Origin: Providencia manganoxydans
GTDB lineage: Bacteria; Pseudomonadota; Gammaproteobacteria; Enterobacterales; Enterobacteriaceae
Length of the DNA: 64,000 nucleotides
Direction of reading: 5' to 3'
Assembly: GCF_016618195.1 (NCBI RefSeq)
Contig: NZ_CP067099.1
Location: 2,480,001 to 2,544,000, forward strand
The notes beneath the pieces were generated by a model, which saw nothing but the letters and a program-made list of their open reading frames with translations, was not told the origin of the DNA and did no database searches. This document shows positions 1 to 64,000 of this stretch, piece after piece. The first letter of the stretch is position 1, and each line of letters starts with the position of its first letter. The translations under genes were made by a program, and so were the position numbers.

Positions 1-118
1 CCTGTCTAGCTACAGAACGCCCATCTACTTTTACCGTTGAAGAGCCTGAAATAACTTGTGTTGCTCCATATTTACCATGTCCTGTATCCATATCATCTAT
101 GAGAATTATTGCAGACAT
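1..118 (-). CDS. PAAR-domain protein, 3' part outside window
   Basis: The first 39 codons of a minus-strand gene start at the ATG complementary to 116-118 and run off the window edge. The visible protein contains GHGKYGATQVISGSSTVKVD followed by GRSVAR, the pattern of PAAR-repeat proteins that cap the VgrG spike of type VI secretion systems and often carry a C-terminal effector. It lies 82 bp downstream of the DUF4123 gene on the same strand, the usual vgrG-adaptor-PAAR/effector order. Whether a toxin domain follows cannot be seen. Confidence 0.75.
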   Translation of the reverse strand, partial: MSAIILIDDMDTGHGKYGATQVISGSSTVKVDGRSVARQ

Positions 119-199
119 AATTTCACCTATTTTGGCTTAAAATCATCTTCATTAAGGTACTAAATAAGTATAAGAGTCATTATTTACTTCATAGTGACA

Positions 200-1129
200 C
201 TAATTACTAAAGCTAGGAATTTCAAAAAGCACGTCACTTGCTAGCTTAGATACACGATAGTCCCCAGAACCAACCTCACTCGCCAAACTACTTTTCCAAT
301 CCTCTGGCACATCTTCAAACCGATATATACGGTAAGTTATTAAGATGTAGCACAGCAGCATATAAGAGTGCTTATCGTGAATGCCATTGGCTTGGCAAAA
401 ATTCACCAATGCGTATGCCATTTCCCAACTGATCACTTGTGATTGGTCACTGTAATATTGGTCTAACTTCACGCTGTTCAGTGGCGGGCGCTCAAATGCT
501 TTTACAATCCACTCATCTAAGCAAAAGGATTCATCCTCATCGATAATCGAAACTCGCGCATTTAGGAAAAAGTAACTAATCCGCCGTATAAATTGACGCT
601 CAAACACTCCTTCAATATCCGCATATTGGCTAGCGGTGAACTTCATCAACTTACCGCTTTGTTTGACACTCTCAGGGTAACGGCGGCGCTCTAATTCAAA
701 ATCAGACTCTTCGTGCTCACCCCATAATTGCGTTTCCAGTTTTTTAATCGGCCCTAAAAATGTATGTAACCGCCAGTTATCAAACGTGCTGAGCACGTCC
801 CACACATTACGCGGGTCGTAATAACGCCAAAATACCGGTTTGTCTTGACCGGGGATCATCACCATCAAATATTTACGCAGGTGCTGGCGCAGTTCACGCA
901 TGGTGGCTTGGGTGTACACATAAATGCCCCATGGCGTATCTCGTTGGCTGAGCCACTTTCTCACCTCAGGTGTCGCTTCCACCAAATACGGCGCAAGTTC
1001 AGCAATCTCTGGCTGGATAGGCTCGCTGTACAAGCAGCTGGCAGGCGGATCGAGCTCTTCCAACATCGTAAAAATATCCGGTTCAGAAGCTGCATCGATA
1101 ATGGCATAGCAGGTATCTAATTTTGCCAT
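200..1129 (-). CDS. DUF4123 (Tap/TEC-type) T6SS effector adaptor
   Basis: Protein of 309 residues starting MAKLDTCYAIIDAAS. DUF4123 proteins are chaperone/adaptors that load a specific effector onto its VgrG. The N-terminal 130 residues carry the aromatic and acidic DUF4123 pattern, including FWRYYDPR near residue 100 and the following tryptophans; the C-terminal half is less conserved. An ATG 36 bp further upstream is open, but the chosen start overlaps the vgrG stop as TAATG and is preceded by GGAGGAGG inside the vgrG end, so translation is probably coupled. The PAAR gene follows. Family assignment is by eye and by context. Confidence 0.8.
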   Translation of the reverse strand: MAKLDTCYAIIDAASEPDIFTMLEELDPPASCLYSEPIQPEIAELAPYLVEATPEVRKWLSQRDTPWGIYVYTQATMRELRQHLRKYLMVMIPGQDKPVFWRYYDPRNVWDVLSTFDNWRLHTFLGPIKKLETQLWGEHEESDFELERRRYPESVKQSGKLMKFTASQYADIEGVFERQFIRRISYFFLNARVSIIDEDESFCLDEWIVKAFERPPLNSVKLDQYYSDQSQVISWEMAYALVNFCQANGIHDKHSYMLLCYILITYRIYRFEDVPEDWKSSLASEVGSGDYRVSKLASDVLFEIPSFSN

Positions 1130-3249
1130 TATTCCTCCTCCTCTTGGGTCTCTTTCATTGGGCAATGTGCCACAAAGGCGGCACCTGTGCTGGCAGCAGC
1201 TTTCAATACCGCTGGATTGGTGGCTTGTAAAATATCCCCTGGGCTGCCTCCTGAATTCAGGTTAATCGCAGGACCTTTAATATCAACGCCACCACTGTGG
1301 ATCACCACAAAACTACCACCGACTTTCAAGGTGATTTTACTGCTGCTTTGCAACGTGATATCCCCTCGCGCATTGGTGCTAATCACCCCTTGCACGGCTT
1401 CAACACTATCGCCCTCGATCGTGGTGTGCTGGTCACCATCAACTTTGCTCTGATAATTGCCCGTGGTTTTATGCGCTTGATTGCCTTCAACGGTGACAGT
1501 ACGGTTATTGGCGATCACCAGCTCATCGTCATGACCAATACTGGTGGTGCGGTCATAATTAATCCGTTCACCGCGCGAATTCAGGACATTAATGGCTAAG
1601 TTCTTCTGCGCATGCAGATAGATTTCTTGTTTGCCGTTATAATCCTCAAAGCGCAGTTCATTGAATCCCTCACCTTTGTGGGTTTTGGTACGAAACGTGG
1701 TGCGCGTCTTGTCTTTGGGTAAGTCTATCGGCGGACGATTTCGACCATTATAGGTACATCCGGTTATGATGGGTTTATCTATGTCATTGTTTAAATAGGA
1801 TATTATGACCTCCTGCCCGATTCTGGGGATCGCCATAAACCCAAATCCATCGCCGTTCCAACCCTGTGCAACTCTCACCCAACAGGATGCGCTGTGGTCG
1901 GGCTTTCCGCGTCTGTCCCAATGAAAATAGACCGTCACCGCCCCTTGTTCGTTGGTGTAGATTTCTTCCCCCGGCGGCCCCACTACCGTCGCGAGTTCAT
2001 TGCCATCGGCAGTCGGTTTATAACGGTACGGCGGTCGCCACTCTTGGGTGCTTGGCATAAAAGTAATGGTATTGGTCAATTGGGTGCCTTGACCGCCGCT
2101 GTTGTCGGCAAGCGGTTGTACGCCGTGGTGATGCGCAGTGACCACTTGCCAATCATCGTTCATCTTGCTGCTGGGGTGGTTGCTCAGCGAGAAAATTCGC
2201 CCCGGTGCCAGTTCGATACAGTTGCTCGAGGCCGTACCCACTTCACGGTTGTTTTGCGATTGCTCGTAACGAATTTGATTGAACACGTTGCCTTCGGCGT
2301 CGTCTTGAAAGCGTCCGTAGCTTTCAAACACTTCGTGTTGTTGGTGATTTTCACCCGTCACTTGGTGGCTCAGCGGGTGAGACGGGCGCAGTTGATTGTA
2401 ATCTTTATCAATACGAATATCGCTGCACAGGTTTTCTACATAACGCCATGCGGTCACCGTGCTGTCAGTGATATCGGTCTCCGATTGTGGGTTATAGGTC
2501 AGGTGCAGTCCCGCCTTCATCCCCAAATGGCGGTCGCTGTAAAACATCATCGAACCTTCCTCAAACCAGAAGGTGATGCCTTCTTCAGCCGCGAGGCGGC
2601 ACCAGAAATCGAACATCGTTTCGCGCTTTTGGGTAATATAGCGGCGTTCAAGATGCTCTTCGGGGTGATACAGCAACTTGTCGTTGGGAATATGCGCTTC
2701 CTGTAATAAGGTGTTGAGCACCTTCGGCACCGTGGTGTTTTGGAAGATGCGGCTGTCTTGTTTAAGGGTCATCACCCACATTTCAGGGCGAATAACAAAC
2801 TGATACCACGTCTTCACCCCGTCAGTATTTCCCTGCTCAACGCTCGCCAATAACCCCTCAATTTTTCGGGTGACTATCCCTTCTCGCATCACCGTGAGTG
2901 AGCATTTATCCCCCAGTACTCGCTTAAAATCGATATTGGGCAATGGACTCACCGCTTGAATGGTCAGGGTGAACAGTTCCGACAACCCTTCGTGCAAGTC
3001 AAATTGGGTGACTTGAAACGTGCCTTCGGGAAGATTGGCAATTTGACACGTAAATACCAACCCTGAATAAAGCTTACGATTGGCTATCGCCTCGTAGATA
3101 TCAATGCCACTCGCTTGAGGCTGGTTAGCGAGGGCCGAGCCTGATGGCACATCAAGGCGTGGCGGCTTGGTTTTATTCACTAACGATTGCCAGTGGTTCG
3201 CGGCTTTTTCCGCATCGGATAAGCTTTTTTGGGTATCTCCCACAAACAT
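1129..3249 (-). CDS. vgrG: Type VI secretion spike protein VgrG
   Basis: 706-residue VgrG, the trimeric gp27/gp5-like tip that carries effectors through the T6SS. The gp27-like part begins near residue 60 (LVFTCQIANLPEG) and runs to about 390. The OB-fold part follows, with the signature VYFHWDRRGK and SCWVRVAQGWNGDGFGF near residues 440-480. A beta-helix C-terminal region has repeated valine/glycine strands (VEGNQAHKTTGN, VDGDQHTTIEG). The start is supported by GGAG seven bases upstream. About 55 residues precede the usual N-terminus, an uncommon extension. The protein ends in an acidic EEEE tail whose codons supply the ribosome-binding site of the next gene. No sheath or membrane-complex genes are in the window, so this is an orphan cargo island or the edge of a larger cluster. 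Confidence 0.93.
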   Translation of the reverse strand: MFVGDTQKSLSDAEKAANHWQSLVNKTKPPRLDVPSGSALANQPQASGIDIYEAIANRKLYSGLVFTCQIANLPEGTFQVTQFDLHEGLSELFTLTIQAVSPLPNIDFKRVLGDKCSLTVMREGIVTRKIEGLLASVEQGNTDGVKTWYQFVIRPEMWVMTLKQDSRIFQNTTVPKVLNTLLQEAHIPNDKLLYHPEEHLERRYITQKRETMFDFWCRLAAEEGITFWFEEGSMMFYSDRHLGMKAGLHLTYNPQSETDITDSTVTAWRYVENLCSDIRIDKDYNQLRPSHPLSHQVTGENHQQHEVFESYGRFQDDAEGNVFNQIRYEQSQNNREVGTASSNCIELAPGRIFSLSNHPSSKMNDDWQVVTAHHHGVQPLADNSGGQGTQLTNTITFMPSTQEWRPPYRYKPTADGNELATVVGPPGEEIYTNEQGAVTVYFHWDRRGKPDHSASCWVRVAQGWNGDGFGFMAIPRIGQEVIISYLNNDIDKPIITGCTYNGRNRPPIDLPKDKTRTTFRTKTHKGEGFNELRFEDYNGKQEIYLHAQKNLAINVLNSRGERINYDRTTSIGHDDELVIANNRTVTVEGNQAHKTTGNYQSKVDGDQHTTIEGDSVEAVQGVISTNARGDITLQSSSKITLKVGGSFVVIHSGGVDIKGPAINLNSGGSPGDILQATNPAVLKAAASTGAAFVAHCPMKETQEEEE

Positions 3250-3668
3250 GTCGCTCCATGATGGTGATTTGGGAACCGCCTAGCCGAAAGACAAATCATA
3301 ATAAAATAATTATTAAAATTTAATTTATAAAAAATTAATCAATTAGTGATTTATTATTATTCAAGCTAAAATATGGCGGTAATTTAAGGTAACACTTTGT
3401 AAATACTCATGATTGATGTATTTAATATGATAGGAATATCAATTATTGTATAGTCATTGAAGCCATCCAAACATTTTGATTAATGAGAAGTGAAGCCTTT
3501 CATTCGTCACCTCATATTTAATCATTTAGTTAATCGTCTAGATGTAACTGGAAGTGTAGTAAGTATATCGCTTAATAAAAAGTAGGGCTCACTGTTATCC
3601 TACCTCATTATCATACTGGTCTGAGCGCATATTCAATAATATGCGCTCTTTTTATTTATAATAAATAA
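3250..3668. other. Intergenic region between T6SS island and murJ
   Basis: About 420 bp without a supported gene and strikingly AT-rich next to the GC-richer vgrG. It must hold the vgrG promoter. Its murJ-proximal end carries a strong plus-strand terminator hairpin (separate entry) although no plus-strand coding gene precedes it. No tRNA or insertion-sequence end was recognised. Confidence 0.5.
3623..3655 (+). terminator. Rho-independent terminator, possible sRNA 3' end
   Basis: A perfect 11-bp stem (GAGCGCATATT / AATATGCGCTC) with a CAAT loop is followed by TTTTTATTT on the plus strand. The minus orientation has no T-run, so it does not suit murJ. Both neighbouring genes are on the minus strand, so the transcript it ends is unexplained; a small RNA starting within 3450-3620 is one possibility. 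Confidence 0.75.
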
Positions 3669-5204
3669 TCAAATACTGTGTTTCTTAAAATCTCTTGGGC
3701 GGAAGCCTAATGCAAATAACGCTGCAAAATAGCTACCTGCACCAATGATCACCACAAATATTAAACGTAATAAACGCATGGCCATATTGCCTTGCTGCCA
3801 TTCGGGCATAAATTGCAATACTCCAAACAGTACAGCCGCCATAACTAGTAGCGCAATGATTAATTTAACGATAAAACCACGCCAACCTGCTAGCGGTTTA
3901 AAAATTTCTTGCTTACGCAGCTGCCAGTAAAGAACACCTGCATTGAAACAAGCCGCTAGACCTATTGAAAGTGCAAGACCTGCGTGCTTCATTGGGCCAA
4001 TAAAGGCTAAGTTCATCAATTGCGTTAAAATTAGTGTCACAATTGCTATTTTCACTGGAGTACGAATATCCTGACGTGAATAGAAGCCTGGCGCTAAGAT
4101 TTTCACTAAAATCATACCAGTAAGACCAACACAATAAGCCATTAGTGCATATTGCGTCATCAGCGAGTCATGAGCAGTAAATTTATCATATTGGAATAGT
4201 GAAACTGTGAGTGCTTCAGAAAGAATAGCTAGGCCAATCGCACAAGGCAGCGCTAGCAATAAACATAAACGCAACCCCCAATCCATTAAGTGACGATACT
4301 CTTGGTGGTTACCACTGGTAAAACTTTTTGATAATGAAGGTAATAAAATAGTCCCCAGCGCAACACCAAGTACCCCTGAAGGCAGTTCCATGAGCCTATC
4401 GGCATAATACATCCATGAAACTGACCCTGATTGGAGAAAAGATGCAAAAATAGTATTGATGATCAGTGAGATTTGACTGACAGATACCCCGATGATTGCA
4501 GGTCCCATCATTTTCATTACTCGCCAAACACCACTATCACGAAAAGAGAGTCGAGGTAGTACCAACATACCAATTTTCTTCAAATGTGGTAGCTGATAAA
4601 CCAATTGCAGCACACCTCCCACAATGACGGCCCAAGCCAATGACATCACTGGCGGATCAAAATAAGGTGCGGCAAAGGCAGCGAAGAAAATCATACTGAC
4701 ATTTAATAGTGTCGGTGCGAATGCCGGTACCGAAAAGCGGTTCCACGTATTTAAGATCGCCCCAGCCAGTGAGGCCAGTGAGATTAGAAAAATATAAGGA
4801 AAAGTGATACGCAATAAATCTGTCGTTAAGGCAAATTTATCTGCATCTGTTGTAAAACCAGGCGCAGTAACATAGATAACCCATGGCGCTGCTATCATAC
4901 CGATAATAGTCACAATCGCTAATGCAAGGGTTAACATCCCTGAAATATAAGCGACAAAGGTACGTGTTGCTTCATCTCCTTGTTGGTTCTTATATTCCGC
5001 TAATATGGGTACAAAAGCTTGAGAAAATGCCCCTTCGGCAAAAATACGCCGTAATAAGTTAGGCAGTTTAAATGCAACAAAAAAAGCATCTGCCGCTGCA
5101 CCGGCACCAAAGACTCGAGCAATGATAGCATCACGGATAAATCCAAGTACCCGTGACATCATGGTCATGGAACTTATCGCAGCTAACGATTTTAATAAAT
5201 TCAT
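3669..5204 (-). CDS. murJ: Lipid II flippase MurJ (MviN)
   Basis: Integral membrane protein of 511 residues, the same length as E. coli MurJ, starting [20 protein letters not shown]. MurJ moves lipid II across the inner membrane for peptidoglycan synthesis. The sequence shows the family N-terminus with [19 protein letters not shown] near residues 17-35, followed by about 14 hydrophobic segments and scattered essential arginines. An upstream in-frame ATG at 5255 would add 17 residues, but the shorter start matches the family. It follows rimJ on the same strand as in E. coli, but yceH and yceM, which lie between them there, are missing here. Confidence 0.96.
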
Positions 5205-5294
5205 GATCGGTAGACTAAAAGAAAACAATCGTGTCAGTTTAACAGCGCGAAGCATAACTGACTACGATTGAATGTCAAAATCAGCTTTTACCTA

Positions 5295-5882
5295 TTATGA
5301 CTTGAGAGACTTCCATTTTTCATAGGTCAGTGCAGTTAATACGTGATCACGCCACTGACCATCAATTTGCAAATACTGTTTTGCGTAACCTTCACGTTCA
5401 AAACCAAGGCGGGCCAACAAATCACCGCTACGTATATTATGCGGCATATAATTTGCCATAATACGATGTATTCCTTGATGTTGTTGCATATAGCGAATCG
5501 ATTGTACTAGGGCTTCATACATCAATCCCTGTCCTTGCCATTTTTCACCCAATGAATAGCCTAAATAACAAGCATGGAAAGCGCCACGTAATACATTGCT
5601 GAAATTCGCGACCCCCATCACTTCATTTTCTTGGCTATCTAACAATAAAAAATGAAATGCATTACCTTGACGATGCAATTCTGACATCAGTTGTAAACGA
5701 TTATTCCAACTAGATGGATTAAAATGCGAGCTATCTCGGGTTGGCTCCCAAGGCTTTAAGAAGTCTTTATTTTCGCTGTAATAATCGGCTAATCGATAAC
5801 CATCACGCTCATATGCCAACCTTACAACCATTCTTTCTGTCACAAGACGTACTTTAGGCTCATTTGATCGATAACCAAACAT
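5295..5882 (-). CDS. rimJ: Ribosomal protein S5 alanine N-acetyltransferase RimJ
   Basis: 195-residue GNAT-fold acetyltransferase that acetylates the N-terminal alanine of ribosomal protein S5. The N-terminus ([18 protein letters not shown]) and the acetyl-CoA region around [13 protein letters not shown] (residues 110-125) match RimJ, and the length fits E. coli RimJ (194). It lies 90 bp upstream of murJ on the same strand and is divergent from mdtH, recalling the E. coli mdtH-rimJ-murJ neighbourhood. Confidence 0.95.
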
Positions 5883-6059
5883 CGTTAACCCTTATAAAAT
5901 TAAAATAACCAAAGACTGCACAACGATAAAAATGAAGCATCAAAAATAGGCAGGTATTACGATAAAAAAATATCATCTTCCTTTCTATATTCTACTGATA
6001 TTATTGATGAGAAACATTAAGAATCCTTCCTTGTTTGTTATTTTTTACAATGGTGTGTC

Positions 6060-7262
6060 ATGGCACAGGTGTCACAGGCGAGAAGCCTAGGTAAATATTT
6101 TTTACTCCTAGATAATATGTTAGTCGTTCTAGGTTTTTTCGTTGTCTTTCCATTAATTTCGATTCGTTTTGTCGATCAACTAGGTTGGGCTGCTGTTATT
6201 GTTGGTTTTGCATTAGGCATCCGACAATTAGTCCAGCAAGGGCTTGGTATCTTTGGCGGTGCTATCGCAGACCGTTTTGGCGCCAAACCCATGATTGTGA
6301 TTGGTATGCTATTACGCGCCAGTGGTTTTGCATTAATGGCTGTGGCTTACGATCCATGGGTGCTATGGTTGTCATGTATACTTTCTGCTTTAGGTGGTAC
6401 TTTATTTGACCCACCAAGAACTGCTTTAGTGATAAAACTGACTCGCCCTTATGAGCGTGGTCGTTTTTATTCACTGCTTCTAATGCAAGACAGTGCAGGT
6501 GCTGTTATAGGTGCACTTATTGGTAGTTGGTTACTTCAATATGATTTCCACTATGTATGTTGGGCCGGTGCTGCTGTATTTGTTATTGCCGCGATCTTCA
6601 ATGCTTGGTTACTGCCTGCCTACCGTATTTCAACAACGAGAACACCAATAAAAGAAGGAATGGGACGAGTCCTGAAAGATAAACGCTTTGTCACTTATGT
6701 TGTGACTCTGGCTGGCTATTTTATGTTGTCAGTGCAAGTGATGCTCATGTTCCCTATCGTGGTTAACGAGCTAGCTGGTACACCTACCGCAGTAAAATGG
6801 ATGTATGCCATCGAAGCTGCTATATCACTAACACTGCTTTACCCTATTGCACGATGGAGTGAAAAATATTTCCGCCTTGAACAACGCTTAATGGCTGGAT
6901 TATTGTTAATGAGTTTAAGCATGTTCCCTATTGGTATGACAAGCTCTCTGCATGTGTTATTTGGCTTAATTTGTCTGTTCTATTTAGGTACGGTAACTGC
7001 GGATCCCGCAAGAGAGACTCTCAGTGCATCACTCGCTGATCCTCGTGCTCGCGGTAGTTATATGGGCTTCAGCCGATTAGGGTTAGCTTTAGGTGGAGCA
7101 GTAGGTTATACAGGCGGTGGCTGGATGTATGATATCGGCCATCAATGGAATATGCCGCAATTACCTTGGTTTTTACTTGGTATTATCGGTTTTATTACCT
7201 TGTGGGCACTACATAAACAATTTAACCGTAAAAAAATTGAATCAGCCATGTTAAGCGGTTAA
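6060..7262 (+). CDS. mdtH: Major facilitator efflux protein MdtH
   Basis: 400-residue MFS protein with 12 predicted transmembrane segments, nearly collinear with E. coli MdtH (402 residues), which confers resistance to some quinolones when overexpressed. The conserved [14 protein letters not shown] loop between helices 2 and 3 (about residues 63-76) is the MFS motif A. The start [14 protein letters not shown] matches the family N-terminus. No strong ribosome-binding site is visible before the ATG. It is divergent from rimJ across a 177-bp gap. Confidence 0.95.
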
Positions 7263-7375
7263 GGGCAATACTTTTGCTATCTAATCGCCTGTTAAATTAA
7301 ATTGTTTCCGACTGAAATTCCCCCGTAACGACAATTATAGGATAAGATAATAGTGTTACAGTAAAAGGAGCATTT

Positions 7376-7936
7376 ATGAAACAATTTATATTGGCTGCAA
7401 TGATTGGCTGTTTTACTTTACTCACAGGTTGTAGCCAGCTAACTGAGTTTTCTATTAGCGAAGGAACCATTAATAATTACCTAGCAACTAAGGTTAAATA
7501 CAACCACAATGTGGGAATTTCTGGCGTCGCTGATGCAGACATTCAGTTAGCTAATTTAAAATCAGAAATTGGTCGAACAGAACCGGGGATGATTGCCCTT
7601 ACTGGTGAAGCTACTGTCAATTTGGATTCGCTACTGGGTAAAACCAGCGCTAAAATTGAACTAACACTAACTGCTCGCCCTTATTTTGATGCTCAAGCAG
7701 GCGCGATTTACCTGAGAGAACTGAATATTAGTCAATATAAAGTGATCCCTGAAAATATGGATACCGCTATCTCAGCAGTGATCCCATATCTCAATAGCTC
7801 ACTAGGAACCTTCTTTGAAACTCAACCTGTTTATGTGTTAAACCCTGACAATAGTGCTGTTGAAGCAACCGCTAAAAAGTTAGCTAAGGGTATCGAAGTA
7901 AAACCAGGTAAGATAATTATCCCATTAGTTGACTGA
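7376..7936 (+). CDS. yceB: YceB family lipoprotein
   Basis: 186-residue lipoprotein with a signal peptide and lipobox LLTGC (lipidated Cys19), followed by a DUF1439 domain, as in E. coli YceB of the same length. The molecular function is unknown; the family fold resembles lipid-binding proteins. A good ribosome-binding site (AAAGGAG) precedes the ATG. It follows mdtH by 113 bp, as in the E. coli yceB-mdtH neighbourhood (there separated by grxB, absent here), and ends at a clear terminator. Confidence 0.93.
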   Translation: MKQFILAAMIGCFTLLTGCSQLTEFSISEGTINNYLATKVKYNHNVGISGVADADIQLANLKSEIGRTEPGMIALTGEATVNLDSLLGKTSAKIELTLTARPYFDAQAGAIYLRELNISQYKVIPENMDTAISAVIPYLNSSLGTFFETQPVYVLNPDNSAVEATAKKLAKGIEVKPGKIIIPLVD

Positions 7937-7968
7937 GCTCCATAAGTTTTTTCGATTGATAAAAGCAC

Positions 7969-8004
7969 AAAAGGCAACGGTTTTAACACGTTGCCTTTTG
8001 TATT
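7969..8004 (+). terminator. yceB terminator
   Basis: Stem AAAAGGCAACG / CGTTGCCTTTT with a nine-base loop, followed by a short T-rich tract. It lies 33 bp after the yceB stop and just before an ERIC-like repeat. Confidence 0.8.
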
Positions 8005-8012
8005 TATACGTT

Positions 8013-8140
8013 TACTCGTCATACTTCAAATTACAGTGTTGTTGACTACGCTCATTCGCACTAGTCACCTACCTAGTAGGCTCCTAGCGACTCACTCGCT
8101 TGTTGCCTAACTGCACCTCGAATTATTTAGAGTATATACC
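8013..8140 (+). repeat. ERIC-like intergenic palindromic repeat, copy 1
   Basis: About 128 bp beginning ACTCGTCATACTTCAAATTA and ending in GAATTATTTAGAGTATA. Internal TAGGCTCCTAGCGACTCACT resembles the reverse complement of the ERIC/IRU core (GTGAAT...AGGAGC). The same element lies in inverted orientation at 8769-8910, in decayed form at 17780-17906, and as its right end near 47610-47662. Such elements are non-autonomous, transcribed with adjacent genes, and can fold into long hairpins. Confidence 0.75.
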
Positions 8141-8182
8141 TATTAATCATCAAAAACTTTTGTGACAATAAACGTGACGCTG

Positions 8183-8728
8183 TCACTCAGACTCTAATTC
8201 ATCTCTCAATGCAATGACTGCATCTCGAGCAATTTGTGCCAATGTACGATAAAAGGCAGTTGAGGCATGAGCCTCCATTTTACCTAAAAATGTCCCGTAC
8301 CAACTCAGAATAAAGCTATCAAATAACTCAATTTGAGCCGCCGTTTCATCTTCTGCGGCTTGATCTTCAAGCCAAGAAGCCGCTAATAACAATGATCCAA
8401 ATGCATCCGTTCTTGCATTTGTTACTGTCATTCCACGTTCAACTAAAAATTCACGGATCTCAGCTTCTGCAATTTCAGCATCATAGTCATGGGCAAAGAC
8501 TGAAACGGCGGCTGTTTCCCCTACAAATAGAGTCTGATAGTCAGCCACAATCGCTTTCATTTCAACTGATTTTGCCATACGAGCCCATAACTCATCCTGT
8601 TCTAATGGCCATGATGCCTTTAATTTGTCTTGGGCGATCATCTCAAGCAATGGTTTCACCAGACTATCATCAGGAGAACGCTGAAATAATGTTCCTAAGA
8701 TACGGCAGACAATTGAAAATTCATTCAT
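8183..8728 (-). CDS. ycdY: YcdY, TorD/DmsD-family redox-enzyme chaperone
   Basis: 181-residue all-helical protein of the TorD/DmsD family (E. coli YcdY 184 residues). Members bind the twin-arginine leader or cofactor-free form of molybdoenzymes; E. coli YcdY has been linked to YcdX activity in swarming. The start MNEFSIVCRILGTLF is chosen because it matches the family N-terminus; a 26-residue upstream extension runs towards the flanking repeat and is not conserved. It sits next to ghrA as in E. coli, but ycdX is missing. It is enclosed by two inverted ERIC-like repeats. Confidence 0.88.
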   Translation of the reverse strand: MNEFSIVCRILGTLFQRSPDDSLVKPLLEMIAQDKLKASWPLEQDELWARMAKSVEMKAIVADYQTLFVGETAAVSVFAHDYDAEIAEAEIREFLVERGMTVTNARTDAFGSLLLAASWLEDQAAEDETAAQIELFDSFILSWYGTFLGKMEAHASTAFYRTLAQIARDAVIALRDELESE

Positions 8729-8768
8729 ATATAATCCCTGTTTTGCGATATGCGATAACCAACCCTTA

Positions 8769-8910
8769 CTATACTCTCTATAATTCGAGGTGCAGTTTAG
8801 CGGCAAGTGAATGAGTCGCTAGGAGCCTACATAAATTGGTGACTGCCACGAATGGACGTAGTCACTATCTCTTAATGAAAAGCGCTGCAATTTGAAGTAT
8901 GACGAGTATA
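8769..8910 (-). repeat. ERIC-like intergenic palindromic repeat, copy 2 (inverted)
   Basis: About 142 bp that reads, as reverse complement, like copy 1 at 8013. On the plus strand it contains AAGTGAATGAGTCGCT followed by AGGAGCCTACATAAATTGG, close to the ERIC core. It separates the 5' end of ycdY from the 3' end of ghrA, so read-through ghrA transcripts would contain it. Confidence 0.78.
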
Positions 8911-8920
8911 AAATAGTATA

Positions 8921-9862
8921 TTAGTAACCACGTCCCATATCTACTATCCCGAAAGGTTGTTGCCCACTTTCAATTCGCTTAATATTATCGCTGATCATAT
9001 CCATAGCTTCTTGGGGCACTGTGATCGCGGCAATATGTGGTGTGATAGCAACGCGAGGGTGGGTCCAGAACGGATGCATCTGCGGTAATGGTTCACTCGC
9101 AAAGACATCTAAAGACGCCCCAGCCACCTGGCCTGATTCAAGTGCAACTAATAAATCTTGCTCAATTAAATGAGAGCCGCGAGCAAGGTTAATGATATAA
9201 GCCTTTTGTTGCAGCTGGCTAAACAGTGATTGGTTTAAGATCCCAACAGTTTGTGGCGTACTAGGTAATAAGTTGATAATGACACGAGTCCCCTGTAAGA
9301 AATCACTTAACTGCTCTTGCCCATGGTAACTTATGACTTTATCAATTTGCTTTTCACTTCGGCTCCATGTTCTCACATGAAAACCAAACTCAACTAATCT
9401 TTTAGCAACCGCTTGCCCCAGTGCCCCTGCGCCCATAATACCAACCACAAAATCTTCATGTCGATTTGCAGGAAGCGGTTTCCATTGACGCTGTGATTGG
9501 AATTGGCGATATTCATCCATGCGACGAAAGTAATAAAGTACTTTTGCCATTGCATATTCTTCCATTTGTAGAGCCATGCCTGTGTCTTCTAAACGCATTA
9601 ATGGCACACCCGCTGGCAATGTTCCTGGATTTTCATGCTCTTGTTTTAAAATCGCATCAACCCCCGCCCCAAGCGCAAAAATGCCTTTCAAGTCTTTTCG
9701 CCCCGCTAAACATTCATAAGGAGGCAACCAAACCATGGCATAATCTGCCTTTTGGTTATCCCCTTTTACCCATTGGCGTATGTTGGCTTGTGGAAGGCGA
9801 GTTTGCATGCCCTCTATCCACTCGTTAGCATCAAAAGACGGATGATAAAATAGAATATTCAT
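8921..9862 (-). CDS. ghrA: Glyoxylate/hydroxypyruvate reductase A
   Basis: 313-residue D-2-hydroxyacid dehydrogenase that reduces glyoxylate and hydroxypyruvate with NADPH. It starts MNILFYHPSFDANEW, matching E. coli GhrA (312 residues), with AAAGGAG just upstream; the longer in-frame extension to 9940 is unlikely. The Rossmann motif GIMGAGALGQAVA lies near residues 140-152. The catalytic Arg is in NLARGSHLIE, and the catalytic His is in ITPHIAAIT near the C-terminus. Confidence 0.95.
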   Translation of the reverse strand: MNILFYHPSFDANEWIEGMQTRLPQANIRQWVKGDNQKADYAMVWLPPYECLAGRKDLKGIFALGAGVDAILKQEHENPGTLPAGVPLMRLEDTGMALQMEEYAMAKVLYYFRRMDEYRQFQSQRQWKPLPANRHEDFVVGIMGAGALGQAVAKRLVEFGFHVRTWSRSEKQIDKVISYHGQEQLSDFLQGTRVIINLLPSTPQTVGILNQSLFSQLQQKAYIINLARGSHLIEQDLLVALESGQVAGASLDVFASEPLPQMHPFWTHPRVAITPHIAAITVPQEAMDMISDNIKRIESGQQPFGIVDMGRGY

Positions 9863-10178
9863 GACAACTCCTTTTATGTTTACCCACAGAGTGTGATGAA
9901 AATGTCTTACTTTCAAGCGAATAGAATGATAGATAGTCATTCCGATTGATATTTTGTTAAGCAGCTTACGAATTTTAAAATTAGTGCTTGAAGTTTAAAT
10001 TAACCATCAATTAATCATACAAGATTAGATAATAGCCAAACTGCTTTATATTTAGCTAAACAAGCAATAAAACAGTAAAAAAGAATAAATAGGGAGTTGA
10101 CGCAAGCCACGCTTTTCCCTATAGTAGCGCCCCGTTGTAGGACAAGTTATTTTGCCCACAACGAGAAATTAAAAATAC
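9863..10178. other. Intergenic region ghrA to tRNA-Ser
   Basis: 316 bp without a coding gene. It holds the ghrA promoter on the minus side and the tRNA promoter on the plus side (separate entry). The middle is plain AT-rich sequence with nothing else recognised. Confidence 0.6.
10097..10125 (+). promoter_or_regulatory. Sigma-70 promoter of the serine tRNA gene
   Basis: A -35 box TTGACG (10097-10102) and a -10 box TATAGT (10120-10125) are separated by exactly 17 bp. The region after the -10 box is GC-rich (AGCGCCCCG), the discriminator type found in stringently controlled stable-RNA promoters. It lies about 50 bp before the mature tRNA end. Confidence 0.85.
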
Positions 10179-10266
10179 GGTGAGGTGTCCGAGAGGCTGA
10201 AGGAGCACGCCTGGAAAGTGTGTATACGGCAACGTATCGAGGGTTCGAATCCCTCCCTCACCGCCA
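10179..10266 (+). tRNA. tRNA-Ser (GGA)
   Basis: 88-nt serine tRNA with long variable arm and encoded CCA, nearly identical to E. coli serW/serX as recalled. The acceptor stem GGTGAGG pairs with CCTCACC, the anticodon GGA is at 10213-10215, and the T-loop GGTTCGAATCC is present. It lies beside ghrA, as serX does in E. coli. No integrase gene or repeated 3' end was seen nearby, so there is no sign that it is used as an attachment site here. Confidence 0.97.
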
Positions 10267-10289
10267 TTTTTAATTAAATTCCTTATTGG

Positions 10290-11792
10290 TTATTTCTGCT
10301 CTGTCGTTAATTCACCTTCTGTTTTACCCACTTTGTTTTGTTGTTGAGATTGGTATTCTTTACTAATATCTTCCCATAATTCAGCATTCTCAACGCCCGC
10401 GACTTTAGGGTCAAATACAGGGTCAATACCCAGTTTTTCTTGTCGTTCATAATCACGTAATGCTCTCAATGCGGGTTTAGATAAGAAAACAATCGCAATT
10501 AAGTTAAGGTAACTCATACTACCAAAACCAATATCGCCTAAACTCCACATCATACTCACGGACTGAACACTTCCCATAAAGAGGATGACTAAGAAAACTA
10601 GCTTTAATATCAACTTTAAAACAGGGTATTTAAGCTTACGATCTAAATAAACAATCGTTGTTTCAGCGATATAGTAATATGCCATTAACGTGGTAAATGC
10701 GAATAAGAAAACAGCAATAGCAACAAAACCAGACCCCGCAGATTCAAATACCGTTGATACCGCCATTTGTGTCCATGCAGTTCCCGCAGCAACCCCCGGC
10801 ACATGCTCAACCAATGCAGAGGCAGCGCCATCAGGGAAAACGTTATACATATTAGTGACGAGGATCATCAGCCCTGAAGCCGTACACACTACAACCGTAT
10901 CTATATAGATTGAAAACGCCTGTATTAACCCTTGTTTTGCCGGATGGCTCACTTCCGCAGCTGCCGAGCTGAATGTTGCCTCACCAGCGCCCGCCACATT
11001 AGAAAATACCGCTCTACGTACTCCCCAAGAAACGGCTGTACCGACAATGCCACCAAATACCGCATCCATCCCTAATGCACTACGGAAAATCAGTCCAAAC
11101 ATAGCGGGAACTTTCTCATAGTGGCTACCTAATATAATCACCATCATGATAATGTAAGCGACAGCCATTAGTGGCACGACTTTATCAGCAGCGCTGGCAA
11201 TTCTTTTTACTCCACCAAAAATCAGCCAAGCCATTAACACGGTCACGATCGCACCAGTTACCATGGGTGGAATGTTAAATGAGGTTTGAAAAGAATCGGC
11301 TATGGTATTGGCTTGGATCCCCGGCACCAATACGCCATATGATAAGCAAATTACTGCCGCCACAATAATAGCAAACGGTTTGAGTTTTAACCCTTTTTCA
11401 ATGTAATAAGGCGAGCCACCACGATATTGCCCATCAGAACGCTGTTTATATATTTGAGCCAGTGTTGATTCAATAAATGCACTTGCACCCCCTAATAAGC
11501 CCATGACTACCATCCAAAATATGGCTCCCGGACCACCAGCGGCGATGGCTGTCGCCACCCCTGCAATATTACCAACACCAACACGACCGGATAATGCGAG
11601 GCAAAACGCTTGGAATGATGATATTCCTTCTTTTGAGGCTTTATTTTCTTTCAGTAAGCAAACCATTTTAATTAAATAGCGAAACTGAACACCACGTGTA
11701 GCTAATGTAAAGTACAACCCAACACCTAGTGATAAAATCACTAAGGCATTACCCCAAATGTATCCAACGAGCGTATTCACGATGGCTTCCAT
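10290..11792 (-). CDS. AGCS family sodium:amino acid symporter
   Basis: 500-residue membrane protein of the alanine or glycine:cation symporter family (AlsT/YaaJ-like), with about 11 hydrophobic segments. Family motifs include GVGNIAGVATAIAAGGPGA (about residues 72-90) and an NVAGAGEATFSSAAA stretch near residue 265. It is the last gene of the hydroxyproline catabolic cluster, so the substrate may be hydroxyproline or proline; that is inferred from context only. It is separated from the upstream aldehyde dehydrogenase gene by an 81-bp gap containing a terminator-like hairpin, so expression may be attenuated or driven by its own promoter. Confidence 0.88.
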   Translation of the reverse strand: MEAIVNTLVGYIWGNALVILSLGVGLYFTLATRGVQFRYLIKMVCLLKENKASKEGISSFQAFCLALSGRVGVGNIAGVATAIAAGGPGAIFWMVVMGLLGGASAFIESTLAQIYKQRSDGQYRGGSPYYIEKGLKLKPFAIIVAAVICLSYGVLVPGIQANTIADSFQTSFNIPPMVTGAIVTVLMAWLIFGGVKRIASAADKVVPLMAVAYIIMMVIILGSHYEKVPAMFGLIFRSALGMDAVFGGIVGTAVSWGVRRAVFSNVAGAGEATFSSAAAEVSHPAKQGLIQAFSIYIDTVVVCTASGLMILVTNMYNVFPDGAASALVEHVPGVAAGTAWTQMAVSTVFESAGSGFVAIAVFLFAFTTLMAYYYIAETTIVYLDRKLKYPVLKLILKLVFLVILFMGSVQSVSMMWSLGDIGFGSMSYLNLIAIVFLSKPALRALRDYERQEKLGIDPVFDPKVAGVENAELWEDISKEYQSQQQNKVGKTEGELTTEQK

Positions 11793-11832
11793 ATGAGTAC
11801 TCCTTCGTTATTGTAATTGTCTGTTTGTAGGG

Positions 11833-11864
11833 TAAAAAAAACCTGAATTCATCAAATTCAGGTT
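11833..11864 (-). terminator. Intra-cluster terminator or attenuator
   Basis: On the minus strand, the stem AACCTGAATT / AATTCAGGTT with a short TGATG loop is followed by seven or more Ts. It lies between the dehydrogenase stop and the symporter start, inside what otherwise looks like one operon. Confidence 0.82.
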
Positions 11865-11873
11865 ATCGAGTTA

Positions 11874-13358
11874 TTAATGATTAATAATCCAAATCACTTT
11901 TGTCTGTGTATATTGTTCGAAGGCCTCTAGCCCATTATCTTTACCTCCGAACCCTGATTGCTTAAATCCACCAAATGGTGTGGTGATGTTACCTTCGCTA
12001 AACCCATTTACAGAAACTGTACCTGCGTTAATTTGACGGGCAACTTTCATAACACGATGCACATTTTGACTATAGAAAGAAGCCGCTAATCCATAATGGG
12101 TGTCGTTGGCTAATGCAATAGCTTCTTCATCGGTAGAGAAAGTGGATACCGCAAGCAAAGGACCAAACACCTCATTCTTAAATAATGACATCTCTGGGGT
12201 CACATTATCGAAAATGGTCGGTTCAATGTACCAACCGCTGCCTAATTCACTGTGAATTTTTCCTCCAGAGACAATTTTTGCGCCCTCCTTTATAGAAACA
12301 TCAATAAATGACTTCACTTTTTCAAAATGCGCTTTTTCAACCATAGGACCGATAGACACTGAATCATCCATTGGATTACCGACTTTCCAGCTGGTGCTTG
12401 CAGCGATTAATTTATCCAATAGCGATTGGCGAATGCTTTCATGGACAATCAGGCGTGACCCACAACTACAGTTCTCACTCATATTCCAAAATGCAGCGGC
12501 CATAATATGTGGAACCGCAGCATCAAGATCGGCGTCGGCAAACACGACTTGTGGACTCTTACCTCCGCACTCTAATACGATCTCTTTTAAATTGCTTTCG
12601 GCAGAGTATTTAAGAAATAAACGGCCTACCTCGGTAGAGCCTGTAAATGAAACGATATCAATATCCGCATGGCGGCCAATGGCTTCACCGACCTTTTCGC
12701 CTAAACCACACACTAGACTCAGAGCACCTTTCGGTACACCTGCCTCATAAGCTAGTTCAACCATACGATACGCGCTCAGAGAGGTTAACTCGGCGGGTTT
12801 TACTATTACAGAGTTCCCTGCTGCTAAGGCCGGCGCGACTTTCCAAGCAAACATTTGTGCGGGGAAGTTCCATGGTAATACTGCCCCAACTACACCGATA
12901 GGCTCATGAACAATCAATCCAAGCTCTTGCTGACCAGTGGGCGCCACTTTGCCAAACATTTTATCTAGCGCTTCTGCATACCAATAGAATGTTTCAATGG
13001 TTGCTGGCATGTCTGTATTTAAGCATTCCGTGATTGGTTTGCCTGCATCGACACAATCTAAAGCCGCAAGCTCTTCACTGTGCTGTTCAATTAAAGTCGC
13101 CCAACGCAACATCACTTGTTTACGTTCCTGAGGCGATAAATTTTTCCAATCACCTGAAATAAAAGTATTTCTCGCTACTGTAACCGCAGCATCAACGTCG
13201 GCGGCTTGTCCATCAGCGATATAACCGATCACGCTATCATCAATAGGGGTACGATTTTCCAGTTTTGCACCACTATCCTGATAATTTTCGATAAGGCAGC
13301 CAGCCCAAAGTTGGCCGCCTTTAGCTCGTTCAAATACCTGCTCTTTTGTTATTTTCAT
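11874..13358 (-). CDS. Aldehyde dehydrogenase, probable 2-oxoglutarate semialdehyde dehydrogenase
   Basis: About 494-residue NAD(P)-dependent aldehyde dehydrogenase. The fold signatures are VLPWNFPAQM (oxyanion Asn), FTGSTEVGRLF (cofactor loop), LECGGKSPQ (catalytic Glu) and NCSCGSRL with the catalytic Cys. In bacterial hydroxyproline catabolism the last step oxidises 2-oxoglutarate semialdehyde to 2-oxoglutarate, and this gene directly follows the deaminase, so that substrate is inferred. The start at 13358 gives the best spacing from GGAGGG; an ATG at 13373 overlapping the upstream stop as ATGA is also possible. Confidence 0.8.
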   Translation of the reverse strand: MKITKEQVFERAKGGQLWAGCLIENYQDSGAKLENRTPIDDSVIGYIADGQAADVDAAVTVARNTFISGDWKNLSPQERKQVMLRWATLIEQHSEELAALDCVDAGKPITECLNTDMPATIETFYWYAEALDKMFGKVAPTGQQELGLIVHEPIGVVGAVLPWNFPAQMFAWKVAPALAAGNSVIVKPAELTSLSAYRMVELAYEAGVPKGALSLVCGLGEKVGEAIGRHADIDIVSFTGSTEVGRLFLKYSAESNLKEIVLECGGKSPQVVFADADLDAAVPHIMAAAFWNMSENCSCGSRLIVHESIRQSLLDKLIAASTSWKVGNPMDDSVSIGPMVEKAHFEKVKSFIDVSIKEGAKIVSGGKIHSELGSGWYIEPTIFDNVTPEMSLFKNEVFGPLLAVSTFSTDEEAIALANDTHYGLAASFYSQNVHRVMKVARQINAGTVSVNGFSEGNITTPFGGFKQSGFGGKDNGLEAFEQYTQTKVIWIINH

Positions 13359-13369
13359 CATTTCCCTCC

Positions 13370-14233
13370 TCATTTGATTAAGGCAAGAAAATCACGTTTC
13401 TGCTGTGATGAAATATTGGATAATGGCATTCTGACTGGCCCGACATCGACGGTTCCTTTGATACAACCCGCTTTCGCTTTTTGGTTATAATCACCAGATT
13501 CCATCGAATAAATAGCTGGATAAATCTGTGACATAATTTGTTTCGCTTTAACCCAATCGCCTTGTTGTGCAGCGTTAAAAATCGCAACTTGTTCAGCAGG
13601 AAATACGTTGCCAGCGCCAGCAATCCAACTTTTAGCTCCCCAGAAGAAAAAATCGACGGGTTGGTCATCACAACCACAAATCACTTCAAAATTATCAAAT
13701 TGGGTTTGCAGTAAACGTAAAGCGCGACTAAAGTCACCGCTACTTTCTTTGATGGCAACAATGTTTTTCACCTTCGATAGATGCACCACGGTGTCATATT
13801 CAATTTCGATACCAATACGTGCAGGGAAGTTATACATAATGATTGGTAGTGTTGTTGCCGCAGCCACTGTTTCGTAATGGGCGATAACACCTTGCTGATC
13901 AGGTAGGCTATAAGGCGGAGGCGATAACATTAATCCTTCGTAACCCAATAATTTTGCCTGCTCAGCACGCTTTATTGCGCCTTCAGTAGATAAATCATTG
14001 ATACCCGCTATCAGGGTTACGCGACCTTTAGCAATTTTACTGACGGTCGTTAAAACCGTTTCACGCTCGGCTTCACTTAACGCGTAATATTCCCCTGTCG
14101 TACCACATACCACTAAACCAGAAACACCTTTTTCAATAAGAGTTTCAGTCAGTTGGGCCAGTCCACTCACATTTAATGAAAAATCACTGTGAAATGGTGT
14201 AACAATAGGGACAACAATGCCATGAAAATTCAT
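13370..14233 (-). CDS. DapA-family lyase, probable pyrroline-4-hydroxy-2-carboxylate deaminase
   Basis: 287-residue class I aldolase fold protein. The Schiff-base Lys162 lies in IVAIKESSGDF, Tyr134 in IIMYNFPARIGI, and the GTTGEYYAL substrate loop at residues 44-52. Such proteins include dihydrodipicolinate synthase, N-acetylneuraminate lyase and the hydroxyproline-pathway deaminase. Its position between a D-amino-acid dehydrogenase and a semialdehyde dehydrogenase points to the deaminase that converts pyrroline-4-hydroxy-2-carboxylate to 2-oxoglutarate semialdehyde and ammonia. The exact substrate is inferred from neighbours. Confidence 0.8.
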   Translation of the reverse strand: MNFHGIVVPIVTPFHSDFSLNVSGLAQLTETLIEKGVSGLVVCGTTGEYYALSEAERETVLTTVSKIAKGRVTLIAGINDLSTEGAIKRAEQAKLLGYEGLMLSPPPYSLPDQQGVIAHYETVAAATTLPIIMYNFPARIGIEIEYDTVVHLSKVKNIVAIKESSGDFSRALRLLQTQFDNFEVICGCDDQPVDFFFWGAKSWIAGAGNVFPAEQVAIFNAAQQGDWVKAKQIMSQIYPAIYSMESGDYNQKAKAGCIKGTVDVGPVRMPLSNISSQQKRDFLALIK

Positions 14234-14251
14234 ATAAAACTCCTTGAAATC

Positions 14252-15499
14252 TTAAAGAAAACGCTCAATCGAATAAGGAGAGCAATCGATTGGAGTCGAT
14301 CGCCCTTGAAACAAACTTTGTACAATTTTTGCAGTCACTGCCGCTTGAGTTAGCCCTAGGTGTTGATGACCAAAAGCAAAAATATAAGGCCCTTTTTTAT
14401 CAATGACGGGTAAAGAATCTGCAAGCGTTGGACGAAATCCCATCCATTCTGTAGATTGATAATTATTTAATGGTGTATTTAACATTGGATTAGCAAGCGG
14501 TAGGAAATGACGCGCTCGTTGCATATTTGCGGGTCGTTTCAAGCCTGCATATTCGACTGTACCGGCAAGGCGTAATCCGCCATTCATAGGTGTCATGATA
14601 AAACGTCTATCAATACTTGATACTGGTACGTTTAATCGGCCTATTTCATTAGGCAGCATTAAATGATAGCCACGCTCTGTTTCAAGTGGTACACGAATGC
14701 GGCTGATCATACTGACTAAGGACTTAGAAAATGCGCCACCAGCAATCACTATTTGTTTTGCTACGACTTGGCCTTGCGATGTGGTTAACACCACTTTGTC
14801 ATTGCTTGGTGCATTAATTGCTGTCACTTCACACTCGGTGAGTAATTCACCACCTAAACGTGAAAAATGCTCAACTAATTTGATGTGTAACTGTTTAAGA
14901 TCGACCACATGCCCCGTATCAGGGTAAAACAGTCCCCCCAACTGGTTATGTGCTAATGTAGGTTCACGCTCAAGCAACTGTGATTGGGTTAATAGCTGAT
15001 TGGTGACACCTATCGAATTGAGATATTCACCATGTTTACGTAATTTTTCTAGTGATGAGGCTTTTTCTGCGACCAGTAAAGAGCCTTCAATCTTAATTAA
15101 ATCAGCTAATTGCCATTGTTCACTAAATGATTGCCATGCTTCTAAAGAAACACCATTAATTGCAGATAACGCATGATGAATATGTGTAAATGGTTTATGT
15201 CGCATGTTACCAAGCAGACGTAATAACCACGGTGTTAATCTCAGTAAATAACGCCAATCCAAACGCAGTGCCCCAAGGGGATCGAATAACATTCCAGGGA
15301 TAGATTTCAAAATCGAAGGGTCAGCAACAGGAAAAACTTGTTCTGTTGCAATATGCCCCGCATTACCAAATGAGGCTCCTGCGCCTATATGATCTTTTTC
15401 GACTAACAAGACATCAGTGCCATCCGCTTGCAATGTCAGTGCAATGCTTAATCCAATAATTCCGCCACCGATGACAACCACAGAATGTTTTTTATCCAT
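14252..15499 (-). CDS. FAD-dependent D-amino acid dehydrogenase, probable D-hydroxyproline dehydrogenase
   Basis: 415-residue DadA-like oxidoreductase. The N-terminal FAD-binding motif VVIGGGIIGLSIAL is at about residues 8-21 and a C-terminal FAD loop FAFGHQHLGLTQA near residue 375. The pathway role would be oxidation of cis-4-hydroxy-D-proline to pyrroline-4-hydroxy-2-carboxylate, passing electrons to the respiratory chain. It lies 9 bp downstream of the epimerase gene and 18 bp upstream of the deaminase gene, clearly within one operon. Ordinary D-alanine dehydrogenase activity cannot be excluded from sequence alone. Confidence 0.85.
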   Translation of the reverse strand: MDKKHSVVVIGGGIIGLSIALTLQADGTDVLLVEKDHIGAGASFGNAGHIATEQVFPVADPSILKSIPGMLFDPLGALRLDWRYLLRLTPWLLRLLGNMRHKPFTHIHHALSAINGVSLEAWQSFSEQWQLADLIKIEGSLLVAEKASSLEKLRKHGEYLNSIGVTNQLLTQSQLLEREPTLAHNQLGGLFYPDTGHVVDLKQLHIKLVEHFSRLGGELLTECEVTAINAPSNDKVVLTTSQGQVVAKQIVIAGGAFSKSLVSMISRIRVPLETERGYHLMLPNEIGRLNVPVSSIDRRFIMTPMNGGLRLAGTVEYAGLKRPANMQRARHFLPLANPMLNTPLNNYQSTEWMGFRPTLADSLPVIDKKGPYIFAFGHQHLGLTQAAVTAKIVQSLFQGRSTPIDCSPYSIERFL

Positions 15500-15508
15500 G
15501 TTATACCC

Positions 15509-16459
15509 TCACGATACCGTGATCCCCCAACAAAACGGATCAGTTTCATCAAGCAATAAGGTATTTCGACCACTGATATAAGCGTTTCCACGGATCGTTG
15601 GAATGATGCCATTACCATCAGCCCATAAGTAGCTCGCCTCAAACTGGCTACCGATTACACTCGCTTGATGCCAAAGGGCACCTTCATTTAGTTTGCCATC
15701 TGCGGCCAAACAGGCCAGTTTAGCGCTGGTTCCCGTACCACAAGGTGAACGGTCATATGCACCACCAGGACATAACACAAAACTTTGACTATCGGCTTTC
15801 TCGTAACTGCCAAACAATTCTATATGGTCAATTTCCTGACCGTCTTTTCCGTAGATCCCTTGCTCCACCAATGCACTCTTTATCTTTATACATACCTCGG
15901 TTAGTGCCTTAGCATTACGATAGTCAATAGCTAAAGGGGATTGCTCAACCAAAAAGAACCAATTGCCTCCCCACGCAATATCTCCCGTTACCACGCCAAC
16001 TTCCGGTACATTAAGGGTGACTGATTTACGATAACGATAAGAGTAAACATTTTGAATGCTAACGCTGCCATCAGCATGGAGTGTAGCCCTAACATCACCA
16101 ACCGGTGTTTCAATAAGATGCTCTCCAGCCGTGATTTTACCTAAGTAAGATAATGAGGCTACGAGGCCAATAGTGCCATGCCCACACATACCTAGATAAC
16201 CTTCATTATTGAAAAAAATGACTCCCGCCGCTGCTTGTGGGTTTTGCGGCTTGCAAAGTAGCGCCCCAACTAAAATATCGTTGCCACGTGGTTCCAATAT
16301 GGTAGTTGTACGCCATTGGTCATGATCATTTTTTAGACATTTTAATCGAGAAGCCATATCTCCATCGCCCAAATCAGGAAAACCATCAATCACTAAGCGT
16401 GTTGGCTCGCCTGCTGTGTGTGAATCAATTACTTCGATTTTTGTATAGCGCTTGTGCAT
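15509..16459 (-). CDS. 4-hydroxyproline 2-epimerase (proline racemase family)
   Basis: 316-residue proline-racemase fold enzyme with both catalytic cysteines: Cys92 in MCGHGTIGL and Cys240 in [13 protein letters not shown] two-cysteine centre indicates reversible epimerisation/racemisation; the related trans-3-hydroxyproline dehydratases have Thr at the second site. The first gene of the cluster, it would convert trans-4-hydroxy-L-proline to cis-4-hydroxy-D-proline. It is divergently transcribed from the AraC-type regulator across 150 bp. Confidence 0.9.
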
Positions 16460-16609
16460 ATTGCGTCCTCTGCCACATTAATTGTTAACAGAATGCTTGA
16501 TTTTTGTTAAAGGATCTTGATATCTTTCGTGCACACTGATGCGTAATTCAGCACAATTTAAAAATATTTAAGATAACTGATTAAATATGTTGAATTTCTA
16601 GGAGGCCGC
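16460..16609. promoter_or_regulatory. Divergent control region of the hydroxyproline cluster
   Basis: The 150 bp between the epimerase and the AraC-type regulator must hold both promoters and probably the regulator's binding sites. No clear operator palindrome or consensus promoter pair could be assigned by eye. AGGAGG lies six bases before the regulator ATG. Confidence 0.5.
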
Positions 16610-17431
16610 ATGATTAATTTAAATAAATTGCTACTGATTAGTCAGGAGAATATGCTGTTTCCCGTTGATAATATTGACGTACTTTTAAATCACCTTGGGC
16701 TAGTCATGCCTTTAATCAATACATTACCTAACGTTACTTTCTTTGTTAAAGACTGTGATGCTAAATATCTTCTAGCGAATGAAAACCTAGCAAAACGCTG
16801 TAAAATTAAATCTATTGATGGAGTAATTGGTAAACGGGCAGAAGATATTTTTCATGCTGAATTAGGTGGAAGCTATAGCTCACAAGACTATCTTGTGATG
16901 CAAAAGAAAATTAGCGTCATTAACAAATTAGAATTACATCTTTATAAGGCAGGTTTATTAGGATGGTGTGTCACGACTAAAGTACCTATATTTAACACAT
17001 GCAACCAAGTCATTGGTGTTGCAGGAATTTCTGTCGATTTGCAAGATGAAAAGTCTGTTAGCCCTAAATTAAATAAGCAATTAAGCCAAGTAGAACATTA
17101 TATTAGTCAATACTTTGATACACCGATAAAAATAACCACTCTCGCAGATATTTCTGGGTTATCTTTATCACAACTCAACCGCCAATTTAAAGCCATATTT
17201 CATATAACTCCCCAGCAATATATTCAAAAGAAACGACTTGAGCATGCTATTGAATTGCTTGAGGAGGATTATTCTATCACTGAAATATCTATCAAATGCG
17301 CTTACGCCGATCACAGTGCTTTTTGTCGTAAATTTAAAGAAATGACCACAATGACGCCGAGTCAATTTAAACGAATGCGCCTTAATATTGCTAAAACGTC
17401 ATTTATTGAAGACCAAGCTATCGAAATATAA
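16610..17431 (+). CDS. PAS-AraC family transcriptional regulator
   Basis: 273-residue protein with an N-terminal PAS-like sensor (about residues 28-140; NVTFFVKDCDAKYLLANENLA and GVAGISVDLQDE) and a C-terminal AraC double helix-turn-helix (about 160-262; LSQLNRQFKAIFHITPQQYI and CAYADHSAFCRKFKEMTTMTPSQF). AraC proteins of this architecture usually activate the adjacent catabolic operon when the substrate is present. Its divergent position makes it the likely activator of the hydroxyproline genes. Start choice is supported by an AGGAGG site. Confidence 0.88.
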   Translation: MINLNKLLLISQENMLFPVDNIDVLLNHLGLVMPLINTLPNVTFFVKDCDAKYLLANENLAKRCKIKSIDGVIGKRAEDIFHAELGGSYSSQDYLVMQKKISVINKLELHLYKAGLLGWCVTTKVPIFNTCNQVIGVAGISVDLQDEKSVSPKLNKQLSQVEHYISQYFDTPIKITTLADISGLSLSQLNRQFKAIFHITPQQYIQKKRLEHAIELLEEDYSITEISIKCAYADHSAFCRKFKEMTTMTPSQFKRMRLNIAKTSFIEDQAIEI

Positions 17432-17941
17432 ACAATGATTATTTTCTTTTATATTTAAAACAGCTCCTAGTGTAACTAGAAAATAATTAAATAAGCTGTA
17501 ATGGCACAGAGAATACGGTGACTTACGCGATTGGCGTAGTCGCCATACTTCAATGCAAAATACAACAACTTGCTGTATACCTAGTAGCGAGTAGATTGGC
17601 CTATTCGTTCTCTAATACCTTTAGCTGCATCATATAGATGCCATATTTAATAGCATATTTGATAATTCAATATTATTCGTATCTTTATTTTCACAAAAAG
17701 TGACACTGTCACCACATCATTAACTTAGGATAGCTCTTATTGCAGCTTAGTAATAATAGCGTATTGATATAGTTGGATACTTACTATATTTCAAGTTACA
17801 GGGCTGTTGACTACGTTCACTCACACTAGTCATCGACTAATGCAAACCTCCCAGCGATTCATGCACTTATCGCCCAACCGTATCTTGAATGACTAAAAGT
17901 ATATTTGATGTATTGCTGTTGCGAATAACAAGGATGAATAA
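17432..17941. other. Non-coding region with decayed repeats
   Basis: About 510 bp without a supported gene. It contains a degenerate ERIC-like element (17780-17906) and, around 17510-17600, a further possible remnant (GGCGTAGTCGCCATACTTCA). The ynbA promoter must lie in the last part. AAGGATG before the ynbA start serves as ribosome-binding site. Confidence 0.55.
17780..17906 (+). repeat. ERIC-like repeat, degenerate copy 3
   Basis: Same orientation as the copy at 8013: ATATTTCAAGTTACAG, then GTTGACTACGTTCACTCAC, AGCGATTCATGCACTT and a CTTGAATGACTAAAAGTATA end. The central TAGGCTCCT-like core is eroded. Confidence 0.6.
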
Positions 17942-18571
17942 ATGACAATCTATGATCTGAAACCTAAATTTCAGAGCCTGTTACGCCCTATTGTACAAAA
18001 GCTTTATGATTCAAATGTAACCGCTAATCAAGTAACCGTTGCTGCAATGCTATTGTCCATCATAGTAGGAACATTACTACTCCTTTTCCCGTATCCACAG
18101 CTATTTATATTATTACCCTTTATTTTGTTTATTCGTATGGCGCTCAATGCAATTGATGGCATGCTTGCGCGTGAACACGATCAAAAAAGTGACCTAGGCG
18201 CAATTTTAAATGAAATTGGAGATGTCATTTCTGATATCGCATTGTACCTACCCTTTATCTTATTATTTCCACATGATTTTTGGTTGATCTTGCTCATTCT
18301 AGTACTTGCTCTTTTCACTGAATTTATTGGTGTTATCGCACAAGCTATTGGTGCCTCGCGCCGCTACGATGGGCCTATCGGTAAAAGTGATCGTGCTTTT
18401 GTATTTGGCGCTATAGGGCTTATCGTGTCGATTTTTCCACAGTGGATAACATCCTATTGGTTTACTCTCATATTTATCTTTCTGTCCTTGTTGCTGTTTT
18501 ATACCTGCTTTAACCGTATTCGTCGTGCGCTGATTGAGCTCAACGCTAAAACGGATGATCATTCATATTAA
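17942..18571 (+). CDS. ynbA: CDP-alcohol phosphatidyltransferase family protein YnbA
   Basis: 209-residue integral membrane protein nearly collinear with E. coli YnbA. The CDP-alcohol phosphatidyltransferase signature is DGMLAREHDQKSDLG (about residues 77-91) followed by AILNEIGDVISD. The usual first Asp of the GxxxDxxxD half is Asn here, as in E. coli YnbA. Enzymes of this family join a CDP-activated lipid to an alcohol; the acceptor for YnbA is unknown. It is the first gene of a compact operon with ynbC 9 bp downstream. Confidence 0.9.
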   Translation: MTIYDLKPKFQSLLRPIVQKLYDSNVTANQVTVAAMLLSIIVGTLLLLFPYPQLFILLPFILFIRMALNAIDGMLAREHDQKSDLGAILNEIGDVISDIALYLPFILLFPHDFWLILLILVLALFTEFIGVIAQAIGASRRYDGPIGKSDRAFVFGAIGLIVSIFPQWITSYWFTLIFIFLSLLLFYTCFNRIRRALIELNAKTDDHSY

Positions 18572-18580
18572 GGAACTACT

Positions 18581-20347
18581 ATGAACGTGCAGACAGACTA
18601 TTTAACACAACGCTCTGTTATTGAATCACAATTCACTACCAGTGATCGTACTTCACTGTTTTACCGCTATTGGCCCGCAGAACAACCCAGTGATAAAGCA
18701 ATTATACTGTTTCATCGTGGCCATGAGCATTCAGGGCGGGTCGCTCATTTGGTTGATGAATTAGAGTTACCTGACTATAGCATGTTTGCATGGGATGCCC
18801 GTGGGCACGGTCGTAATGATGGCCCTAGAGGTTATAGCCCATCACTCAGTACCTCTGTACATGATGTTGATGAATTCGTTCGTTATGTTTCTACGCAATA
18901 TCAAATACCGTTAGAAAATATCATTGTTATTGGTCAAAGTGTTGGTGCGGTCCTCGTATCTACTTGGGTACATGATTATGCGCCTCCCATTAGAGGTATG
19001 GTGTTAGCATCCCCTGCTTTTAAAGTAAAACTTTATGTTCCTTTTGCTCGTAGTGGATTAGCGCTGATGCAAAAAATACGTGGATTGTTTTACGTGAACT
19101 CCTACGTAAAAGCTAAATTTTTAACTCATGATCAACAACGCATTGATTCTTTCAATCGCGACCCATTAATTACACGTCCTATTGCCGTTAACATTCTGCT
19201 CGAACTTTACAAAACAGCTGACAGAATTGTTTCTGATGCGAGTGCAATCACTCTGCCTACACAATTATTTATTTCAGGTAGTGATCATGTGGTGCACCAC
19301 AAACCTCAACACCAATTTTATGCACGGCTGAACACCCCCATCAAAGAAAAACATATCCTACCTAATTTTTACCATGACACTTTAGGTGAGAAAGAGCGCC
19401 ATATTCCAATCGCTAAGATCCGTGAGTTCATTGGCAAATTATTTTCATTACCCCGTTACCAACATGACTACCAATATGAAGATACATGGAGTGTCAGTGC
19501 TGATGCTTATCGTGAACTCACTAAACCAATGCCTATTTGGTGCCCTAAAAATATAGGTTATAAGCTCCTTGGTAAACTAATGAGTACATTAGGAAAAACT
19601 TCCGAAGGTGTACGCATCGGTTATGATAAAGGCTTTGATTCCGGCTCGACCCTCGATTATATCTATCGCAATAAAGCACAAGGTAATGGATTATTTGGCC
19701 GAATCATTGATAGACAATATCTCAACAGTATTGGCTGGCAAGGTATACGTCAGCGTAAAACCAATATTGAAAATATCATTCGACAAGCCATCCGCGATCT
19801 CCATGACAATCAACAGCCTGTTCGTATCATAGATATTGCCGCAGGCCAAGGCAGATACCTTTTTGATGCTATCAACGACTATGGCAAAGTTGAGTCACTC
19901 CTCTTACGTGATTACAGCACAATCAATGTTGAACAAGGCCGCTTGCAGATCAAAGAACGTTACCTTGAAGATAAAGCCCGCTTTGAAGAAGGTAATGCCT
20001 TTGATGCTGATGATCTTGCTGCGGTAACGCCAGCGCCTACACTGGGGATCGTCAGTGGATTGTATGAACTTTTCCCAAGCAATGAGCTGATCCGTGCTTC
20101 ATTAAATGGCTTGTCCCGTGCCATACCTTCCGGTGGGCTTCTCATCTATACGTGTCAACCATGGCACCCTCAAGTTGAAATGATTGCTCGCGTACTGCCA
20201 AGCCACCAAGGCGGCCAAGCATGGGTTATGCGCTGCCGTAGCCAAGGTGAAATGGATGCTCTCATTAAAGAAGCTGGTTTTGAAAAACTCAATCAATTAA
20301 TTGATAGCTGGGGTATATTTACCGTATCTATTGCTCGGCGCTGCTAA
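18581..20347 (+). CDS. ynbC: YnbC: serine hydrolase fused to methyltransferase
   Basis: 588-residue two-domain protein, like E. coli YnbC (585). The N-terminal alpha/beta hydrolase (about 1-285) has LFHRGHEHSGR, WDARGHGRNDGPRG and the nucleophile elbow GQSVG with Ser120, resembling monoacylglycerol lipases. The C-terminal class I methyltransferase (about 370-588) carries DIAAGQG at residues 418-424 as the S-adenosylmethionine loop. Substrates are unknown; the operon suggests lipid modification at the inner membrane. No signal peptide is seen. Confidence 0.92.
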   Translation: MNVQTDYLTQRSVIESQFTTSDRTSLFYRYWPAEQPSDKAIILFHRGHEHSGRVAHLVDELELPDYSMFAWDARGHGRNDGPRGYSPSLSTSVHDVDEFVRYVSTQYQIPLENIIVIGQSVGAVLVSTWVHDYAPPIRGMVLASPAFKVKLYVPFARSGLALMQKIRGLFYVNSYVKAKFLTHDQQRIDSFNRDPLITRPIAVNILLELYKTADRIVSDASAITLPTQLFISGSDHVVHHKPQHQFYARLNTPIKEKHILPNFYHDTLGEKERHIPIAKIREFIGKLFSLPRYQHDYQYEDTWSVSADAYRELTKPMPIWCPKNIGYKLLGKLMSTLGKTSEGVRIGYDKGFDSGSTLDYIYRNKAQGNGLFGRIIDRQYLNSIGWQGIRQRKTNIENIIRQAIRDLHDNQQPVRIIDIAAGQGRYLFDAINDYGKVESLLLRDYSTINVEQGRLQIKERYLEDKARFEEGNAFDADDLAAVTPAPTLGIVSGLYELFPSNELIRASLNGLSRAIPSGGLLIYTCQPWHPQVEMIARVLPSHQGGQAWVMRCRSQGEMDALIKEAGFEKLNQLIDSWGIFTVSIARRC

Positions 20348-20462
20348 TACGCTGTATTAACGTTGGATTAGATGGTTATTTTGCCATCTAATCACTACGA
20401 TAATTTATTAGCATTAAATGAATCACAAACCATATAAATAGTGATAAAAATAAGGTAACCGA

Positions 20463-21803
20463 ATGATATCCCTACATAAACCATTGCCCTCCGCATCTCG
20501 GCGACAAATTTGGTTATACGGTCTTATTTGGTTAATCTTTTTAGCCCCTTTTTTCTTCCTCACGTATGGGCAAGTCAATACCTACACGGCTTCATTGTCC
20601 CAAGTTTCTTCCTATGTTTATTCATGGGAAAAACATATTCCATTTCTAGCTTGGACTATTATCCCCTATTGGAGTATTGACCTTTTCTATGGTTTATCCC
20701 TTTTCATATGCACCTCAGTACGTGAACAAACTATCCATGCGCTACGTTTAATTGCGGGATCATTAGCCGCATGCATTGGTTTTTTACTATTTCCGTTAAA
20801 ATTTAGTTTCCCTAGACCTGAAACAAGCCACATTACTGGATGGATGTTTGATCGCCTTGAGATGTTCGACCTTCCTTACAATCAAGCTCCTTCATTACAT
20901 ATCATCCTATTATGGCTGCTCTGGCTACGTTTCCGAGCTCATCTACCCGCTAAATGGCATCGGATACTTCATAGCTGGTCATTATTAATACTCTTTTCTG
21001 TCCTTACCACATGGCAACACCATTTTATTGATGTCATCAGTGGCTTTGCTGTGGGTGTTATCATTAGTTATCTATTGCCTATTGATAGCCAATGGCACTG
21101 GCACTACACCGGCAGCCGACGTAGTTTAAAAATATCGATTAACTATGGTATCGGGGCTTTGATCTGCTTATTTATTGCCATTACCTTCCAAGGAGGAGCA
21201 TGGATACTATTATGGCCTGCTATTACATTCCTATTGGTCACCCTTGGATACCTAGGGTTGGGTGCTTCAGTGTTCCAAAAAACCCCTGAAGGGGGGCTCT
21301 CTCCATCAGCTTACATAATACTTCTCCCATATCGACTCATCGCTATTGGTACCTATCATTACTATGCAAGCGCATGTCGACAACCCAGTAAAGTCAGCGA
21401 GCATATTATTTTAGGAGGACGTCCGCTTTATCCTTTGCAAACACAAGCCGTTTTCGACATGACTTGCGAGTGGCCACGCAATGTTTATAGCAAAAATTTA
21501 ATTTACCGTAGCCAACCACAAATAGATTTGTTACCAATAAGCGCGAAAGATATTGAACGTGCCGTACACACCATGGATGAATTAGCGAAGAGTGGTTCAA
21601 TTTATGTACACTGCAAACTAGGTTATTCACGCAGTGCAACGATTGTTATCGCTTGGTTAGTCCATCAGCATCAAGCAAAAACGATTGATGATGCAATTAA
21701 AATTGTGACTCAAGTAAGGCCGAAAGTGATCCTAAATGAAGCAACTATTGAACAATTAAATCATTGGTATCAGAAATATCATTCACATAGGAGAATGCCA
21801 TGA
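20463..21803 (+). CDS. ynbD: YnbD: PAP2 phosphatase fused to dual-specificity phosphatase
   Basis: 446-residue protein with about six or more transmembrane segments in its first 290 residues. They carry a PAP2-type lipid phosphatase core: KFSFPRPE near 113-120, PSLHIILLWL near 143-152 and HHFIDVISGFAVG near 186-198. A C-terminal dual-specificity/tyrosine phosphatase domain has the CX5R loop HCKLGYSRS (Cys384, Arg390). This matches E. coli YnbD. Combined with YnbA and YnbC it suggests a pathway making and dephosphorylating a phospholipid, function untested here. The stop overlaps the next start as ATGA. Confidence 0.9.
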   Translation: MISLHKPLPSASRRQIWLYGLIWLIFLAPFFFLTYGQVNTYTASLSQVSSYVYSWEKHIPFLAWTIIPYWSIDLFYGLSLFICTSVREQTIHALRLIAGSLAACIGFLLFPLKFSFPRPETSHITGWMFDRLEMFDLPYNQAPSLHIILLWLLWLRFRAHLPAKWHRILHSWSLLILFSVLTTWQHHFIDVISGFAVGVIISYLLPIDSQWHWHYTGSRRSLKISINYGIGALICLFIAITFQGGAWILLWPAITFLLVTLGYLGLGASVFQKTPEGGLSPSAYIILLPYRLIAIGTYHYYASACRQPSKVSEHIILGGRPLYPLQTQAVFDMTCEWPRNVYSKNLIYRSQPQIDLLPISAKDIERAVHTMDELAKSGSIYVHCKLGYSRSATIVIAWLVHQHQAKTIDDAIKIVTQVRPKVILNEATIEQLNHWYQKYHSHRRMP

Positions 21804-22207
21804 ATAATTTATCTAATAGGCAATGCGGCAATGTCATGGTTATTTTTACATCAAGTTGGCGTTATTTAGCAAGTGCATCATTGCTCGCCTTTATTTGTCA
21901 GTTCATTCTCTATATATACTCATTCGATAACTGGGTATATTTATTTGTTAATAGCATTATTTTTATTATTAGCCACTATTATATCTTTAGACTATGGTTT
22001 GATAATCAATTATTTCAAGTTTTATATCAACAGGATGACTGCTCTCATTTTGATTTTGCATTACAATATCTTTTTCCTAAAAAACAAACAATTACCAATA
22101 TGCATCAACGTTGGTATGGTACAAAAAAATTATTTAATTATGCACTCTCATTAGTTGTTATACATTGGGTTTGGTTAATAGTTTCAGTGATAATGATGAG
22201 AATGTAA
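21800..22207 (+). CDS. Small membrane protein of unknown function, ynb operon
   Basis: 135-residue protein not recognised. It has hydrophobic segments at about 23-45, 47-66 and 112-132, a positively charged C-terminal end, and a soluble loop containing LQYLFPKKQTITNMHQRWYG. Its start overlaps the ynbD stop by four bases (ATGA), so it is probably translated with ynbD. It is not part of the E. coli ynbABCD operon as known. It might be a partner of the lipid enzymes, but nothing in the sequence proves a role. Confidence 0.7.
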   Translation: MNNLSNRQCGNVMVIFTSSWRYLASASLLAFICQFILYIYSFDNWVYLFVNSIIFIISHYYIFRLWFDNQLFQVLYQQDDCSHFDFALQYLFPKKQTITNMHQRWYGTKKLFNYALSLVVIHWVWLIVSVIMMRM

Positions 22208-22444
22208 TAAAATCTTACTAATGAATGGTATTATTCATTGATTCTTATTAACTATAATAAATTACTATTTATTCATTTTTAGAGGTGCCACAATAAGATA
22301 TTAGCCATTTTTTTACTTTTGGCACTGTAACCGTTATGATAATTACGAATTCATTGACTCATAACAGATTTTTTCCAATGAATTCAGCGTATCCTTTGTC
22401 ATTCGTTTTCCATTATTTTCACCCTGTTATTTTGGTGGGGTACA

Positions 22445-24133
22445 ATGAGTACAAAAAAAATTAATAGATTGCGCCCATTTAGTGCGCTAATAGATTCATG
22501 TTGGAAAGAAAAATATACCTTTGCACGTTTTATTAAAGATTTAATTGCAGGGATCACCGTCGGAATTATCGCCATTCCATTAGCAATGGCCTTAGCTATA
22601 GCAAGTGGTGTGCCTCCGCAATATGGGCTGTATACTGCGGCAATTGCAGGTATTGTTATCGCCATCTCGGGGGGATCACGTTACAGTGTTTCAGGCCCCA
22701 CGGCCGCTTTTGTAGTGATCCTATATCCAGTGTCTCAACAATTTGGCATAAGTGGTTTACTGGTTGCGACACTTATGTCGGGGCTTATCTTACTGGCAAT
22801 GGGTTTTGCCCGCTTCGGGAAATTTATCGAATATATTCCTGTTTCTGTCACATTGGGATTTACTTCAGGGATCGCTATCACCATTGCCACAATGCAGATT
22901 AAAGATTTTTTTGGCCTGCAATTGGCGCACGTGCCCGAAAACTATGTTGATAAAGTCATTGCATTAGCTAATGCCTTACCAACCTTACAATATAGCGATA
23001 CATTAATTGGTCTTGTTACCTTATTAATCCTAATTTATTGGCCAAAACTTGGCTTAAAGTTACCCGGTCACTTACCAGCGTTGGTCGCAGGTACTTTAGT
23101 CATGTGGTGTTTATCACTGTTTGATAAGCAAGTGGCTACTATTGGTTCGCAATTTAGTTATTTATTACCTGATGGCACTGAGGGTAACGGTATCCCTCCC
23201 ATTTTACCTCAATTTGTTCTACCGTGGGAGCTTCCTGGTAGTGCACCAATTAGCTGGTCAATGATTACGGCTTTAATGCCAGCCGCTTTTTCTATGGCCG
23301 TTTTAGGGGCTATTGAATCACTACTTTGCGCTGTCGTACTTGATAATATGACAGGTAAAAAACATCATTCAAATAGTGAACTGATCGGCCAAGGTTTTGG
23401 TAATATCGCTGCACCATTTTTTGGTGGGATCACAGCAACAGCAGCTATTGCACGCTCAGCGGCTAACGTTCGTGCAGGAGCAACCTCACCCGTATCAGCT
23501 ATCATCCATTCACTGCTAGTACTACTTACATTACTGGTATTGGCACCAATGCTTTCCTATCTGCCTCTTGCTGCGATGTCATCACTGTTGTTAATGGTCG
23601 CTTGGAATATGAGCGCCGCACGTAAAGTTATCGACCTGATACGTCGCGCCCCTAAAGACGACATCATTGTTCTACTGCTTTGTATGTCTCTGACTGTGTT
23701 ATTTGATATGGTGATTGCAATTACTGTCGGTATCGTTTTAGCATCATTGCTATTTATGCGCCGCATAGCCAACATGACACGAATTAGTGAGTTAGCAGCA
23801 ACGGATGAGACGAAAAGTCGATTGGTCGTACGCGTAAATGGTCCTCTGTTCTTTGCTGCCGCAGAACGCATATTTGATGAGTTAAGGATCAAAAGTGAAG
23901 GTTACGAAACGATCGTTATGCAATGGGATGCTGTCCCTGTTCTCGATGCGGGTGGCTTAGAAGCATTTCAAAAATTTATCGATACCGTAAAAAAAGACAC
24001 GCATATTGTTGTGTGTGATATTCCATTCCAGCCTTTAAAAACCTTGGCTCGCGCACGTGTGACACCAATTGAAGGCACATTAAGTTTCTATAATTCGATA
24101 GATAAAGCTCTTGAAGAGCTTGATTCTGAATAA
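22445..24133 (+). CDS. dauA: SulP-family C4-dicarboxylate transporter DauA
   Basis: 562-residue SulP transporter, nearly collinear with E. coli DauA (YchM), which imports succinate aerobically at acidic pH. Twelve to fourteen membrane segments occupy residues 35-430, with the family signature [19 protein letters not shown] near residue 60-78. A C-terminal STAS domain covers about 450-555 ([35 protein letters not shown]). In E. coli the gene lies between prs and ychH; here it has moved to the other side of the kdsA-hemA-prs block. A terminator follows at once. Confidence 0.95.
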
Positions 24134-24136
24134 ATA

Positions 24137-24178
24137 AAATTAGCCGCTATCAGATACCCGAGTAGCGGCTAATTTTTT
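24137..24178 (+). terminator. dauA terminator
   Basis: Stem ATTAGCCGCTA / TAGCGGCTAAT (11 bp) around a 13-base loop, followed by TTTTTTA, immediately after the dauA stop. An A-tract before the stem may let it also serve the minus-strand gene remnant. Confidence 0.9.
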
Positions 24179-24181
24179 ATT

Positions 24182-24460
24182 TCAAATTACTGAGATCGGC
24201 GGCCATTGCTGTGGAGTGTGTAACACCCTTAACATAATGATATTACTTTTCAATTGAACATAAATAATGACATAGTGGTGATTAATCACCAATTCCCTCA
24301 TACCTTTTACTTGTCCTGTTCGCCCCATATCTGGAAAAAATAATAGTTGTAAAGCCTTGGTTGCTACTTCATTTTTTATTTGTTGTGCTGATTGAGGATT
24401 TTTATCAGCAATAAAACTAACAATATTCAATCAGTCTTGTTGGGCGTCTCCATGCCACAT
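24182..24460 (-). pseudogene. Decayed RelE/ParE-family toxin gene
   Basis: The frame from an ATG at 24460 reads MWHGDAQQD, then a TGA at 24431-24433, then LNIVSFIADKNPQSAQQ and onward to a normal ParE-like end with MRELVINHHYVIIYV and RVLHTPQQWPP. ParE toxins begin with a W-x-x-x-A-x-x-D-L helix, which here is split exactly by the TGA, so the gene looks inactivated by a point mutation. A TTG just after the stop could still start an N-terminally clipped protein. No antitoxin gene is adjacent: only about 50 bp separate it from the next gene. Confidence 0.72.
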
Positions 24461-24508
24461 TAATTTATTCTAGTCTGAATATTTATATTTTAGACGCAGC
24501 TACAGGAG

Positions 24509-25411
24509 CTACAATGCAGAGCCTTGTCCACCATGAGACAGTAGATACTGATATAGACTATTCATGCCTAACCAACGGTTTGAGCACCACTCTGGTGCTA
24601 ATAGTGTCGGACGTCGAGCACTAGCACATATACGATGATAAATAATTTCAGATGGAGTATGGCGGATCATTTCGCCAGCTATTGAGGTGTAATCCGCCAA
24701 TGTGATCGGTTGAAGACGTCCAACTTGCCAACTTTTAGCCATTATGCTGCCACCAACAATGTGTAAAGGATGCAACTTAATGCCATCTGTTCCACATTCA
24801 AGGACTTTATCGAGTGTTTGCATATTCATTAATTGGTCTTCGTTAGGTAATCCACAAATAAGATGGGTACACACCTTCAATCCCAATTGTCGTGCTTTAC
24901 TCGCTGTTTGCTGATACGACGAAAAATTATGCCCTCGGTTAATACGATGCAGTGTTCTATCATGGGCACTTTGTAAACCTAGCTCCAACCATATTTCATA
25001 ACCGCGCTCACGATAGCTGCTCAATAGCGATAAAACCTCTTCAGGGACACAGTCGGGACGCGTTCCAACACATAATCCAACAATGTCAGCCTGTTTAAGA
25101 GCTTCTTCATAGAGCTCTTTTAATATGCATACCTCTGCATAAGTACTCGTATAGGCTTGAAAATAAGCAAGATAGCGATTAGCACGGGTAATTTTAGTCA
25201 CTTGCCCACGAATTTGTTCGCTAATGGATAGAGACGATTGGTTTTCATCAGAAAAAGAAGACACATTACAAAATGTACAACCACCGCGACCAAGAGTGCC
25301 ATCCCGATTAGGGCAATTGAAACCGCCATGAAGGGTAATTTTATGAATTTTCTCACCATAACGGCGCTGCAGATCAGCGCCGAACATGTTGACAACTTGA
25401 TTGAGTTGCAT
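24509..25411 (-). CDS. yhcC: Radical SAM protein YhcC (TIGR01212 family)
   Basis: 300-residue radical SAM enzyme. The Cys cluster of this family is at Cys33, Cys45 and Cys48 (CPNRDGTLGRGGCTFC), which would bind a 4Fe-4S cluster that cleaves S-adenosylmethionine. GLCVGTRPDCVPEE near residue 115 and the LELGLQSAHDRTLHRINRGH stretch match YhcC/ELP3-like proteins. The reaction is not established. In E. coli yhcC lies beside arcB and gltB; here it follows kdsA by 12 bp on the same strand, so co-transcription is likely. Confidence 0.88.
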   Translation of the reverse strand: MQLNQVVNMFGADLQRRYGEKIHKITLHGGFNCPNRDGTLGRGGCTFCNVSSFSDENQSSLSISEQIRGQVTKITRANRYLAYFQAYTSTYAEVCILKELYEEALKQADIVGLCVGTRPDCVPEEVLSLLSSYRERGYEIWLELGLQSAHDRTLHRINRGHNFSSYQQTASKARQLGLKVCTHLICGLPNEDQLMNMQTLDKVLECGTDGIKLHPLHIVGGSIMAKSWQVGRLQPITLADYTSIAGEMIRHTPSEIIYHRICASARRPTLLAPEWCSNRWLGMNSLYQYLLSHGGQGSAL

Positions 25412-25423
25412 ACCAAATAGTGA

Positions 25424-26311
<888 letters not shown>

Positions 26312-26323
26312 CTATACAATAAA

Positions 26324-27133
26324 TTAATGTAACACTACAGGAAGATTATCTAATGAATATATCTGAATTTTAATCATTTCAGAAACAGGATCTTCTGGGC
26401 AATGTTCAATAAAGTAGTTTAAATCATTCAACGCAACATGATTACAATCTAAATGTGCGAGGATTAACCCACGATCACGGATTTCATAAGGGTCTTCAGG
26501 ATCTAACGCCAGTAATGTTTCACAAACCCTTAGTGCCAATTCCATCTTTTTTTCTTCCATCAATGATGCTTTCAGCGTGTCAAATAATTTACGAATAATC
26601 ACACTGTTTTCCGCAACATCAAGTTGATCGTCATCAAGGTCAGAGTATGGATCGACTGTTCCTTTAAGCCAAAGATTTAATGTATGCCACGATAACGTTT
26701 CACCATTAACTGGGTTTATGAACCATTGAGAACCATCATTTTTTTGTGCCAGCAAAAGTAGCTGGGTTGGAAACACCGCTGGCTCTATAGCAATATCAAG
26801 TTTCTCGGCGATATATAGGAATATTGAGCCTAATGAGACGGGTGTACCTCGTTTTGAGGCCAAAACCTTATCTAACCAAAGCATATCAGATAAAGCATAA
26901 ATACCATCTGCTCCACCAAAGCGCCACTGCTGATAAAAAAGGCACAGCAACTGATTTATCTTGCTTTCATTATCAGCCTGTAAATCGATAACCGCTTTAG
27001 CTGTCTCTACTAAGCTATCTAACTGAGCTTGAACCTGCATCAGAGGAAAATCTACACGAACGTTTTGCGAGACCATCATAATACCTTCACTTAAAGGTAT
27101 TTTATTGAATTCAATATTTTTTATGGTTTTCAT
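26324..27133 (-). CDS. sirB1: SirB1, transglutaminase-like/TPR protein
   Basis: 269 residues, the same as E. coli SirB1. The N-terminal part carries the SirB1 transglutaminase-like domain (RFGGADGIYALSDMLWLDKV near 70-90). The C-terminal part holds TPR-like helices (MELALRVCETLLALDPEDPYEIRDRG). Function is unclear; its conserved position next to prmC/prfA suggests a translation- or envelope-linked role. The ATG at 27133 overlaps the prmC stop as TGATG; a GTG one codon earlier is possible. sirB2, present between prmC and sirB1 in E. coli, is absent. Confidence 0.92.
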   Translation of the reverse strand: MKTIKNIEFNKIPLSEGIMMVSQNVRVDFPLMQVQAQLDSLVETAKAVIDLQADNESKINQLLCLFYQQWRFGGADGIYALSDMLWLDKVLASKRGTPVSLGSIFLYIAEKLDIAIEPAVFPTQLLLLAQKNDGSQWFINPVNGETLSWHTLNLWLKGTVDPYSDLDDDQLDVAENSVIIRKLFDTLKASLMEEKKMELALRVCETLLALDPEDPYEIRDRGLILAHLDCNHVALNDLNYFIEHCPEDPVSEMIKIQIYSLDNLPVVLH

Positions 27134-27978
27134 CACTCTTCCACTGCTTTATTCCACTGCCCAAGCGAAATTCTATCTCGGCCGCCATAATCTAGGCAGG
27201 TTTCAATATTGCTAAATCCATATTGTTCAAACAGTTTTCGTACCGCTGCACCTTGTTGCCATCCATGTTCAACCAGCAGCCAACCCTTCGGTTTAAGATA
27301 TCCTTTCGACTTGGAAACAATATGGTCTAAATCTGACAATCCTTGATTATCTGCCACTAATGCAGTCAAAGGCTCAAATCTTACATCGCCTTGCTGTAAA
27401 TGAACGTCATTTCCATCAATATAAGGTGGATTACTAACAATCATATCAAAATGTTGATTGAAAAGAGCCTTATACCAATCACTTTGCAAAAACTGCACAT
27501 TATTTATAGCTAAACGCTGTTGATTGCTTTGTGCCAGAGAAACTGCTTCAGGATTGAAATCGATACCGACAACTGTGCTATCCAAACGTTCAGAAGCAAG
27601 AGCCAATGCAATTGCCCCTGTCCCTGTCCCTAAATCTAAAATGTGACAAGGCTGTGCTGGCAAACGTATTAAGGCTTGTTCAACAAGACATTCAGTGTCA
27701 GGACGAGGGATAAGTGTTGCAGGTGAGACAAATAATGGCAAAGACCAAAATTCACGTTCACCAATGATGTAAGCAATGGGTTCACCTTGCTCTCGGCGTT
27801 GCAACAAAGATTCTAAGTGATCTTGCTCTACGAGTTTTAACTCTGTCTCCGCAAATGCAAAAATAAATGTTCGCGTTTGCCTAGTGACGTGTTGCAATAA
27901 AATCTCTGCGTCTCGTTTAGCACTGTCGCTATTTGACAGCCTAGCAACAGCTAGGCTCACCCATTCACCGTACTGCAT
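27133..27978 (-). CDS. prmC: Release factor glutamine methyltransferase PrmC
   Basis: 281-residue methyltransferase that N5-methylates the GGQ glutamine of release factors RF1 and RF2. An N-terminal helical domain precedes the class I fold with DLGTGTGA (115-122) and the catalytic NPPY motif at 183-186. Its start overlaps the stop of its substrate gene prfA as TAATG, indicating translational coupling. Confidence 0.96.
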   Translation of the reverse strand: MQYGEWVSLAVARLSNSDSAKRDAEILLQHVTRQTRTFIFAFAETELKLVEQDHLESLLQRREQGEPIAYIIGEREFWSLPLFVSPATLIPRPDTECLVEQALIRLPAQPCHILDLGTGTGAIALALASERLDSTVVGIDFNPEAVSLAQSNQQRLAINNVQFLQSDWYKALFNQHFDMIVSNPPYIDGNDVHLQQGDVRFEPLTALVADNQGLSDLDHIVSKSKGYLKPKGWLLVEHGWQQGAAVRKLFEQYGFSNIETCLDYGGRDRISLGQWNKAVEE

Positions 27979-29060
27979 TAGTCTTGCTCAGATAATGCAG
28001 AAAGTTGGTCAGCTTGATATTCGTTAATAATTGGCTGAATTAACGTATCTAGTTTTCCTTCCATGACTTCGTCTAAACGGTATAGGGTTAGGTTAATTCG
28101 ATGATCCGTTACCCTACCTTGAGGAAAGTTATAAGTACGGATACGATCAGAACGATCTCCAGAACCTAATAAATTACGACGCTCCGAAGCTTCTGCGGCT
28201 TGACGTTTATCCATTTCAGCTTGACGAATACGAGCTCCCAACACTGACATCGCTTTAGCTTTGTTTTTGTGCTGTGAACGTTCATCCTGACATTCAACTA
28301 CAATACCTGTTGGAAGGTGAGTAATACGAATCGCTGAGTCGGTGGTGTTAACGTGCTGTCCACCCGCACCAGAAGAACGGAAAGTATCAATACGCAAGTC
28401 AGCAGGACTAATATCAGGTAGTTCAGCTTCAGGTAATTCAGGAAGGATTGCGACCGTACATGCCGATGTATGAATACGCCCTTGCGATTCAGTTTCAGGC
28501 ACACGTTGAACACGATGACCACCCGATTCAAATTTCAGGCGTCCATAGACACTTTCACCCGATATTTTTGCGATAACTTCTTTATAACCGCCGTGCTCAC
28601 CATCACTGGTACTCATTAGCTCAACACGCCAACGATTTGCTTCTGCAAAACGGCTATACATACGGAATAGATCTCCCGCAAAAATAGCCGCTTCATCACC
28701 ACCTGCACCCGCACGAATTTCAAGAAAACAGTTGTATTCGTCATCCGGATCTTTTGGTAATAATAGTAATTGTAACTGCTGCTCTAGCTCTTCATTGCGC
28801 GTTTTTGCTTCTTTCAGCTCTTCTTGAGCCATTTCTTTCATTTCAGGATCATCTAGCATCATTTCTGCTGTTTCGATATCCTCTTGAACAGTTCGCCATG
28901 CGGTAAAACATTTTGCGACATCAGTCAGTTGAGCATACTCTTTTGATAGGGCGCGAAAACGCCCCTGATCAGCAATCACACCTGCATCGGCAAGGTGTGC
29001 TTGAATTTCTTCATAGCGTTCCTGTAATGCTTCCAGTTTTGCGACAATAGAAGGCTTCAT
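27978..29060 (-). CDS. prfA: Peptide chain release factor 1
   Basis: 360 residues, the standard RF1 length. It decodes UAA and UAG and triggers peptide release. The GGQ motif in [14 protein letters not shown] near residue 233, the codon-recognition PxT region around [15 protein letters not shown], and the N-terminal coiled domain are present. It follows hemA by 31 bp, as in E. coli. Confidence 0.98.
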
Positions 29061-29091
29061 TCGTTATATCAGACCCATGATTAAAATGTGG

Positions 29092-30354
29092 TTATTGATG
29101 GTTCAGCCCTAAGCTGTCCCTAAGTAGATTCAGGCGCTCCACATCACCATCTCCAGCAGCTTGCTGTAAAGACTTTGTCGGTGCGTGGATCAAGCGATTG
29201 GTCAATTGTTGGGTAAGTTGCGTAATAACTTGTTCAGGATCTGCACCCTGACTAATTGCCGCGAGTGCTTTTTCTGTCATACCCGCGCGGATTGCCTCTG
29301 CTTGCGCTCTGTAATCGCGAATTGTAGACACTGCTGCTTGCGAGCGCAACCAATCCATGAAATGGCTGCTTTCTTGTTCAACAATAAATTCAGCTTCGAC
29401 AGCAGCAGCTTTACGTTGTGCTAAGTTTTGCTGAATAATGGATTCAAGATCATCAACGGTGTACAAATAAACATCTCGTAATTTTTCAACATCTTCCTCG
29501 ATATCACGAGGAACTGCGATATCAATTAGTAACATTGGTTTATTACGGCGTACTTTCATCGCTCGCTCCACCATACCTTTACCAATAATAGGTAATGGGC
29601 TAGCCGTCGAGCTGATCACAATATCTGCTTGCGCTAAACGCGTATCAATATCAGAGAGTGTGATCACTTCAGCGTTAACTTCACTGGCTAATAATTGAGC
29701 GCGCTCGCGAGTACGATTGGCAATCATCATGCGCTGTACGCCATGCTCACGTAAATGGCGGGCCACTAATTCAATCGTTTCCCCTGCTCCCACCAGCAGT
29801 ATATTCAAATGTTTAAGTGATTCGAAAATTTGCCTTGCTAGTGTACATGCGGCAAAGGCCACAGAGACAGCATTAGCGCCGATTTCAGTTTCAGTACGAA
29901 CACGCTTAGCCACTGAAAATGACTTTTGAAATAAACGCTCTAGCTCACTGGAGAGTGAATGATTATCTTGAGAAAGTGCAAAGGCTTTTTTGACTTGCCC
30001 AAGAATTTGGGGTTCGCCAAGCACTAATGAGTCTAACCCACTAGCAACACGCATTAAATGGCTAACGGCTTGATCACCCTCATGCCAATACAAGCTAGGC
30101 TTTAAATCTTTGTCAGTGATATTATGAAATTCACATAGCCATGCAATCAACTGTTCTTGCGCCTGCTCTTGCGATTCCAAGCTAAGGTACAGCTCTGTTC
30201 TATTACACGTCGACAGCACAACACCACCGCTAACTTGAGGCTGTTGTAATAACTGCTCAAGTGCATGGTCTATTTTTTCTGGTCCAAAAGTGACCCTCTC
30301 ACGCAGAGCCACTGGTGCCGTTTTATGGTTGATGCCTAAGGCTAATAGGGTCAT
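29092..30354 (-). CDS. hemA: Glutamyl-tRNA reductase
   Basis: 420-residue enzyme that reduces glutamyl-tRNA to glutamate-1-semialdehyde, the first step of C5 haem synthesis. The catalytic Cys50 lies in [13 protein letters not shown]. The NADPH domain motif [16 protein letters not shown] is near 183-198. The long dimerisation helix forms the C-terminus. The N-terminus [14 protein letters not shown] is the one that mediates regulated proteolysis in related enteric bacteria. Confidence 0.98.
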
Positions 30355-30891
30355 TGTGCTTAATTACATTGCTCACATTGCTAATTAATTATTCAACAGT
30401 AATCATATTACCGTGATTTGTTTACCTACTATTGTAGATGATCCGAGCCGCGCTTTCTACGCCCTGCTAATAATCAAAGATTATAAAGATGATCAAGGCC
30501 AGATTTTGGCAGAGAAAATTGATGGCTATTTCATCACATACCTTATTGTTATTATAAAAGTTTACATCGCATAAGCTTACAAATGTACTCTTTATTTTAT
30601 TATATATAATAAGGTATTCCCTATATCAATAATAGGTATCTAAAATGCAATAATTTGGCACGTAACGCAAACCGTAGTTATAGCTAATTGTATAGATAGG
30701 CAAATCAGCCTCAATCTGATTGATAATTTAGCGTTTTTCGCGCACTATTTTATTCAGTTCACCCTGTTTTCACTATTATCATTGCTAATGAAGACGTTTT
30801 CTTCACTGACAATAACAGGTTACACTTCGGTTTGGGCCTAGGTTTTGATAGGCCACCATTTATTTTCACTAAATGATTTTTGAGAGTCGCT
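30355..30891. other. Divergent control region hemA-lolB
   Basis: About 540 bp without a coding gene. It must contain the hemA and lolB promoters. The sequence is AT-rich, with no convincing -35/-10 pair, riboswitch fold or repeat recognised by eye. Confidence 0.5.
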
Positions 30892-31551
30892 ATGCAACTG
30901 TTCACTACTTGGGCTACTTATCGCTCTATCACAACACGGGGTTTGTGGCGTTTACTGCCGCTGTCGTGTTTATTGCTAACCGCATGTGTCTTCAACAAAC
31001 AAACAACAACAGGAACTGGCTCAGCATCCGACCCTCAATGGAAAACACATTTACAAGAACTTAATGCCCTACGAGATTATCAAACACGTGGCTCGTTTGT
31101 TTATAACGGCGGGGAAACCAAAACTTACGCTAAATTTTTCTGGCAACAATATACGCCTGAAAAATACCGTCTATTATTAACTAACCCATTGGGTAGCCGC
31201 GAATTAGAATTAACAGTCGAACCTGATTTAGCTCGCCTTACGACTAAAGATGGGCAAACTCACATGAGTGACGTACCTTCAGAGTTGATTTATCAACTCA
31301 CTGGAATGGAGATCCCTCTTGATGACCTCACCGCATGGCTAACAGGCTCCCCGGGACGTGCAACTGAGTTTGAACTTGATGAAAACCATTTACTGAAATC
31401 AATAACGTTCCAACAAAATGGTGAAACGTGGCAACTCAACTATCTTTCTTATGATAAAAGTACTTCGCCAATGTTGCCAAGTAACCTAGAGTTACGCCAA
31501 GGTTCACGACTGATTAAACTCAAAATGGATAGTTGGACGCTACAGAAATGA
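30892..31551 (+). CDS. lolB: Outer membrane lipoprotein receptor LolB
   Basis: 219-residue lipoprotein that accepts lipoproteins from the LolA carrier and inserts them into the outer membrane. The signal peptide ends in the lipobox LLTAC with Cys32, followed by an unclosed beta-barrel domain ([29 protein letters not shown]). The signal peptide is longer than in E. coli LolB (207 residues total). A TTG four codons upstream is open, but the ATG is preferred. The stop overlaps the ispE start as ATGA. Confidence 0.93.
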
Positions 31552-32423
31552 CTTTGACATGGCCCTCGCCCGCAAAATTAAATCTATTTCTTTACATCAC
31601 AGGTCGTAGAGCTGATGGGTATCATGAACTACAAACGCTATTTCAATTTCTAGATTATGGCGATGAAATAACCATCTCAACCCGAACTGATAACCAAATC
31701 AATTTACTGACGCATATGGAAGGCGTCGAGCCCGAACAAAATTTAATCGTTAGGGCAGCCAAATTGTTACAACACTACTGCCACGAAATACTTAAACTCA
31801 CACACCCCCTAGGCGCGGATATTACTATTCATAAAATTTTACCTATGGGAGGAGGTATCGGTGGCGGTTCTTCAAATGCGGCTACTGTGTTAGTCGCATT
31901 AAATGAACATTGGGGGACTCAAATTTCTGATGATGTGTTAGCCGATCTAGGTAAAAGCTTAGGTGCAGATGTGCCAGTGTTTGTTCGTGGTCATGCCGCT
32001 TTTGCCGAAGGAATTGGTGAAATTTTGACACCAGCGTCACCTAAAGAGAAATGGTATTTGGTCGCTCATCCCGGAATTGAAATCTCAACCCCGATGATCT
32101 TCACAGATCCGCAATTAAATAGAAATTCTCCAAAACGCTCACTAGCCGCATTATTACTGGCTCCGTACGCAAATGATTGCGAAACAATTGCAAGAAAACG
32201 TTTTCGTGAGGTTGAACAGCTCGTTTCTTGGCTGTTACAATATGCACCGTCTCGCCTAACAGGAACAGGTGCGTGTGTTTTTTCTGAATTTGAAACACAG
32301 GCTGCTGCCTTGCAGGTGTTAAATAAAGCCCCATCGTGGGTGCAAGGTTTCGTCGCTCAAGGGGTGAACGAATCACCATTGCACAGATTCCGCGCTGGGA
32401 TAACCCGTGTATTGCACCAATAA
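31548..32423 (+). CDS. ispE: 4-diphosphocytidyl-2-C-methylerythritol kinase
   Basis: 291-residue GHMP-family kinase of the MEP isoprenoid pathway. The N-terminus [19 protein letters not shown] and the ATP-binding glycine loop [18 protein letters not shown] (about residue 100) are diagnostic. An upstream TTG would add five residues, but the ATG in the ATGA overlap with lolB matches the family start. Confidence 0.97.
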
Positions 32424-33434
<1,011 letters not shown>

Positions 33435-33443
33435 GAATGACTT

Positions 33444-33469
33444 AACGGGGTATTATTACCCCGTTTTTT
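33444..33469 (+). terminator. prs terminator
   Basis: Stem AACGGGGTA / TACCCCGTT with a TTAT loop, followed by a TTTTTT run, 10 bp after the prs stop. Confidence 0.93.
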
Positions 33470-33512
33470 CTATGTGTTTAGACAATTTAAGAAATGTCAT
33501 AACATTTAAGTA

Positions 33513-33552
33513 GCGCCCCTACCGTTGTTCATCAACCGTAGGGGCTTTATTT
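33513..33552 (+). terminator. Second hairpin downstream of prs
   Basis: Stem GCCCCTAC / GTAGGGGC with an inner GTTG / CAAC pairing and a C-C mismatch, followed by TTTATTT. It stands 44 bp after the prs terminator with no gene between, so it is either a backup terminator or the 3' end of a short RNA. Confidence 0.6.
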
Positions 33553-33678
33553 ATCACCACGTTTACGTCCATATTTATGCTAAACATAAGGCAAAATAAT
33601 AAAGGCACTAAAATCAGCACCTTTATGACATTTTTCTTTAAAGTTAAGGGACTCTAAAATAGACGTAAGCCCTATCCA

Positions 33679-33951
33679 CTATGGGTAACGGTGATTATCA
33701 TGCTTTGAGTCATGATAGTGTTTTATCAACCAGTAGCGGTCTGCCACTTTATCTCTGCCGCCCAATCTTGCGCCGGCAAGCCAAATCATTGCACCGACGA
33801 AGATCCCAAATAGTGACCCCATCGTGATCATATCTGGCAAATTAAGGCTAAAAACATGAGAAGATAAATTAACCGCTAAGCTCCCAATCATCGCAATTAA
33901 CCCTAAAACCATCAAAATATTACCTACTAAAACAGCCGTTTTACGTTTCAT
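33679..33951 (-). CDS. ychH: YchH, stress-induced inner membrane protein
   Basis: 90-residue protein with two transmembrane segments (about 7-30 and 44-60) and the family end GARLGGRDKVADRYWLIKHY, matching E. coli YchH (92 residues), linked to oxidative-stress tolerance and biofilm. The start MKRKTAVLVGN is preceded by GAGGTAG; an 11-residue upstream extension is unlikely. It is divergent from pth, as in E. coli. Confidence 0.9.
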   Translation of the reverse strand: MKRKTAVLVGNILMVLGLIAMIGSLAVNLSSHVFSLNLPDMITMGSLFGIFVGAMIWLAGARLGGRDKVADRYWLIKHYHDSKHDNHRYP

Positions 33952-34245
33952 ATCTACCTCCCATGTCAGTAGACTGATAAGCAAAGCCAGTATTAAATAT
34001 TCGGAAAATATATATCTTTATGCCTTTATTATAGTGCAATAAGTAAAATTGTTTGCGATGGGTATCACAGGGTGAGACTTTTTCTATTATTTCTGTACAA
34101 AAGATGCTTTTTTTAAAAGAATTTTTCCCGAATTATTTTCTTTGTAACTAACTTACCCATAGGCTTAATTCAATTTTGCACATTTAGCCCTTCACGGGGT
34201 AAACTAGACCTAATTTTTGACTTAACTGACAGTGAATTCTTAGCC

Positions 34246-34836
34246 GTGAGCAAAATAAAATTAATTGTTGGCCTTGCCAACCCTGGGGCTGAGTATGCCC
34301 AAACTCGTCATAATGCAGGTGCATGGTATGTTGATTTACTTGCTGATCGCCATAACCAACCTCTAAAAGAAGAGCCTAAATTTTTTGGTTATACCGCACG
34401 AATTAACCTTAATGGCAATGATGTTCGATTATTAGTACCAACAACCTTTATGAATTTAAGCGGTAAGTCAGTATTGGCCATCGCTAATTTCTATCGTATT
34501 AATCCTGATGAAATTTTAGTCGCCCACGATGAATTAGATTTACCACCCGGCGTTGCTAAAATGAAATTGGGTGGTAGTAATGGTGGCCACAACGGCCTGA
34601 AAGATATCCAAAACAAATTTAGCAATAACCCTAACTTTTATCGCTTACGTATCGGTATTGGTCATCCAGGAGATAGAAATAAAGTGGTTGGCTTTGTGCT
34701 CGGTAAACCGCCTGTTTCAGAGCAAAAGCTGATCGATGAAGCTATCGATGAATCATTAAGATGTACCGATATTCTACTCAATGATGGAATAGAAAAGGCA
34801 ATGAATCGCCTGCATAGCTTTAAAGCTACCGCTTAA
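34246..34836 (+). CDS. pth: Peptidyl-tRNA hydrolase
   Basis: 196 residues. Pth recycles peptidyl-tRNA released from stalled ribosomes. Catalytic His22 (TRHNAG) and Asp95 ([11 protein letters not shown]), Asn12 and the GGHNGLKDI loop are present. The start is GTG, as in E. coli, without a strong upstream ribosome-binding site. ychF follows by 120 bp. Confidence 0.97.
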
Positions 34837-34956
34837 TTAGAAGCAGATAAAAGAGTTCATTTCGTTAAAATCAACTTTTTGTGTATAATCAGCGCCAATT
34901 TTCTAACATTTAGGGCAGCACTCGCCTGCCCCTTGTGATTTTAAGGTGAGAAACAT

Positions 34957-36048
34957 ATGGGTTTTAAATGCGGTATCGTTGGTCTGCCTAACGTGGGTAA
35001 ATCTACACTGTTTAATGCATTGACCAAAGCCGGCATCGAAGCAGCCAACTTCCCTTTCTGTACGATTGAGCCGAATACGGGTGTTGTGCCAATGCCAGAC
35101 CCACGTCTTGAACAATTGGCTGAAATTGTCAAACCACAGCGTATTTTGCCTACCACAATGGAATTTGTTGATATTGCAGGTTTGGTAAAAGGGGCATCTA
35201 AAGGTGAAGGTTTAGGTAACCAATTCCTAACGAATATCCGTGAAACTGAAGCTATCGGTCATGTGGTTCGTTGCTTTGAAAACGACAACATTATCCACGT
35301 AGCAGGCCAAGTAAATCCAGCTGAAGATATCGAAGTTATCAACACTGAGCTAGCATTGGCTGACCTTGATACTTGTGAACGCGCTATTCATCGTGTTCAA
35401 AAACGCGCAAAAGGCGGTGATAAAGATGCTAAGGCAGAGTTAGAAGCATTACAAAAATGCTTACCGCACCTTGAACAAGCAGGCATGTTGCGTACTTTAG
35501 ATCTCAGCCCTGAAGAAAAAGCTGTGATCCGCTATTTAAGCTTCCTGACATTAAAACCCACTATGTACATTGCTAACGTCAATGAGGATGGTTTCGAAAA
35601 TAACCCATTCTTAGATATGGTGTACAAAATTGCAGAAGCAGAAGGTTCTGTTGTCGTTCCTGTATGTGCCGCTATCGAATCTGATATCGCAGAACTTGAT
35701 GATGAAGAACGTGATGAGTTTATGGCAGATTTAGGCATTGAAGAGCCTGGTTTGAACCGTGTTATTCGTGCCGGTTATCAACTGCTTAACTTACAAACTT
35801 ATTTCACCGCTGGCGTGAAGGAAGTTCGTGCATGGACTATCCCTGTTGGTGCTACAGCACCACAAGCAGCGGGTAAGATCCACACTGATTTTGAAAAAGG
35901 CTTCATCCGCGCTCAAACTATCGCGTTTGATGACTTTATCAAATACCGTGGTGAGCAAGGTGCAAAAGAAGCAGGTAAAATGCGCGCTGAAGGTAAAGAT
36001 TATATTGTTCAAGACGGCGATGTACTTAACTTCTTATTTAATGTGTAA
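34957..36048 (+). CDS. ychF: Redox-regulated ATPase YchF
   Basis: 363-residue OBG-family P-loop protein that prefers ATP and is linked to ribosomes and oxidative stress. The Walker A motif is [14 protein letters not shown] (residues 8-21), [10 protein letters not shown] is the switch II region, a coiled coil follows, and a C-terminal TGS domain covers about 278-361. A TATAAT hexamer at 34884-34889 may be its -10 box. AAGGTGAG precedes the ATG. Confidence 0.97.
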
Positions 36049-36082
36049 GCCGACTTTTAATTTTTAAGTATCACTTCATAAT

Positions 36083-36130
36083 AAAACAGCATAAAACGTA
36101 TGATATTCACTGGGTTTTATGCTGTTTTTT
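36083..36130 (+). terminator. ychF terminator, possibly bidirectional
   Basis: Long stem AAACAGCATAAAAC / GTTTTATGCTGTTT followed by T residues, 35 bp after the ychF stop. The A-rich left flank could make it work for minus-strand transcripts too. Confidence 0.88.
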
Positions 36131-36409
36131 GCCATTCTGAGTTTTATAATACTTCGCTATTGATTGGATCTTGATGTAAGTACAATACATATATTTTTTA
36201 TGAAGATAATCCTCTTTGCTTGCGAACAAATTCGGATTGGAAATAAGAAAAGCATTGTTCAATCTAGAGAGATTGTGGAGTGAAGCTCTTTCCCATAACA
36301 ACATGAAATCGTTATTGTATGGATTACAAAAGAATAGAAAAAGTTATTTTCGGCGGTTAATACTTAGAAGGTTGAGCTTATTTAGGAAAACTCAACCTTC
36401 TGACTTTAA
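36131..36409. other. Non-coding gap ychF-mdaB with second hairpin
   Basis: No supported gene. Short overlapping frames on both strands lack ribosome-binding sites. A hairpin AGAAGGTTGAG / CTCAACCTTCT at 36366-36401 lies just beyond the mdaB stop and is probably its terminator on the minus strand, though the T-run there is weak. Confidence 0.6.
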
Positions 36410-36988
36410 TTATTTAAAAATGTCAATAAGGTGAGTTTTGTATTCACGAATATACTTTTCAACATCCGTTTCTTTGATTACATCATTAACCATAAAAGTT
36501 GGAAATTTTTTCAATCCTAGGAATTGCTGTGATTTGTGAAAGGCAAAATAAACACCATCTACACCACGGCCATCAAAAAAGTTATCAAACTCTTCAAATG
36601 CATCAATTGGTGCATTCCAAGTCACTGAAAGCATGTATTTTCTTCCATGCAGTAATCCCCCTGTACCATATTGTTTTTTTGGATCTTGTCGGGTACGTCC
36701 ATCATTTGCATACAAATAACCATGACCAAGAGTATAAACATCATCCATATACTTTTTTACTGTCCAAGGCATCATCATCCACCAACCTGGCATTTGATAA
36801 ATTATGGTATCTGCCCAAAGAAATTTTTTAACTTCATCTTCCACGCTGTAGCCTGATTCAATATGCGTTTCTTGAATAGTGTGCCCTAATTCACTTAAGC
36901 TATTTTTTGCTACATTATGTAAAGTACGATTGAGTTGGCCGGCAGAATGTGCAAATGTTTGCCCGCCATTCAGAAGGAGAATTTTCAC
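36410..36988 (-). CDS. mdaB: NADPH:quinone oxidoreductase MdaB
   Basis: 192-residue flavodoxin-like quinone reductase that reduces quinones by two electrons with FAD and NADPH. Family motifs include YQMPGWWMMMPWTVKKYMDD (about residues 64-83), LYANDGRTRQDP and MLSVTWNAP. The length and the end (HLIDIF) match E. coli MdaB (193). It is divergent from dkgB across a 318-bp AT-rich gap. Confidence 0.93.
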   Translation of the reverse strand: MKILLLNGGQTFAHSAGQLNRTLHNVAKNSLSELGHTIQETHIESGYSVEDEVKKFLWADTIIYQMPGWWMMMPWTVKKYMDDVYTLGHGYLYANDGRTRQDPKKQYGTGGLLHGRKYMLSVTWNAPIDAFEEFDNFFDGRGVDGVYFAFHKSQQFLGLKKFPTFMVNDVIKETDVEKYIREYKTHLIDIFK

Positions 36989-37306
36989 TTGTATTGCCTT
37001 ATTTATTAATTGCTAAGTTGTATTTAGGCTAACAAACTAAAATAAAGATAAAAAGCCAAGTCATGCCAATCCATTAGTTACCCACTCGACATACTCAGAT
37101 TAATATTTCATTAATTAATAGATCACGGTTTTTTTATTAGTTAAAAATAACACCAAAATCACAATTTAAAGTTAAAATAACAATTTCGAGCGATTGTTGA
37201 TTTTTTAGCAAAAGTCTATTGAATTTATTGCTATTTTTGTCAGTATCATTAGCGCGTATTCTCTATTGCATACAAATTATTAATGAAATCTAAGAGAGAT
37301 AACATA
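36989..37306. other. Divergent control region mdaB-dkgB
   Basis: 318 bp, very AT-rich, no gene. The two genes encode reductases, so a shared redox- or electrophile-responsive control is possible. No operator could be assigned. AAGAGAGAT before the dkgB ATG serves as ribosome-binding site. Confidence 0.45.
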
Positions 37307-38110
37307 ATGACTATTCCTGTAATCGGCGTTGGTACATTCCGTTTAAAAGATGATGTAGTAATTGATTCAATAAAAAATGCGTTAGATGTTGGTTATCGAG
37401 CTATTGATACTGCGCAAATTTATGACAATGAAGCCGCTGTTGGGCAAGCTATTGCTGAAAGTGGTGTTTCTCGAGATGAACTTTATATAACCACAAAAAT
37501 TTGGATTGAGAATTTAAGTAAAGATAAACTCATCCCTAGTTTGAAAAAAAGCTTAAGTGACTTACAAACTAATTATGTTGACTTAACTCTCGTACACTGG
37601 CCATCTCCAAATGATGCTGTTTCTGTAGAAGAGTTTATGCAGGCTTTATTGGAAGCCAAAAAACAAGGATTAACTCGAGAAATTGGTATTTCTAATTTCA
37701 CCATTCCATTAATGGAAAAAGCAGTTGCCGCAGTTGGCGCAGAAAATATTGCGACAAACCAAATTGAATTATCACCTTACCTACAAAACAAAAAAGTTGT
37801 TGAGTGGGCAAAACAACATAATATCCACATTACATCTTATATGACGTTAGCATACGGCAAAGCATTAAAAGATGAAACTATCGCGCGTATTGCACAAAAA
37901 CACAATGCAACACCCGCTCAAGTTATTTTAGCTTGGGCTATTGGTGAAGGATATTCTGTTATTCCATCATCGACAAAGCGTGAAAACTTATTAAGTAACT
38001 TACAAGCAACGCGATTACAGTTAGACAGTGATGACAAAACTGCCATCGCAAAATTAGATTGTAATGATCGCTTAGTTAGCCCTGAAGGTTTGGCGCCAAA
38101 CTGGGACTAA
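37307..38110 (+). CDS. dkgB: 2,5-didehydrogluconate/methylglyoxal reductase DkgB
   Basis: 267-residue aldo-keto reductase, the same length as E. coli DkgB (YafB), which reduces 2,5-diketogluconate and methylglyoxal with NADPH. The catalytic tetrad is Asp34, Tyr39, Lys64 and His97. NADPH contacts are in the [10 protein letters not shown] loop. The start [16 protein letters not shown] was chosen over an in-frame ATG eight codons upstream because it matches the family and has a ribosome-binding site. It is convergent with yafC, its E. coli neighbour. Confidence 0.95.
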
Positions 38111-38142
38111 TTGTTTCCAGTATTTTCAGAAGCCATAATTCG

Positions 38143-39042
38143 TTATGGCTTCTGAATTTCTGAAATATATTGAGTTAAACTATCAATAAAAACGCGAATA
38201 CGTTGACTAACTACTCGGTCACTGTAATAAACCGCATGAAATGGCAAAGGAATAGTTTGTAACTCTTCTTTTAATACTTCAATAAACTGACCACTTTGAA
38301 TGTCTTTATTGACCATAAAGTCAGACAAACACGCAATTCCATTGCCAGCTAAGCAAAGCTGCCTTAACGTTTCCCCACTATTTGATGATATTCCATCAGT
38401 TACTTCAATTAATTGTCCATCTACAGTTTTAACTGGCCATATATTTAATGAAGCAGGTTCCGTAAAAGTGAGACATGTATGGTTGAAGAGATCTTGAGGC
38501 TGTACAGGTTCGCTATATTGCTCAATGTAGTCTGGTGAAGCAATAATCTTACGATAGCTATTAAACAAAGGGCGAGCTCGTAAGCTAGAATCATTGAGCT
38601 GTCCAGCACGTATCGCAACATCCACTTTTCGTTCTATTAAATTAACAAAAGTTTCTGATGAAACCAAAGATAAATGAATATCAGGATATTGTTTACGAAA
38701 AATAGAAGTGAAAGGAATTAGGATATGCAACACAATTGGTGTTGCTGCATCAATCCGCAATAAACCTTTTGGTGAGTGCTGTGCTTCATATAATTCATTC
38801 TCTGCCTCTTGCATTGCCTGTAAAATAACTTTCATCCGTTGAAAATAGAGTTCACCTTCTGTAGTTAAGTCAATTTGTCTAGTTGTACGGTTAAGCAAAT
38901 TGACACCCAATTTTTCTTCTAACTTTTTGACGATTCGGCTCACAGCTGAATTTGCCAAATTGAGCTTATCCGCTGCTTTACTAAAGCTTTTTTGCTCTAC
39001 TACTTCAATAAATACACGAGCTTCTTCGGATGTTGCTTTCAT
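38143..39042 (-). CDS. yafC: LysR-family regulator YafC
   Basis: 299-residue LysR protein with an N-terminal winged helix ([20 protein letters not shown], about residues 20-39) and a substrate-binding domain. The stretch [20 protein letters not shown] followed by [14 protein letters not shown] closely matches E. coli YafC, and the dkgB-yafC pairing is conserved. The effector is unknown; control of dkgB is plausible. Confidence 0.88.
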
Positions 39043-39300
39043 AATAGTTTTCTTATTAAAGATAAATGATCAAACAGATGATGGTTTATAGTAGCAAAAA
39101 TTGAAGTTCAAATGGCATGTAAAGTAACATTGCACATCATTCGATTAAGATATTCATCAATAATAAACCACCATATAATTCATAATATTGTCTCAAGTCT
39201 ATGCTATTTATTTTTCATTGTGTTTCTTAACAACCTCTATAAATTTGGTGATTAAGATATCATACAAAAAACCTAAGAAGTTTTATTAAGATCCATATCA

Positions 39301-40188
39301 CTATTGGTTCTTTAATATTTCCCTCGACAAAGCATTCCATGCTTGTGCTTTTCGAGTTTGAGAGCCATTTTTTAATGTTGCCAGCGCCAATTCATAGGAA
39401 AGCACAGGTTCAATCACAGGGATGATTGCTACCCCATCTGTTCTGGTTTTATTCCACATGCTGCCCGGAAGCAATGTAATGCCAACCCCTGCTCTCACCA
39501 TGGCGGTGACTAAATCAAGATGACTACTACGACCTGCAATTATCGGTTTCTTACCATAAAGACCACAAGCACTAGTGACTAATTCATTAATTCGGAAATC
39601 ATCTGAGAAAAAAATAAATGGTTCATTAAGCAGTTCAATAAATTTGACTAAATGACGCTGTGCTAAAGGATGTTGTTCATTAACTAATAACATAAGGCGG
39701 TCAGTGGAGAAAACATGTAAATCAAAACGCTCATCATCAAGTGGTAGCATCACCGCGGCAGTTTCCACATCACCATTTAACATCGCATCCATCATTTTTC
39801 GCGTCCCTAATTCAATAATTTTTAATTCGACTAAAGGATAGCGTTGACTGAAAGCTAATATGATATCGGCAAAATAAGTTGAAGCGATAACAGGGGGTAA
39901 TCCCACATGTAAAACCCCTTCTAATGGACCTGATTTTTCCTTTAATGCCTTATTCATTTGGTTGAATTGCTCAAGGATCTGTTTAGCATGGATCAGTAAT
40001 ATTTCCCCTTCATCAGTAAGACTGACGCCATCAACCTCTCTAATTAATAATTTATAACCAAGCTCTTGTTCAAGTTTTTTAATACTTCGGCTGATCGCCG
40101 GTTGGGTAACAAATAAACTGTCTGCGGCTCGGCTAAATCCATTGAATTGCACAACTTCAACAAAATAACGCAGTGAACGCACATCCAT
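39301..40188 (-). CDS. LysR-family regulator divergent from a 2-oxoacid decarboxylase
   Basis: 295-residue LysR protein. The winged helix (RAADSLFVTQPAISRSIKKL) lies at about residues 20-40, and the substrate domain contains VHLGLPPV-like and GVGITLLPGS stretches. No specific orthologue is recognised. It starts 126 bp from the divergent ipdC-like gene, the classic arrangement for a LysR regulator and its target. Confidence 0.85.
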   Translation of the reverse strand: MDVRSLRYFVEVVQFNGFSRAADSLFVTQPAISRSIKKLEQELGYKLLIREVDGVSLTDEGEILLIHAKQILEQFNQMNKALKEKSGPLEGVLHVGLPPVIASTYFADIILAFSQRYPLVELKIIELGTRKMMDAMLNGDVETAAVMLPLDDERFDLHVFSTDRLMLLVNEQHPLAQRHLVKFIELLNEPFIFFSDDFRINELVTSACGLYGKKPIIAGRSSHLDLVTAMVRAGVGITLLPGSMWNKTRTDGVAIIPVIEPVLSYELALATLKNGSQTRKAQAWNALSREILKNQ

Positions 40189-40314
40189 ATCTTATCCCGC
40201 TATAAATTTTAGTTATAGATAGAATAATTATAAATAATTTCCTTACAAGTAATATTCACGCTAAAACTAATAATAACTAGAATTATTAACCGTTGAATTA
40301 TTAGAGGTGATATA

Positions 40315-41961
40315 ATGAAGACAGTTATTGAGCACGTTTTAGCCTGTTTATATGATATTGGGATCCATGACGTTTTTGGTGTGGCCGGAGACTATGCATT
40401 TCCCATAGAAGACGCTATCTGTGAAAGCGAAAACATGCGTTGGATCGGCAACTGTAATGAACTCAATGCCTCATACGCCGCAGATGGCTATGCACGAATT
40501 AAAGGTTGCGCCGCACTATCAACAACTTTTGGTGTGGGTGAATTAAGTGCTTTAAATGGTATTGCTGGTTCATACGCAGAACACTTGCCAATATTCCATT
40601 TAGTGGGGATGCCAGCAAGTGGAGTACAAAAAAATCATAGACTTGTTCATCATACACTCGGCAACGGTAACTTTGATGTGTTTTATAAAATGAGCCAACA
40701 TATCAGTTGTGCGCACGCAATCCTAACACCAGAAAACTGCATCGCCGAAACCAAACGTTTAATTACTACCGCACTTAATGAACGTCGTCCTGTTTATATC
40801 GGGATCCCCTCTGATTATGCGGTTATGCCTGTTGTTACTGATAAAAATACTGATGCTATAACTATGCATAAAAGTAATAGCGAGTCATTATCAGCAGCCG
40901 TTACTGCTATTCTAGAAAAACTAAATTCAAGCAAAAAAGCCTGCCTAATCCCTGGGATCCTAAGTGCTCGTTTAGGCTATGCCAATGATGTTCAAAAAAT
41001 TATAGATAAAACAGGGCTCCCATACGCCACTATGTTTATGGATAAAAGTATAGTTAGCGAATCAAATGCAACCTATATGGGTATCTATAACGGGAAATTG
41101 ATGAATCCAAAAGTAGGCGAATTTGTTGAAAGCTGTGATTGTATTATAGGGATTGGTGCCGAATTGACTGATTTTAACTCAGGTAGTTTTACTGCAACAA
41201 TCCAACCTGAAAATCGCATTAATATTCTTGCGGATCATGTCAAAGTCGGTTCTGCCGTTTATCCACAAGTTTATATGAAAGATATATTGGAACAGTTAAA
41301 ACAACATGCCCCTTCTTTGCAACACCAAGGTATTAAAGCCGAAGGACTTGGCGAGCCAATTCAGGGAGATGATGGAAAAATTACCGCAACCTATCTCTAT
41401 CCTAGACTTGAAAAAATGTTTCGAGAAGACGATATAATTATCGCTGAAACAGGCACCGCTTCTATGGGACTGGGTTTCGCACGACTCCCTCGTAACGCTC
41501 AATTTCACAACCAAACGCTATGGGGTTCAATTGGTTGGGCGACCCCTGCTGCTTTTGGTGCCGCCATTGCAGCTCCTAACCGCCGAGTTATCCTAATTAC
41601 GGGTGAAGGTTCACATCAACTCACAGCTCAAGAAATTAGTCAGTTCGCTCGTTTCGGGTTAAAACCCATTGTTTTAGTACTAAACAATGATGGCTATTTA
41701 ATTGAAAGATTACTATGTAACAACCCTGAAGCTTATTATAACGACTTGCCAAAATGGAACTATGCGCAATTGCCTGAGGCACTTGGTTGCCAAGATTGGC
41801 ACTGCGTACAAGTCACTACCTGTGATGAATTAAATACTGCAATAAGCATTGCTGAATCAATAGATACTGCATCCTATATTGAAATCGTTATGGACAGATA
41901 CGCAGCATCTGAGCTAGCACAAAAACTCGGTAAATCGAGAGGATCACTGTATTCATTTTAA
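40315..41961 (+). CDS. ipdC: Indolepyruvate/2-oxoacid decarboxylase (ThDP-dependent)
   Basis: 548-residue thiamine-diphosphate enzyme of the pyruvate/indolepyruvate decarboxylase group. Active-site residues are Asp26 (AGDYAFP), Glu49 (NELNASYAADGYA) and His112-His113 (HHTLGNG). The cofactor-binding GDG motif is GEG here (430-432), still able to bind magnesium in principle. Such enzymes convert indolepyruvate to indoleacetaldehyde on the way to indole-3-acetate, or phenylpyruvate in some. The LysR gene next to it likely regulates it. The exact substrate is uncertain, so the symbol is tentative. Confidence 0.72.
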   Translation: MKTVIEHVLACLYDIGIHDVFGVAGDYAFPIEDAICESENMRWIGNCNELNASYAADGYARIKGCAALSTTFGVGELSALNGIAGSYAEHLPIFHLVGMPASGVQKNHRLVHHTLGNGNFDVFYKMSQHISCAHAILTPENCIAETKRLITTALNERRPVYIGIPSDYAVMPVVTDKNTDAITMHKSNSESLSAAVTAILEKLNSSKKACLIPGILSARLGYANDVQKIIDKTGLPYATMFMDKSIVSESNATYMGIYNGKLMNPKVGEFVESCDCIIGIGAELTDFNSGSFTATIQPENRINILADHVKVGSAVYPQVYMKDILEQLKQHAPSLQHQGIKAEGLGEPIQGDDGKITATYLYPRLEKMFREDDIIIAETGTASMGLGFARLPRNAQFHNQTLWGSIGWATPAAFGAAIAAPNRRVILITGEGSHQLTAQEISQFARFGLKPIVLVLNNDGYLIERLLCNNPEAYYNDLPKWNYAQLPEALGCQDWHCVQVTTCDELNTAISIAESIDTASYIEIVMDRYAASELAQKLGKSRGSLYSF

Positions 41962-42033
41962 ATAATCCGCGTTAAGCCATTGGGAGCAATCACACATTGC
42001 CACCAATGGCTTTATTTAAATAACTTGCATAAC

Positions 42034-43011
42034 TTACTCAAATACTATGCCAACATCATTTCTTGATGTTGTCAGTATTTTTGAAACAATTATTGCCAAT
42101 TCAAGTAGCTCATGGCACTTTACAAATTGCTTAGAAGCGATTTGATCACGAAAAAATGCAAACTCAAAAATCATAAAGTTTGTATGTTCATTTTGGCTTA
42201 CTTTTGTCACTTGACCATCAATACAAGCTTCCACTGACTGGCAAAGGCTTGGAGCACCTTCTACACGTATATAACCTTTTGTCCCTTGAATAATGAAATA
42301 ACCTGGACTTGCTGAATCTTTCGCGCCAGTGCACGTCGCAACCGTTGTACCAAATTGGCATGTAACGACCCCCGACGTATCGATGCCATTATGCCCTTTA
42401 TTACAAATGTAATGACGACTATCAGGCTCTCCCATCAGTGCAACTAATACATAAATATTATAAAGATTAATATCATACAGAGCACCACCAGCTTGCTTTG
42501 GATCGAATGCCGCATGAACATTACCCAGTAAATAATCATCATATCGGCTAGAATATTGTGAATAGTTACCTTGGATCACTTTGATATCACCAATTTTTTC
42601 CATATTTTGTTGTATAAATTGGAAGCCTGGGGTGTGTATCGCAGTAATGGCTTCAAATAGATAAAGCCCTCTCTGATGAGATAATAGGACAAGTTCTTGT
42701 AGCTGCTGCCATTGTGGAGTAAACGGCTTTTCACAAATAACATGTTTATCAGCCATCAATGCCTTGTATGTATAGTCATAATGCAAATGATTAGGTAAAC
42801 CAATATAGACCACCTCAATTTGAGGGTCTCGCAGTAACTCTTCATAGTCGCTATACAATTTATTAATGCTAAATTGCTGGCAGATTGACTTACCTTTTTC
42901 AATACTTGATGCTCTGACACATAACGCAACGACTTCTATATCTTGCACTTGTGTTAACGCATCAAGTGCAGACATAATAATTTTCCCGGAACCTATGAGT
43001 GCTATTTTCAT
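42034..43011 (-). CDS. Gfo/Idh/MocA family oxidoreductase
   Basis: 325 residues. The N-terminal Rossmann start is MKIALIGSGKIIMSAL, an EKPF signature occurs at about residues 95-98 (VICEKPFTPQW), and a GGALYDINLYNIYVL active-site stretch lies near 175-190. Such enzymes oxidise or reduce sugars and related compounds with NAD(P). No sugar-pathway genes are adjacent, so the substrate is unknown. It is convergent with the decarboxylase gene. Confidence 0.85.
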   Translation of the reverse strand: MKIALIGSGKIIMSALDALTQVQDIEVVALCVRASSIEKGKSICQQFSINKLYSDYEELLRDPQIEVVYIGLPNHLHYDYTYKALMADKHVICEKPFTPQWQQLQELVLLSHQRGLYLFEAITAIHTPGFQFIQQNMEKIGDIKVIQGNYSQYSSRYDDYLLGNVHAAFDPKQAGGALYDINLYNIYVLVALMGEPDSRHYICNKGHNGIDTSGVVTCQFGTTVATCTGAKDSASPGYFIIQGTKGYIRVEGAPSLCQSVEACIDGQVTKVSQNEHTNFMIFEFAFFRDQIASKQFVKCHELLELAIIVSKILTTSRNDVGIVFE

Positions 43012-43100
43012 TGGAGTTACCTATTAGTACATGGTCGCTATCATTAAAAGGCTTTAGTGATCGACATCATGCTATATCCGGAAAAAAAAGTCATAATTTA

Positions 43101-44258
43101 TCACCAGCTTCCCGATGCGCCTCCCCCGCCACTAGAGCCACCGCCGCCGCCACTCGATGAGGAGCTAGATGAACTACTCGATGAACTGCTAGATGAGCTG
43201 CTATACGAACCTGAATAATCCGATTCACGCCTTGATGAACTAGATGAATATAACGATTTTGTATGAACAATGTCATATCCTGCAATCAAAGCCCATTCCT
43301 TTTTCTGACGCCTTGCTATAGGTATAGCCAATCCTAATACTCCCAACAATAGCGGCAATATCAATAAGTTTAAAAAAAGATCCAGAAAAACCATAGCCAT
43401 CACCGTGATTGGCGTTACTTCTCCATCATAGGCAACCTGAACAAAAAATATTACCAATAATGTTAAAACTATCATCATAGGTGCCATATTCGAAAACGTC
43501 GGGAAAAAATATTTGTACTGTAAAAAGTCATTTAATCTCATTAACGTTTTTCGTTTGATTTTGTGGCCTCTAGGCTTGTTCGATTTTTTCGATGAAATTT
43601 TATTTTCTTTAGCTTTTTTTATATCTTTATTAATTTTTATTTTTCGTAACCGTGTACCAAATACCAAATTATACATATAACTCAATATGAAAATAGCCAA
43701 ATAAACACCCATAAAAGGCATTTGAAGTACTTTCAAAAATAACACATTATTCGTCGATTCGATATTTTCAATAGGTTCTCCACTCGCAATTTGAATTGCT
43801 GCCTCAATACCTGACTTGATACCTAGATAATAATTTTCAGAACGAAAGTTTGGTGTGATATAATTACGAATAATCCGGCCAGCAATAACATCGGAAAAAA
43901 CGCCCTCATATCCATATCCAACTTCAAAACGGACTCTATGGTCATTGATCGCAACAACTAGCAGCAAGCCATTATTTTTCTCTTTGTGGCCAATTCCCCA
44001 ATGATTAAATGCCCTATTTGAAAATTGTTCTATACTCTCACTTCCCGTTGTAGGTAGTATGTATAATAAAAACTGAGAACCATCACCACGCTCATTTTCA
44101 AAATTAATTAATTGTTCATTTAATGCTTGATACTCATTTTTCGTTAATAGCCTAGCGCTATCGATTACCCTTTCAGTTCCCCAATTAGGGAGCTTAATCT
44201 CATCTGCTAATGTATTAAACCCCAAAAAAATAAGAATAAACAAAAAATTACGTAACAT
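43101..44258 (-). CDS. TPM-domain membrane protein with Ser/Gly-rich tail
   Basis: 385 residues: signal peptide (about 1-18), periplasmic TPM domain (about 25-160; DSARLLTKNEYQALNEQL, NNGLLLVVAINDHRVRFEVG), then transmembrane segments near 175-195, 258-276 and 280-305. The cytoplasmic or exposed tail of about 40 residues is almost pure serine then glycine. TPM proteins of the YgcG/Psb32 group are linked to repair of membrane complexes. The start overlaps the stop of the upstream lemA-like gene by one base; the pair is a common arrangement. Confidence 0.85.
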   Translation of the reverse strand: MLRNFLFILIFLGFNTLADEIKLPNWGTERVIDSARLLTKNEYQALNEQLINFENERGDGSQFLLYILPTTGSESIEQFSNRAFNHWGIGHKEKNNGLLLVVAINDHRVRFEVGYGYEGVFSDVIAGRIIRNYITPNFRSENYYLGIKSGIEAAIQIASGEPIENIESTNNVLFLKVLQMPFMGVYLAIFILSYMYNLVFGTRLRKIKINKDIKKAKENKISSKKSNKPRGHKIKRKTLMRLNDFLQYKYFFPTFSNMAPMMIVLTLLVIFFVQVAYDGEVTPITVMAMVFLDLFLNLLILPLLLGVLGLAIPIARRQKKEWALIAGYDIVHTKSLYSSSSSRRESDYSGSYSSSSSSSSSSSSSSSSSGGGGGSSGGGGASGSW

Positions 44259-44851
44259 TAGTTAAAGTCCACCACAGGAACACGTTTTATAGTCTGTTCA
44301 TCATTCACATTGAAACTTGCTTTTTCTTGATAGCCAAACTGGCTAGCAATAAGGTTGTAAGGAAATTGCCTTATTAACGTATTATATTCACGAACAGCTT
44401 TAATATAATTCCCCCTAGCTACTGCAATACGATTCTCAGCACCCTCTAATTGCACCATTAAATCTTGATATAGTGAACTGGCTTGTAATTCAGGATATCT
44501 TTCAGACACAGCCAATAAGCGAGATAAGGATTGTCCTAGTGCTTGTTGTGCATTTTGATAAGTGGCCATCTCGTTTGGGTCGGTTAGCTGCTGCGCGCTA
44601 ACACTTATTCGACCAATTGATGCTCTCGCATTTGTGACCTCTTGCAATACATCTTTTTCATAATTGGAATAGCCTTTTACCGTACTAATCAGATTAGGGA
44701 TTAAGTCTGCACGCCTCTGATATTGATTTAATACTTCTGAGGCACTTGCAATGACAGCTTCATCATTCTTCTGAATAGTATTATAATTAGAAATAAAAAT
44801 AGTAGAAATAACTACAATTAATATTAATAACAAAATATAAAAAATACGCAT
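44258..44851 (-). CDS. LemA family protein
   Basis: 197-residue protein with one N-terminal membrane anchor (about 4-22) and a long helical body. It has the LemA signatures DEAVIASASEVLNQYQRRADLIPNLI and YNTLIRQFPYNLIAS. LemA proteins are membrane-anchored with an external N-terminus, function poorly known. It is coupled to the TPM gene by a one-base overlap. Confidence 0.92.
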   Translation of the reverse strand: MRIFYILLLILIVVISTIFISNYNTIQKNDEAVIASASEVLNQYQRRADLIPNLISTVKGYSNYEKDVLQEVTNARASIGRISVSAQQLTDPNEMATYQNAQQALGQSLSRLLAVSERYPELQASSLYQDLMVQLEGAENRIAVARGNYIKAVREYNTLIRQFPYNLIASQFGYQEKASFNVNDEQTIKRVPVVDFN

Positions 44852-45063
44852 ACTTATTCCTTTAAGCTTTAAAGTAAAAAACTAGGATATAATTTTAAAT
44901 TCTACTGTTCTTTATGAATTATATATCGCTAAGCAGTATTGTTAAATACTCAAAATGATAAAATGACGAATGCAATATAATTAACTCAAAATCATATTGC
45001 ATGGTCAGAAATTTTATTTTATTCCACTTATGTTTGTTAAAAGGAATTTACACTCCCTTTTAA

Positions 45064-46437
45064 CTATTTTAACAGCCGTACTTTAACCGATTTACCTTTA
45101 ATCTTACCTTGTTGTAGTTGCTTCCACGCATGACGAGCCACAGATTGTTTTAAAGCAACATAAGCATGCATTGGTTGAATGGTTATTTTACCAATGTCTG
45201 CACCATCAAGCCCCATGTCTCCCGTTAGAGCACCTAAAATATCACCGGGACGCATTTTGGCTTTTTTACCCCCATCAATACACAGTGTCGCCATAGTGGC
45301 TTCAAGAGGTATGATTGCAATACCAGTAGGGAGCGGCTGCCAATTTAGCTTCATATTTAACATTTCTTCTAAAGCATTAGCTCGCTGAGCTTCTTCAGGC
45401 GCACAAAGGCTAATTGCTAATCCACTTTCACCAGCTCGAGCGGTACGACCGATACGGTGGACATGGACTTCAGGATCCCATGACAACTCATAGTTAATCA
45501 CCATTTCTAATGATTTAATATCTAGCCCACGTGCAGCCACATCCGTCGCGACTAAAACACGGCTGCTACCATTAGCAAATTGTATCAATGTTTGATCACG
45601 ATCGCGCTGCTCCATATCGCCATGTAACACTAAAACACTTTGATGACTGTCAGACAAAGCATCATAAACAGCTTGGCAATCTTTTTTGGTATTGCAAAAA
45701 ACAACACAAGAAGCGGGTTGTTCTCGGCTCAATAATTTTTGTAATAAATTAATTTTCCCATTACGTGAAACTTCATAGAACTGTTGCTCAACCGCAGGTA
45801 ATTCATCCACTGAATTGATTTCAATAGTCATTGGATTACGTTGAATTCGCTGGCTTATCGCCGTGATTGCATCAGGCCAAGTTGCTGAAAACAACAATGT
45901 TTGCCGCTGGGTGGGTGCATAATCAATGACTTGGTCGATGTCATCAGCGAATCCCATATCCAACATACGGTCGGCTTCATCTAATACTAATGTCTGTAAT
46001 GCGTCTAGATTAACCGTCTCTTTATTTAAATGATCCAGTAAACGACCCGGTGTCGCAACAATGATGTGAGCTGCATGGATCAATGAATCACGTTGAATAC
46101 TAAATGGAACGCCACCGCACAATGTAAGTATTTTAATATTCGGCATATAACGCGCTAAACGACGTAGTTCGTTAGCTACTTGATCAGCAAGCTCCCTAGT
46201 TGGGCATAATACAAGAGATTGTGTATTAAACTGTTTAGCATCAATATGCTGTAATAACCCGAGCCCAAATGCAGCAGTTTTACCACTCCCTGTTTTTGCT
46301 TGTGCACGGACATCTTTTCCGGCAAGGATCAGAGGTAACGCTGCTTCTTGAATAGGCGTCATGGTTAGATAGCCTAGTTCCGTCAGATTAGCGAGTTGCT
46401 CCATAGGAAGCGCGTTAAGTTCAGCAAATGAAGTCAC
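45064..46437 (-). CDS. dbpA: ATP-dependent RNA helicase DbpA
   Basis: 457 residues, the same length as E. coli DbpA. The DEAD-box core has AKTGSGKTAAF (Walker A), LDEADRMLDMGF (DEAD), SATWP (motif III) and HRIGRTARAG (motif VI). The C-terminal domain of about 75 residues (PGDILGALTGDMGLDGADIG) binds hairpin 92 of 23S rRNA and targets the helicase to 50S assembly. The start codon is GTG. Confidence 0.97.
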   Translation of the reverse strand: MTSFAELNALPMEQLANLTELGYLTMTPIQEAALPLILAGKDVRAQAKTGSGKTAAFGLGLLQHIDAKQFNTQSLVLCPTRELADQVANELRRLARYMPNIKILTLCGGVPFSIQRDSLIHAAHIIVATPGRLLDHLNKETVNLDALQTLVLDEADRMLDMGFADDIDQVIDYAPTQRQTLLFSATWPDAITAISQRIQRNPMTIEINSVDELPAVEQQFYEVSRNGKINLLQKLLSREQPASCVVFCNTKKDCQAVYDALSDSHQSVLVLHGDMEQRDRDQTLIQFANGSSRVLVATDVAARGLDIKSLEMVINYELSWDPEVHVHRIGRTARAGESGLAISLCAPEEAQRANALEEMLNMKLNWQPLPTGIAIIPLEATMATLCIDGGKKAKMRPGDILGALTGDMGLDGADIGKITIQPMHAYVALKQSVARHAWKQLQQGKIKGKSVKVRLLK

Positions 46438-46945
46438 AGTGAAAGTTCCGAATAAAATAAGAAAATAAAGCTATTAGCCCATTATGATACTATTCCTTTC
46501 CTAGTGTGTCGTGAAAAATTTGTATCTTGTGTTCATTTATTCACCAAGTGGTCTATTCTGAACCAAACATATCTAGGTAATACAGTTCGACACCTATATT
46601 TTATTTAAATAATGATAGTTTATTTTCGATGAGTGTTTTTCACTTCAAAAGTGTATTATTTGATATTTTTTAAATTAGAGGATTAATTTAATTGGTATCA
46701 ATACTTAGTTATAGCGATAAATGTTTAATAGTAAGTTTAAAATATTGCACATAAACAATATCTAATAAACTTTATCATCATAAAGATTAGTAAAATAAAT
46801 CAATTTAATTCAAGTAATTATATTTTAAATTAAGTATCGACATTACGTGCATCTTGGTTATTATCTTCTATGCTTTTAATTGAGCAGTAATAACACATCG
46901 CTATTATGGCAAATAAGGATAGTTTGATTTAACAAGGGGGTTAAT
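46438..46945. other. Long AT-rich gap dbpA-kptA
   Basis: About 508 bp without a supported gene, strongly AT-rich. It holds the promoters of both divergent genes. A partial inverted pair near 46640-46665 (GAGTGTTTTTCACTTC and AAAGTG) is too weak to name. AAGGGGG precedes the kptA ATG. Confidence 0.45.
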
Positions 46946-47488
46946 ATGCAAAAAGATACGATAAAGCTCAGTAAGTTTTTAAGCTATGTTTTACGACATA
47001 AACCTGAATCCATAAAGGTCAAATTAGACCCTAATGGCTGGGTTTCTGTCGATACGTTACTCTACCAAGCGAATCAACATGGGTATCCAATAGATCACAC
47101 CACATTAGAATCTATTGTTGCGACCAATGATAAAAAGCGTTTCAGCTTCTCCACTGATAAAAGTATGATACGAGCGGCACAAGGCCACTCTAGTCAACAA
47201 GTCGCAATGGAATTAAGTGAACAGTTTCCACCTCAATATCTTTATCATGGAACAGCTATCCATTTTCTTGAGTCCATTAATCAGCAAGGCTTAATTTCAA
47301 AATCACGACATCATGTTCATTTGTCTGATAATGGGTTAACCGCCAAATTAGTTGGCGCTCGCCATGGCCAACCGGTTGTCTTAACCATTGAAGCCAGAAA
47401 AATGTTTGAGTCAGGTTATAAATTTTATCTTTCAGATAATCAAGTTTGGCTAACTGATAAGGTGCCATCACAATTTATCTTAGTTTAG
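46946..47488 (+). CDS. kptA: RNA 2'-phosphotransferase KptA/Tpt1
   Basis: 180 residues, close to E. coli KptA (184). The enzyme transfers an internal RNA 2'-phosphate to NAD+, the last step of eukaryotic tRNA splicing; bacterial substrates are unknown. Visible signatures are KLSKFLSYVLRHKPE (residues 7-21), the RXXH-type IRAAQGHS, LYHGTA for NAD contact and VGARHGQPVVL. It stands alone between long spacers. Confidence 0.95.
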   Translation: MQKDTIKLSKFLSYVLRHKPESIKVKLDPNGWVSVDTLLYQANQHGYPIDHTTLESIVATNDKKRFSFSTDKSMIRAAQGHSSQQVAMELSEQFPPQYLYHGTAIHFLESINQQGLISKSRHHVHLSDNGLTAKLVGARHGQPVVLTIEARKMFESGYKFYLSDNQVWLTDKVPSQFILV

Positions 47489-47609
47489 CCGCAAAATTTC
47501 ATGAGCTACCGTCAATTTTGTACAGTAGCTTATACACCTAGCATCATTTAAGTGATAACACCTTGTATTAAGGCATGGTGCGCCTTAAACACAGACTTTT
47601 TTAAACGTT

Positions 47610-47662
47610 TAGGAGGCCATGCTCTTGTTACCTAACGATATTCCAAATTATTTAGAGTATAA
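47610..47662 (+). repeat. Partial ERIC-like repeat end
   Basis: CTTGTTACCTAACGATATTC and AAATTATTTAGAGTATA match the right end of the repeat at 8013-8140 (CTTGTTGCCTAACTG, GAATTATTTAGAGTATA). The rest of the element is missing. Its end overlaps the stop region of the Lrp-like gene. Confidence 0.6.
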
Positions 47663-48121
47663 CGGTAAGGCATAAGTCACTTTCACTGTTTCCATCGGAA
47701 CTTCAGTTTTAATACTTTGGATACTACGAATTTGTGTCAAATGATCCGCATGAAAACGACGATAGGATGCTAGGTCTTCAGTGACAATTCGAATCAAGGC
47801 GTCACACTCACCAGCCATCAGATGACATTCAACAACTTCAGGCATTTCTTTGATTTCAGAGACAAACTGATTAATAGTTTGAGCATCCTGTGTTTTAAAC
47901 CAAATACGCGCAAATAATGATAAACCTGCACCAATTTTACTGCCATCAAGTACTGCAACGTAACGTTTAATCACCCCTGCTTCTTCTAACAATTTTACGC
48001 GACGTAAACAAGGTGATGGTGATAAACCAACTTCCTTTGCTAATTCATTATTAGCGATTTTTCCATCGCGTTGCAAAACCTGCAAAATATGGCGATCTAA
48101 TCCATCTAATTTTATTGGCAT
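47648..48121 (-). CDS. Lrp/AsnC-family transcriptional regulator
   Basis: 157-residue Lrp-like protein with an N-terminal helix-turn-helix (NNELAKEVGLSPSPCLRRVKLLEEAGVIKRY, about 24-54) and a RAM ligand-binding domain from about 65. It differs from global Lrp in sequence. It is divergent from a LysE-type exporter, an arrangement that often reflects amino-acid-responsive control of export. Confidence 0.9.
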   Translation of the reverse strand: MPIKLDGLDRHILQVLQRDGKIANNELAKEVGLSPSPCLRRVKLLEEAGVIKRYVAVLDGSKIGAGLSLFARIWFKTQDAQTINQFVSEIKEMPEVVECHLMAGECDALIRIVTEDLASYRRFHADHLTQIRSIQSIKTEVPMETVKVTYALPLYSK

Positions 48122-48276
48122 TAATTTCCCTTATTTTAATAAATATTGATATTCACTGCCAAATTAAAGTTTATTTTTAGTAAAAAAACAACCTTACATT
48201 TCTGCAAAATCGCTATAATTTTTTATCCAAGCTGAGCAAATGAATATCCAATCTAACAACAATATAAGGAGCATAC

Positions 48277-48891
48277 ATGGAGCTGCAAACACTAATCCTA
48301 TTCAGCGCAACAGTCATCCCACTCGTTTGCACACCAGGGCCTGATATTTTATTTATTTCATCTCAAGGCATATCAGGTGGATCCTCCGCTGTTTGGAAAG
48401 CAAACCTAGGTATTATTTCCGGTTACATCATGCATGCAATTTTAGCTGCATTAGGTTTAGCCGCAATTGTTGCCGCTTATCCATTATTATTTAATATCAT
48501 AAAATGGCTGGGAGTCGCTTATGTTAGCTATTTAGCCATCAAAATGATGCTTTCGGCAATGAAACCAGGAAAATTATTAATGTTAAAACCGACTTCACCT
48601 AACGCGATTATTGGTAAAGGTTTTTTAACTAGCTTTCTGAACCCTAAAGGGTTGTTGGTATATTTTGCTATTTTGCCTAATTTCATCCACTCAACTGAAC
48701 AGATTGCAATACAATCAATGATTTTATCCGCAACATTGATTGCCTTATGTATTGTTATTTATGGGGCAATTGGCATGATATTCGCTGCAATGTATAAAAA
48801 AGATAACTACAGCGATAAACGACGTCGAGTTACTGATGGCGTGGCTGGTGGTATGTTAACATTAGCTGCGATAGGCCTTGCAGCTAGTTAA
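48277..48891 (+). CDS. LysE/RhtB-family amino acid exporter
   Basis: 204-residue membrane protein with six hydrophobic segments. The family signature near the N-terminus is VPLVCTPGPDILFISSQGISGG-like (PGPD at about 21-24), and SFLNPKGLLVYFAILPNF is near 115-132. Members export lysine, threonine, homoserine or other amino acids. The neighbouring Lrp-like regulator supports that role; the substrate is unknown. It ends four bases inside the convergent HutD gene. Confidence 0.9.
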   Translation: MELQTLILFSATVIPLVCTPGPDILFISSQGISGGSSAVWKANLGIISGYIMHAILAALGLAAIVAAYPLLFNIIKWLGVAYVSYLAIKMMLSAMKPGKLLMLKPTSPNAIIGKGFLTSFLNPKGLLVYFAILPNFIHSTEQIAIQSMILSATLIALCIVIYGAIGMIFAAMYKKDNYSDKRRRVTDGVAGGMLTLAAIGLAAS

Positions 48892-49454
48892 CAAGGCGTT
48901 ACCGCTACCCATATTAAAATGCTACTTGCCGTATTTGGTGAAACAATACCTTCACCTATGTCAGGTAGCCACCAACCACCTTGATTGGCATTTAATATTT
49001 TGCAGTTTGCCCCTGAAATACTCCATTCACCCGCTAAAATATACACCACACCGGCCTGCCCAATCGGTAAACGCTGCTTTTGAGTGATAACACAGCTTTG
49101 CGCAGACCAACGCTCCGTATTAAATTCTAAGTTTAAGAAACGAGCTGGCGATGCCTGTAATTCAAGCTTGATAGAGTCGCAACTCGCTGATTGATAACTA
49201 TCACCAATATCGTTCAATATATGTTGGCACTGATGTTGATCGATAAGAGATACAGGATCCTTATTGAGGGAAATACTCAGCCGCTCTCCCTCGATATTAT
49301 GCTTTAAAAAACTTGTATGGGTAATGTGTTCAAGGCTAGCGCGAAGTGAAAAGTCTGATGCAACTGGCCAACAAAATATCTCTGTACTGCTTCCACATCC
49401 ATCTTGCCATTCTTGGATAGGTAACTCAGTTGCATCAAAACATTTAATCTTCAT
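48888..49454 (-). CDS. HutD/Ves family cupin protein
   Basis: About 188 residues from the ATG at 49454 (MKIKCFDATELPIQEW), preceded by GGGGGAAG. An extra 18 residues are possible. The sequence follows the HutD/Ves pattern: W-x-x-G-x-G-S-S-T-E-I-F near 17-30, SLRASLEHI, and a cupin-like C-terminus with GGWWLPD. HutD is associated with histidine use and E. coli Ves with cold induction; neither activity is proven. It is 91 bp downstream of ydcR. Confidence 0.82.
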   Translation of the reverse strand: MKIKCFDATELPIQEWQDGCGSSTEIFCWPVASDFSLRASLEHITHTSFLKHNIEGERLSISLNKDPVSLIDQHQCQHILNDIGDSYQSASCDSIKLELQASPARFLNLEFNTERWSAQSCVITQKQRLPIGQAGVVYILAGEWSISGANCKILNANQGGWWLPDIGEGIVSPNTASSILIWVAVTPC

Positions 49455-49545
49455 ACCTTCCCCCAAGCAAATATCATCATCAATCATGATATTAAGAGTG
49501 GCAAACATGTTTGCTCAGGGCAATGGCTTTACACTTAAAATGTGA

Positions 49546-50970
49546 CTAACCGCGTTTATCAATAATTAAAGAATGACATAAGCGCCCTAATGTCTTCATC
49601 GCCTGATCAAGTTGCTCGTTCCATGTAAAAGACGTATTCAGTCTGAAAGCATGATTAAATTGGTCACTCGTTGAAAACATGCTGCCCGGTGCGATGCTGA
49701 TCCCCTCTTTCAATGCTAATTGGTATAACCGAATCGCATTAAATGGCGGTTCAAATTCAAGCCAAAGGAAATAACCGCCTTTTGGTGTATTCACTTTTAC
49801 TGAAGACGGCATATATTGTGCGATAGCCCCTAGCATTTGATGTTGGCGCTGCTCCATCGTCTGACGCAATTTTCTTAAATGGCTGTCATAACCACCTTGG
49901 GTCAGGTATTCAGCAATAGCTAATTGCGTTGGTACACTCGCCGATACGGTACTCATCATTTGTAGGTGTTGGATCTTCGTCGCATGGCGCCCAGCAGCGA
50001 CCCAACCAACTCGATAACCCGGCGCTAAGCACTTTGAAAATGAGGAGCAATGAAAAAAGTTACCTTTTACATCGAGCGCTTTCGCTGGAATAGGTTGTTG
50101 GCTACCAAAATAGAGCTCACCATAGACATCATCTTCAATCAATGCGATTTGATTTTTATTAAGGATCTCTACTAAACGCTTTTTATTTGCAGGTGGCATC
50201 GTACCACCTAATGGATTTTGATAATGCGTCATCAACCAACAGGCTTTTATCGGGTATTTCGCAGCAATATCTTCTAACGCATCTAAATCAATACCAAATA
50301 ATGGGTCGGTTTTAATCGCGATGGCTTTTAGTTTTAAGCGCTCAATGGCTTGCAATGAACCATAAAAAGCAGGTGATTCAATCACTACCCAGTCACCTGG
50401 TTGGGTCACAGATTGTAAACTGAGCACCAAAGATTCCATTGCACCAGCTGTGATCACAATTTCATCAGGCGCAACATGAATACCTTGGCTAGCATAGCGT
50501 TGAGCGATATTACGACGTAGCTGCTCATTGCCCGGTGGCAGGTTTGCTGTCGTATTGAATCTGGCTAAACGCCGTGCCACTGAGGCGAGGCTTTTACCTA
50601 ATTTAGGCTCATCAAGTAGTGCTGGTTCAGGAAATGCAGAACCAAATGGAATAATATCGGGATCTTTACAAGCTTGTAGTACACCAAAAATTGACGCGTT
50701 AATTTCTACATTTTCATTTAAATGTAAACCTTTTCCGCCTTTTGCTGCGGCAAAATTGGTATTTCTACGCGCAACGTAGTAGCCTGATTGCGGCCTTGCT
50801 GCAATCCAGCCTTGGCTTTCGAGTAATTGGTAAGCCTGCACGACAGTCATCAAGCTTAAACCTGATTGTTTCACACTCTCCCTAAGTGACGGTAATCTAT
50901 CGCCAACTTGCCAGATATTATCTTCTATCTGTTGACGTATTTGTGCAGCCAGTTGTTCATATCGCGTCAT
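49546..50970 (-). CDS. ydcR: MocR-type regulator YdcR (GntR helix-turn-helix plus aminotransferase fold)
   Basis: 474-residue fusion: GntR winged helix at about 1-70 (YEQLAAQIRQQIEDNIWQVG, SLMTVVQAYQLLESQGWI), then a class I aminotransferase-like domain that binds pyridoxal phosphate through the lysine in FHCSSFSKCLAPGYRVGW. The N-terminus is very close to E. coli YdcR. The domain serves sensing rather than catalysis in known MocR proteins. It is divergent from the cio operon across about 250 bp, but a link is not shown. Confidence 0.88.
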   Translation of the reverse strand: MTRYEQLAAQIRQQIEDNIWQVGDRLPSLRESVKQSGLSLMTVVQAYQLLESQGWIAARPQSGYYVARRNTNFAAAKGGKGLHLNENVEINASIFGVLQACKDPDIIPFGSAFPEPALLDEPKLGKSLASVARRLARFNTTANLPPGNEQLRRNIAQRYASQGIHVAPDEIVITAGAMESLVLSLQSVTQPGDWVVIESPAFYGSLQAIERLKLKAIAIKTDPLFGIDLDALEDIAAKYPIKACWLMTHYQNPLGGTMPPANKKRLVEILNKNQIALIEDDVYGELYFGSQQPIPAKALDVKGNFFHCSSFSKCLAPGYRVGWVAAGRHATKIQHLQMMSTVSASVPTQLAIAEYLTQGGYDSHLRKLRQTMEQRQHQMLGAIAQYMPSSVKVNTPKGGYFLWLEFEPPFNAIRLYQLALKEGISIAPGSMFSTSDQFNHAFRLNTSFTWNEQLDQAMKTLGRLCHSLIIDKRG

Positions 50971-51218
50971 ACCCGCCTCAACTGTTATAGTTAATAACTA
51001 AAAAATTGTTACTATTATAGTTTATCTTCTCATGTTCTACTTATCCATACATTCACCTGACTTTTTTTAACTATAAGCACAAAACATTTTTACTCCGTTT
51101 GCCTTTTCGGCAAATAGCCGCTGCTATTGTTTTTTTGCTAAGGAACAGCACTACACACCTATCAGCGGCAAAAGTGAAATTGTGATGTGCGTACTATCAA
51201 TTCCAATCAGGGGTCAAT

Positions 51219-52556
51219 ATGTTTGGACTAACTGCGCTGGAACTGGCTCGTATACAATTTGCGTTTACGGTCTCGTTCCATATTATTTTCCCGGCAATCA
51301 CTATCGGTCTTGCCAGTTTTTTGGCAGTGCTAGAAGGCCTATGGCTGAAAACTCGGGATGATGACTATATAAAATTGTTTCATTTCTGGTCAAAAGTCTT
51401 CGCTGTCAATTTTGGTATGGGCGTTGTTTCAGGCTTAGTGATGGCATATCAATTTGGCACAAACTGGAGTTTTTTCTCAGATTTTGCGGGCGGTATTACT
51501 GGCCCATTGCTCACTTATGAAGTACTGACAGCATTCTTCCTCGAAGCAGGTTTCCTTGGTGTGATGCTTTTTGGTATGCAACGAGTGGGTGAAAAACTCC
51601 ACTTTTTTGCGACATGTATGGTCGCACTAGGCACAATTATTTCCACTTTTTGGATCCTCGCGTCTAATAGCTTTATGCAAACTCCGCAAGGATTTGAAAT
51701 CGTTGATAATCGCATCGTGCCTGTTGATTGGCTAGCGGTTATTTTCAATCCATCCTTCCCATATCGCTTGCTTCATATGACAACAGCAGCATTCCTTGCG
51801 GCTGCATTTTTTATTGGAGCTTCTGGCGCATGGCATTTACTGAAAGGCAATAAGTCTTCAGCAATGAAGAAAATGTTTTCTATGTCTTTGTGGTTAATTT
51901 TAGTTTTAGCACCAATTCAAGCTCTTATTGGTGATGCACATGGATTAAATACCTTAAAGCATCAACCCGTCAAAGTCGCTGCTATGGAAGGACATTGGGA
52001 AAATAAACCAGGGGAAGCAACGCCATTAATTTTATTTGGTATTCCAAATATGGAAAAAGAAAAAACCGAATATGCGATTGAAATCCCTTACCTAGCTAGC
52101 ATCATCTTAACCCATAGTCTTGATAAGCAAGTACCTGCATTAAAAGATTATCCACCAGAAGACAGGCCAAATGTATTTATGGTGTTTTGGTCGTTTCGTG
52201 TCATGGTTGGCCTTGGTCTATTGATGATCGCAACAGGGGTATGGGGACTTTGGCTACGCTATCGTAAAAAACTCTACGATTCTAAAACATTCTTACGCTT
52301 TGTATTCGTCATGGCACCATCAGGGTTAATTGCCATTCTAGCAGGTTGGTTCACGACAGAAATTGGTCGTCAACCATGGGTCGTATACGGCTTACAACGA
52401 ACCTCAGATGCTGTGAGTGCTCATGGTGAAATGCATATGAGTATCAGCTTACTCGCTTTTTTTGCCGTCTATGGCGGAGTATTTGGGATCGGGTATATGT
52501 ACATGATGAAGTTAATTCGTAAAGGTATTCAACAGGAGACAACTCATGGGCATTGA
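51219..52556 (+). CDS. cioA: Cyanide-insensitive-type bd oxidase subunit I
   Basis: 445-residue cytochrome bd subunit I. LARIQFAFTVSFHIIFPAI carries the haem-ligand His of the N-terminus and GRQPWVVYGL the quinol-site signature. About nine membrane segments are expected. It is clearly shorter than E. coli CydA (522), lacking most of the Q-loop insertion, as in CioA-type oxidases, which tolerate cyanide in the species studied. The start is supported by CAGGGG upstream. Subunit II overlaps its end by 11 bases. Confidence 0.92.
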   Translation: MFGLTALELARIQFAFTVSFHIIFPAITIGLASFLAVLEGLWLKTRDDDYIKLFHFWSKVFAVNFGMGVVSGLVMAYQFGTNWSFFSDFAGGITGPLLTYEVLTAFFLEAGFLGVMLFGMQRVGEKLHFFATCMVALGTIISTFWILASNSFMQTPQGFEIVDNRIVPVDWLAVIFNPSFPYRLLHMTTAAFLAAAFFIGASGAWHLLKGNKSSAMKKMFSMSLWLILVLAPIQALIGDAHGLNTLKHQPVKVAAMEGHWENKPGEATPLILFGIPNMEKEKTEYAIEIPYLASIILTHSLDKQVPALKDYPPEDRPNVFMVFWSFRVMVGLGLLMIATGVWGLWLRYRKKLYDSKTFLRFVFVMAPSGLIAILAGWFTTEIGRQPWVVYGLQRTSDAVSAHGEMHMSISLLAFFAVYGGVFGIGYMYMMKLIRKGIQQETTHGH

Positions 52557-53556
52557 TTTACCACTGATTTGGTTTGTCATCATTGTCTTCAGTATTTTGA
52601 TGTATATCGTGATGGACGGTTTTGATTTAGGAATTGGTATTCTCTACCCAGCCCTAAAAGATAGCCAAGATCGCGACTTAATGATGAACAGTGTTGCCCC
52701 CGTCTGGGACGGTAACGAAACTTGGTTAGTGCTAGGTGGAGCCGCGCTTTTTGGTGCATTTCCATTAGCTTATGCGATCGTACTTGATGCGCTATCAATT
52801 CCATTAACATTCATGTTACTCGCACTGATTTTTAGAGGTGTCGCATTCGAATTTAGATTCAGAGCGGATGAATCGCATCGAAAACATTGGGATCATGCCT
52901 TTATTTGGGGCTCAATCTTTGCCACTTTTGTGCAAGGCGTTGTTGTGGGTGCCTTTATTCAAGGTTTTCATGTCGAGAACCGCGTTTATATGGGCGGGTA
53001 TTTTGATTGGTTTTCTCCCTTCCCACTATTTTGTGGTTTTGGTTTAGTTATCGCCTATGCACTACTCGCTTGTGGCTGGCTGATTATGAAAACTGAAGGA
53101 CATTTGCGTAGCACTATGTATCGATTATTACGCCCATTAACACTGATTATGTTAGCCGTTATTGTCGTGATCAGTGCATGGACACCCATACTCAATACCG
53201 CCATTTATAGTCGCTGGTTTAGCTTGCCTAACCTTTTCTTCTTCCTACCTGTTCCATTATTAGTGCTAGGTTGTGTTTGGGTTATGTTAAAGAGTGCTAA
53301 GCAACAGAAGTCTGACAGTATTCCTTTTCTATCGGCTTTACTGTTAATTTTTCTTGGTTTTACTGGATTAGGTATCAGTGTTTGGCCAAATCTTATTCCG
53401 CCTGCAATTAGTTTCCGTGATGCCGCCGGCCCAATGGAAAGTTTAGGTTTTATGCTAGTTGGTGCACTATTTATTATCCCAGTTATATTGGTTTACACCT
53501 ATTGGAGTTACTATGTCTTCAGAGGAAAAATTACCCCAGAACAAGGCTACCACTGA
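52546..53556 (+). CDS. cioB: Cyanide-insensitive-type bd oxidase subunit II
   Basis: 336-residue membrane protein starting MGIDLPLIWFVIIVFSIL, with MDGFDLGIGIL (residues 25-35) and APVWDGNETWLVLGGAALFGAFP-type motif near 50-70, typical of CydB/CioB. It has eight hydrophobic segments. It pairs with CioA to form the quinol oxidase. Its 3' end overlaps the small third gene by 44 bases. Confidence 0.93.
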   Translation: MGIDLPLIWFVIIVFSILMYIVMDGFDLGIGILYPALKDSQDRDLMMNSVAPVWDGNETWLVLGGAALFGAFPLAYAIVLDALSIPLTFMLLALIFRGVAFEFRFRADESHRKHWDHAFIWGSIFATFVQGVVVGAFIQGFHVENRVYMGGYFDWFSPFPLFCGFGLVIAYALLACGWLIMKTEGHLRSTMYRLLRPLTLIMLAVIVVISAWTPILNTAIYSRWFSLPNLFFFLPVPLLVLGCVWVMLKSAKQQKSDSIPFLSALLLIFLGFTGLGISVWPNLIPPAISFRDAAGPMESLGFMLVGALFIIPVILVYTYWSYYVFRGKITPEQGYH

Positions 53557-53692
53557 TCAATCTATTGACTCACCGTGGTGGAAAAAAATGGGTTGGATGG
53601 CAGTGCTTTGGTTAGGAAGTGTACTGGTATTATTTGCCTTCTCTTCTGTATTTAGACTACTAATGACCGCTGCTGGAATGAAAGTAAAATAG
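53513..53692 (+). CDS. DUF2474 small membrane subunit of the cio operon
   Basis: 59-residue protein starting MSSEEKLPQNKATTDQ inside the cioB end. It has SPWWKKMGWMAVLWLGSVLVL and FRLLMTAAGMK, the DUF2474 pattern found after cioB-type genes, with one transmembrane helix at about 28-50. By position it may stabilise the oxidase like CydX. An 18-residue upstream extension is not supported. Confidence 0.85.
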   Translation: MSSEEKLPQNKATTDQSIDSPWWKKMGWMAVLWLGSVLVLFAFSSVFRLLMTAAGMKVK

Positions 53693-53706
53693 ATTTTTAC
53701 AATATA

Positions 53707-53741
53707 TGCCGTACTAGTTGAACTGGTACGGCATTATTTTT
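53707..53741 (+). terminator. cio operon terminator
   Basis: Stem TGCCGTAC / GTACGGCA around an 11-base loop, followed by TTATTTTTA, 15 bp after the DUF2474 stop. Confidence 0.85.
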
Positions 53742-53803
53742 ACTCATTATTAAGGAAAAAATGTTTTACTCTCACTTATTTCTATTCTACGAAAGCGTGA
53801 TAT

Positions 53804-53844
53804 GATAATGATAACAGTTAGCAAATAATAATTTTATCATTATC
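53804..53844 (+). promoter_or_regulatory. Probable Fur box pair
   Basis: GATAATGATAACAGTTAGC (53804-53822) agrees with the first 11 positions of the Fur consensus GATAATGATAATCATTATC and partly with the rest. A second, weaker half-site, TTTATCATTATC, ends at 53844. Both sit 23-63 bp upstream of the siderophore-interacting protein start, consistent with iron repression. Confidence 0.8.
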
Positions 53845-53866
53845 GTTTATATAAAGGAGCTCGCTA

Positions 53867-54706
53867 GTGGCTAGTGAAAAACCAGTCGAAAAAAACATAT
53901 ACCGCCCGGCGCCACCACAGCTTATTCAGGTTAAATCCATTACCGATATCAGCCCTTCAATTAGAAGTATCACTTTCACGGGAGAACGACTCCGTGATTA
54001 CCCTACTCAATGCGAAGGTGGTCACCTCAAAATTTTTATTGCCCCTGATCTAAAAAGTGAACCTGCATTACCTGTATTAACTAAAGATGGCCGCAGCTGG
54101 CCCGAAGACAAACCGCGCCCATTTGTGCGAACTTATACCGTACGCGCCATTCGCCCTGAAATAAAAGAAATTGATATTGAGTTTGCGATGCATGATGGCG
54201 TAACAGGGCCTGCTTATTTGTTTGCTCGTGATGCACAACCAGGCCATTGGATGGGGATCACAAACCCTGGTGGGCCTGATCCTTTACTGCCACAAACTCA
54301 ACATTATTTTATGGCTGGAGATTCAAGTTCACTACCTGCCATTGCAGCCCTCCTTGAAAAAATGCCTGCAAACGCTACAGGTCAAGTTGTTTTACGACTC
54401 GATAGTCCAGATGATGTGCGCGATCTTCGTAAACCAGCGGGTATTGATGTGACATGGATTTGTGGTGATATCAGCAAGACCGCTGAATTAATTAGTACAT
54501 TTAAGTCTTGGGATATACCAACAGAAGATGCTTCATTTTGGATTGCAGGCGAAGATCAAATTATTCGTGATTTACGTCGTTATATTCGCCGTGAAAAAGG
54601 GTTTGGCCGTGAAAATATTTATGCCATTCCATACTGGCGCTATGGTTATGATGAGGAAGGCTATCATCATGAACGCCATAATGTGATGGATAACCCTGAT
54701 GATTAA
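53867..54706 (+). CDS. Siderophore-interacting protein (ViuB/YqjH family ferric reductase)
   Basis: 279-residue NADPH-dependent ferric siderophore reductase. The N-terminal FAD domain has FVRTYTVRAIRPEIKEIDIEF (about 86-106) and GPAYLFARDAQPGHWMGITN. The C-terminal NAD domain is SIP-type (HYFMAGDSSSLPAIAALL, FWIAGEDQIIRDLRRYIR). It reduces iron in imported ferric siderophores. The start is GTG with AAAGGAGC upstream. The Fur boxes support iron-starvation expression. No transport genes are adjacent. Confidence 0.9.
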   Translation: MASEKPVEKNIYRPAPPQLIQVKSITDISPSIRSITFTGERLRDYPTQCEGGHLKIFIAPDLKSEPALPVLTKDGRSWPEDKPRPFVRTYTVRAIRPEIKEIDIEFAMHDGVTGPAYLFARDAQPGHWMGITNPGGPDPLLPQTQHYFMAGDSSSLPAIAALLEKMPANATGQVVLRLDSPDDVRDLRKPAGIDVTWICGDISKTAELISTFKSWDIPTEDASFWIAGEDQIIRDLRRYIRREKGFGRENIYAIPYWRYGYDEEGYHHERHNVMDNPDD

Positions 54707-55042
54707 TGAGTGATATCAATCGCTGATAGTGGTGGCAAAGCCATCACTATTTTTTCAGCTTCATACCTTTAATTTCCTCAACACCGACTATATCTCATCG
54801 AGTTAGTTTTAAACTGCATTGATAATATCCTAATTGTAGAACGAAAATGTTATACAACAATCTACTCACCATACTTCGAGATTGGAGGAATTGGCTCAAT
54901 AAGCTTGCGATGATTATCCAGAGCCAAGTGACGGGTACCGTTGCGCGAGTGACGGCGAAAGAAAAAGAGTCAATATTCTGTATTTAACGCCGTACTGATA
55001 GGGTGCAACCTGCCAACACAGTAACTATACGAGGTAGGCATT
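54707..55042. other. Gap before the symE remnant
   Basis: About 336 bp without a supported gene. From 54980 the sequence is homologous to the symE upstream flank at 57231-57302 (TGTATTTAACGC, then GTGCAACCTGC). The preceding 54870-54979 stretch, slightly GC-richer, reads like degraded coding DNA but cannot be identified. Confidence 0.5.
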
Positions 55043-55267
55043 ATGGCTAAGCGCGATTGTAATGTAAAAACATAAGCAGCTAAAGAAGAAGTGGTCAAAA
55101 CCAGATGATATTCAGTAGGTTACTTGCCGAACCGAGGTAAAACCAACCCTAGCCCACAGCTGATTATCAGCGGTAAGTGGTTGAAGGAACTGGGGTTTGA
55201 GGTGGGAACCCACTATACCCTCACCCGCCAAGCCGGACAGTTGATTACCCGGTTGGTTGAGGAATGA
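55043..55267 (+). pseudogene. Decayed symE-like toxin gene
   Basis: The frame from ATG reads MAKRDCNVKT, TAA (55073-55075), AAKEEVVKTR, TGA (55106-55108), then YSVGYLPNRGKTNPSPQL onward to HYTLTRQAGQLITRLVEE. It aligns codon for codon with the intact symE at 57303-57530 apart from the two stops and missing final residues. SymE proteins are AbrB-fold type I toxins. With two in-frame stops this copy is inactive. Confidence 0.9.
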
Positions 55268-55286
55268 AGTAGAGTAGATAAGGGAT

Positions 55287-55313
55287 ATCCCAGCGTAGGG
55301 CTGGGATTTTTTT
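55287..55313 (+). terminator. Terminator between symE remnant and orphan immunity gene
   Basis: Stem ATCCCAGC / GCTGGGAT with a GTAGG loop and seven Ts. It parallels the terminator after the intact symE. Confidence 0.85.
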
Positions 55314-55316
55314 GAA

Positions 55317-55766
55317 TTAGGTATCAGAATAAAGATCTTGGATGTAACGCTCGACAAATGGCTTTAATTCATGACATGGATAAGGTTCTTTATCTTGAAT
55401 TAAATAAGCGTCATCATAAATTACTCTTGAATTCAATGAGCTAGATATTATATATAAAATTAAAACTGAAAACTTTAAGTTAGTATCACCTCTTGTGGAA
55501 ACACTTCCCATGAATGGATACTCTATATCTTCTGCATCACGAAGATTTTCTTCAATAAAATTGAAACTTACCCAACAAAAATAATTATATTCGTGATCCT
55601 GTATATAGATAAACTTATCAGCTAAGTTTAGTCCTTTTTTAGCAGATATACCTATAGTTAATTGTTTTGTAGACAAAGAAAAATAATTAAAACCATCGAC
55701 GATATTATTAAGAATATCTTCAAATTGAGGAAGTTTTTTAATTGGAAATAGAATTTCGTTAGACAT
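55317..55766 (-). CDS. Probable orphan CDI immunity protein
   Basis: 149-residue acidic soluble protein not recognised as a named immunity family. Its ATG overlaps the stop of the orphan toxin tail as TAATG, with GGAGGAAAG upstream: the usual coupling of cdiI to cdiA. Aromatic and acidic content (FCWVSFNFIEENLRDAEDIEY) fits a small immunity protein. The function rests on position. The convergent symE remnant follows after 50 bp. Confidence 0.72.
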   Translation of the reverse strand: MSNEILFPIKKLPQFEDILNNIVDGFNYFSLSTKQLTIGISAKKGLNLADKFIYIQDHEYNYFCWVSFNFIEENLRDAEDIEYPFMGSVSTRGDTNLKFSVLILYIISSSLNSRVIYDDAYLIQDKEPYPCHELKPFVERYIQDLYSDT

Positions 55767-57230
55767 TACTTTCCTCCATTTGTGCTAATTGAGCCACTTG
55801 TAACATTAAGCCAACCATCTTGAGTTTTTATGTAAATATTATTTACAGTGCCTTCTTTTGGAATATTGCTAACTGGAGATCCAGGTTTAAAGTGTTCAAT
55901 CATTTCTTTCATGCTTACACCTGTTTTAGATGCATCCACATACAGATCCCCTTGATAGCCTGCTTTTTGCATATCTTTGGCACCGCTAACAATATTGCGC
56001 CTAACAGCGTTGATACTCTGTCCTTCTACTAATTTCAATTGAACCGGGACACCATCTAACCATCCATCTATTCCTTGGAAATTTTCTTTTTCAACTCCTT
56101 TAAAATCACCACCCTTATATTTAACAATATCTAATGCTTGCTGGTATTCATGAGGCTCTAATGCATTCTGTATAACTGTTCCTTGTTTTCCGTTAGGTAA
56201 CTTAAGGACATCTTTACCTGAGTTTATTGCTGTTGGCTCAGCACTCGTTAACTAATTTAAGTTAATCTTCCCTGCTTTAATTTCGGATTGAATAACTTGC
56301 TTAGTCGTTGATACTTCTTGAGCTGTTTTACCGATAATCAATGCACCGCCGGCACCTGTTCCGCCCGGTGTCGCTACCTCCGCAGTAAATATACCCACTT
56401 CATTCAAACATATTACAGGGGCAGCTTTACAGCCTGTTAAAGCTGCTCGAACAGTTGCTACCATTTCTGGTGCAATAACTAATGAGTAACCAGCAGCAAC
56501 GATACCCATTGTCGCGCCAGACACAACTAAATTACCATTATTAATACCTTTAGTTATGTCTGCCTTACAATTTTGATCGCAGTCTTTGACATCTGAAAGC
56601 CAGAGCCCTAGATCTCCCCCAACCATACCCATCGAATTATTCTCAACCGTTGTCTTCCCTGCCTCTGCGGCATTGGCTGCACTTGAACTATCTCCGACTA
56701 CTAAACCACCTGCTATCCCTGCTGCTAAGCTTGCAAAAGCACTGACTGTCGCTTTTTCTTCTTCACTCAGCTCACTTGGCTGTTTATGATATAACTCTTG
56801 TGACAGCATGCCTACTGCTTCCGCTGTCATTGCCCCTAAAGATTGCGCTCCCGCATTTTCACCTTTTGGCCAGCGCTAATGCAGTGTTCGCGATTCCATG
56901 TGCAATAATCCGCCCTTCTTTGTTGTCGTCAGGAATGGCTTTGGCTATCTCATTCGCAATGTACGGTGCACTCGCATTCGCTACCGCTTTGTTGACATCT
57001 CCACTGATAAGCCCTTGAATTAACGCGGTTCCCGACTCCACTATTCGACGATTATCACCACCGACACCCCATCCTAACGCTTGTACCGCTTTTTCAATAC
57101 GATCATTGAGTACTGCATCTCGAATCGCTGTTTCGTCCTCTTTTAGGTTCGGATCTTTGATTGAATCTATCGCTTTCTCGCGTTCATCCTTTGTTATTGG
57201 CGTTTTATCAAAATTCGCTCTTTCAGCCTT
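55766..57230 (-). pseudogene. Orphan CdiA C-terminal toxin cassette, broken
   Basis: A second, 5'-truncated copy of the CdiA 3' region. 56637-57230 duplicates 58907-59499 almost exactly (pretoxin domain through the VENN motif). An extra T in the run at 56864-56867 shifts the frame relative to the parent. After VENN the sequence diverges into a different tail, interrupted by a TAG at 56252-56254 and resuming as KDVLKLPNGKQGTVIQNALE to the end SGSISTNGGK. The tail contains FQGIDGWLDGVPVQLKLVEG, recalling the D...QxK core of PD-(D/E)XK nucleases. No start codon or secretion signal belongs to it. Confidence 0.82.
56637..57230 (-). repeat. Duplicate of the CdiA pretoxin region (copy of 58907-59499)
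   Basis: 594 bp nearly identical to 58907-59499; by eye only scattered substitutions and one inserted T. It ends on one side at the VENN codons and on the other at ...GCTCTTTCAGCCTT, where the symE upstream flank (GTATTTAACGC) begins without a spacer. This is the recombination footprint of the toxin cassette. Confidence 0.9.
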
Positions 57231-57302
57231 GTATTTAACGCAGTGCTGACAGAGTGCAACCTGCAAACACCGCTAACCACAGCAACTAAAGGACTAGTCC
57301 CT

Positions 57303-57530
57303 ATGGCTAAGCGCGATTGTAGTGTAAAAACACCGACAGCTAAAGAAGAGACGGCAAAATCAAGACGATATTCAGTGGGTTACTTACCGAACAACGGTAA
57401 GCCCAAACCCAGCCCGCAACTGACCATCAGCGGTAAGTGGCTGAATGAGTTAGGGTTTGAGGTGGGCAGTCACTATACCCTCATCCGCCAAGCCGGACAG
57501 TTGATTATCCGGCTGAGTGAGGGGGAGTGA
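57303..57530 (+). CDS. symE: SymE-family type I toxin
   Basis: 75-residue protein starting MAKRDCSVKTPTAKEE. The core RRYSVGYLPNNGKPKPSPQL followed by TISGKWLNELGFEVGSHYTL resembles SymE, an AbrB-fold RNA-cleaving or nucleoid-binding SOS toxin whose E. coli form is silenced by antisense RNA SymR. It is shorter than E. coli SymE (113). An open extension of 20 residues upstream is not conserved with the other copy. It converges with cdiI. An antisense RNA over 57250-57330 is expected from the family but no promoter could be assigned. Confidence 0.85.
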   Translation: MAKRDCSVKTPTAKEETAKSRRYSVGYLPNNGKPKPSPQLTISGKWLNELGFEVGSHYTLIRQAGQLIIRLSEGE

Positions 57531-57540
57531 GGTAGATAAA

Positions 57541-57570
57541 AGATCCCATTGTATAACTGGGATCTTTTTT
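57541..57570 (+). terminator. symE terminator, shared with cdiI end
   Basis: Stem AGATCCCA / TGGGATCT with a nine-base loop, then TTTTTT. The cdiI stop codon (57569-57571) lies in the T-run. Confidence 0.88.
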
Positions 57571-58027
57571 ATTTAGATATCAAGCTACAACGAGATAAAT
57601 AGCCATTCTGTTTAAATTGAAAATTCAAATCATAATTTTTAAATTGATACTTAATCCAACTATCAATATAACCAAGAAGCATATCCATTTTTCCGCCCCC
57701 CGTAAGTGATGGTTCTCCTAACGTTTTCAGGATATTTTCTTTATCCCATCCAGCACAGATATCAGATATTAGCTTACCTTTATACTGACCATAGCCTTCC
57801 TCATCATTAAAATAAAAATGGATATGGTTTAATATGTTTCCTCTAAAACCTATCTCTATACCTGAATGAATGAAGCTGTAGTATTTGGTTCTTCCAATAG
57901 GATCATTATGTTCTATTGGGTCAATGGATATATTCACATCTTCATTTATAGATAAACAAAGGTTCTTAACCTCTTGTGAAGTCTCACTTTTACCAAGTAT
58001 ATCAACGAATTCAGCCCACTCTGTCAT
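57569..58027 (-). CDS. cdiI: Probable CDI immunity protein
   Basis: 152-residue soluble acidic protein not recognised as a named family. Its ATG shares the A of the cdiA stop (TAATG), the usual CdiA-CdiI coupling. Features include YSFIHSGIEIGFRGNILNHI near 50-69 and GYIDSWIKYQFKNYDLNFQF near 118-137. It would neutralise the EHDH-type toxin tail of the adjacent CdiA. It shares no obvious similarity with the orphan immunity protein, as expected for a different toxin. Confidence 0.78.
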   Translation of the reverse strand: MTEWAEFVDILGKSETSQEVKNLCLSINEDVNISIDPIEHNDPIGRTKYYSFIHSGIEIGFRGNILNHIHFYFNDEEGYGQYKGKLISDICAGWDKENILKTLGEPSLTGGGKMDMLLGYIDSWIKYQFKNYDLNFQFKQNGYLSRCSLISK

Positions 58028-61000
58028 TATTTAGTCACTCCTTTTTCCTGATTTCGTTCTATTATTTTTTTAATTGCATCATCAACCAGTTTAGGGTCAT
58101 AACCACGATTTACCATATTTTGTCTTAATGCCTCAGTATCACGACATTGTGCCCCACAAAGATCAGCGGCATCCTTTTGTACTTGAGTTGCCGAGTTTTT
58201 CCCTTTGTACGTAGGCCCTGCTGCATGAACATCTTTAGGAACTTCGACAGCTGTTGCATTATTGAACAGTTTATTTGATTCTTCTTTCGTTAAAGGCCTT
58301 CCTAACTCAGTCTCTTTTGCTTTCTTTAATGCTGCAAAAGATGGTATATGGTCATGTTCTAATCCATCACCAACTTTTGAACGATCTTTTAACTCTTTAT
58401 ACGAACCAACATCAAGAGGCTTAACAGCTTCCTGCGATTCTTTATCTTGTTCTTTTTGTTGAGTTCCTTTTTTATTACCGCCTTTAATTCCTAAAGACGA
58501 TACCCCTGAGCCAGGCAATGAACCTTTAATGCCTGAGTTCTCTACAATCTCTTTTCCTTGGAGTGCCACTTTCGCAGTGAGCGATAATGACTGATAAATT
58601 TCTTGGGCGCTTTGTGCGCTTTCCGCTTTCACAAAATTGACAAGCTGGGCGCGATCTTCTGAACTCAGGTCATCAAAAAGGCCTGATATTTTCAAAGCAT
58701 CGGCAACATTGACACCGCCGTTTAGTTCTTCCCATGCACCGATGGCATCAAAAGAATCGCCATCTTTAATTTCAGCAATGGCTTTATCTCTATTTTCCTT
58801 GCTGATTTTACCGTACTTGTCGTAAATGCCTGTTTTATCTGCGCCAGTCTTATCCGCTTCTTCAAGCTCTTTTTTCATGTCTACGACATTTTGAGAGCTC
58901 AGATAGTTATTCTCAACTGTTGTCTTCCCTGCCTCTGCGGCATTGGCTGCACTTGAACTATCTCCGCCTACTAAACCGCCTGCTATCCCTGCTGCTAAGC
59001 TTGCAAAAGCACTGACTGTCGCTTTTTCATCTTCACTCAGCTCACTTGGCTGTTTATTATATAACTCTTGTGACAGCATGCCTACTGCTTCCGCTGTCAT
59101 TGCCCCCAAAGATTGCGCTCCCGCATTTTCACCTTTGGCCAGCGCTAATGCAGTGTTCGCGATTCCATGTGCAATAATCCGCCCTTCTTTGTTGTCGTCA
59201 GGAATGGCTTTGGCTATCTCATTCGCAATATACGGTGCACTCGCATTCGCTACCGCTTTATTGACATCTCCACTGATAAGCCCTTGAATTAACGCTGTTC
59301 CCGATTCCACTATTCGACGATTATCACCACCGACACCCCACCCTGACGCTTGTACTGCTTTTTCAATACGATCATTGAGTACTGCATCTCGAATCGCTGT
59401 TTCGTCCTCTTTTAGGCTCGGGTCTTTGATGGAATCTATCGCTTTCTCGCGTTCATCCTTTGTTATTGGCGTTTTATCAAAATTCGCTCTTTCAGCCTTA
59501 GTCGCTTCTATACGTTTTTCCGTCACCGCTATATCAGTAATCTGCTTGCCAAGCTCCCCGACTAACTGCGTTTTCTCTATCCGTTTTTGCTCTTTTTCTT
59601 TGTCAAAGATCGGATTGAGCTTCTCATGAGCATTGTCAGTATCACGGCTTAATTCTTTGATATCTTGTTTTTGATTGTCCTTATCGCGAACAATAATTTC
59701 ACCTTCCGATACCGCCGAATGCGTGGTGTTGCTGTCTTTGCCTTTATTATTCACATTGGTCAGCAATGAACCCGCTGCATTACCGGCAAGTTGGTCTGTA
59801 AACGGTGTTCCCCCTGAACTAAAGCCACCACTTTGGCTATCGACCTTATACTCAGCTTTGTTTTTGATATCCCCAAAGCCCAGCGTACCCGTATCCAGTT
59901 TATTTTTATTTGCGTCAGCAGTACTGCTAATCACCGCACCATCAAGTTGCGTATGATCGCCAACCGTAATGTCAAAACCGCCTTTGCCCGCGTTGATACC
60001 CGTTTGTCTATCCACCGATTGATAGTCGCTATGCATTTCGGTTTTGTTGGCATTCAGCGAAACAGTAGTATTCAACCCAGTTCCTATACTGCCAGAAATG
60101 CTGCCACTCTGTTGCTTCGAATCATATTTATCCGTAGCTTGCTGGCTCGATAAGGTTAAATCACCGCCCACATTAGCTTTCACGCTCTCGCCACTGACTT
60201 GAGCACCTGTTAGCGTGGTATCTTTCCCGCTATTGAGCGTCAGTTGTTTACCCGCATTCACTTCGGTATCGGTGTAGAACTGGCTGTTACCTTTTTCAAA
60301 ACCATTGCCTTTGTTTACACTCGCATTCACGTTCCAACCGCCAGTGCTAATACCCGCGCCAATTGAACTGCCTTTGCTTTCGTTTTTACCATCCACGGTT
60401 TGCGTATTGGTAGCACTAGTCAGGTTAATATCATTTTTCGCGGTCAAAGTAATATCTTTACCCGCATCTATTTGGCTGCCTTGTACCGTTAAATTACCTT
60501 GGCTACCCTCTTTTTTGCCTGTCGCCGTGAAGTTTATATTATCGCCAGCGCTCAAGTTACTGCCTGATGCGGTATTTTGCTCTGTCTTAGTGACTGATTT
60601 TGAGGAGCTACTGCCATAAGACACGTTTACACCAAAGGCATCAGTAACACTACTGCCTTCTTTAATCCCAGCTAATTCACCTGCTTGCTTGGCTTGAACA
60701 CCTTGTAAACCTGCCTTCATCCCTTTAAGTGCTGCTAATTGACCGTCATCTTCTTCTTTCGCTGACTTTGCCGTCTGCACCATACCATCTAACAAACTAC
60801 CCGCAGTACCGCCTAGCGATACAGTCAAACCACTTGATTTAGTTTCTACCGTTGTAATATCTGTACGGCTATTTTCAGCTGCGCTGATGTTGACATCACT
60901 ACCTGTAACATTGATATCTTTTGCTGCAATAATATCACTACCATGAATATTGGTAGACCCACCAGCAGTTAAGTTCACATCACCTGCGGTGCTACCAATC

Positions 61001-63900
61001 ACGCTCCCTTTTTTCAGGTTGCTTTCGCTGTCAGTGGTAACCTTTTGCGAATTTGAACCAACCGTGAAGCCTAAGCCCCCGGTGCCCATCAACCCTGACT
61101 TGGTCGTTTTCGACATGTGGGTTTCATGTAACGCTTCGTCCGAGGTCGTGACATTCAGTTGATTTTCGGCATTAACACTAACATCATTTGTTCCAAGCAC
61201 ATTACTACCAGCAATATTGACGTTATTTCCTGCCTGCATACCCACACTATCACCGCTAAAAGTGCTACTAATAGCAGTACGTTCATTCACTTCATCATGA
61301 GTTTCTTTGGTGCTACTGGATAAGAAACCTTTATCAGTATGCTTAGTGTGTTTCGCATATTCATTGGTTTCAACACCAGATGTGATATTGATATCGCGCC
61401 CAACATTCACTGCGAGCGCACCACCACTAGATACATTTGCCGCTCTCGCCGATAAGTCTTGCCCCGCAGATAACGTTAAATCACCCTTGGTGTGAATTTC
61501 TGTACCCACTTCTGTGCCATTAGCACCACGATAGTAATTGGTGGAATTATGGGTGTAATCAAATGCTGAGCTGATATCTCTTGTCTCTAAACTGATATCA
61601 CGGCCTGCAATGATCGAGGTTTTACCTTCGACACCTAAATTGCCAATTTCAGTTGCAATCAAATTGATATCTTGCACCGCTTTTAAGGTCAGTTGCCCAT
61701 TCTCACCTGTCACATAAATACTGGCAGGACGATCAAGCCATTCGGATTTACCATCACTACGCTGTACTGTTTCACTAAGAATATCGCGTCCAGCTGAGAG
61801 TGATACACTGTCTAATCCACGTATCTCACTACTTATATTTTTAATGTCTTTCAAGGCATTGAGCTGTACATCCTTACCTTGGATCCGCCCGCTATTTTCA
61901 ATATTCTCAGCGCGTAAATCAGTCAGTTCACGGCTACTGACTTCTCCACTATTTAGAATATTACCCGTCATATTGGCTGATACATTGCGTCCAGCCAGTA
62001 ACGCTCCATTACCGTTTAAATCACCTTGGCGAGCGCGGACATACACTTGCGGCACACTGACCATCTCAACTCGGCCATCCGGTAAAGTAACCTCTTTGTT
62101 AACCATCCACACAATATCGGTAGTCAAGTTCGCCATTTGTTCAGGAGAAAGCGCGATACCCGGCGTCAAGTTAAATTGTTGACCAAATGCAACACCATTA
62201 GTCAGTAAGGCGCGATACTGTTCTTCATCGCTGCTGTAGTTACCCAGTAGGCGTTGCCCTGTGGTTTCAATTAGCTGGTCGCGCACTAAACGCTGCTCAT
62301 AATAACCATCACCTAAGCGTTTATGCAGTTGATCATTAGAGACAATATCAATACTTGAAAGCCATTTTTTATAATTCGTGAATCGGGGATCCGTTTCGAT
62401 AAGAAATTGGCTATCACTACCCGGCGTCAGATTAAATAGACTGTTATCAGGCAATTTAGTATTCGGCTCAACCGTTCTGATCACTGTATCGAGGTTATCT
62501 TTACCTTCAGGGGTATGCTCTACCGTAACATCTTGCCCTTTGCCGGCATCGCTTTGCCCTTGAACATCAATATGATTAGCGATATTCGCATCATCCACTT
62601 GAGTGGCTGTCACGGATTTATCATCGGCAACATCCACTTCCTTAGTAATGGATGGAAGTGGTGTCACCTCGGCCTGTTGACCAGCAGAAAGTTCCAAAGG
62701 TGTATGTTTACTGTCTTTTAAGACTGCTTCAGTCAGTATCACACCTTGATTTTCGTTTAGCGTTGAATTAGCAACTTCCCCCGCTTTGCCATCGAGTTGA
62801 TAGACTGTTCTGTCATCCAACTTAGGTTTGCCTGTACTTCCTGCCTGTTCAGTGACTTCTAATAAGTGCAGAGGTAAATCTTCTTCGCTGTTTACTCCTT
62901 GGTAAGCATAGACTGATTCACGCGTTTTCCATTTTCCACCACCTTTATAGCGATAAATCGTATTACCACTTTCCACAGTGCGGCGAATACCTTGCTCTTC
63001 TTGGTTATTGAGCGCATAGCCAGTTAAAATCAGATTTTGTCCCGCCACCACGCGAGAATTTTCGTTATTAAGTTGTTGCCCATCAATTGTTAAATGTTTA
63101 CCGCTCGTGACTAGTGCGGCATCCCGCTGGATGACCTGTGTTTCATAAACAACACGGTCGTAATCATATTCATAGAAGTCTTTTGTCCAATTGCCATTTT
63201 CGAACATCCGCCAGCGGTTCGATTTTTCATAATGGATACCAACTTCTTTATTTAGAGTACCATCATCATTGATAGCATAGCGGGTATCGTTACCATTACG
63301 TGGCTGAATTTTATAACGTTTACCATTTCCAAAATCAAACCAATCAAAATGCTCTCGGCTCACTTCAACAGGTTTTGCTGTGAGTTGTAAGTGAATATCT
63401 TTATTTTCAAGAAACGCTGTTTTTAATGTCAGATCTTCAGCTGCTTCAATGTTTTCGCTTTGATTTCTCACACTCTTAGCATGGCCTGATGCTTGCAGCT
63501 GGTCATTAAGCGTATTACCGATAGTTAAATTACCATCACTGTAAATCAATGCGTGATCACGGTTTAATAGCTCAGAAACTGCAATATGGGTTTCTTTACG
63601 CCCAGCAATTACTGCGGCCTTATCGCCTTGTTTATCATTTAATAAAGTATTAGCCGCAATAGCGAGGAAATCACCATAAATACGCCCTGTTCTTAGGTTA
63701 TCTAATGTATTGGTCGTGATATGTATTAATCCACCATCTATTAACCCTGTATTAATCACCTGTCCACTGGCTTTAATACGTGTGTTTTGCCCACTAATCT
63801 CACCAGCAAGTTGGTTAACTACCGTCGTCGTGGTTAAAACAAGATCACCAAGGCTAGAAAATAATCCATCAAAACCAAAACATTTATCGAGAGCAGCAGA
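58027..63900 (-). CDS. cdiA: CdiA/filamentous haemagglutinin-like toxin protein, N-terminus missing
   Basis: Open frame of about 1,957 codons; the first candidate start is a GTG at 63759 (1,910 residues). An in-frame TGA at 63901-63903 bounds it, so no signal peptide or TPS secretion domain belongs to this frame. Residues 1-900 carry FHA-type haemagglutinin repeats (AGRDI, SAGQDL, NINAAE-like motifs), 900-1400 further adhesin repeats, about 1420-1614 the pretoxin domain, VENN at 1615-1618, then a 296-residue C-terminal region. It ends in a domain with LEHDHIPSFAALKKA (EHDH at 1801-1804), suggestive of an HNH/His-Me nuclease. Without its N-terminus it may be a silent or fragmentary allele unless the stop is a sequencing error. 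Confidence 0.85.
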   Translation of the reverse strand, partial: SAALDKCFGFDGLFSSLGDLVLTTTTVVNQLAGEISGQNTRIKASGQVINTGLIDGGLIHITTNTLDNLRTGRIYGDFLAIAANTLLNDKQGDKAAVIAGRKETHIAVSELLNRDHALIYSDGNLTIGNTLNDQLQASGHAKSVRNQSENIEAAEDLTLKTAFLENKDIHLQLTAKPVEVSREHFDWFDFGNGKRYKIQPRNGNDTRYAINDDGTLNKEVGIHYEKSNRWRMFENGNWTKDFYEYDYDRVVYETQVIQRDAALVTSGKHLTIDGQQLNNENSRVVAGQNLILTGYALNNQEEQGIRRTVESGNTIYRYKGGGKWKTRESVYAYQGVNSEEDLPLHLLEVTEQAGSTGKPKLDDRTVYQLDGKAGEVANSTLNENQGVILTEAVLKDSKHTPLELSAGQQAEVTPLPSITKEVDVADDKSVTATQVDDANIANHIDVQGQSDAGKGQDVTVEHTPEGKDNLDTVIRTVEPNTKLPDNSLFNLTPGSDSQFLIETDPRFTNYKKWLSSIDIVSNDQLHKRLGDGYYEQRLVRDQLIETTGQRLLGNYSSDEEQYRALLTNGVAFGQQFNLTPGIALSPEQMANLTTDIVWMVNKEVTLPDGRVEMVSVPQVYVRARQGDLNGNGALLAGRNVSANMTGNILNSGEVSSRELTDLRAENIENSGRIQGKDVQLNALKDIKNISSEIRGLDSVSLSAGRDILSETVQRSDGKSEWLDRPASIYVTGENGQLTLKAVQDINLIATEIGNLGVEGKTSIIAGRDISLETRDISSAFDYTHNSTNYYRGANGTEVGTEIHTKGDLTLSAGQDLSARAANVSSGGALAVNVGRDINITSGVETNEYAKHTKHTDKGFLSSSTKETHDEVNERTAISSTFSGDSVGMQAGNNVNIAGSNVLGTNDVSVNAENQLNVTTSDEALHETHMSKTTKSGLMGTGGLGFTVGSNSQKVTTDSESNLKKGSVIGSTAGDVNLTAGGSTNIHGSDIIAAKDINVTGSDVNISAAENSRTDITTVETKSSGLTVSLGGTAGSLLDGMVQTAKSAKEEDDGQLAALKGMKAGLQGVQAKQAGELAGIKEGSSVTDAFGVNVSYGSSSSKSVTKTEQNTASGSNLSAGDNINFTATGKKEGSQGNLTVQGSQIDAGKDITLTAKNDINLTSATNTQTVDGKNESKGSSIGAGISTGGWNVNASVNKGNGFEKGNSQFYTDTEVNAGKQLTLNSGKDTTLTGAQVSGESVKANVGGDLTLSSQQATDKYDSKQQSGSISGSIGTGLNTTVSLNANKTEMHSDYQSVDRQTGINAGKGGFDITVGDHTQLDGAVISSTADANKNKLDTGTLGFGDIKNKAEYKVDSQSGGFSSGGTPFTDQLAGNAAGSLLTNVNNKGKDSNTTHSAVSEGEIIVRDKDNQKQDIKELSRDTDNAHEKLNPIFDKEKEQKRIEKTQLVGELGKQITDIAVTEKRIEATKAERANFDKTPITKDEREKAIDSIKDPSLKEDETAIRDAVLNDRIEKAVQASGWGVGGDNRRIVESGTALIQGLISGDVNKAVANASAPYIANEIAKAIPDDNKEGRIIAHGIANTALALAKGENAGAQSLGAMTAEAVGMLSQELYNKQPSELSEDEKATVSAFASLAAGIAGGLVGGDSSSAANAAEAGKTTVENNYLSSQNVVDMKKELEEADKTGADKTGIYDKYGKISKENRDKAIAEIKDGDSFDAIGAWEELNGGVNVADALKISGLFDDLSSEDRAQLVNFVKAESAQSAQEIYQSLSLTAKVALQGKEIVENSGIKGSLPGSGVSSLGIKGGNKKGTQQKEQDKESQEAVKPLDVGSYKELKDRSKVGDGLEHDHIPSFAALKKAKETELGRPLTKEESNKLFNNATAVEVPKDVHAAGPTYKGKNSATQVQKDAADLCGAQCRDTEALRQNMVNRGYDPKLVDDAIKKIIERNQEKGVTK
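58907..59499 (-). repeat. CdiA pretoxin region duplicated at 56637-57230
   Basis: Parent copy of the duplicated segment. It lies inside the long open frame and reads without interruption (TKAERANFDKTPITKDE to GKTTVENN). Confidence 0.9.
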
Positions 63901-64000
63901 TCAGCAAACCAAGGTATTAATTTTCGGATTTCCACTTTATTCTAAAAATATGGCCTATCTTAAGGCTATATTTTTTCTTAATTTTCATATCATTACCGCA
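63901..64000. other. Sequence upstream of the truncated cdiA frame
   Basis: Beyond the TGA the cdiA frame has no CdiA-like coding. A 24-codon minus-strand frame (MKIKKKYSLKIGHIFRIKWK...) ends in TAA about 25 bp before it. This does not resemble the CdiA signal region. The window ends here. Confidence 0.45.

What the first reader, a model, noticed from the sequence alone, without database searches (positions are those of the whole stretch)
54980..59499. Tandem CDI toxin-immunity cassettes, each closed by a convergent symE
Two units of the same design follow each other: CdiA 3' end, TAATG-coupled immunity gene, convergent terminator, convergent symE. The pretoxin segment is duplicated (56637-57230 and 58907-59499), but the toxin tails and immunity genes differ. 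The CdiA homology stops at 57230 and symE-flank homology starts at 57231, with no spacer. This suggests whole units are copied or exchanged between VENN-side CdiA homology and symE-flank homology, with symE acting as the second recombination arm. CDI orphan cassettes are known; symE as a fixed unit boundary is the less described part.
Basis: partly seen in the sequence, partly recalled or inferred. Interest (0 to 1): 0.78.

Follow-up and report, generated by a model that had tools for sequence, protein, structure and literature searches.

The report
SymE genes cap bacterial toxin-immunity units
In this Providencia-like genome and many relatives, units that each carry a weapon against rival bacteria and its antidote end in a small, opposite-facing symE gene, a recurrent layout that the papers found here mention only in passing and that may help show how such weapons are swapped.

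Summary
In detail: two cdiA-3'/immunity units lie in tandem, each closed by a convergent symE, with a duplicated pretoxin (96% identical). Corrections: the locus is a relic. The main cdiA lacks its 5' half and no cdiB was found, the orphan cdiA fragment is frameshifted and interrupted by a stop, and the outer symE has a premature stop. The 'symE flank' starting at 57231 is the SymR antisense antitoxin RNA; the junction is its terminator end.

The pattern is general. The same genome has an Rhs locus with seven symE-capped units. In 24 genus genomes 31 of 33 pretoxin-VENN matches have an opposite-strand symE within 3 kb downstream. In the wider family 29 of 58 sampled genomes show it. No nearest core within 3 kb 3' or 600 bp 5' of a symE was on symE's strand.

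The CdiA-side junction varies, so no fixed recombination site is supported. Cassette (toxin+immunity) and symE are seen both travelling together and separated; whether symE is a recombination arm stays open. Array-linked symE mostly lack the LexA-like boxes of stand-alone symE, yet show purifying selection.

Verdict: real; a new variant of known CDI/Rhs orphan arrays.

The parts
58027..63759 (-). 3' part of main cdiA (haemagglutinin repeats, PT-VENN, toxin tail CT1); the gene lacks its 5' half and no cdiB was found
   Evidence: ORF; Pfam Fil_haemagg_2 and PT-VENN; tail similar to TseN, PDB 9j9w, E 6.6e-12; truncation
57569..58027 (-). immunity gene cdiI1, TAATG-coupled to cdiA
   Evidence: no family match; function inferred from position
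57539..57567 (.). terminator hairpin between symE2 and cdiI1
   Evidence: read by eye; loop of 9 exceeds the scanner's limit, so not listed; hairpins of the same kind at other units
57303..57530 (+). symE2, open, convergent to cdiI1
   Evidence: Pfam SymE_toxin; genome search
57231..57315 (-). SymR2 antisense RNA: two hairpins, 3' end exactly at the junction with the orphan cdiA fragment
   Evidence: Rfam RF01809 35 bits; fold z -5.2; own covariance model 86 bits (a training row)
56637..57230 (-). duplicated cdiA pretoxin fragment of the orphan unit; frameshifted near 56866-56876
   Evidence: repeat of 58907-59499, 96%; PT-VENN
55766..56636 (-). orphan toxin tail CT2, with a stop at 56252-56254
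   Evidence: no Pfam or PDB match for 55769-56248
55317..55766 (-). orphan immunity gene cdiI2, TAATG-coupled
   Evidence: one NCBIfam match far below its cut-off; no PDB match
55287..55307 (+). terminator hairpin between symE1 and cdiI2
55043..55267 (+). symE1, pseudogene with an in-frame stop
   Evidence: (stop inside the match)
54980..55055 (-). damaged SymR1 (loses the fold: z +0.8)

Best explanation
The window holds a decayed array of CDI toxin-immunity units. Each unit is: a cdiA 3' fragment up to VENN, a variable toxin tail, its immunity gene, a terminator, and a convergent symE, here with its antisense RNA SymR. The unit therefore ends where SymR ends. Shown: the layout in the window, in a seven-unit Rhs array of the same genome, and in many enterobacteria, with fixed orientation. 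Inferred: new cassettes enter the 3' end of the main toxin gene by homologous recombination in the core/pretoxin, and the far side joins at or beyond symE. The older cassette, with its own symE, is pushed downstream as a silent orphan with a leftover core fragment. Repeated core fragments, and perhaps symE, then let cassettes be reshuffled. The array symE is a recruited copy that mostly lacks LexA-like boxes. Its protein shows purifying selection, most likely as a unit-linked type I toxin that disfavours loss of the unit; this last step is the least certain.
For: Own genome: 9 SymE matches, 2 in the window and 7 in an Rhs array of one main gene and six fragment-toxin-immunity units. Genus: 71 of 77 symE convergent to a core or VENN, nearest core codirectional in 0; 31 of 33 PT-VENN and 22 of 53 Rhs-core matches have a convergent symE within 3 kb 3'. 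Family: 29 of 58 genomes sampled. Named loci: 47 of 57, in Providencia, Proteus, Dickeya, Lonsdalea, Pectobacterium, Photorhabdus and others, partly the same genomes. Displacement: P. dispersa main unit of L114 is an orphan in L113, 96.2% over the aligned unit, symE windows 95-96%. SymR: 10 of 28 pairs with compensatory changes. Selection: median dN/dS 0.25 over 690 non-independent pairs. LexA-like boxes in 3 of 114 array-linked and 19 of 32 other symE; without the genus 3 of 54 and 19 of 30. On the SymE tree the CDI/Rhs/alone labels cluster (12 changes, shuffled mean 49.8), with at least 4 changes forced for each label.
Against: Many array symE cannot be working toxin-antitoxin modules. 11 of 56 full-length genus copies have stops. 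Of 25 symE next to a long core, 9 are full, open and have an upstream start, and 4 have a recognised SymR; of the other 54, 17 and 8. 31 of 53 Rhs-core matches in the genus lack a convergent symE within 3 kb, and one of these has a same-strand symE as its nearest, 2.6 kb away. Half of the family genomes sampled show their symE elsewhere. The dN/dS may reflect ancestors outside arrays. Relatedness makes the Fisher test and the counts non-independent. The tree rests on 51 columns. No expression or recombination was measured.
Confidence: 0.6

Rival explanations
1. symE is the second homology arm: double crossovers between the core/pretoxin on one side and symE on the other swap only toxin and immunity.
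For: 108 of 19,503 unit pairs have symE 3' parts >=90% identical beside immunity genes scoring under 50%; 10 of them also share the flank beyond symE. Of 106 such pairs re-aligned, homology ends between 10 bp before and 50 bp after the symE stop in 87. The opposite is also seen: 34 pairs with the same immunity gene but symE under 90%. Several P. dispersa blocks end at the symE 3' end.
Against: The best-resolved exchange (L113/L114) is bounded by VENN repeats on both sides and carries symE along; 21 unit pairs share both symE and immunity. PHI finds no recombination inside symE in CDI (44 rows, p 0.95) or Rhs (12 rows, p 0.93) sets; the own-array set of 6 rows gives p 0.03, and power is low over 150 bp. 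In the window pretoxins are 96% but symE copies only 80% identical. A slow symE next to fast-changing immunity genes gives the same table; pairs are not events.
Confidence: 0.35
2. symE/SymR is an addiction module that stabilises each unit against deletion between the repeated core fragments.
For: SymR is conserved and structured; SymE protein shows purifying selection; several symE lineages sit at the same place and orientation, with repeated label changes on the tree.
Against: SymR is recognised at 45 of 114 array-linked symE; many copies lack a start or carry stops. Several symE copies in one array could protect each other. E. coli SymE is known (recalled) as SOS-induced, not as an addiction toxin.
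Confidence: 0.25
3. Passive hitchhiking: an ancestral symE lay downstream of a toxin locus and has been copied with the units ever since, with no role.
For: Many broken copies; in the window one symE is a pseudogene.
Against: CDI and Rhs arrays of this genome carry different SymE lineages (29-32% identical) in the same position; labels change at least 4 times on the tree, as gains or losses; dN/dS well below 1.
Confidence: 0.2
4. Transcription insulation: the convergent gene and its terminator stop read-through, or the antisense SymR promoter drives the next orphan immunity gene.
For: Fixed orientation; similar terminators at the seam; SymR faces the next orphan unit.
Against: SymR ends in its own hairpin at the junction; many units lack SymR; promoter-like sites are no more frequent than in shuffles (8 found, 8.5 expected).
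Confidence: 0.1

Closest known systems
CDI orphan cdiA-CT/cdiI arrays (Poole 2011, PMC3150448; PMC4927057; PMC6336857; passages seen)
   Same: Tandem displaced toxin-immunity modules with cdiA fragments containing VENN, downstream of cdiBAI; displacement and recombination at VENN already proposed.
   Different: The passages seen mention transposase and integrase genes between modules; the term symE has 0 occurrences in PMC4927057 and PMC3150448 is not among the papers holding symE and CdiA. Here nearly every genus CDI unit with VENN ends in a convergent symE.
Rhs orphan toxin-immunity modules
   Same: Core-fragment + toxin tail + immunity units; the same genome has a main gene and six such units.
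   Different: Each is closed by a convergent symE of another SymE lineage; 31 of 53 genus Rhs cores lack a convergent symE within 3 kb.
SymE/SymR type I toxin-antitoxin (E. coli; Pfam PF08845, Rfam RF01809)
   Same: SymE domain and two-hairpin antisense SymR.
   Different: No LexA-like box at 111 of 114 array-linked copies; linked to toxin units; often 5'-truncated.
Proteus mirabilis BL95 CDI cluster (PMC11278526, passages seen)
   Same: cdiA-cdiI on the reverse strand, a forward symE, then orphan modules on the reverse strand.
SymE genes beside Vorin/T6SS in Erwinia (PMC7764402, passage seen) and in hecA and Rhs-containing loci of Dickeya (PMC8386352, passages seen)
   Same: In Erwinia, two symE on the reverse strand downstream of a toxin gene; in Dickeya, symE between hecA parts.
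   Different: Single-locus remarks; no unit-boundary pattern stated in the passages seen.

Membership tests
CDI (cdiBAI) locus | CdiA with haemagglutinin repeats, pretoxin VENN and variable tail, followed by an overlapping small gene | tested here: met
CDI (cdiBAI) locus | complete cdiA and an upstream cdiB | tested here: not met
   CdiA homology ends near window 63900; next genes zinT, phoH, endonuclease I; largest ORF in the next 12.6 kb 392 aa. Remnant of a CDI locus.
Orphan cdiA-CT/cdiI module | displaced cdiA fragment with VENN + tail + small downstream gene | tested here: met
   56637-57230 duplicate with PT-VENN, CT2 and cdiI2
Orphan cdiA-CT/cdiI module | toxin neutralised by its cognate immunity protein | not testable with these tools
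   no assay; no Pfam or PDB match for the immunity genes
SymE/SymR type I toxin-antitoxin | SymE domain protein | tested here: met
   PF08845 51 bits, cut-off 29
SymE/SymR type I toxin-antitoxin | antisense SymR RNA over the symE 5' end | tested here: met
   symE2: (Rfam score below gathering; expression not shown); symE1 damaged
SymE/SymR type I toxin-antitoxin | LexA control (recalled for E. coli) | tested here: not met
   window symE copies are not among those with an A+T-rich CTG-N10-CAG box within 200 bp 5' of the SymE domain
SymE/SymR type I toxin-antitoxin | SymE toxic when SymR is absent | not testable with these tools
   needs expression

The most novel reading that the evidence does not exclude
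Enterobacteria have repeatedly recruited SymE-type toxin-antitoxin genes, stripped of SOS control, as the standard 3' cap of polymorphic toxin cassettes (CDI and Rhs alike), so that toxin, immunity and symE form one self-stabilising exchangeable unit.
Probability: 0.35. Interest if true: 0.8.

Novelty: new variant of a known kind. Interest (0 to 1): 0.62.

Why it matters
How toxin-immunity pairs are gained, kept and shuffled in CDI and Rhs loci is a long-standing question. A recurring gene at the far end of the variable cassette, shared by two unrelated delivery systems and in one orientation, gives a landmark for finding orphan units that annotation misses. It also makes the recombination model testable strain by strain, and it gives most array-linked symE genes a context other than the SOS response.

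Tried and rejected
A fixed recombination site at the symE end: rejected, because CdiA-side starts and symE-side flanks vary. The conserved flank as a new antitoxin or recombination site: it is SymR. Recombination inside symE: no PHI signal in the two larger sets. E. coli strains sharing this CdiA core: no megablast match. A structured RNA in the 135-bp pre-VENN element: almost no consensus fold (-3.2 kcal/mol). LexA control of array symE: mostly absent. A promoter reading into orphans: promoter-like sites are not above shuffles. The genome-wide SymR search at E<=0.1 is only weak support: 7 of its 9 matches lie at symE 5' ends, but it missed the window's own copy and its controls rang in three unrelated genomes.

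Rows dropped before counts: two symE of L035 that repeat L034; symE under 25 bits of my model or under 40 bits or 5'-incomplete; symE with under 2 kb 3' (2 of 79 genus symE; 11 of 68 named loci). dN/dS used 45 of 56 full-length copies (those with stops left out) and 690 of 990 pairs (dS 0.1-1.5). The 60 family loci are a listed match, mostly the first listed, from 60 of the 97 positive genomes; 58 entered the one-per-genome count. The match list was cut. L024 and L118 carry identical units and both entered the 198-unit table. The named loci come from 80 candidate stretches and in part repeat the G genomes.
Full report
What is there. On the minus strand a cdiA 3' part (58027-63759) with haemagglutinin repeats and PT-VENN is followed by a TAATG-coupled immunity gene (57569-58027), a hairpin terminator, a convergent symE (57303-57530), a second cdiA fragment (56637-57230), a second toxin tail and immunity gene (55317-55766), a terminator and a second symE (55043-55267). 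The pretoxins are 96% and the symE regions 80% identical. The main tail resembles TseN (PDB 9j9w, E 6.6e-12).

It is a relic. The main cdiA has 1957 open codons where many relatives have about 3900. Homology to relatives' CdiA ends near window 63900; the next genes are zinT, phoH and an endonuclease I gene, and the largest ORF in the 12.6 kb fetched is 392 aa, so no cdiB is seen. The orphan cdiA fragment is frameshifted and interrupted by a stop. The outer symE has an in-frame stop.

The junction. The 'symE flank' is SymR. Rfam RF01809 matches window 57308-57237 antisense at 35 bits (below gathering). A genome-wide search at E<=0.1 gave nine matches in six of 24 genus genomes, seven of them at symE 5' ends; it missed the window's copy, and its controls rang in three unrelated genomes, so it is weak support. 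The window RNA folds into two hairpins (z -5.2); the outer copy does not (z +0.8). In 11 aligned copies 10 of 28 pairs, all in the second hairpin, have compensatory changes. A model built from them finds 13 full-length matches in 33 window and genus sources, 11 of them its own training rows (new: 65.7 and 29.7 bits), and 68 matches at E<=0.5 in 76 other sources. The junction at 57231 is the SymR 3' end. Elsewhere the CdiA-side start varies (about residues 1201-1207, 1232-1234, 1246, 1255-1259, 1328-1330, 1416-1420, 1447), and the symE side falls into SymR, partial-SymR, pre-VENN-element and directly fused classes.

How general. The same genome has an Rhs locus with seven symE-closed units, a main gene and six fragments. 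In the genus 17 of 24 genomes have SymE. Of 77 symE with room, 71 face a CdiA/Rhs core or VENN within 3 kb; no nearest core 3' (0 of 55) or within 600 bp 5' (0 of 41) is on symE's strand. Conversely 31 of 33 PT-VENN and 22 of 53 Rhs-core matches have an opposite-strand symE within 3 kb 3'; one Rhs match has a same-strand symE as nearest, 2.6 kb away. One PT-VENN miss (G020) has a weaker symE found by my own model; the other is a 22.9-bit match in another long frame of the own genome. In the wider GTDB family 97 of 198 genomes have SymE, and 29 of 58 sampled have the arrangement. In the order sample 11 of 197 genomes have SymE; of 21 further symE fetched there, 11 have it. Among named loci 47 of 57 with room do, none codirectional; these repeat some of the G genomes.

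Movement. Six Pantoea dispersa plasmid loci allow strain comparison. The main unit of JL.02bL (L114 11340-13832) is an orphan in ESL4 (L113 5276-7819), 96.2% in global alignment, with its symE at 95-96%. The ends of that block are VENN repeats. A block of ESL4 including its main unit lies downstream as orphans in strain Lsch (L112 8710-12151, 96.1%). Other blocks stop at the symE 3' end. Over 198 units, 108 pairs share symE at >=90% beside immunity genes scoring under 50%, 21 share both, 1 is intermediate, and 34 share immunity with symE under 90%. In 87 of 106 re-aligned pairs homology ends between 10 bp before and 50 bp after the symE stop. PHI shows no recombination inside symE in the two larger sets; the six-row own array gives p 0.03. 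Cassette and symE are thus linked but separable; whether symE is an arm is open.

What symE may do. Among 45 intact genus copies, median dN/dS is 0.25 (690 pairs), yet 11 of 56 full-length copies have stops, and of 25 symE next to a long core only 9 are full, open and have an upstream start. A+T-rich CTG-N10-CAG boxes occur upstream of 3 of 114 array-linked and 19 of 32 other symE (Fisher p 1e-12; outside the genus 3 of 54 and 19 of 30, p 1.5e-8; not corrected for relatedness). SymR does not differ (45 of 114 and 14 of 32). That LexA controls E. coli symE is recalled. The SymE tree (51 columns, many forks open) clusters the labels CDI, Rhs and alone: 12 changes, shuffled mean 49.8, with at least 4 changes forced for each label, as gains or losses. 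This suggests repeated recruitment or loss. A unit-linked, non-SOS type I toxin is my preferred role, with low certainty.

Known or not. Orphan CDI/Rhs modules, their displacement and VENN recombination are in print (PMC3150448, PMC4927057, PMC6336857; passages). SymE at such loci was noted singly in P. mirabilis (PMC11278526), Dickeya (PMC8386352) and, beside a T6SS toxin, Erwinia (PMC7764402); passages only. Searches for SymE with CdiA, Rhs and orphan, CDI, polymorphic toxin, immunity genes and Rhs, and SymR listed no paper that, in the passages I saw, states the general pattern; not every listed paper was opened, and most subscription papers are not held.

Noticed in passing
L020:6510-6639; 19 matches in 7 of 24 genus genomes; copies also in L068, L056, L090: A conserved ~135-bp element runs up to the VENN codons of many orphan units (GTTGTTGTTGAGAATAAC), between symE and VENN. 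Almost no consensus fold; origin unknown.
   Followed up: partly
L010:1-18204 (in G000:C1:2897000-2916999): Rhs array with seven symE-capped units; repeated Rhs fragments 98-99% identical while 300-nt windows over symE are 62-94%; two different fragment start points.
   Followed up: partly
L114:11723-11809 and 11871-11954 (same in L116, L117): Two SymR-like RNAs in tandem next to one symE, possibly a footprint of repeated unit insertion.
   Followed up: no
L036, just past the SymR ends near 5731 and 16181: Two units continue with a similar TGTCCACTCCCC-type sequence that looks like an insertion-sequence end (by eye).
   Followed up: no
L019-L020 (G008:C1:962000-1001800): One CDI locus with 14 SymE matches in about 26 kb, the most at one locus.
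   Followed up: partly
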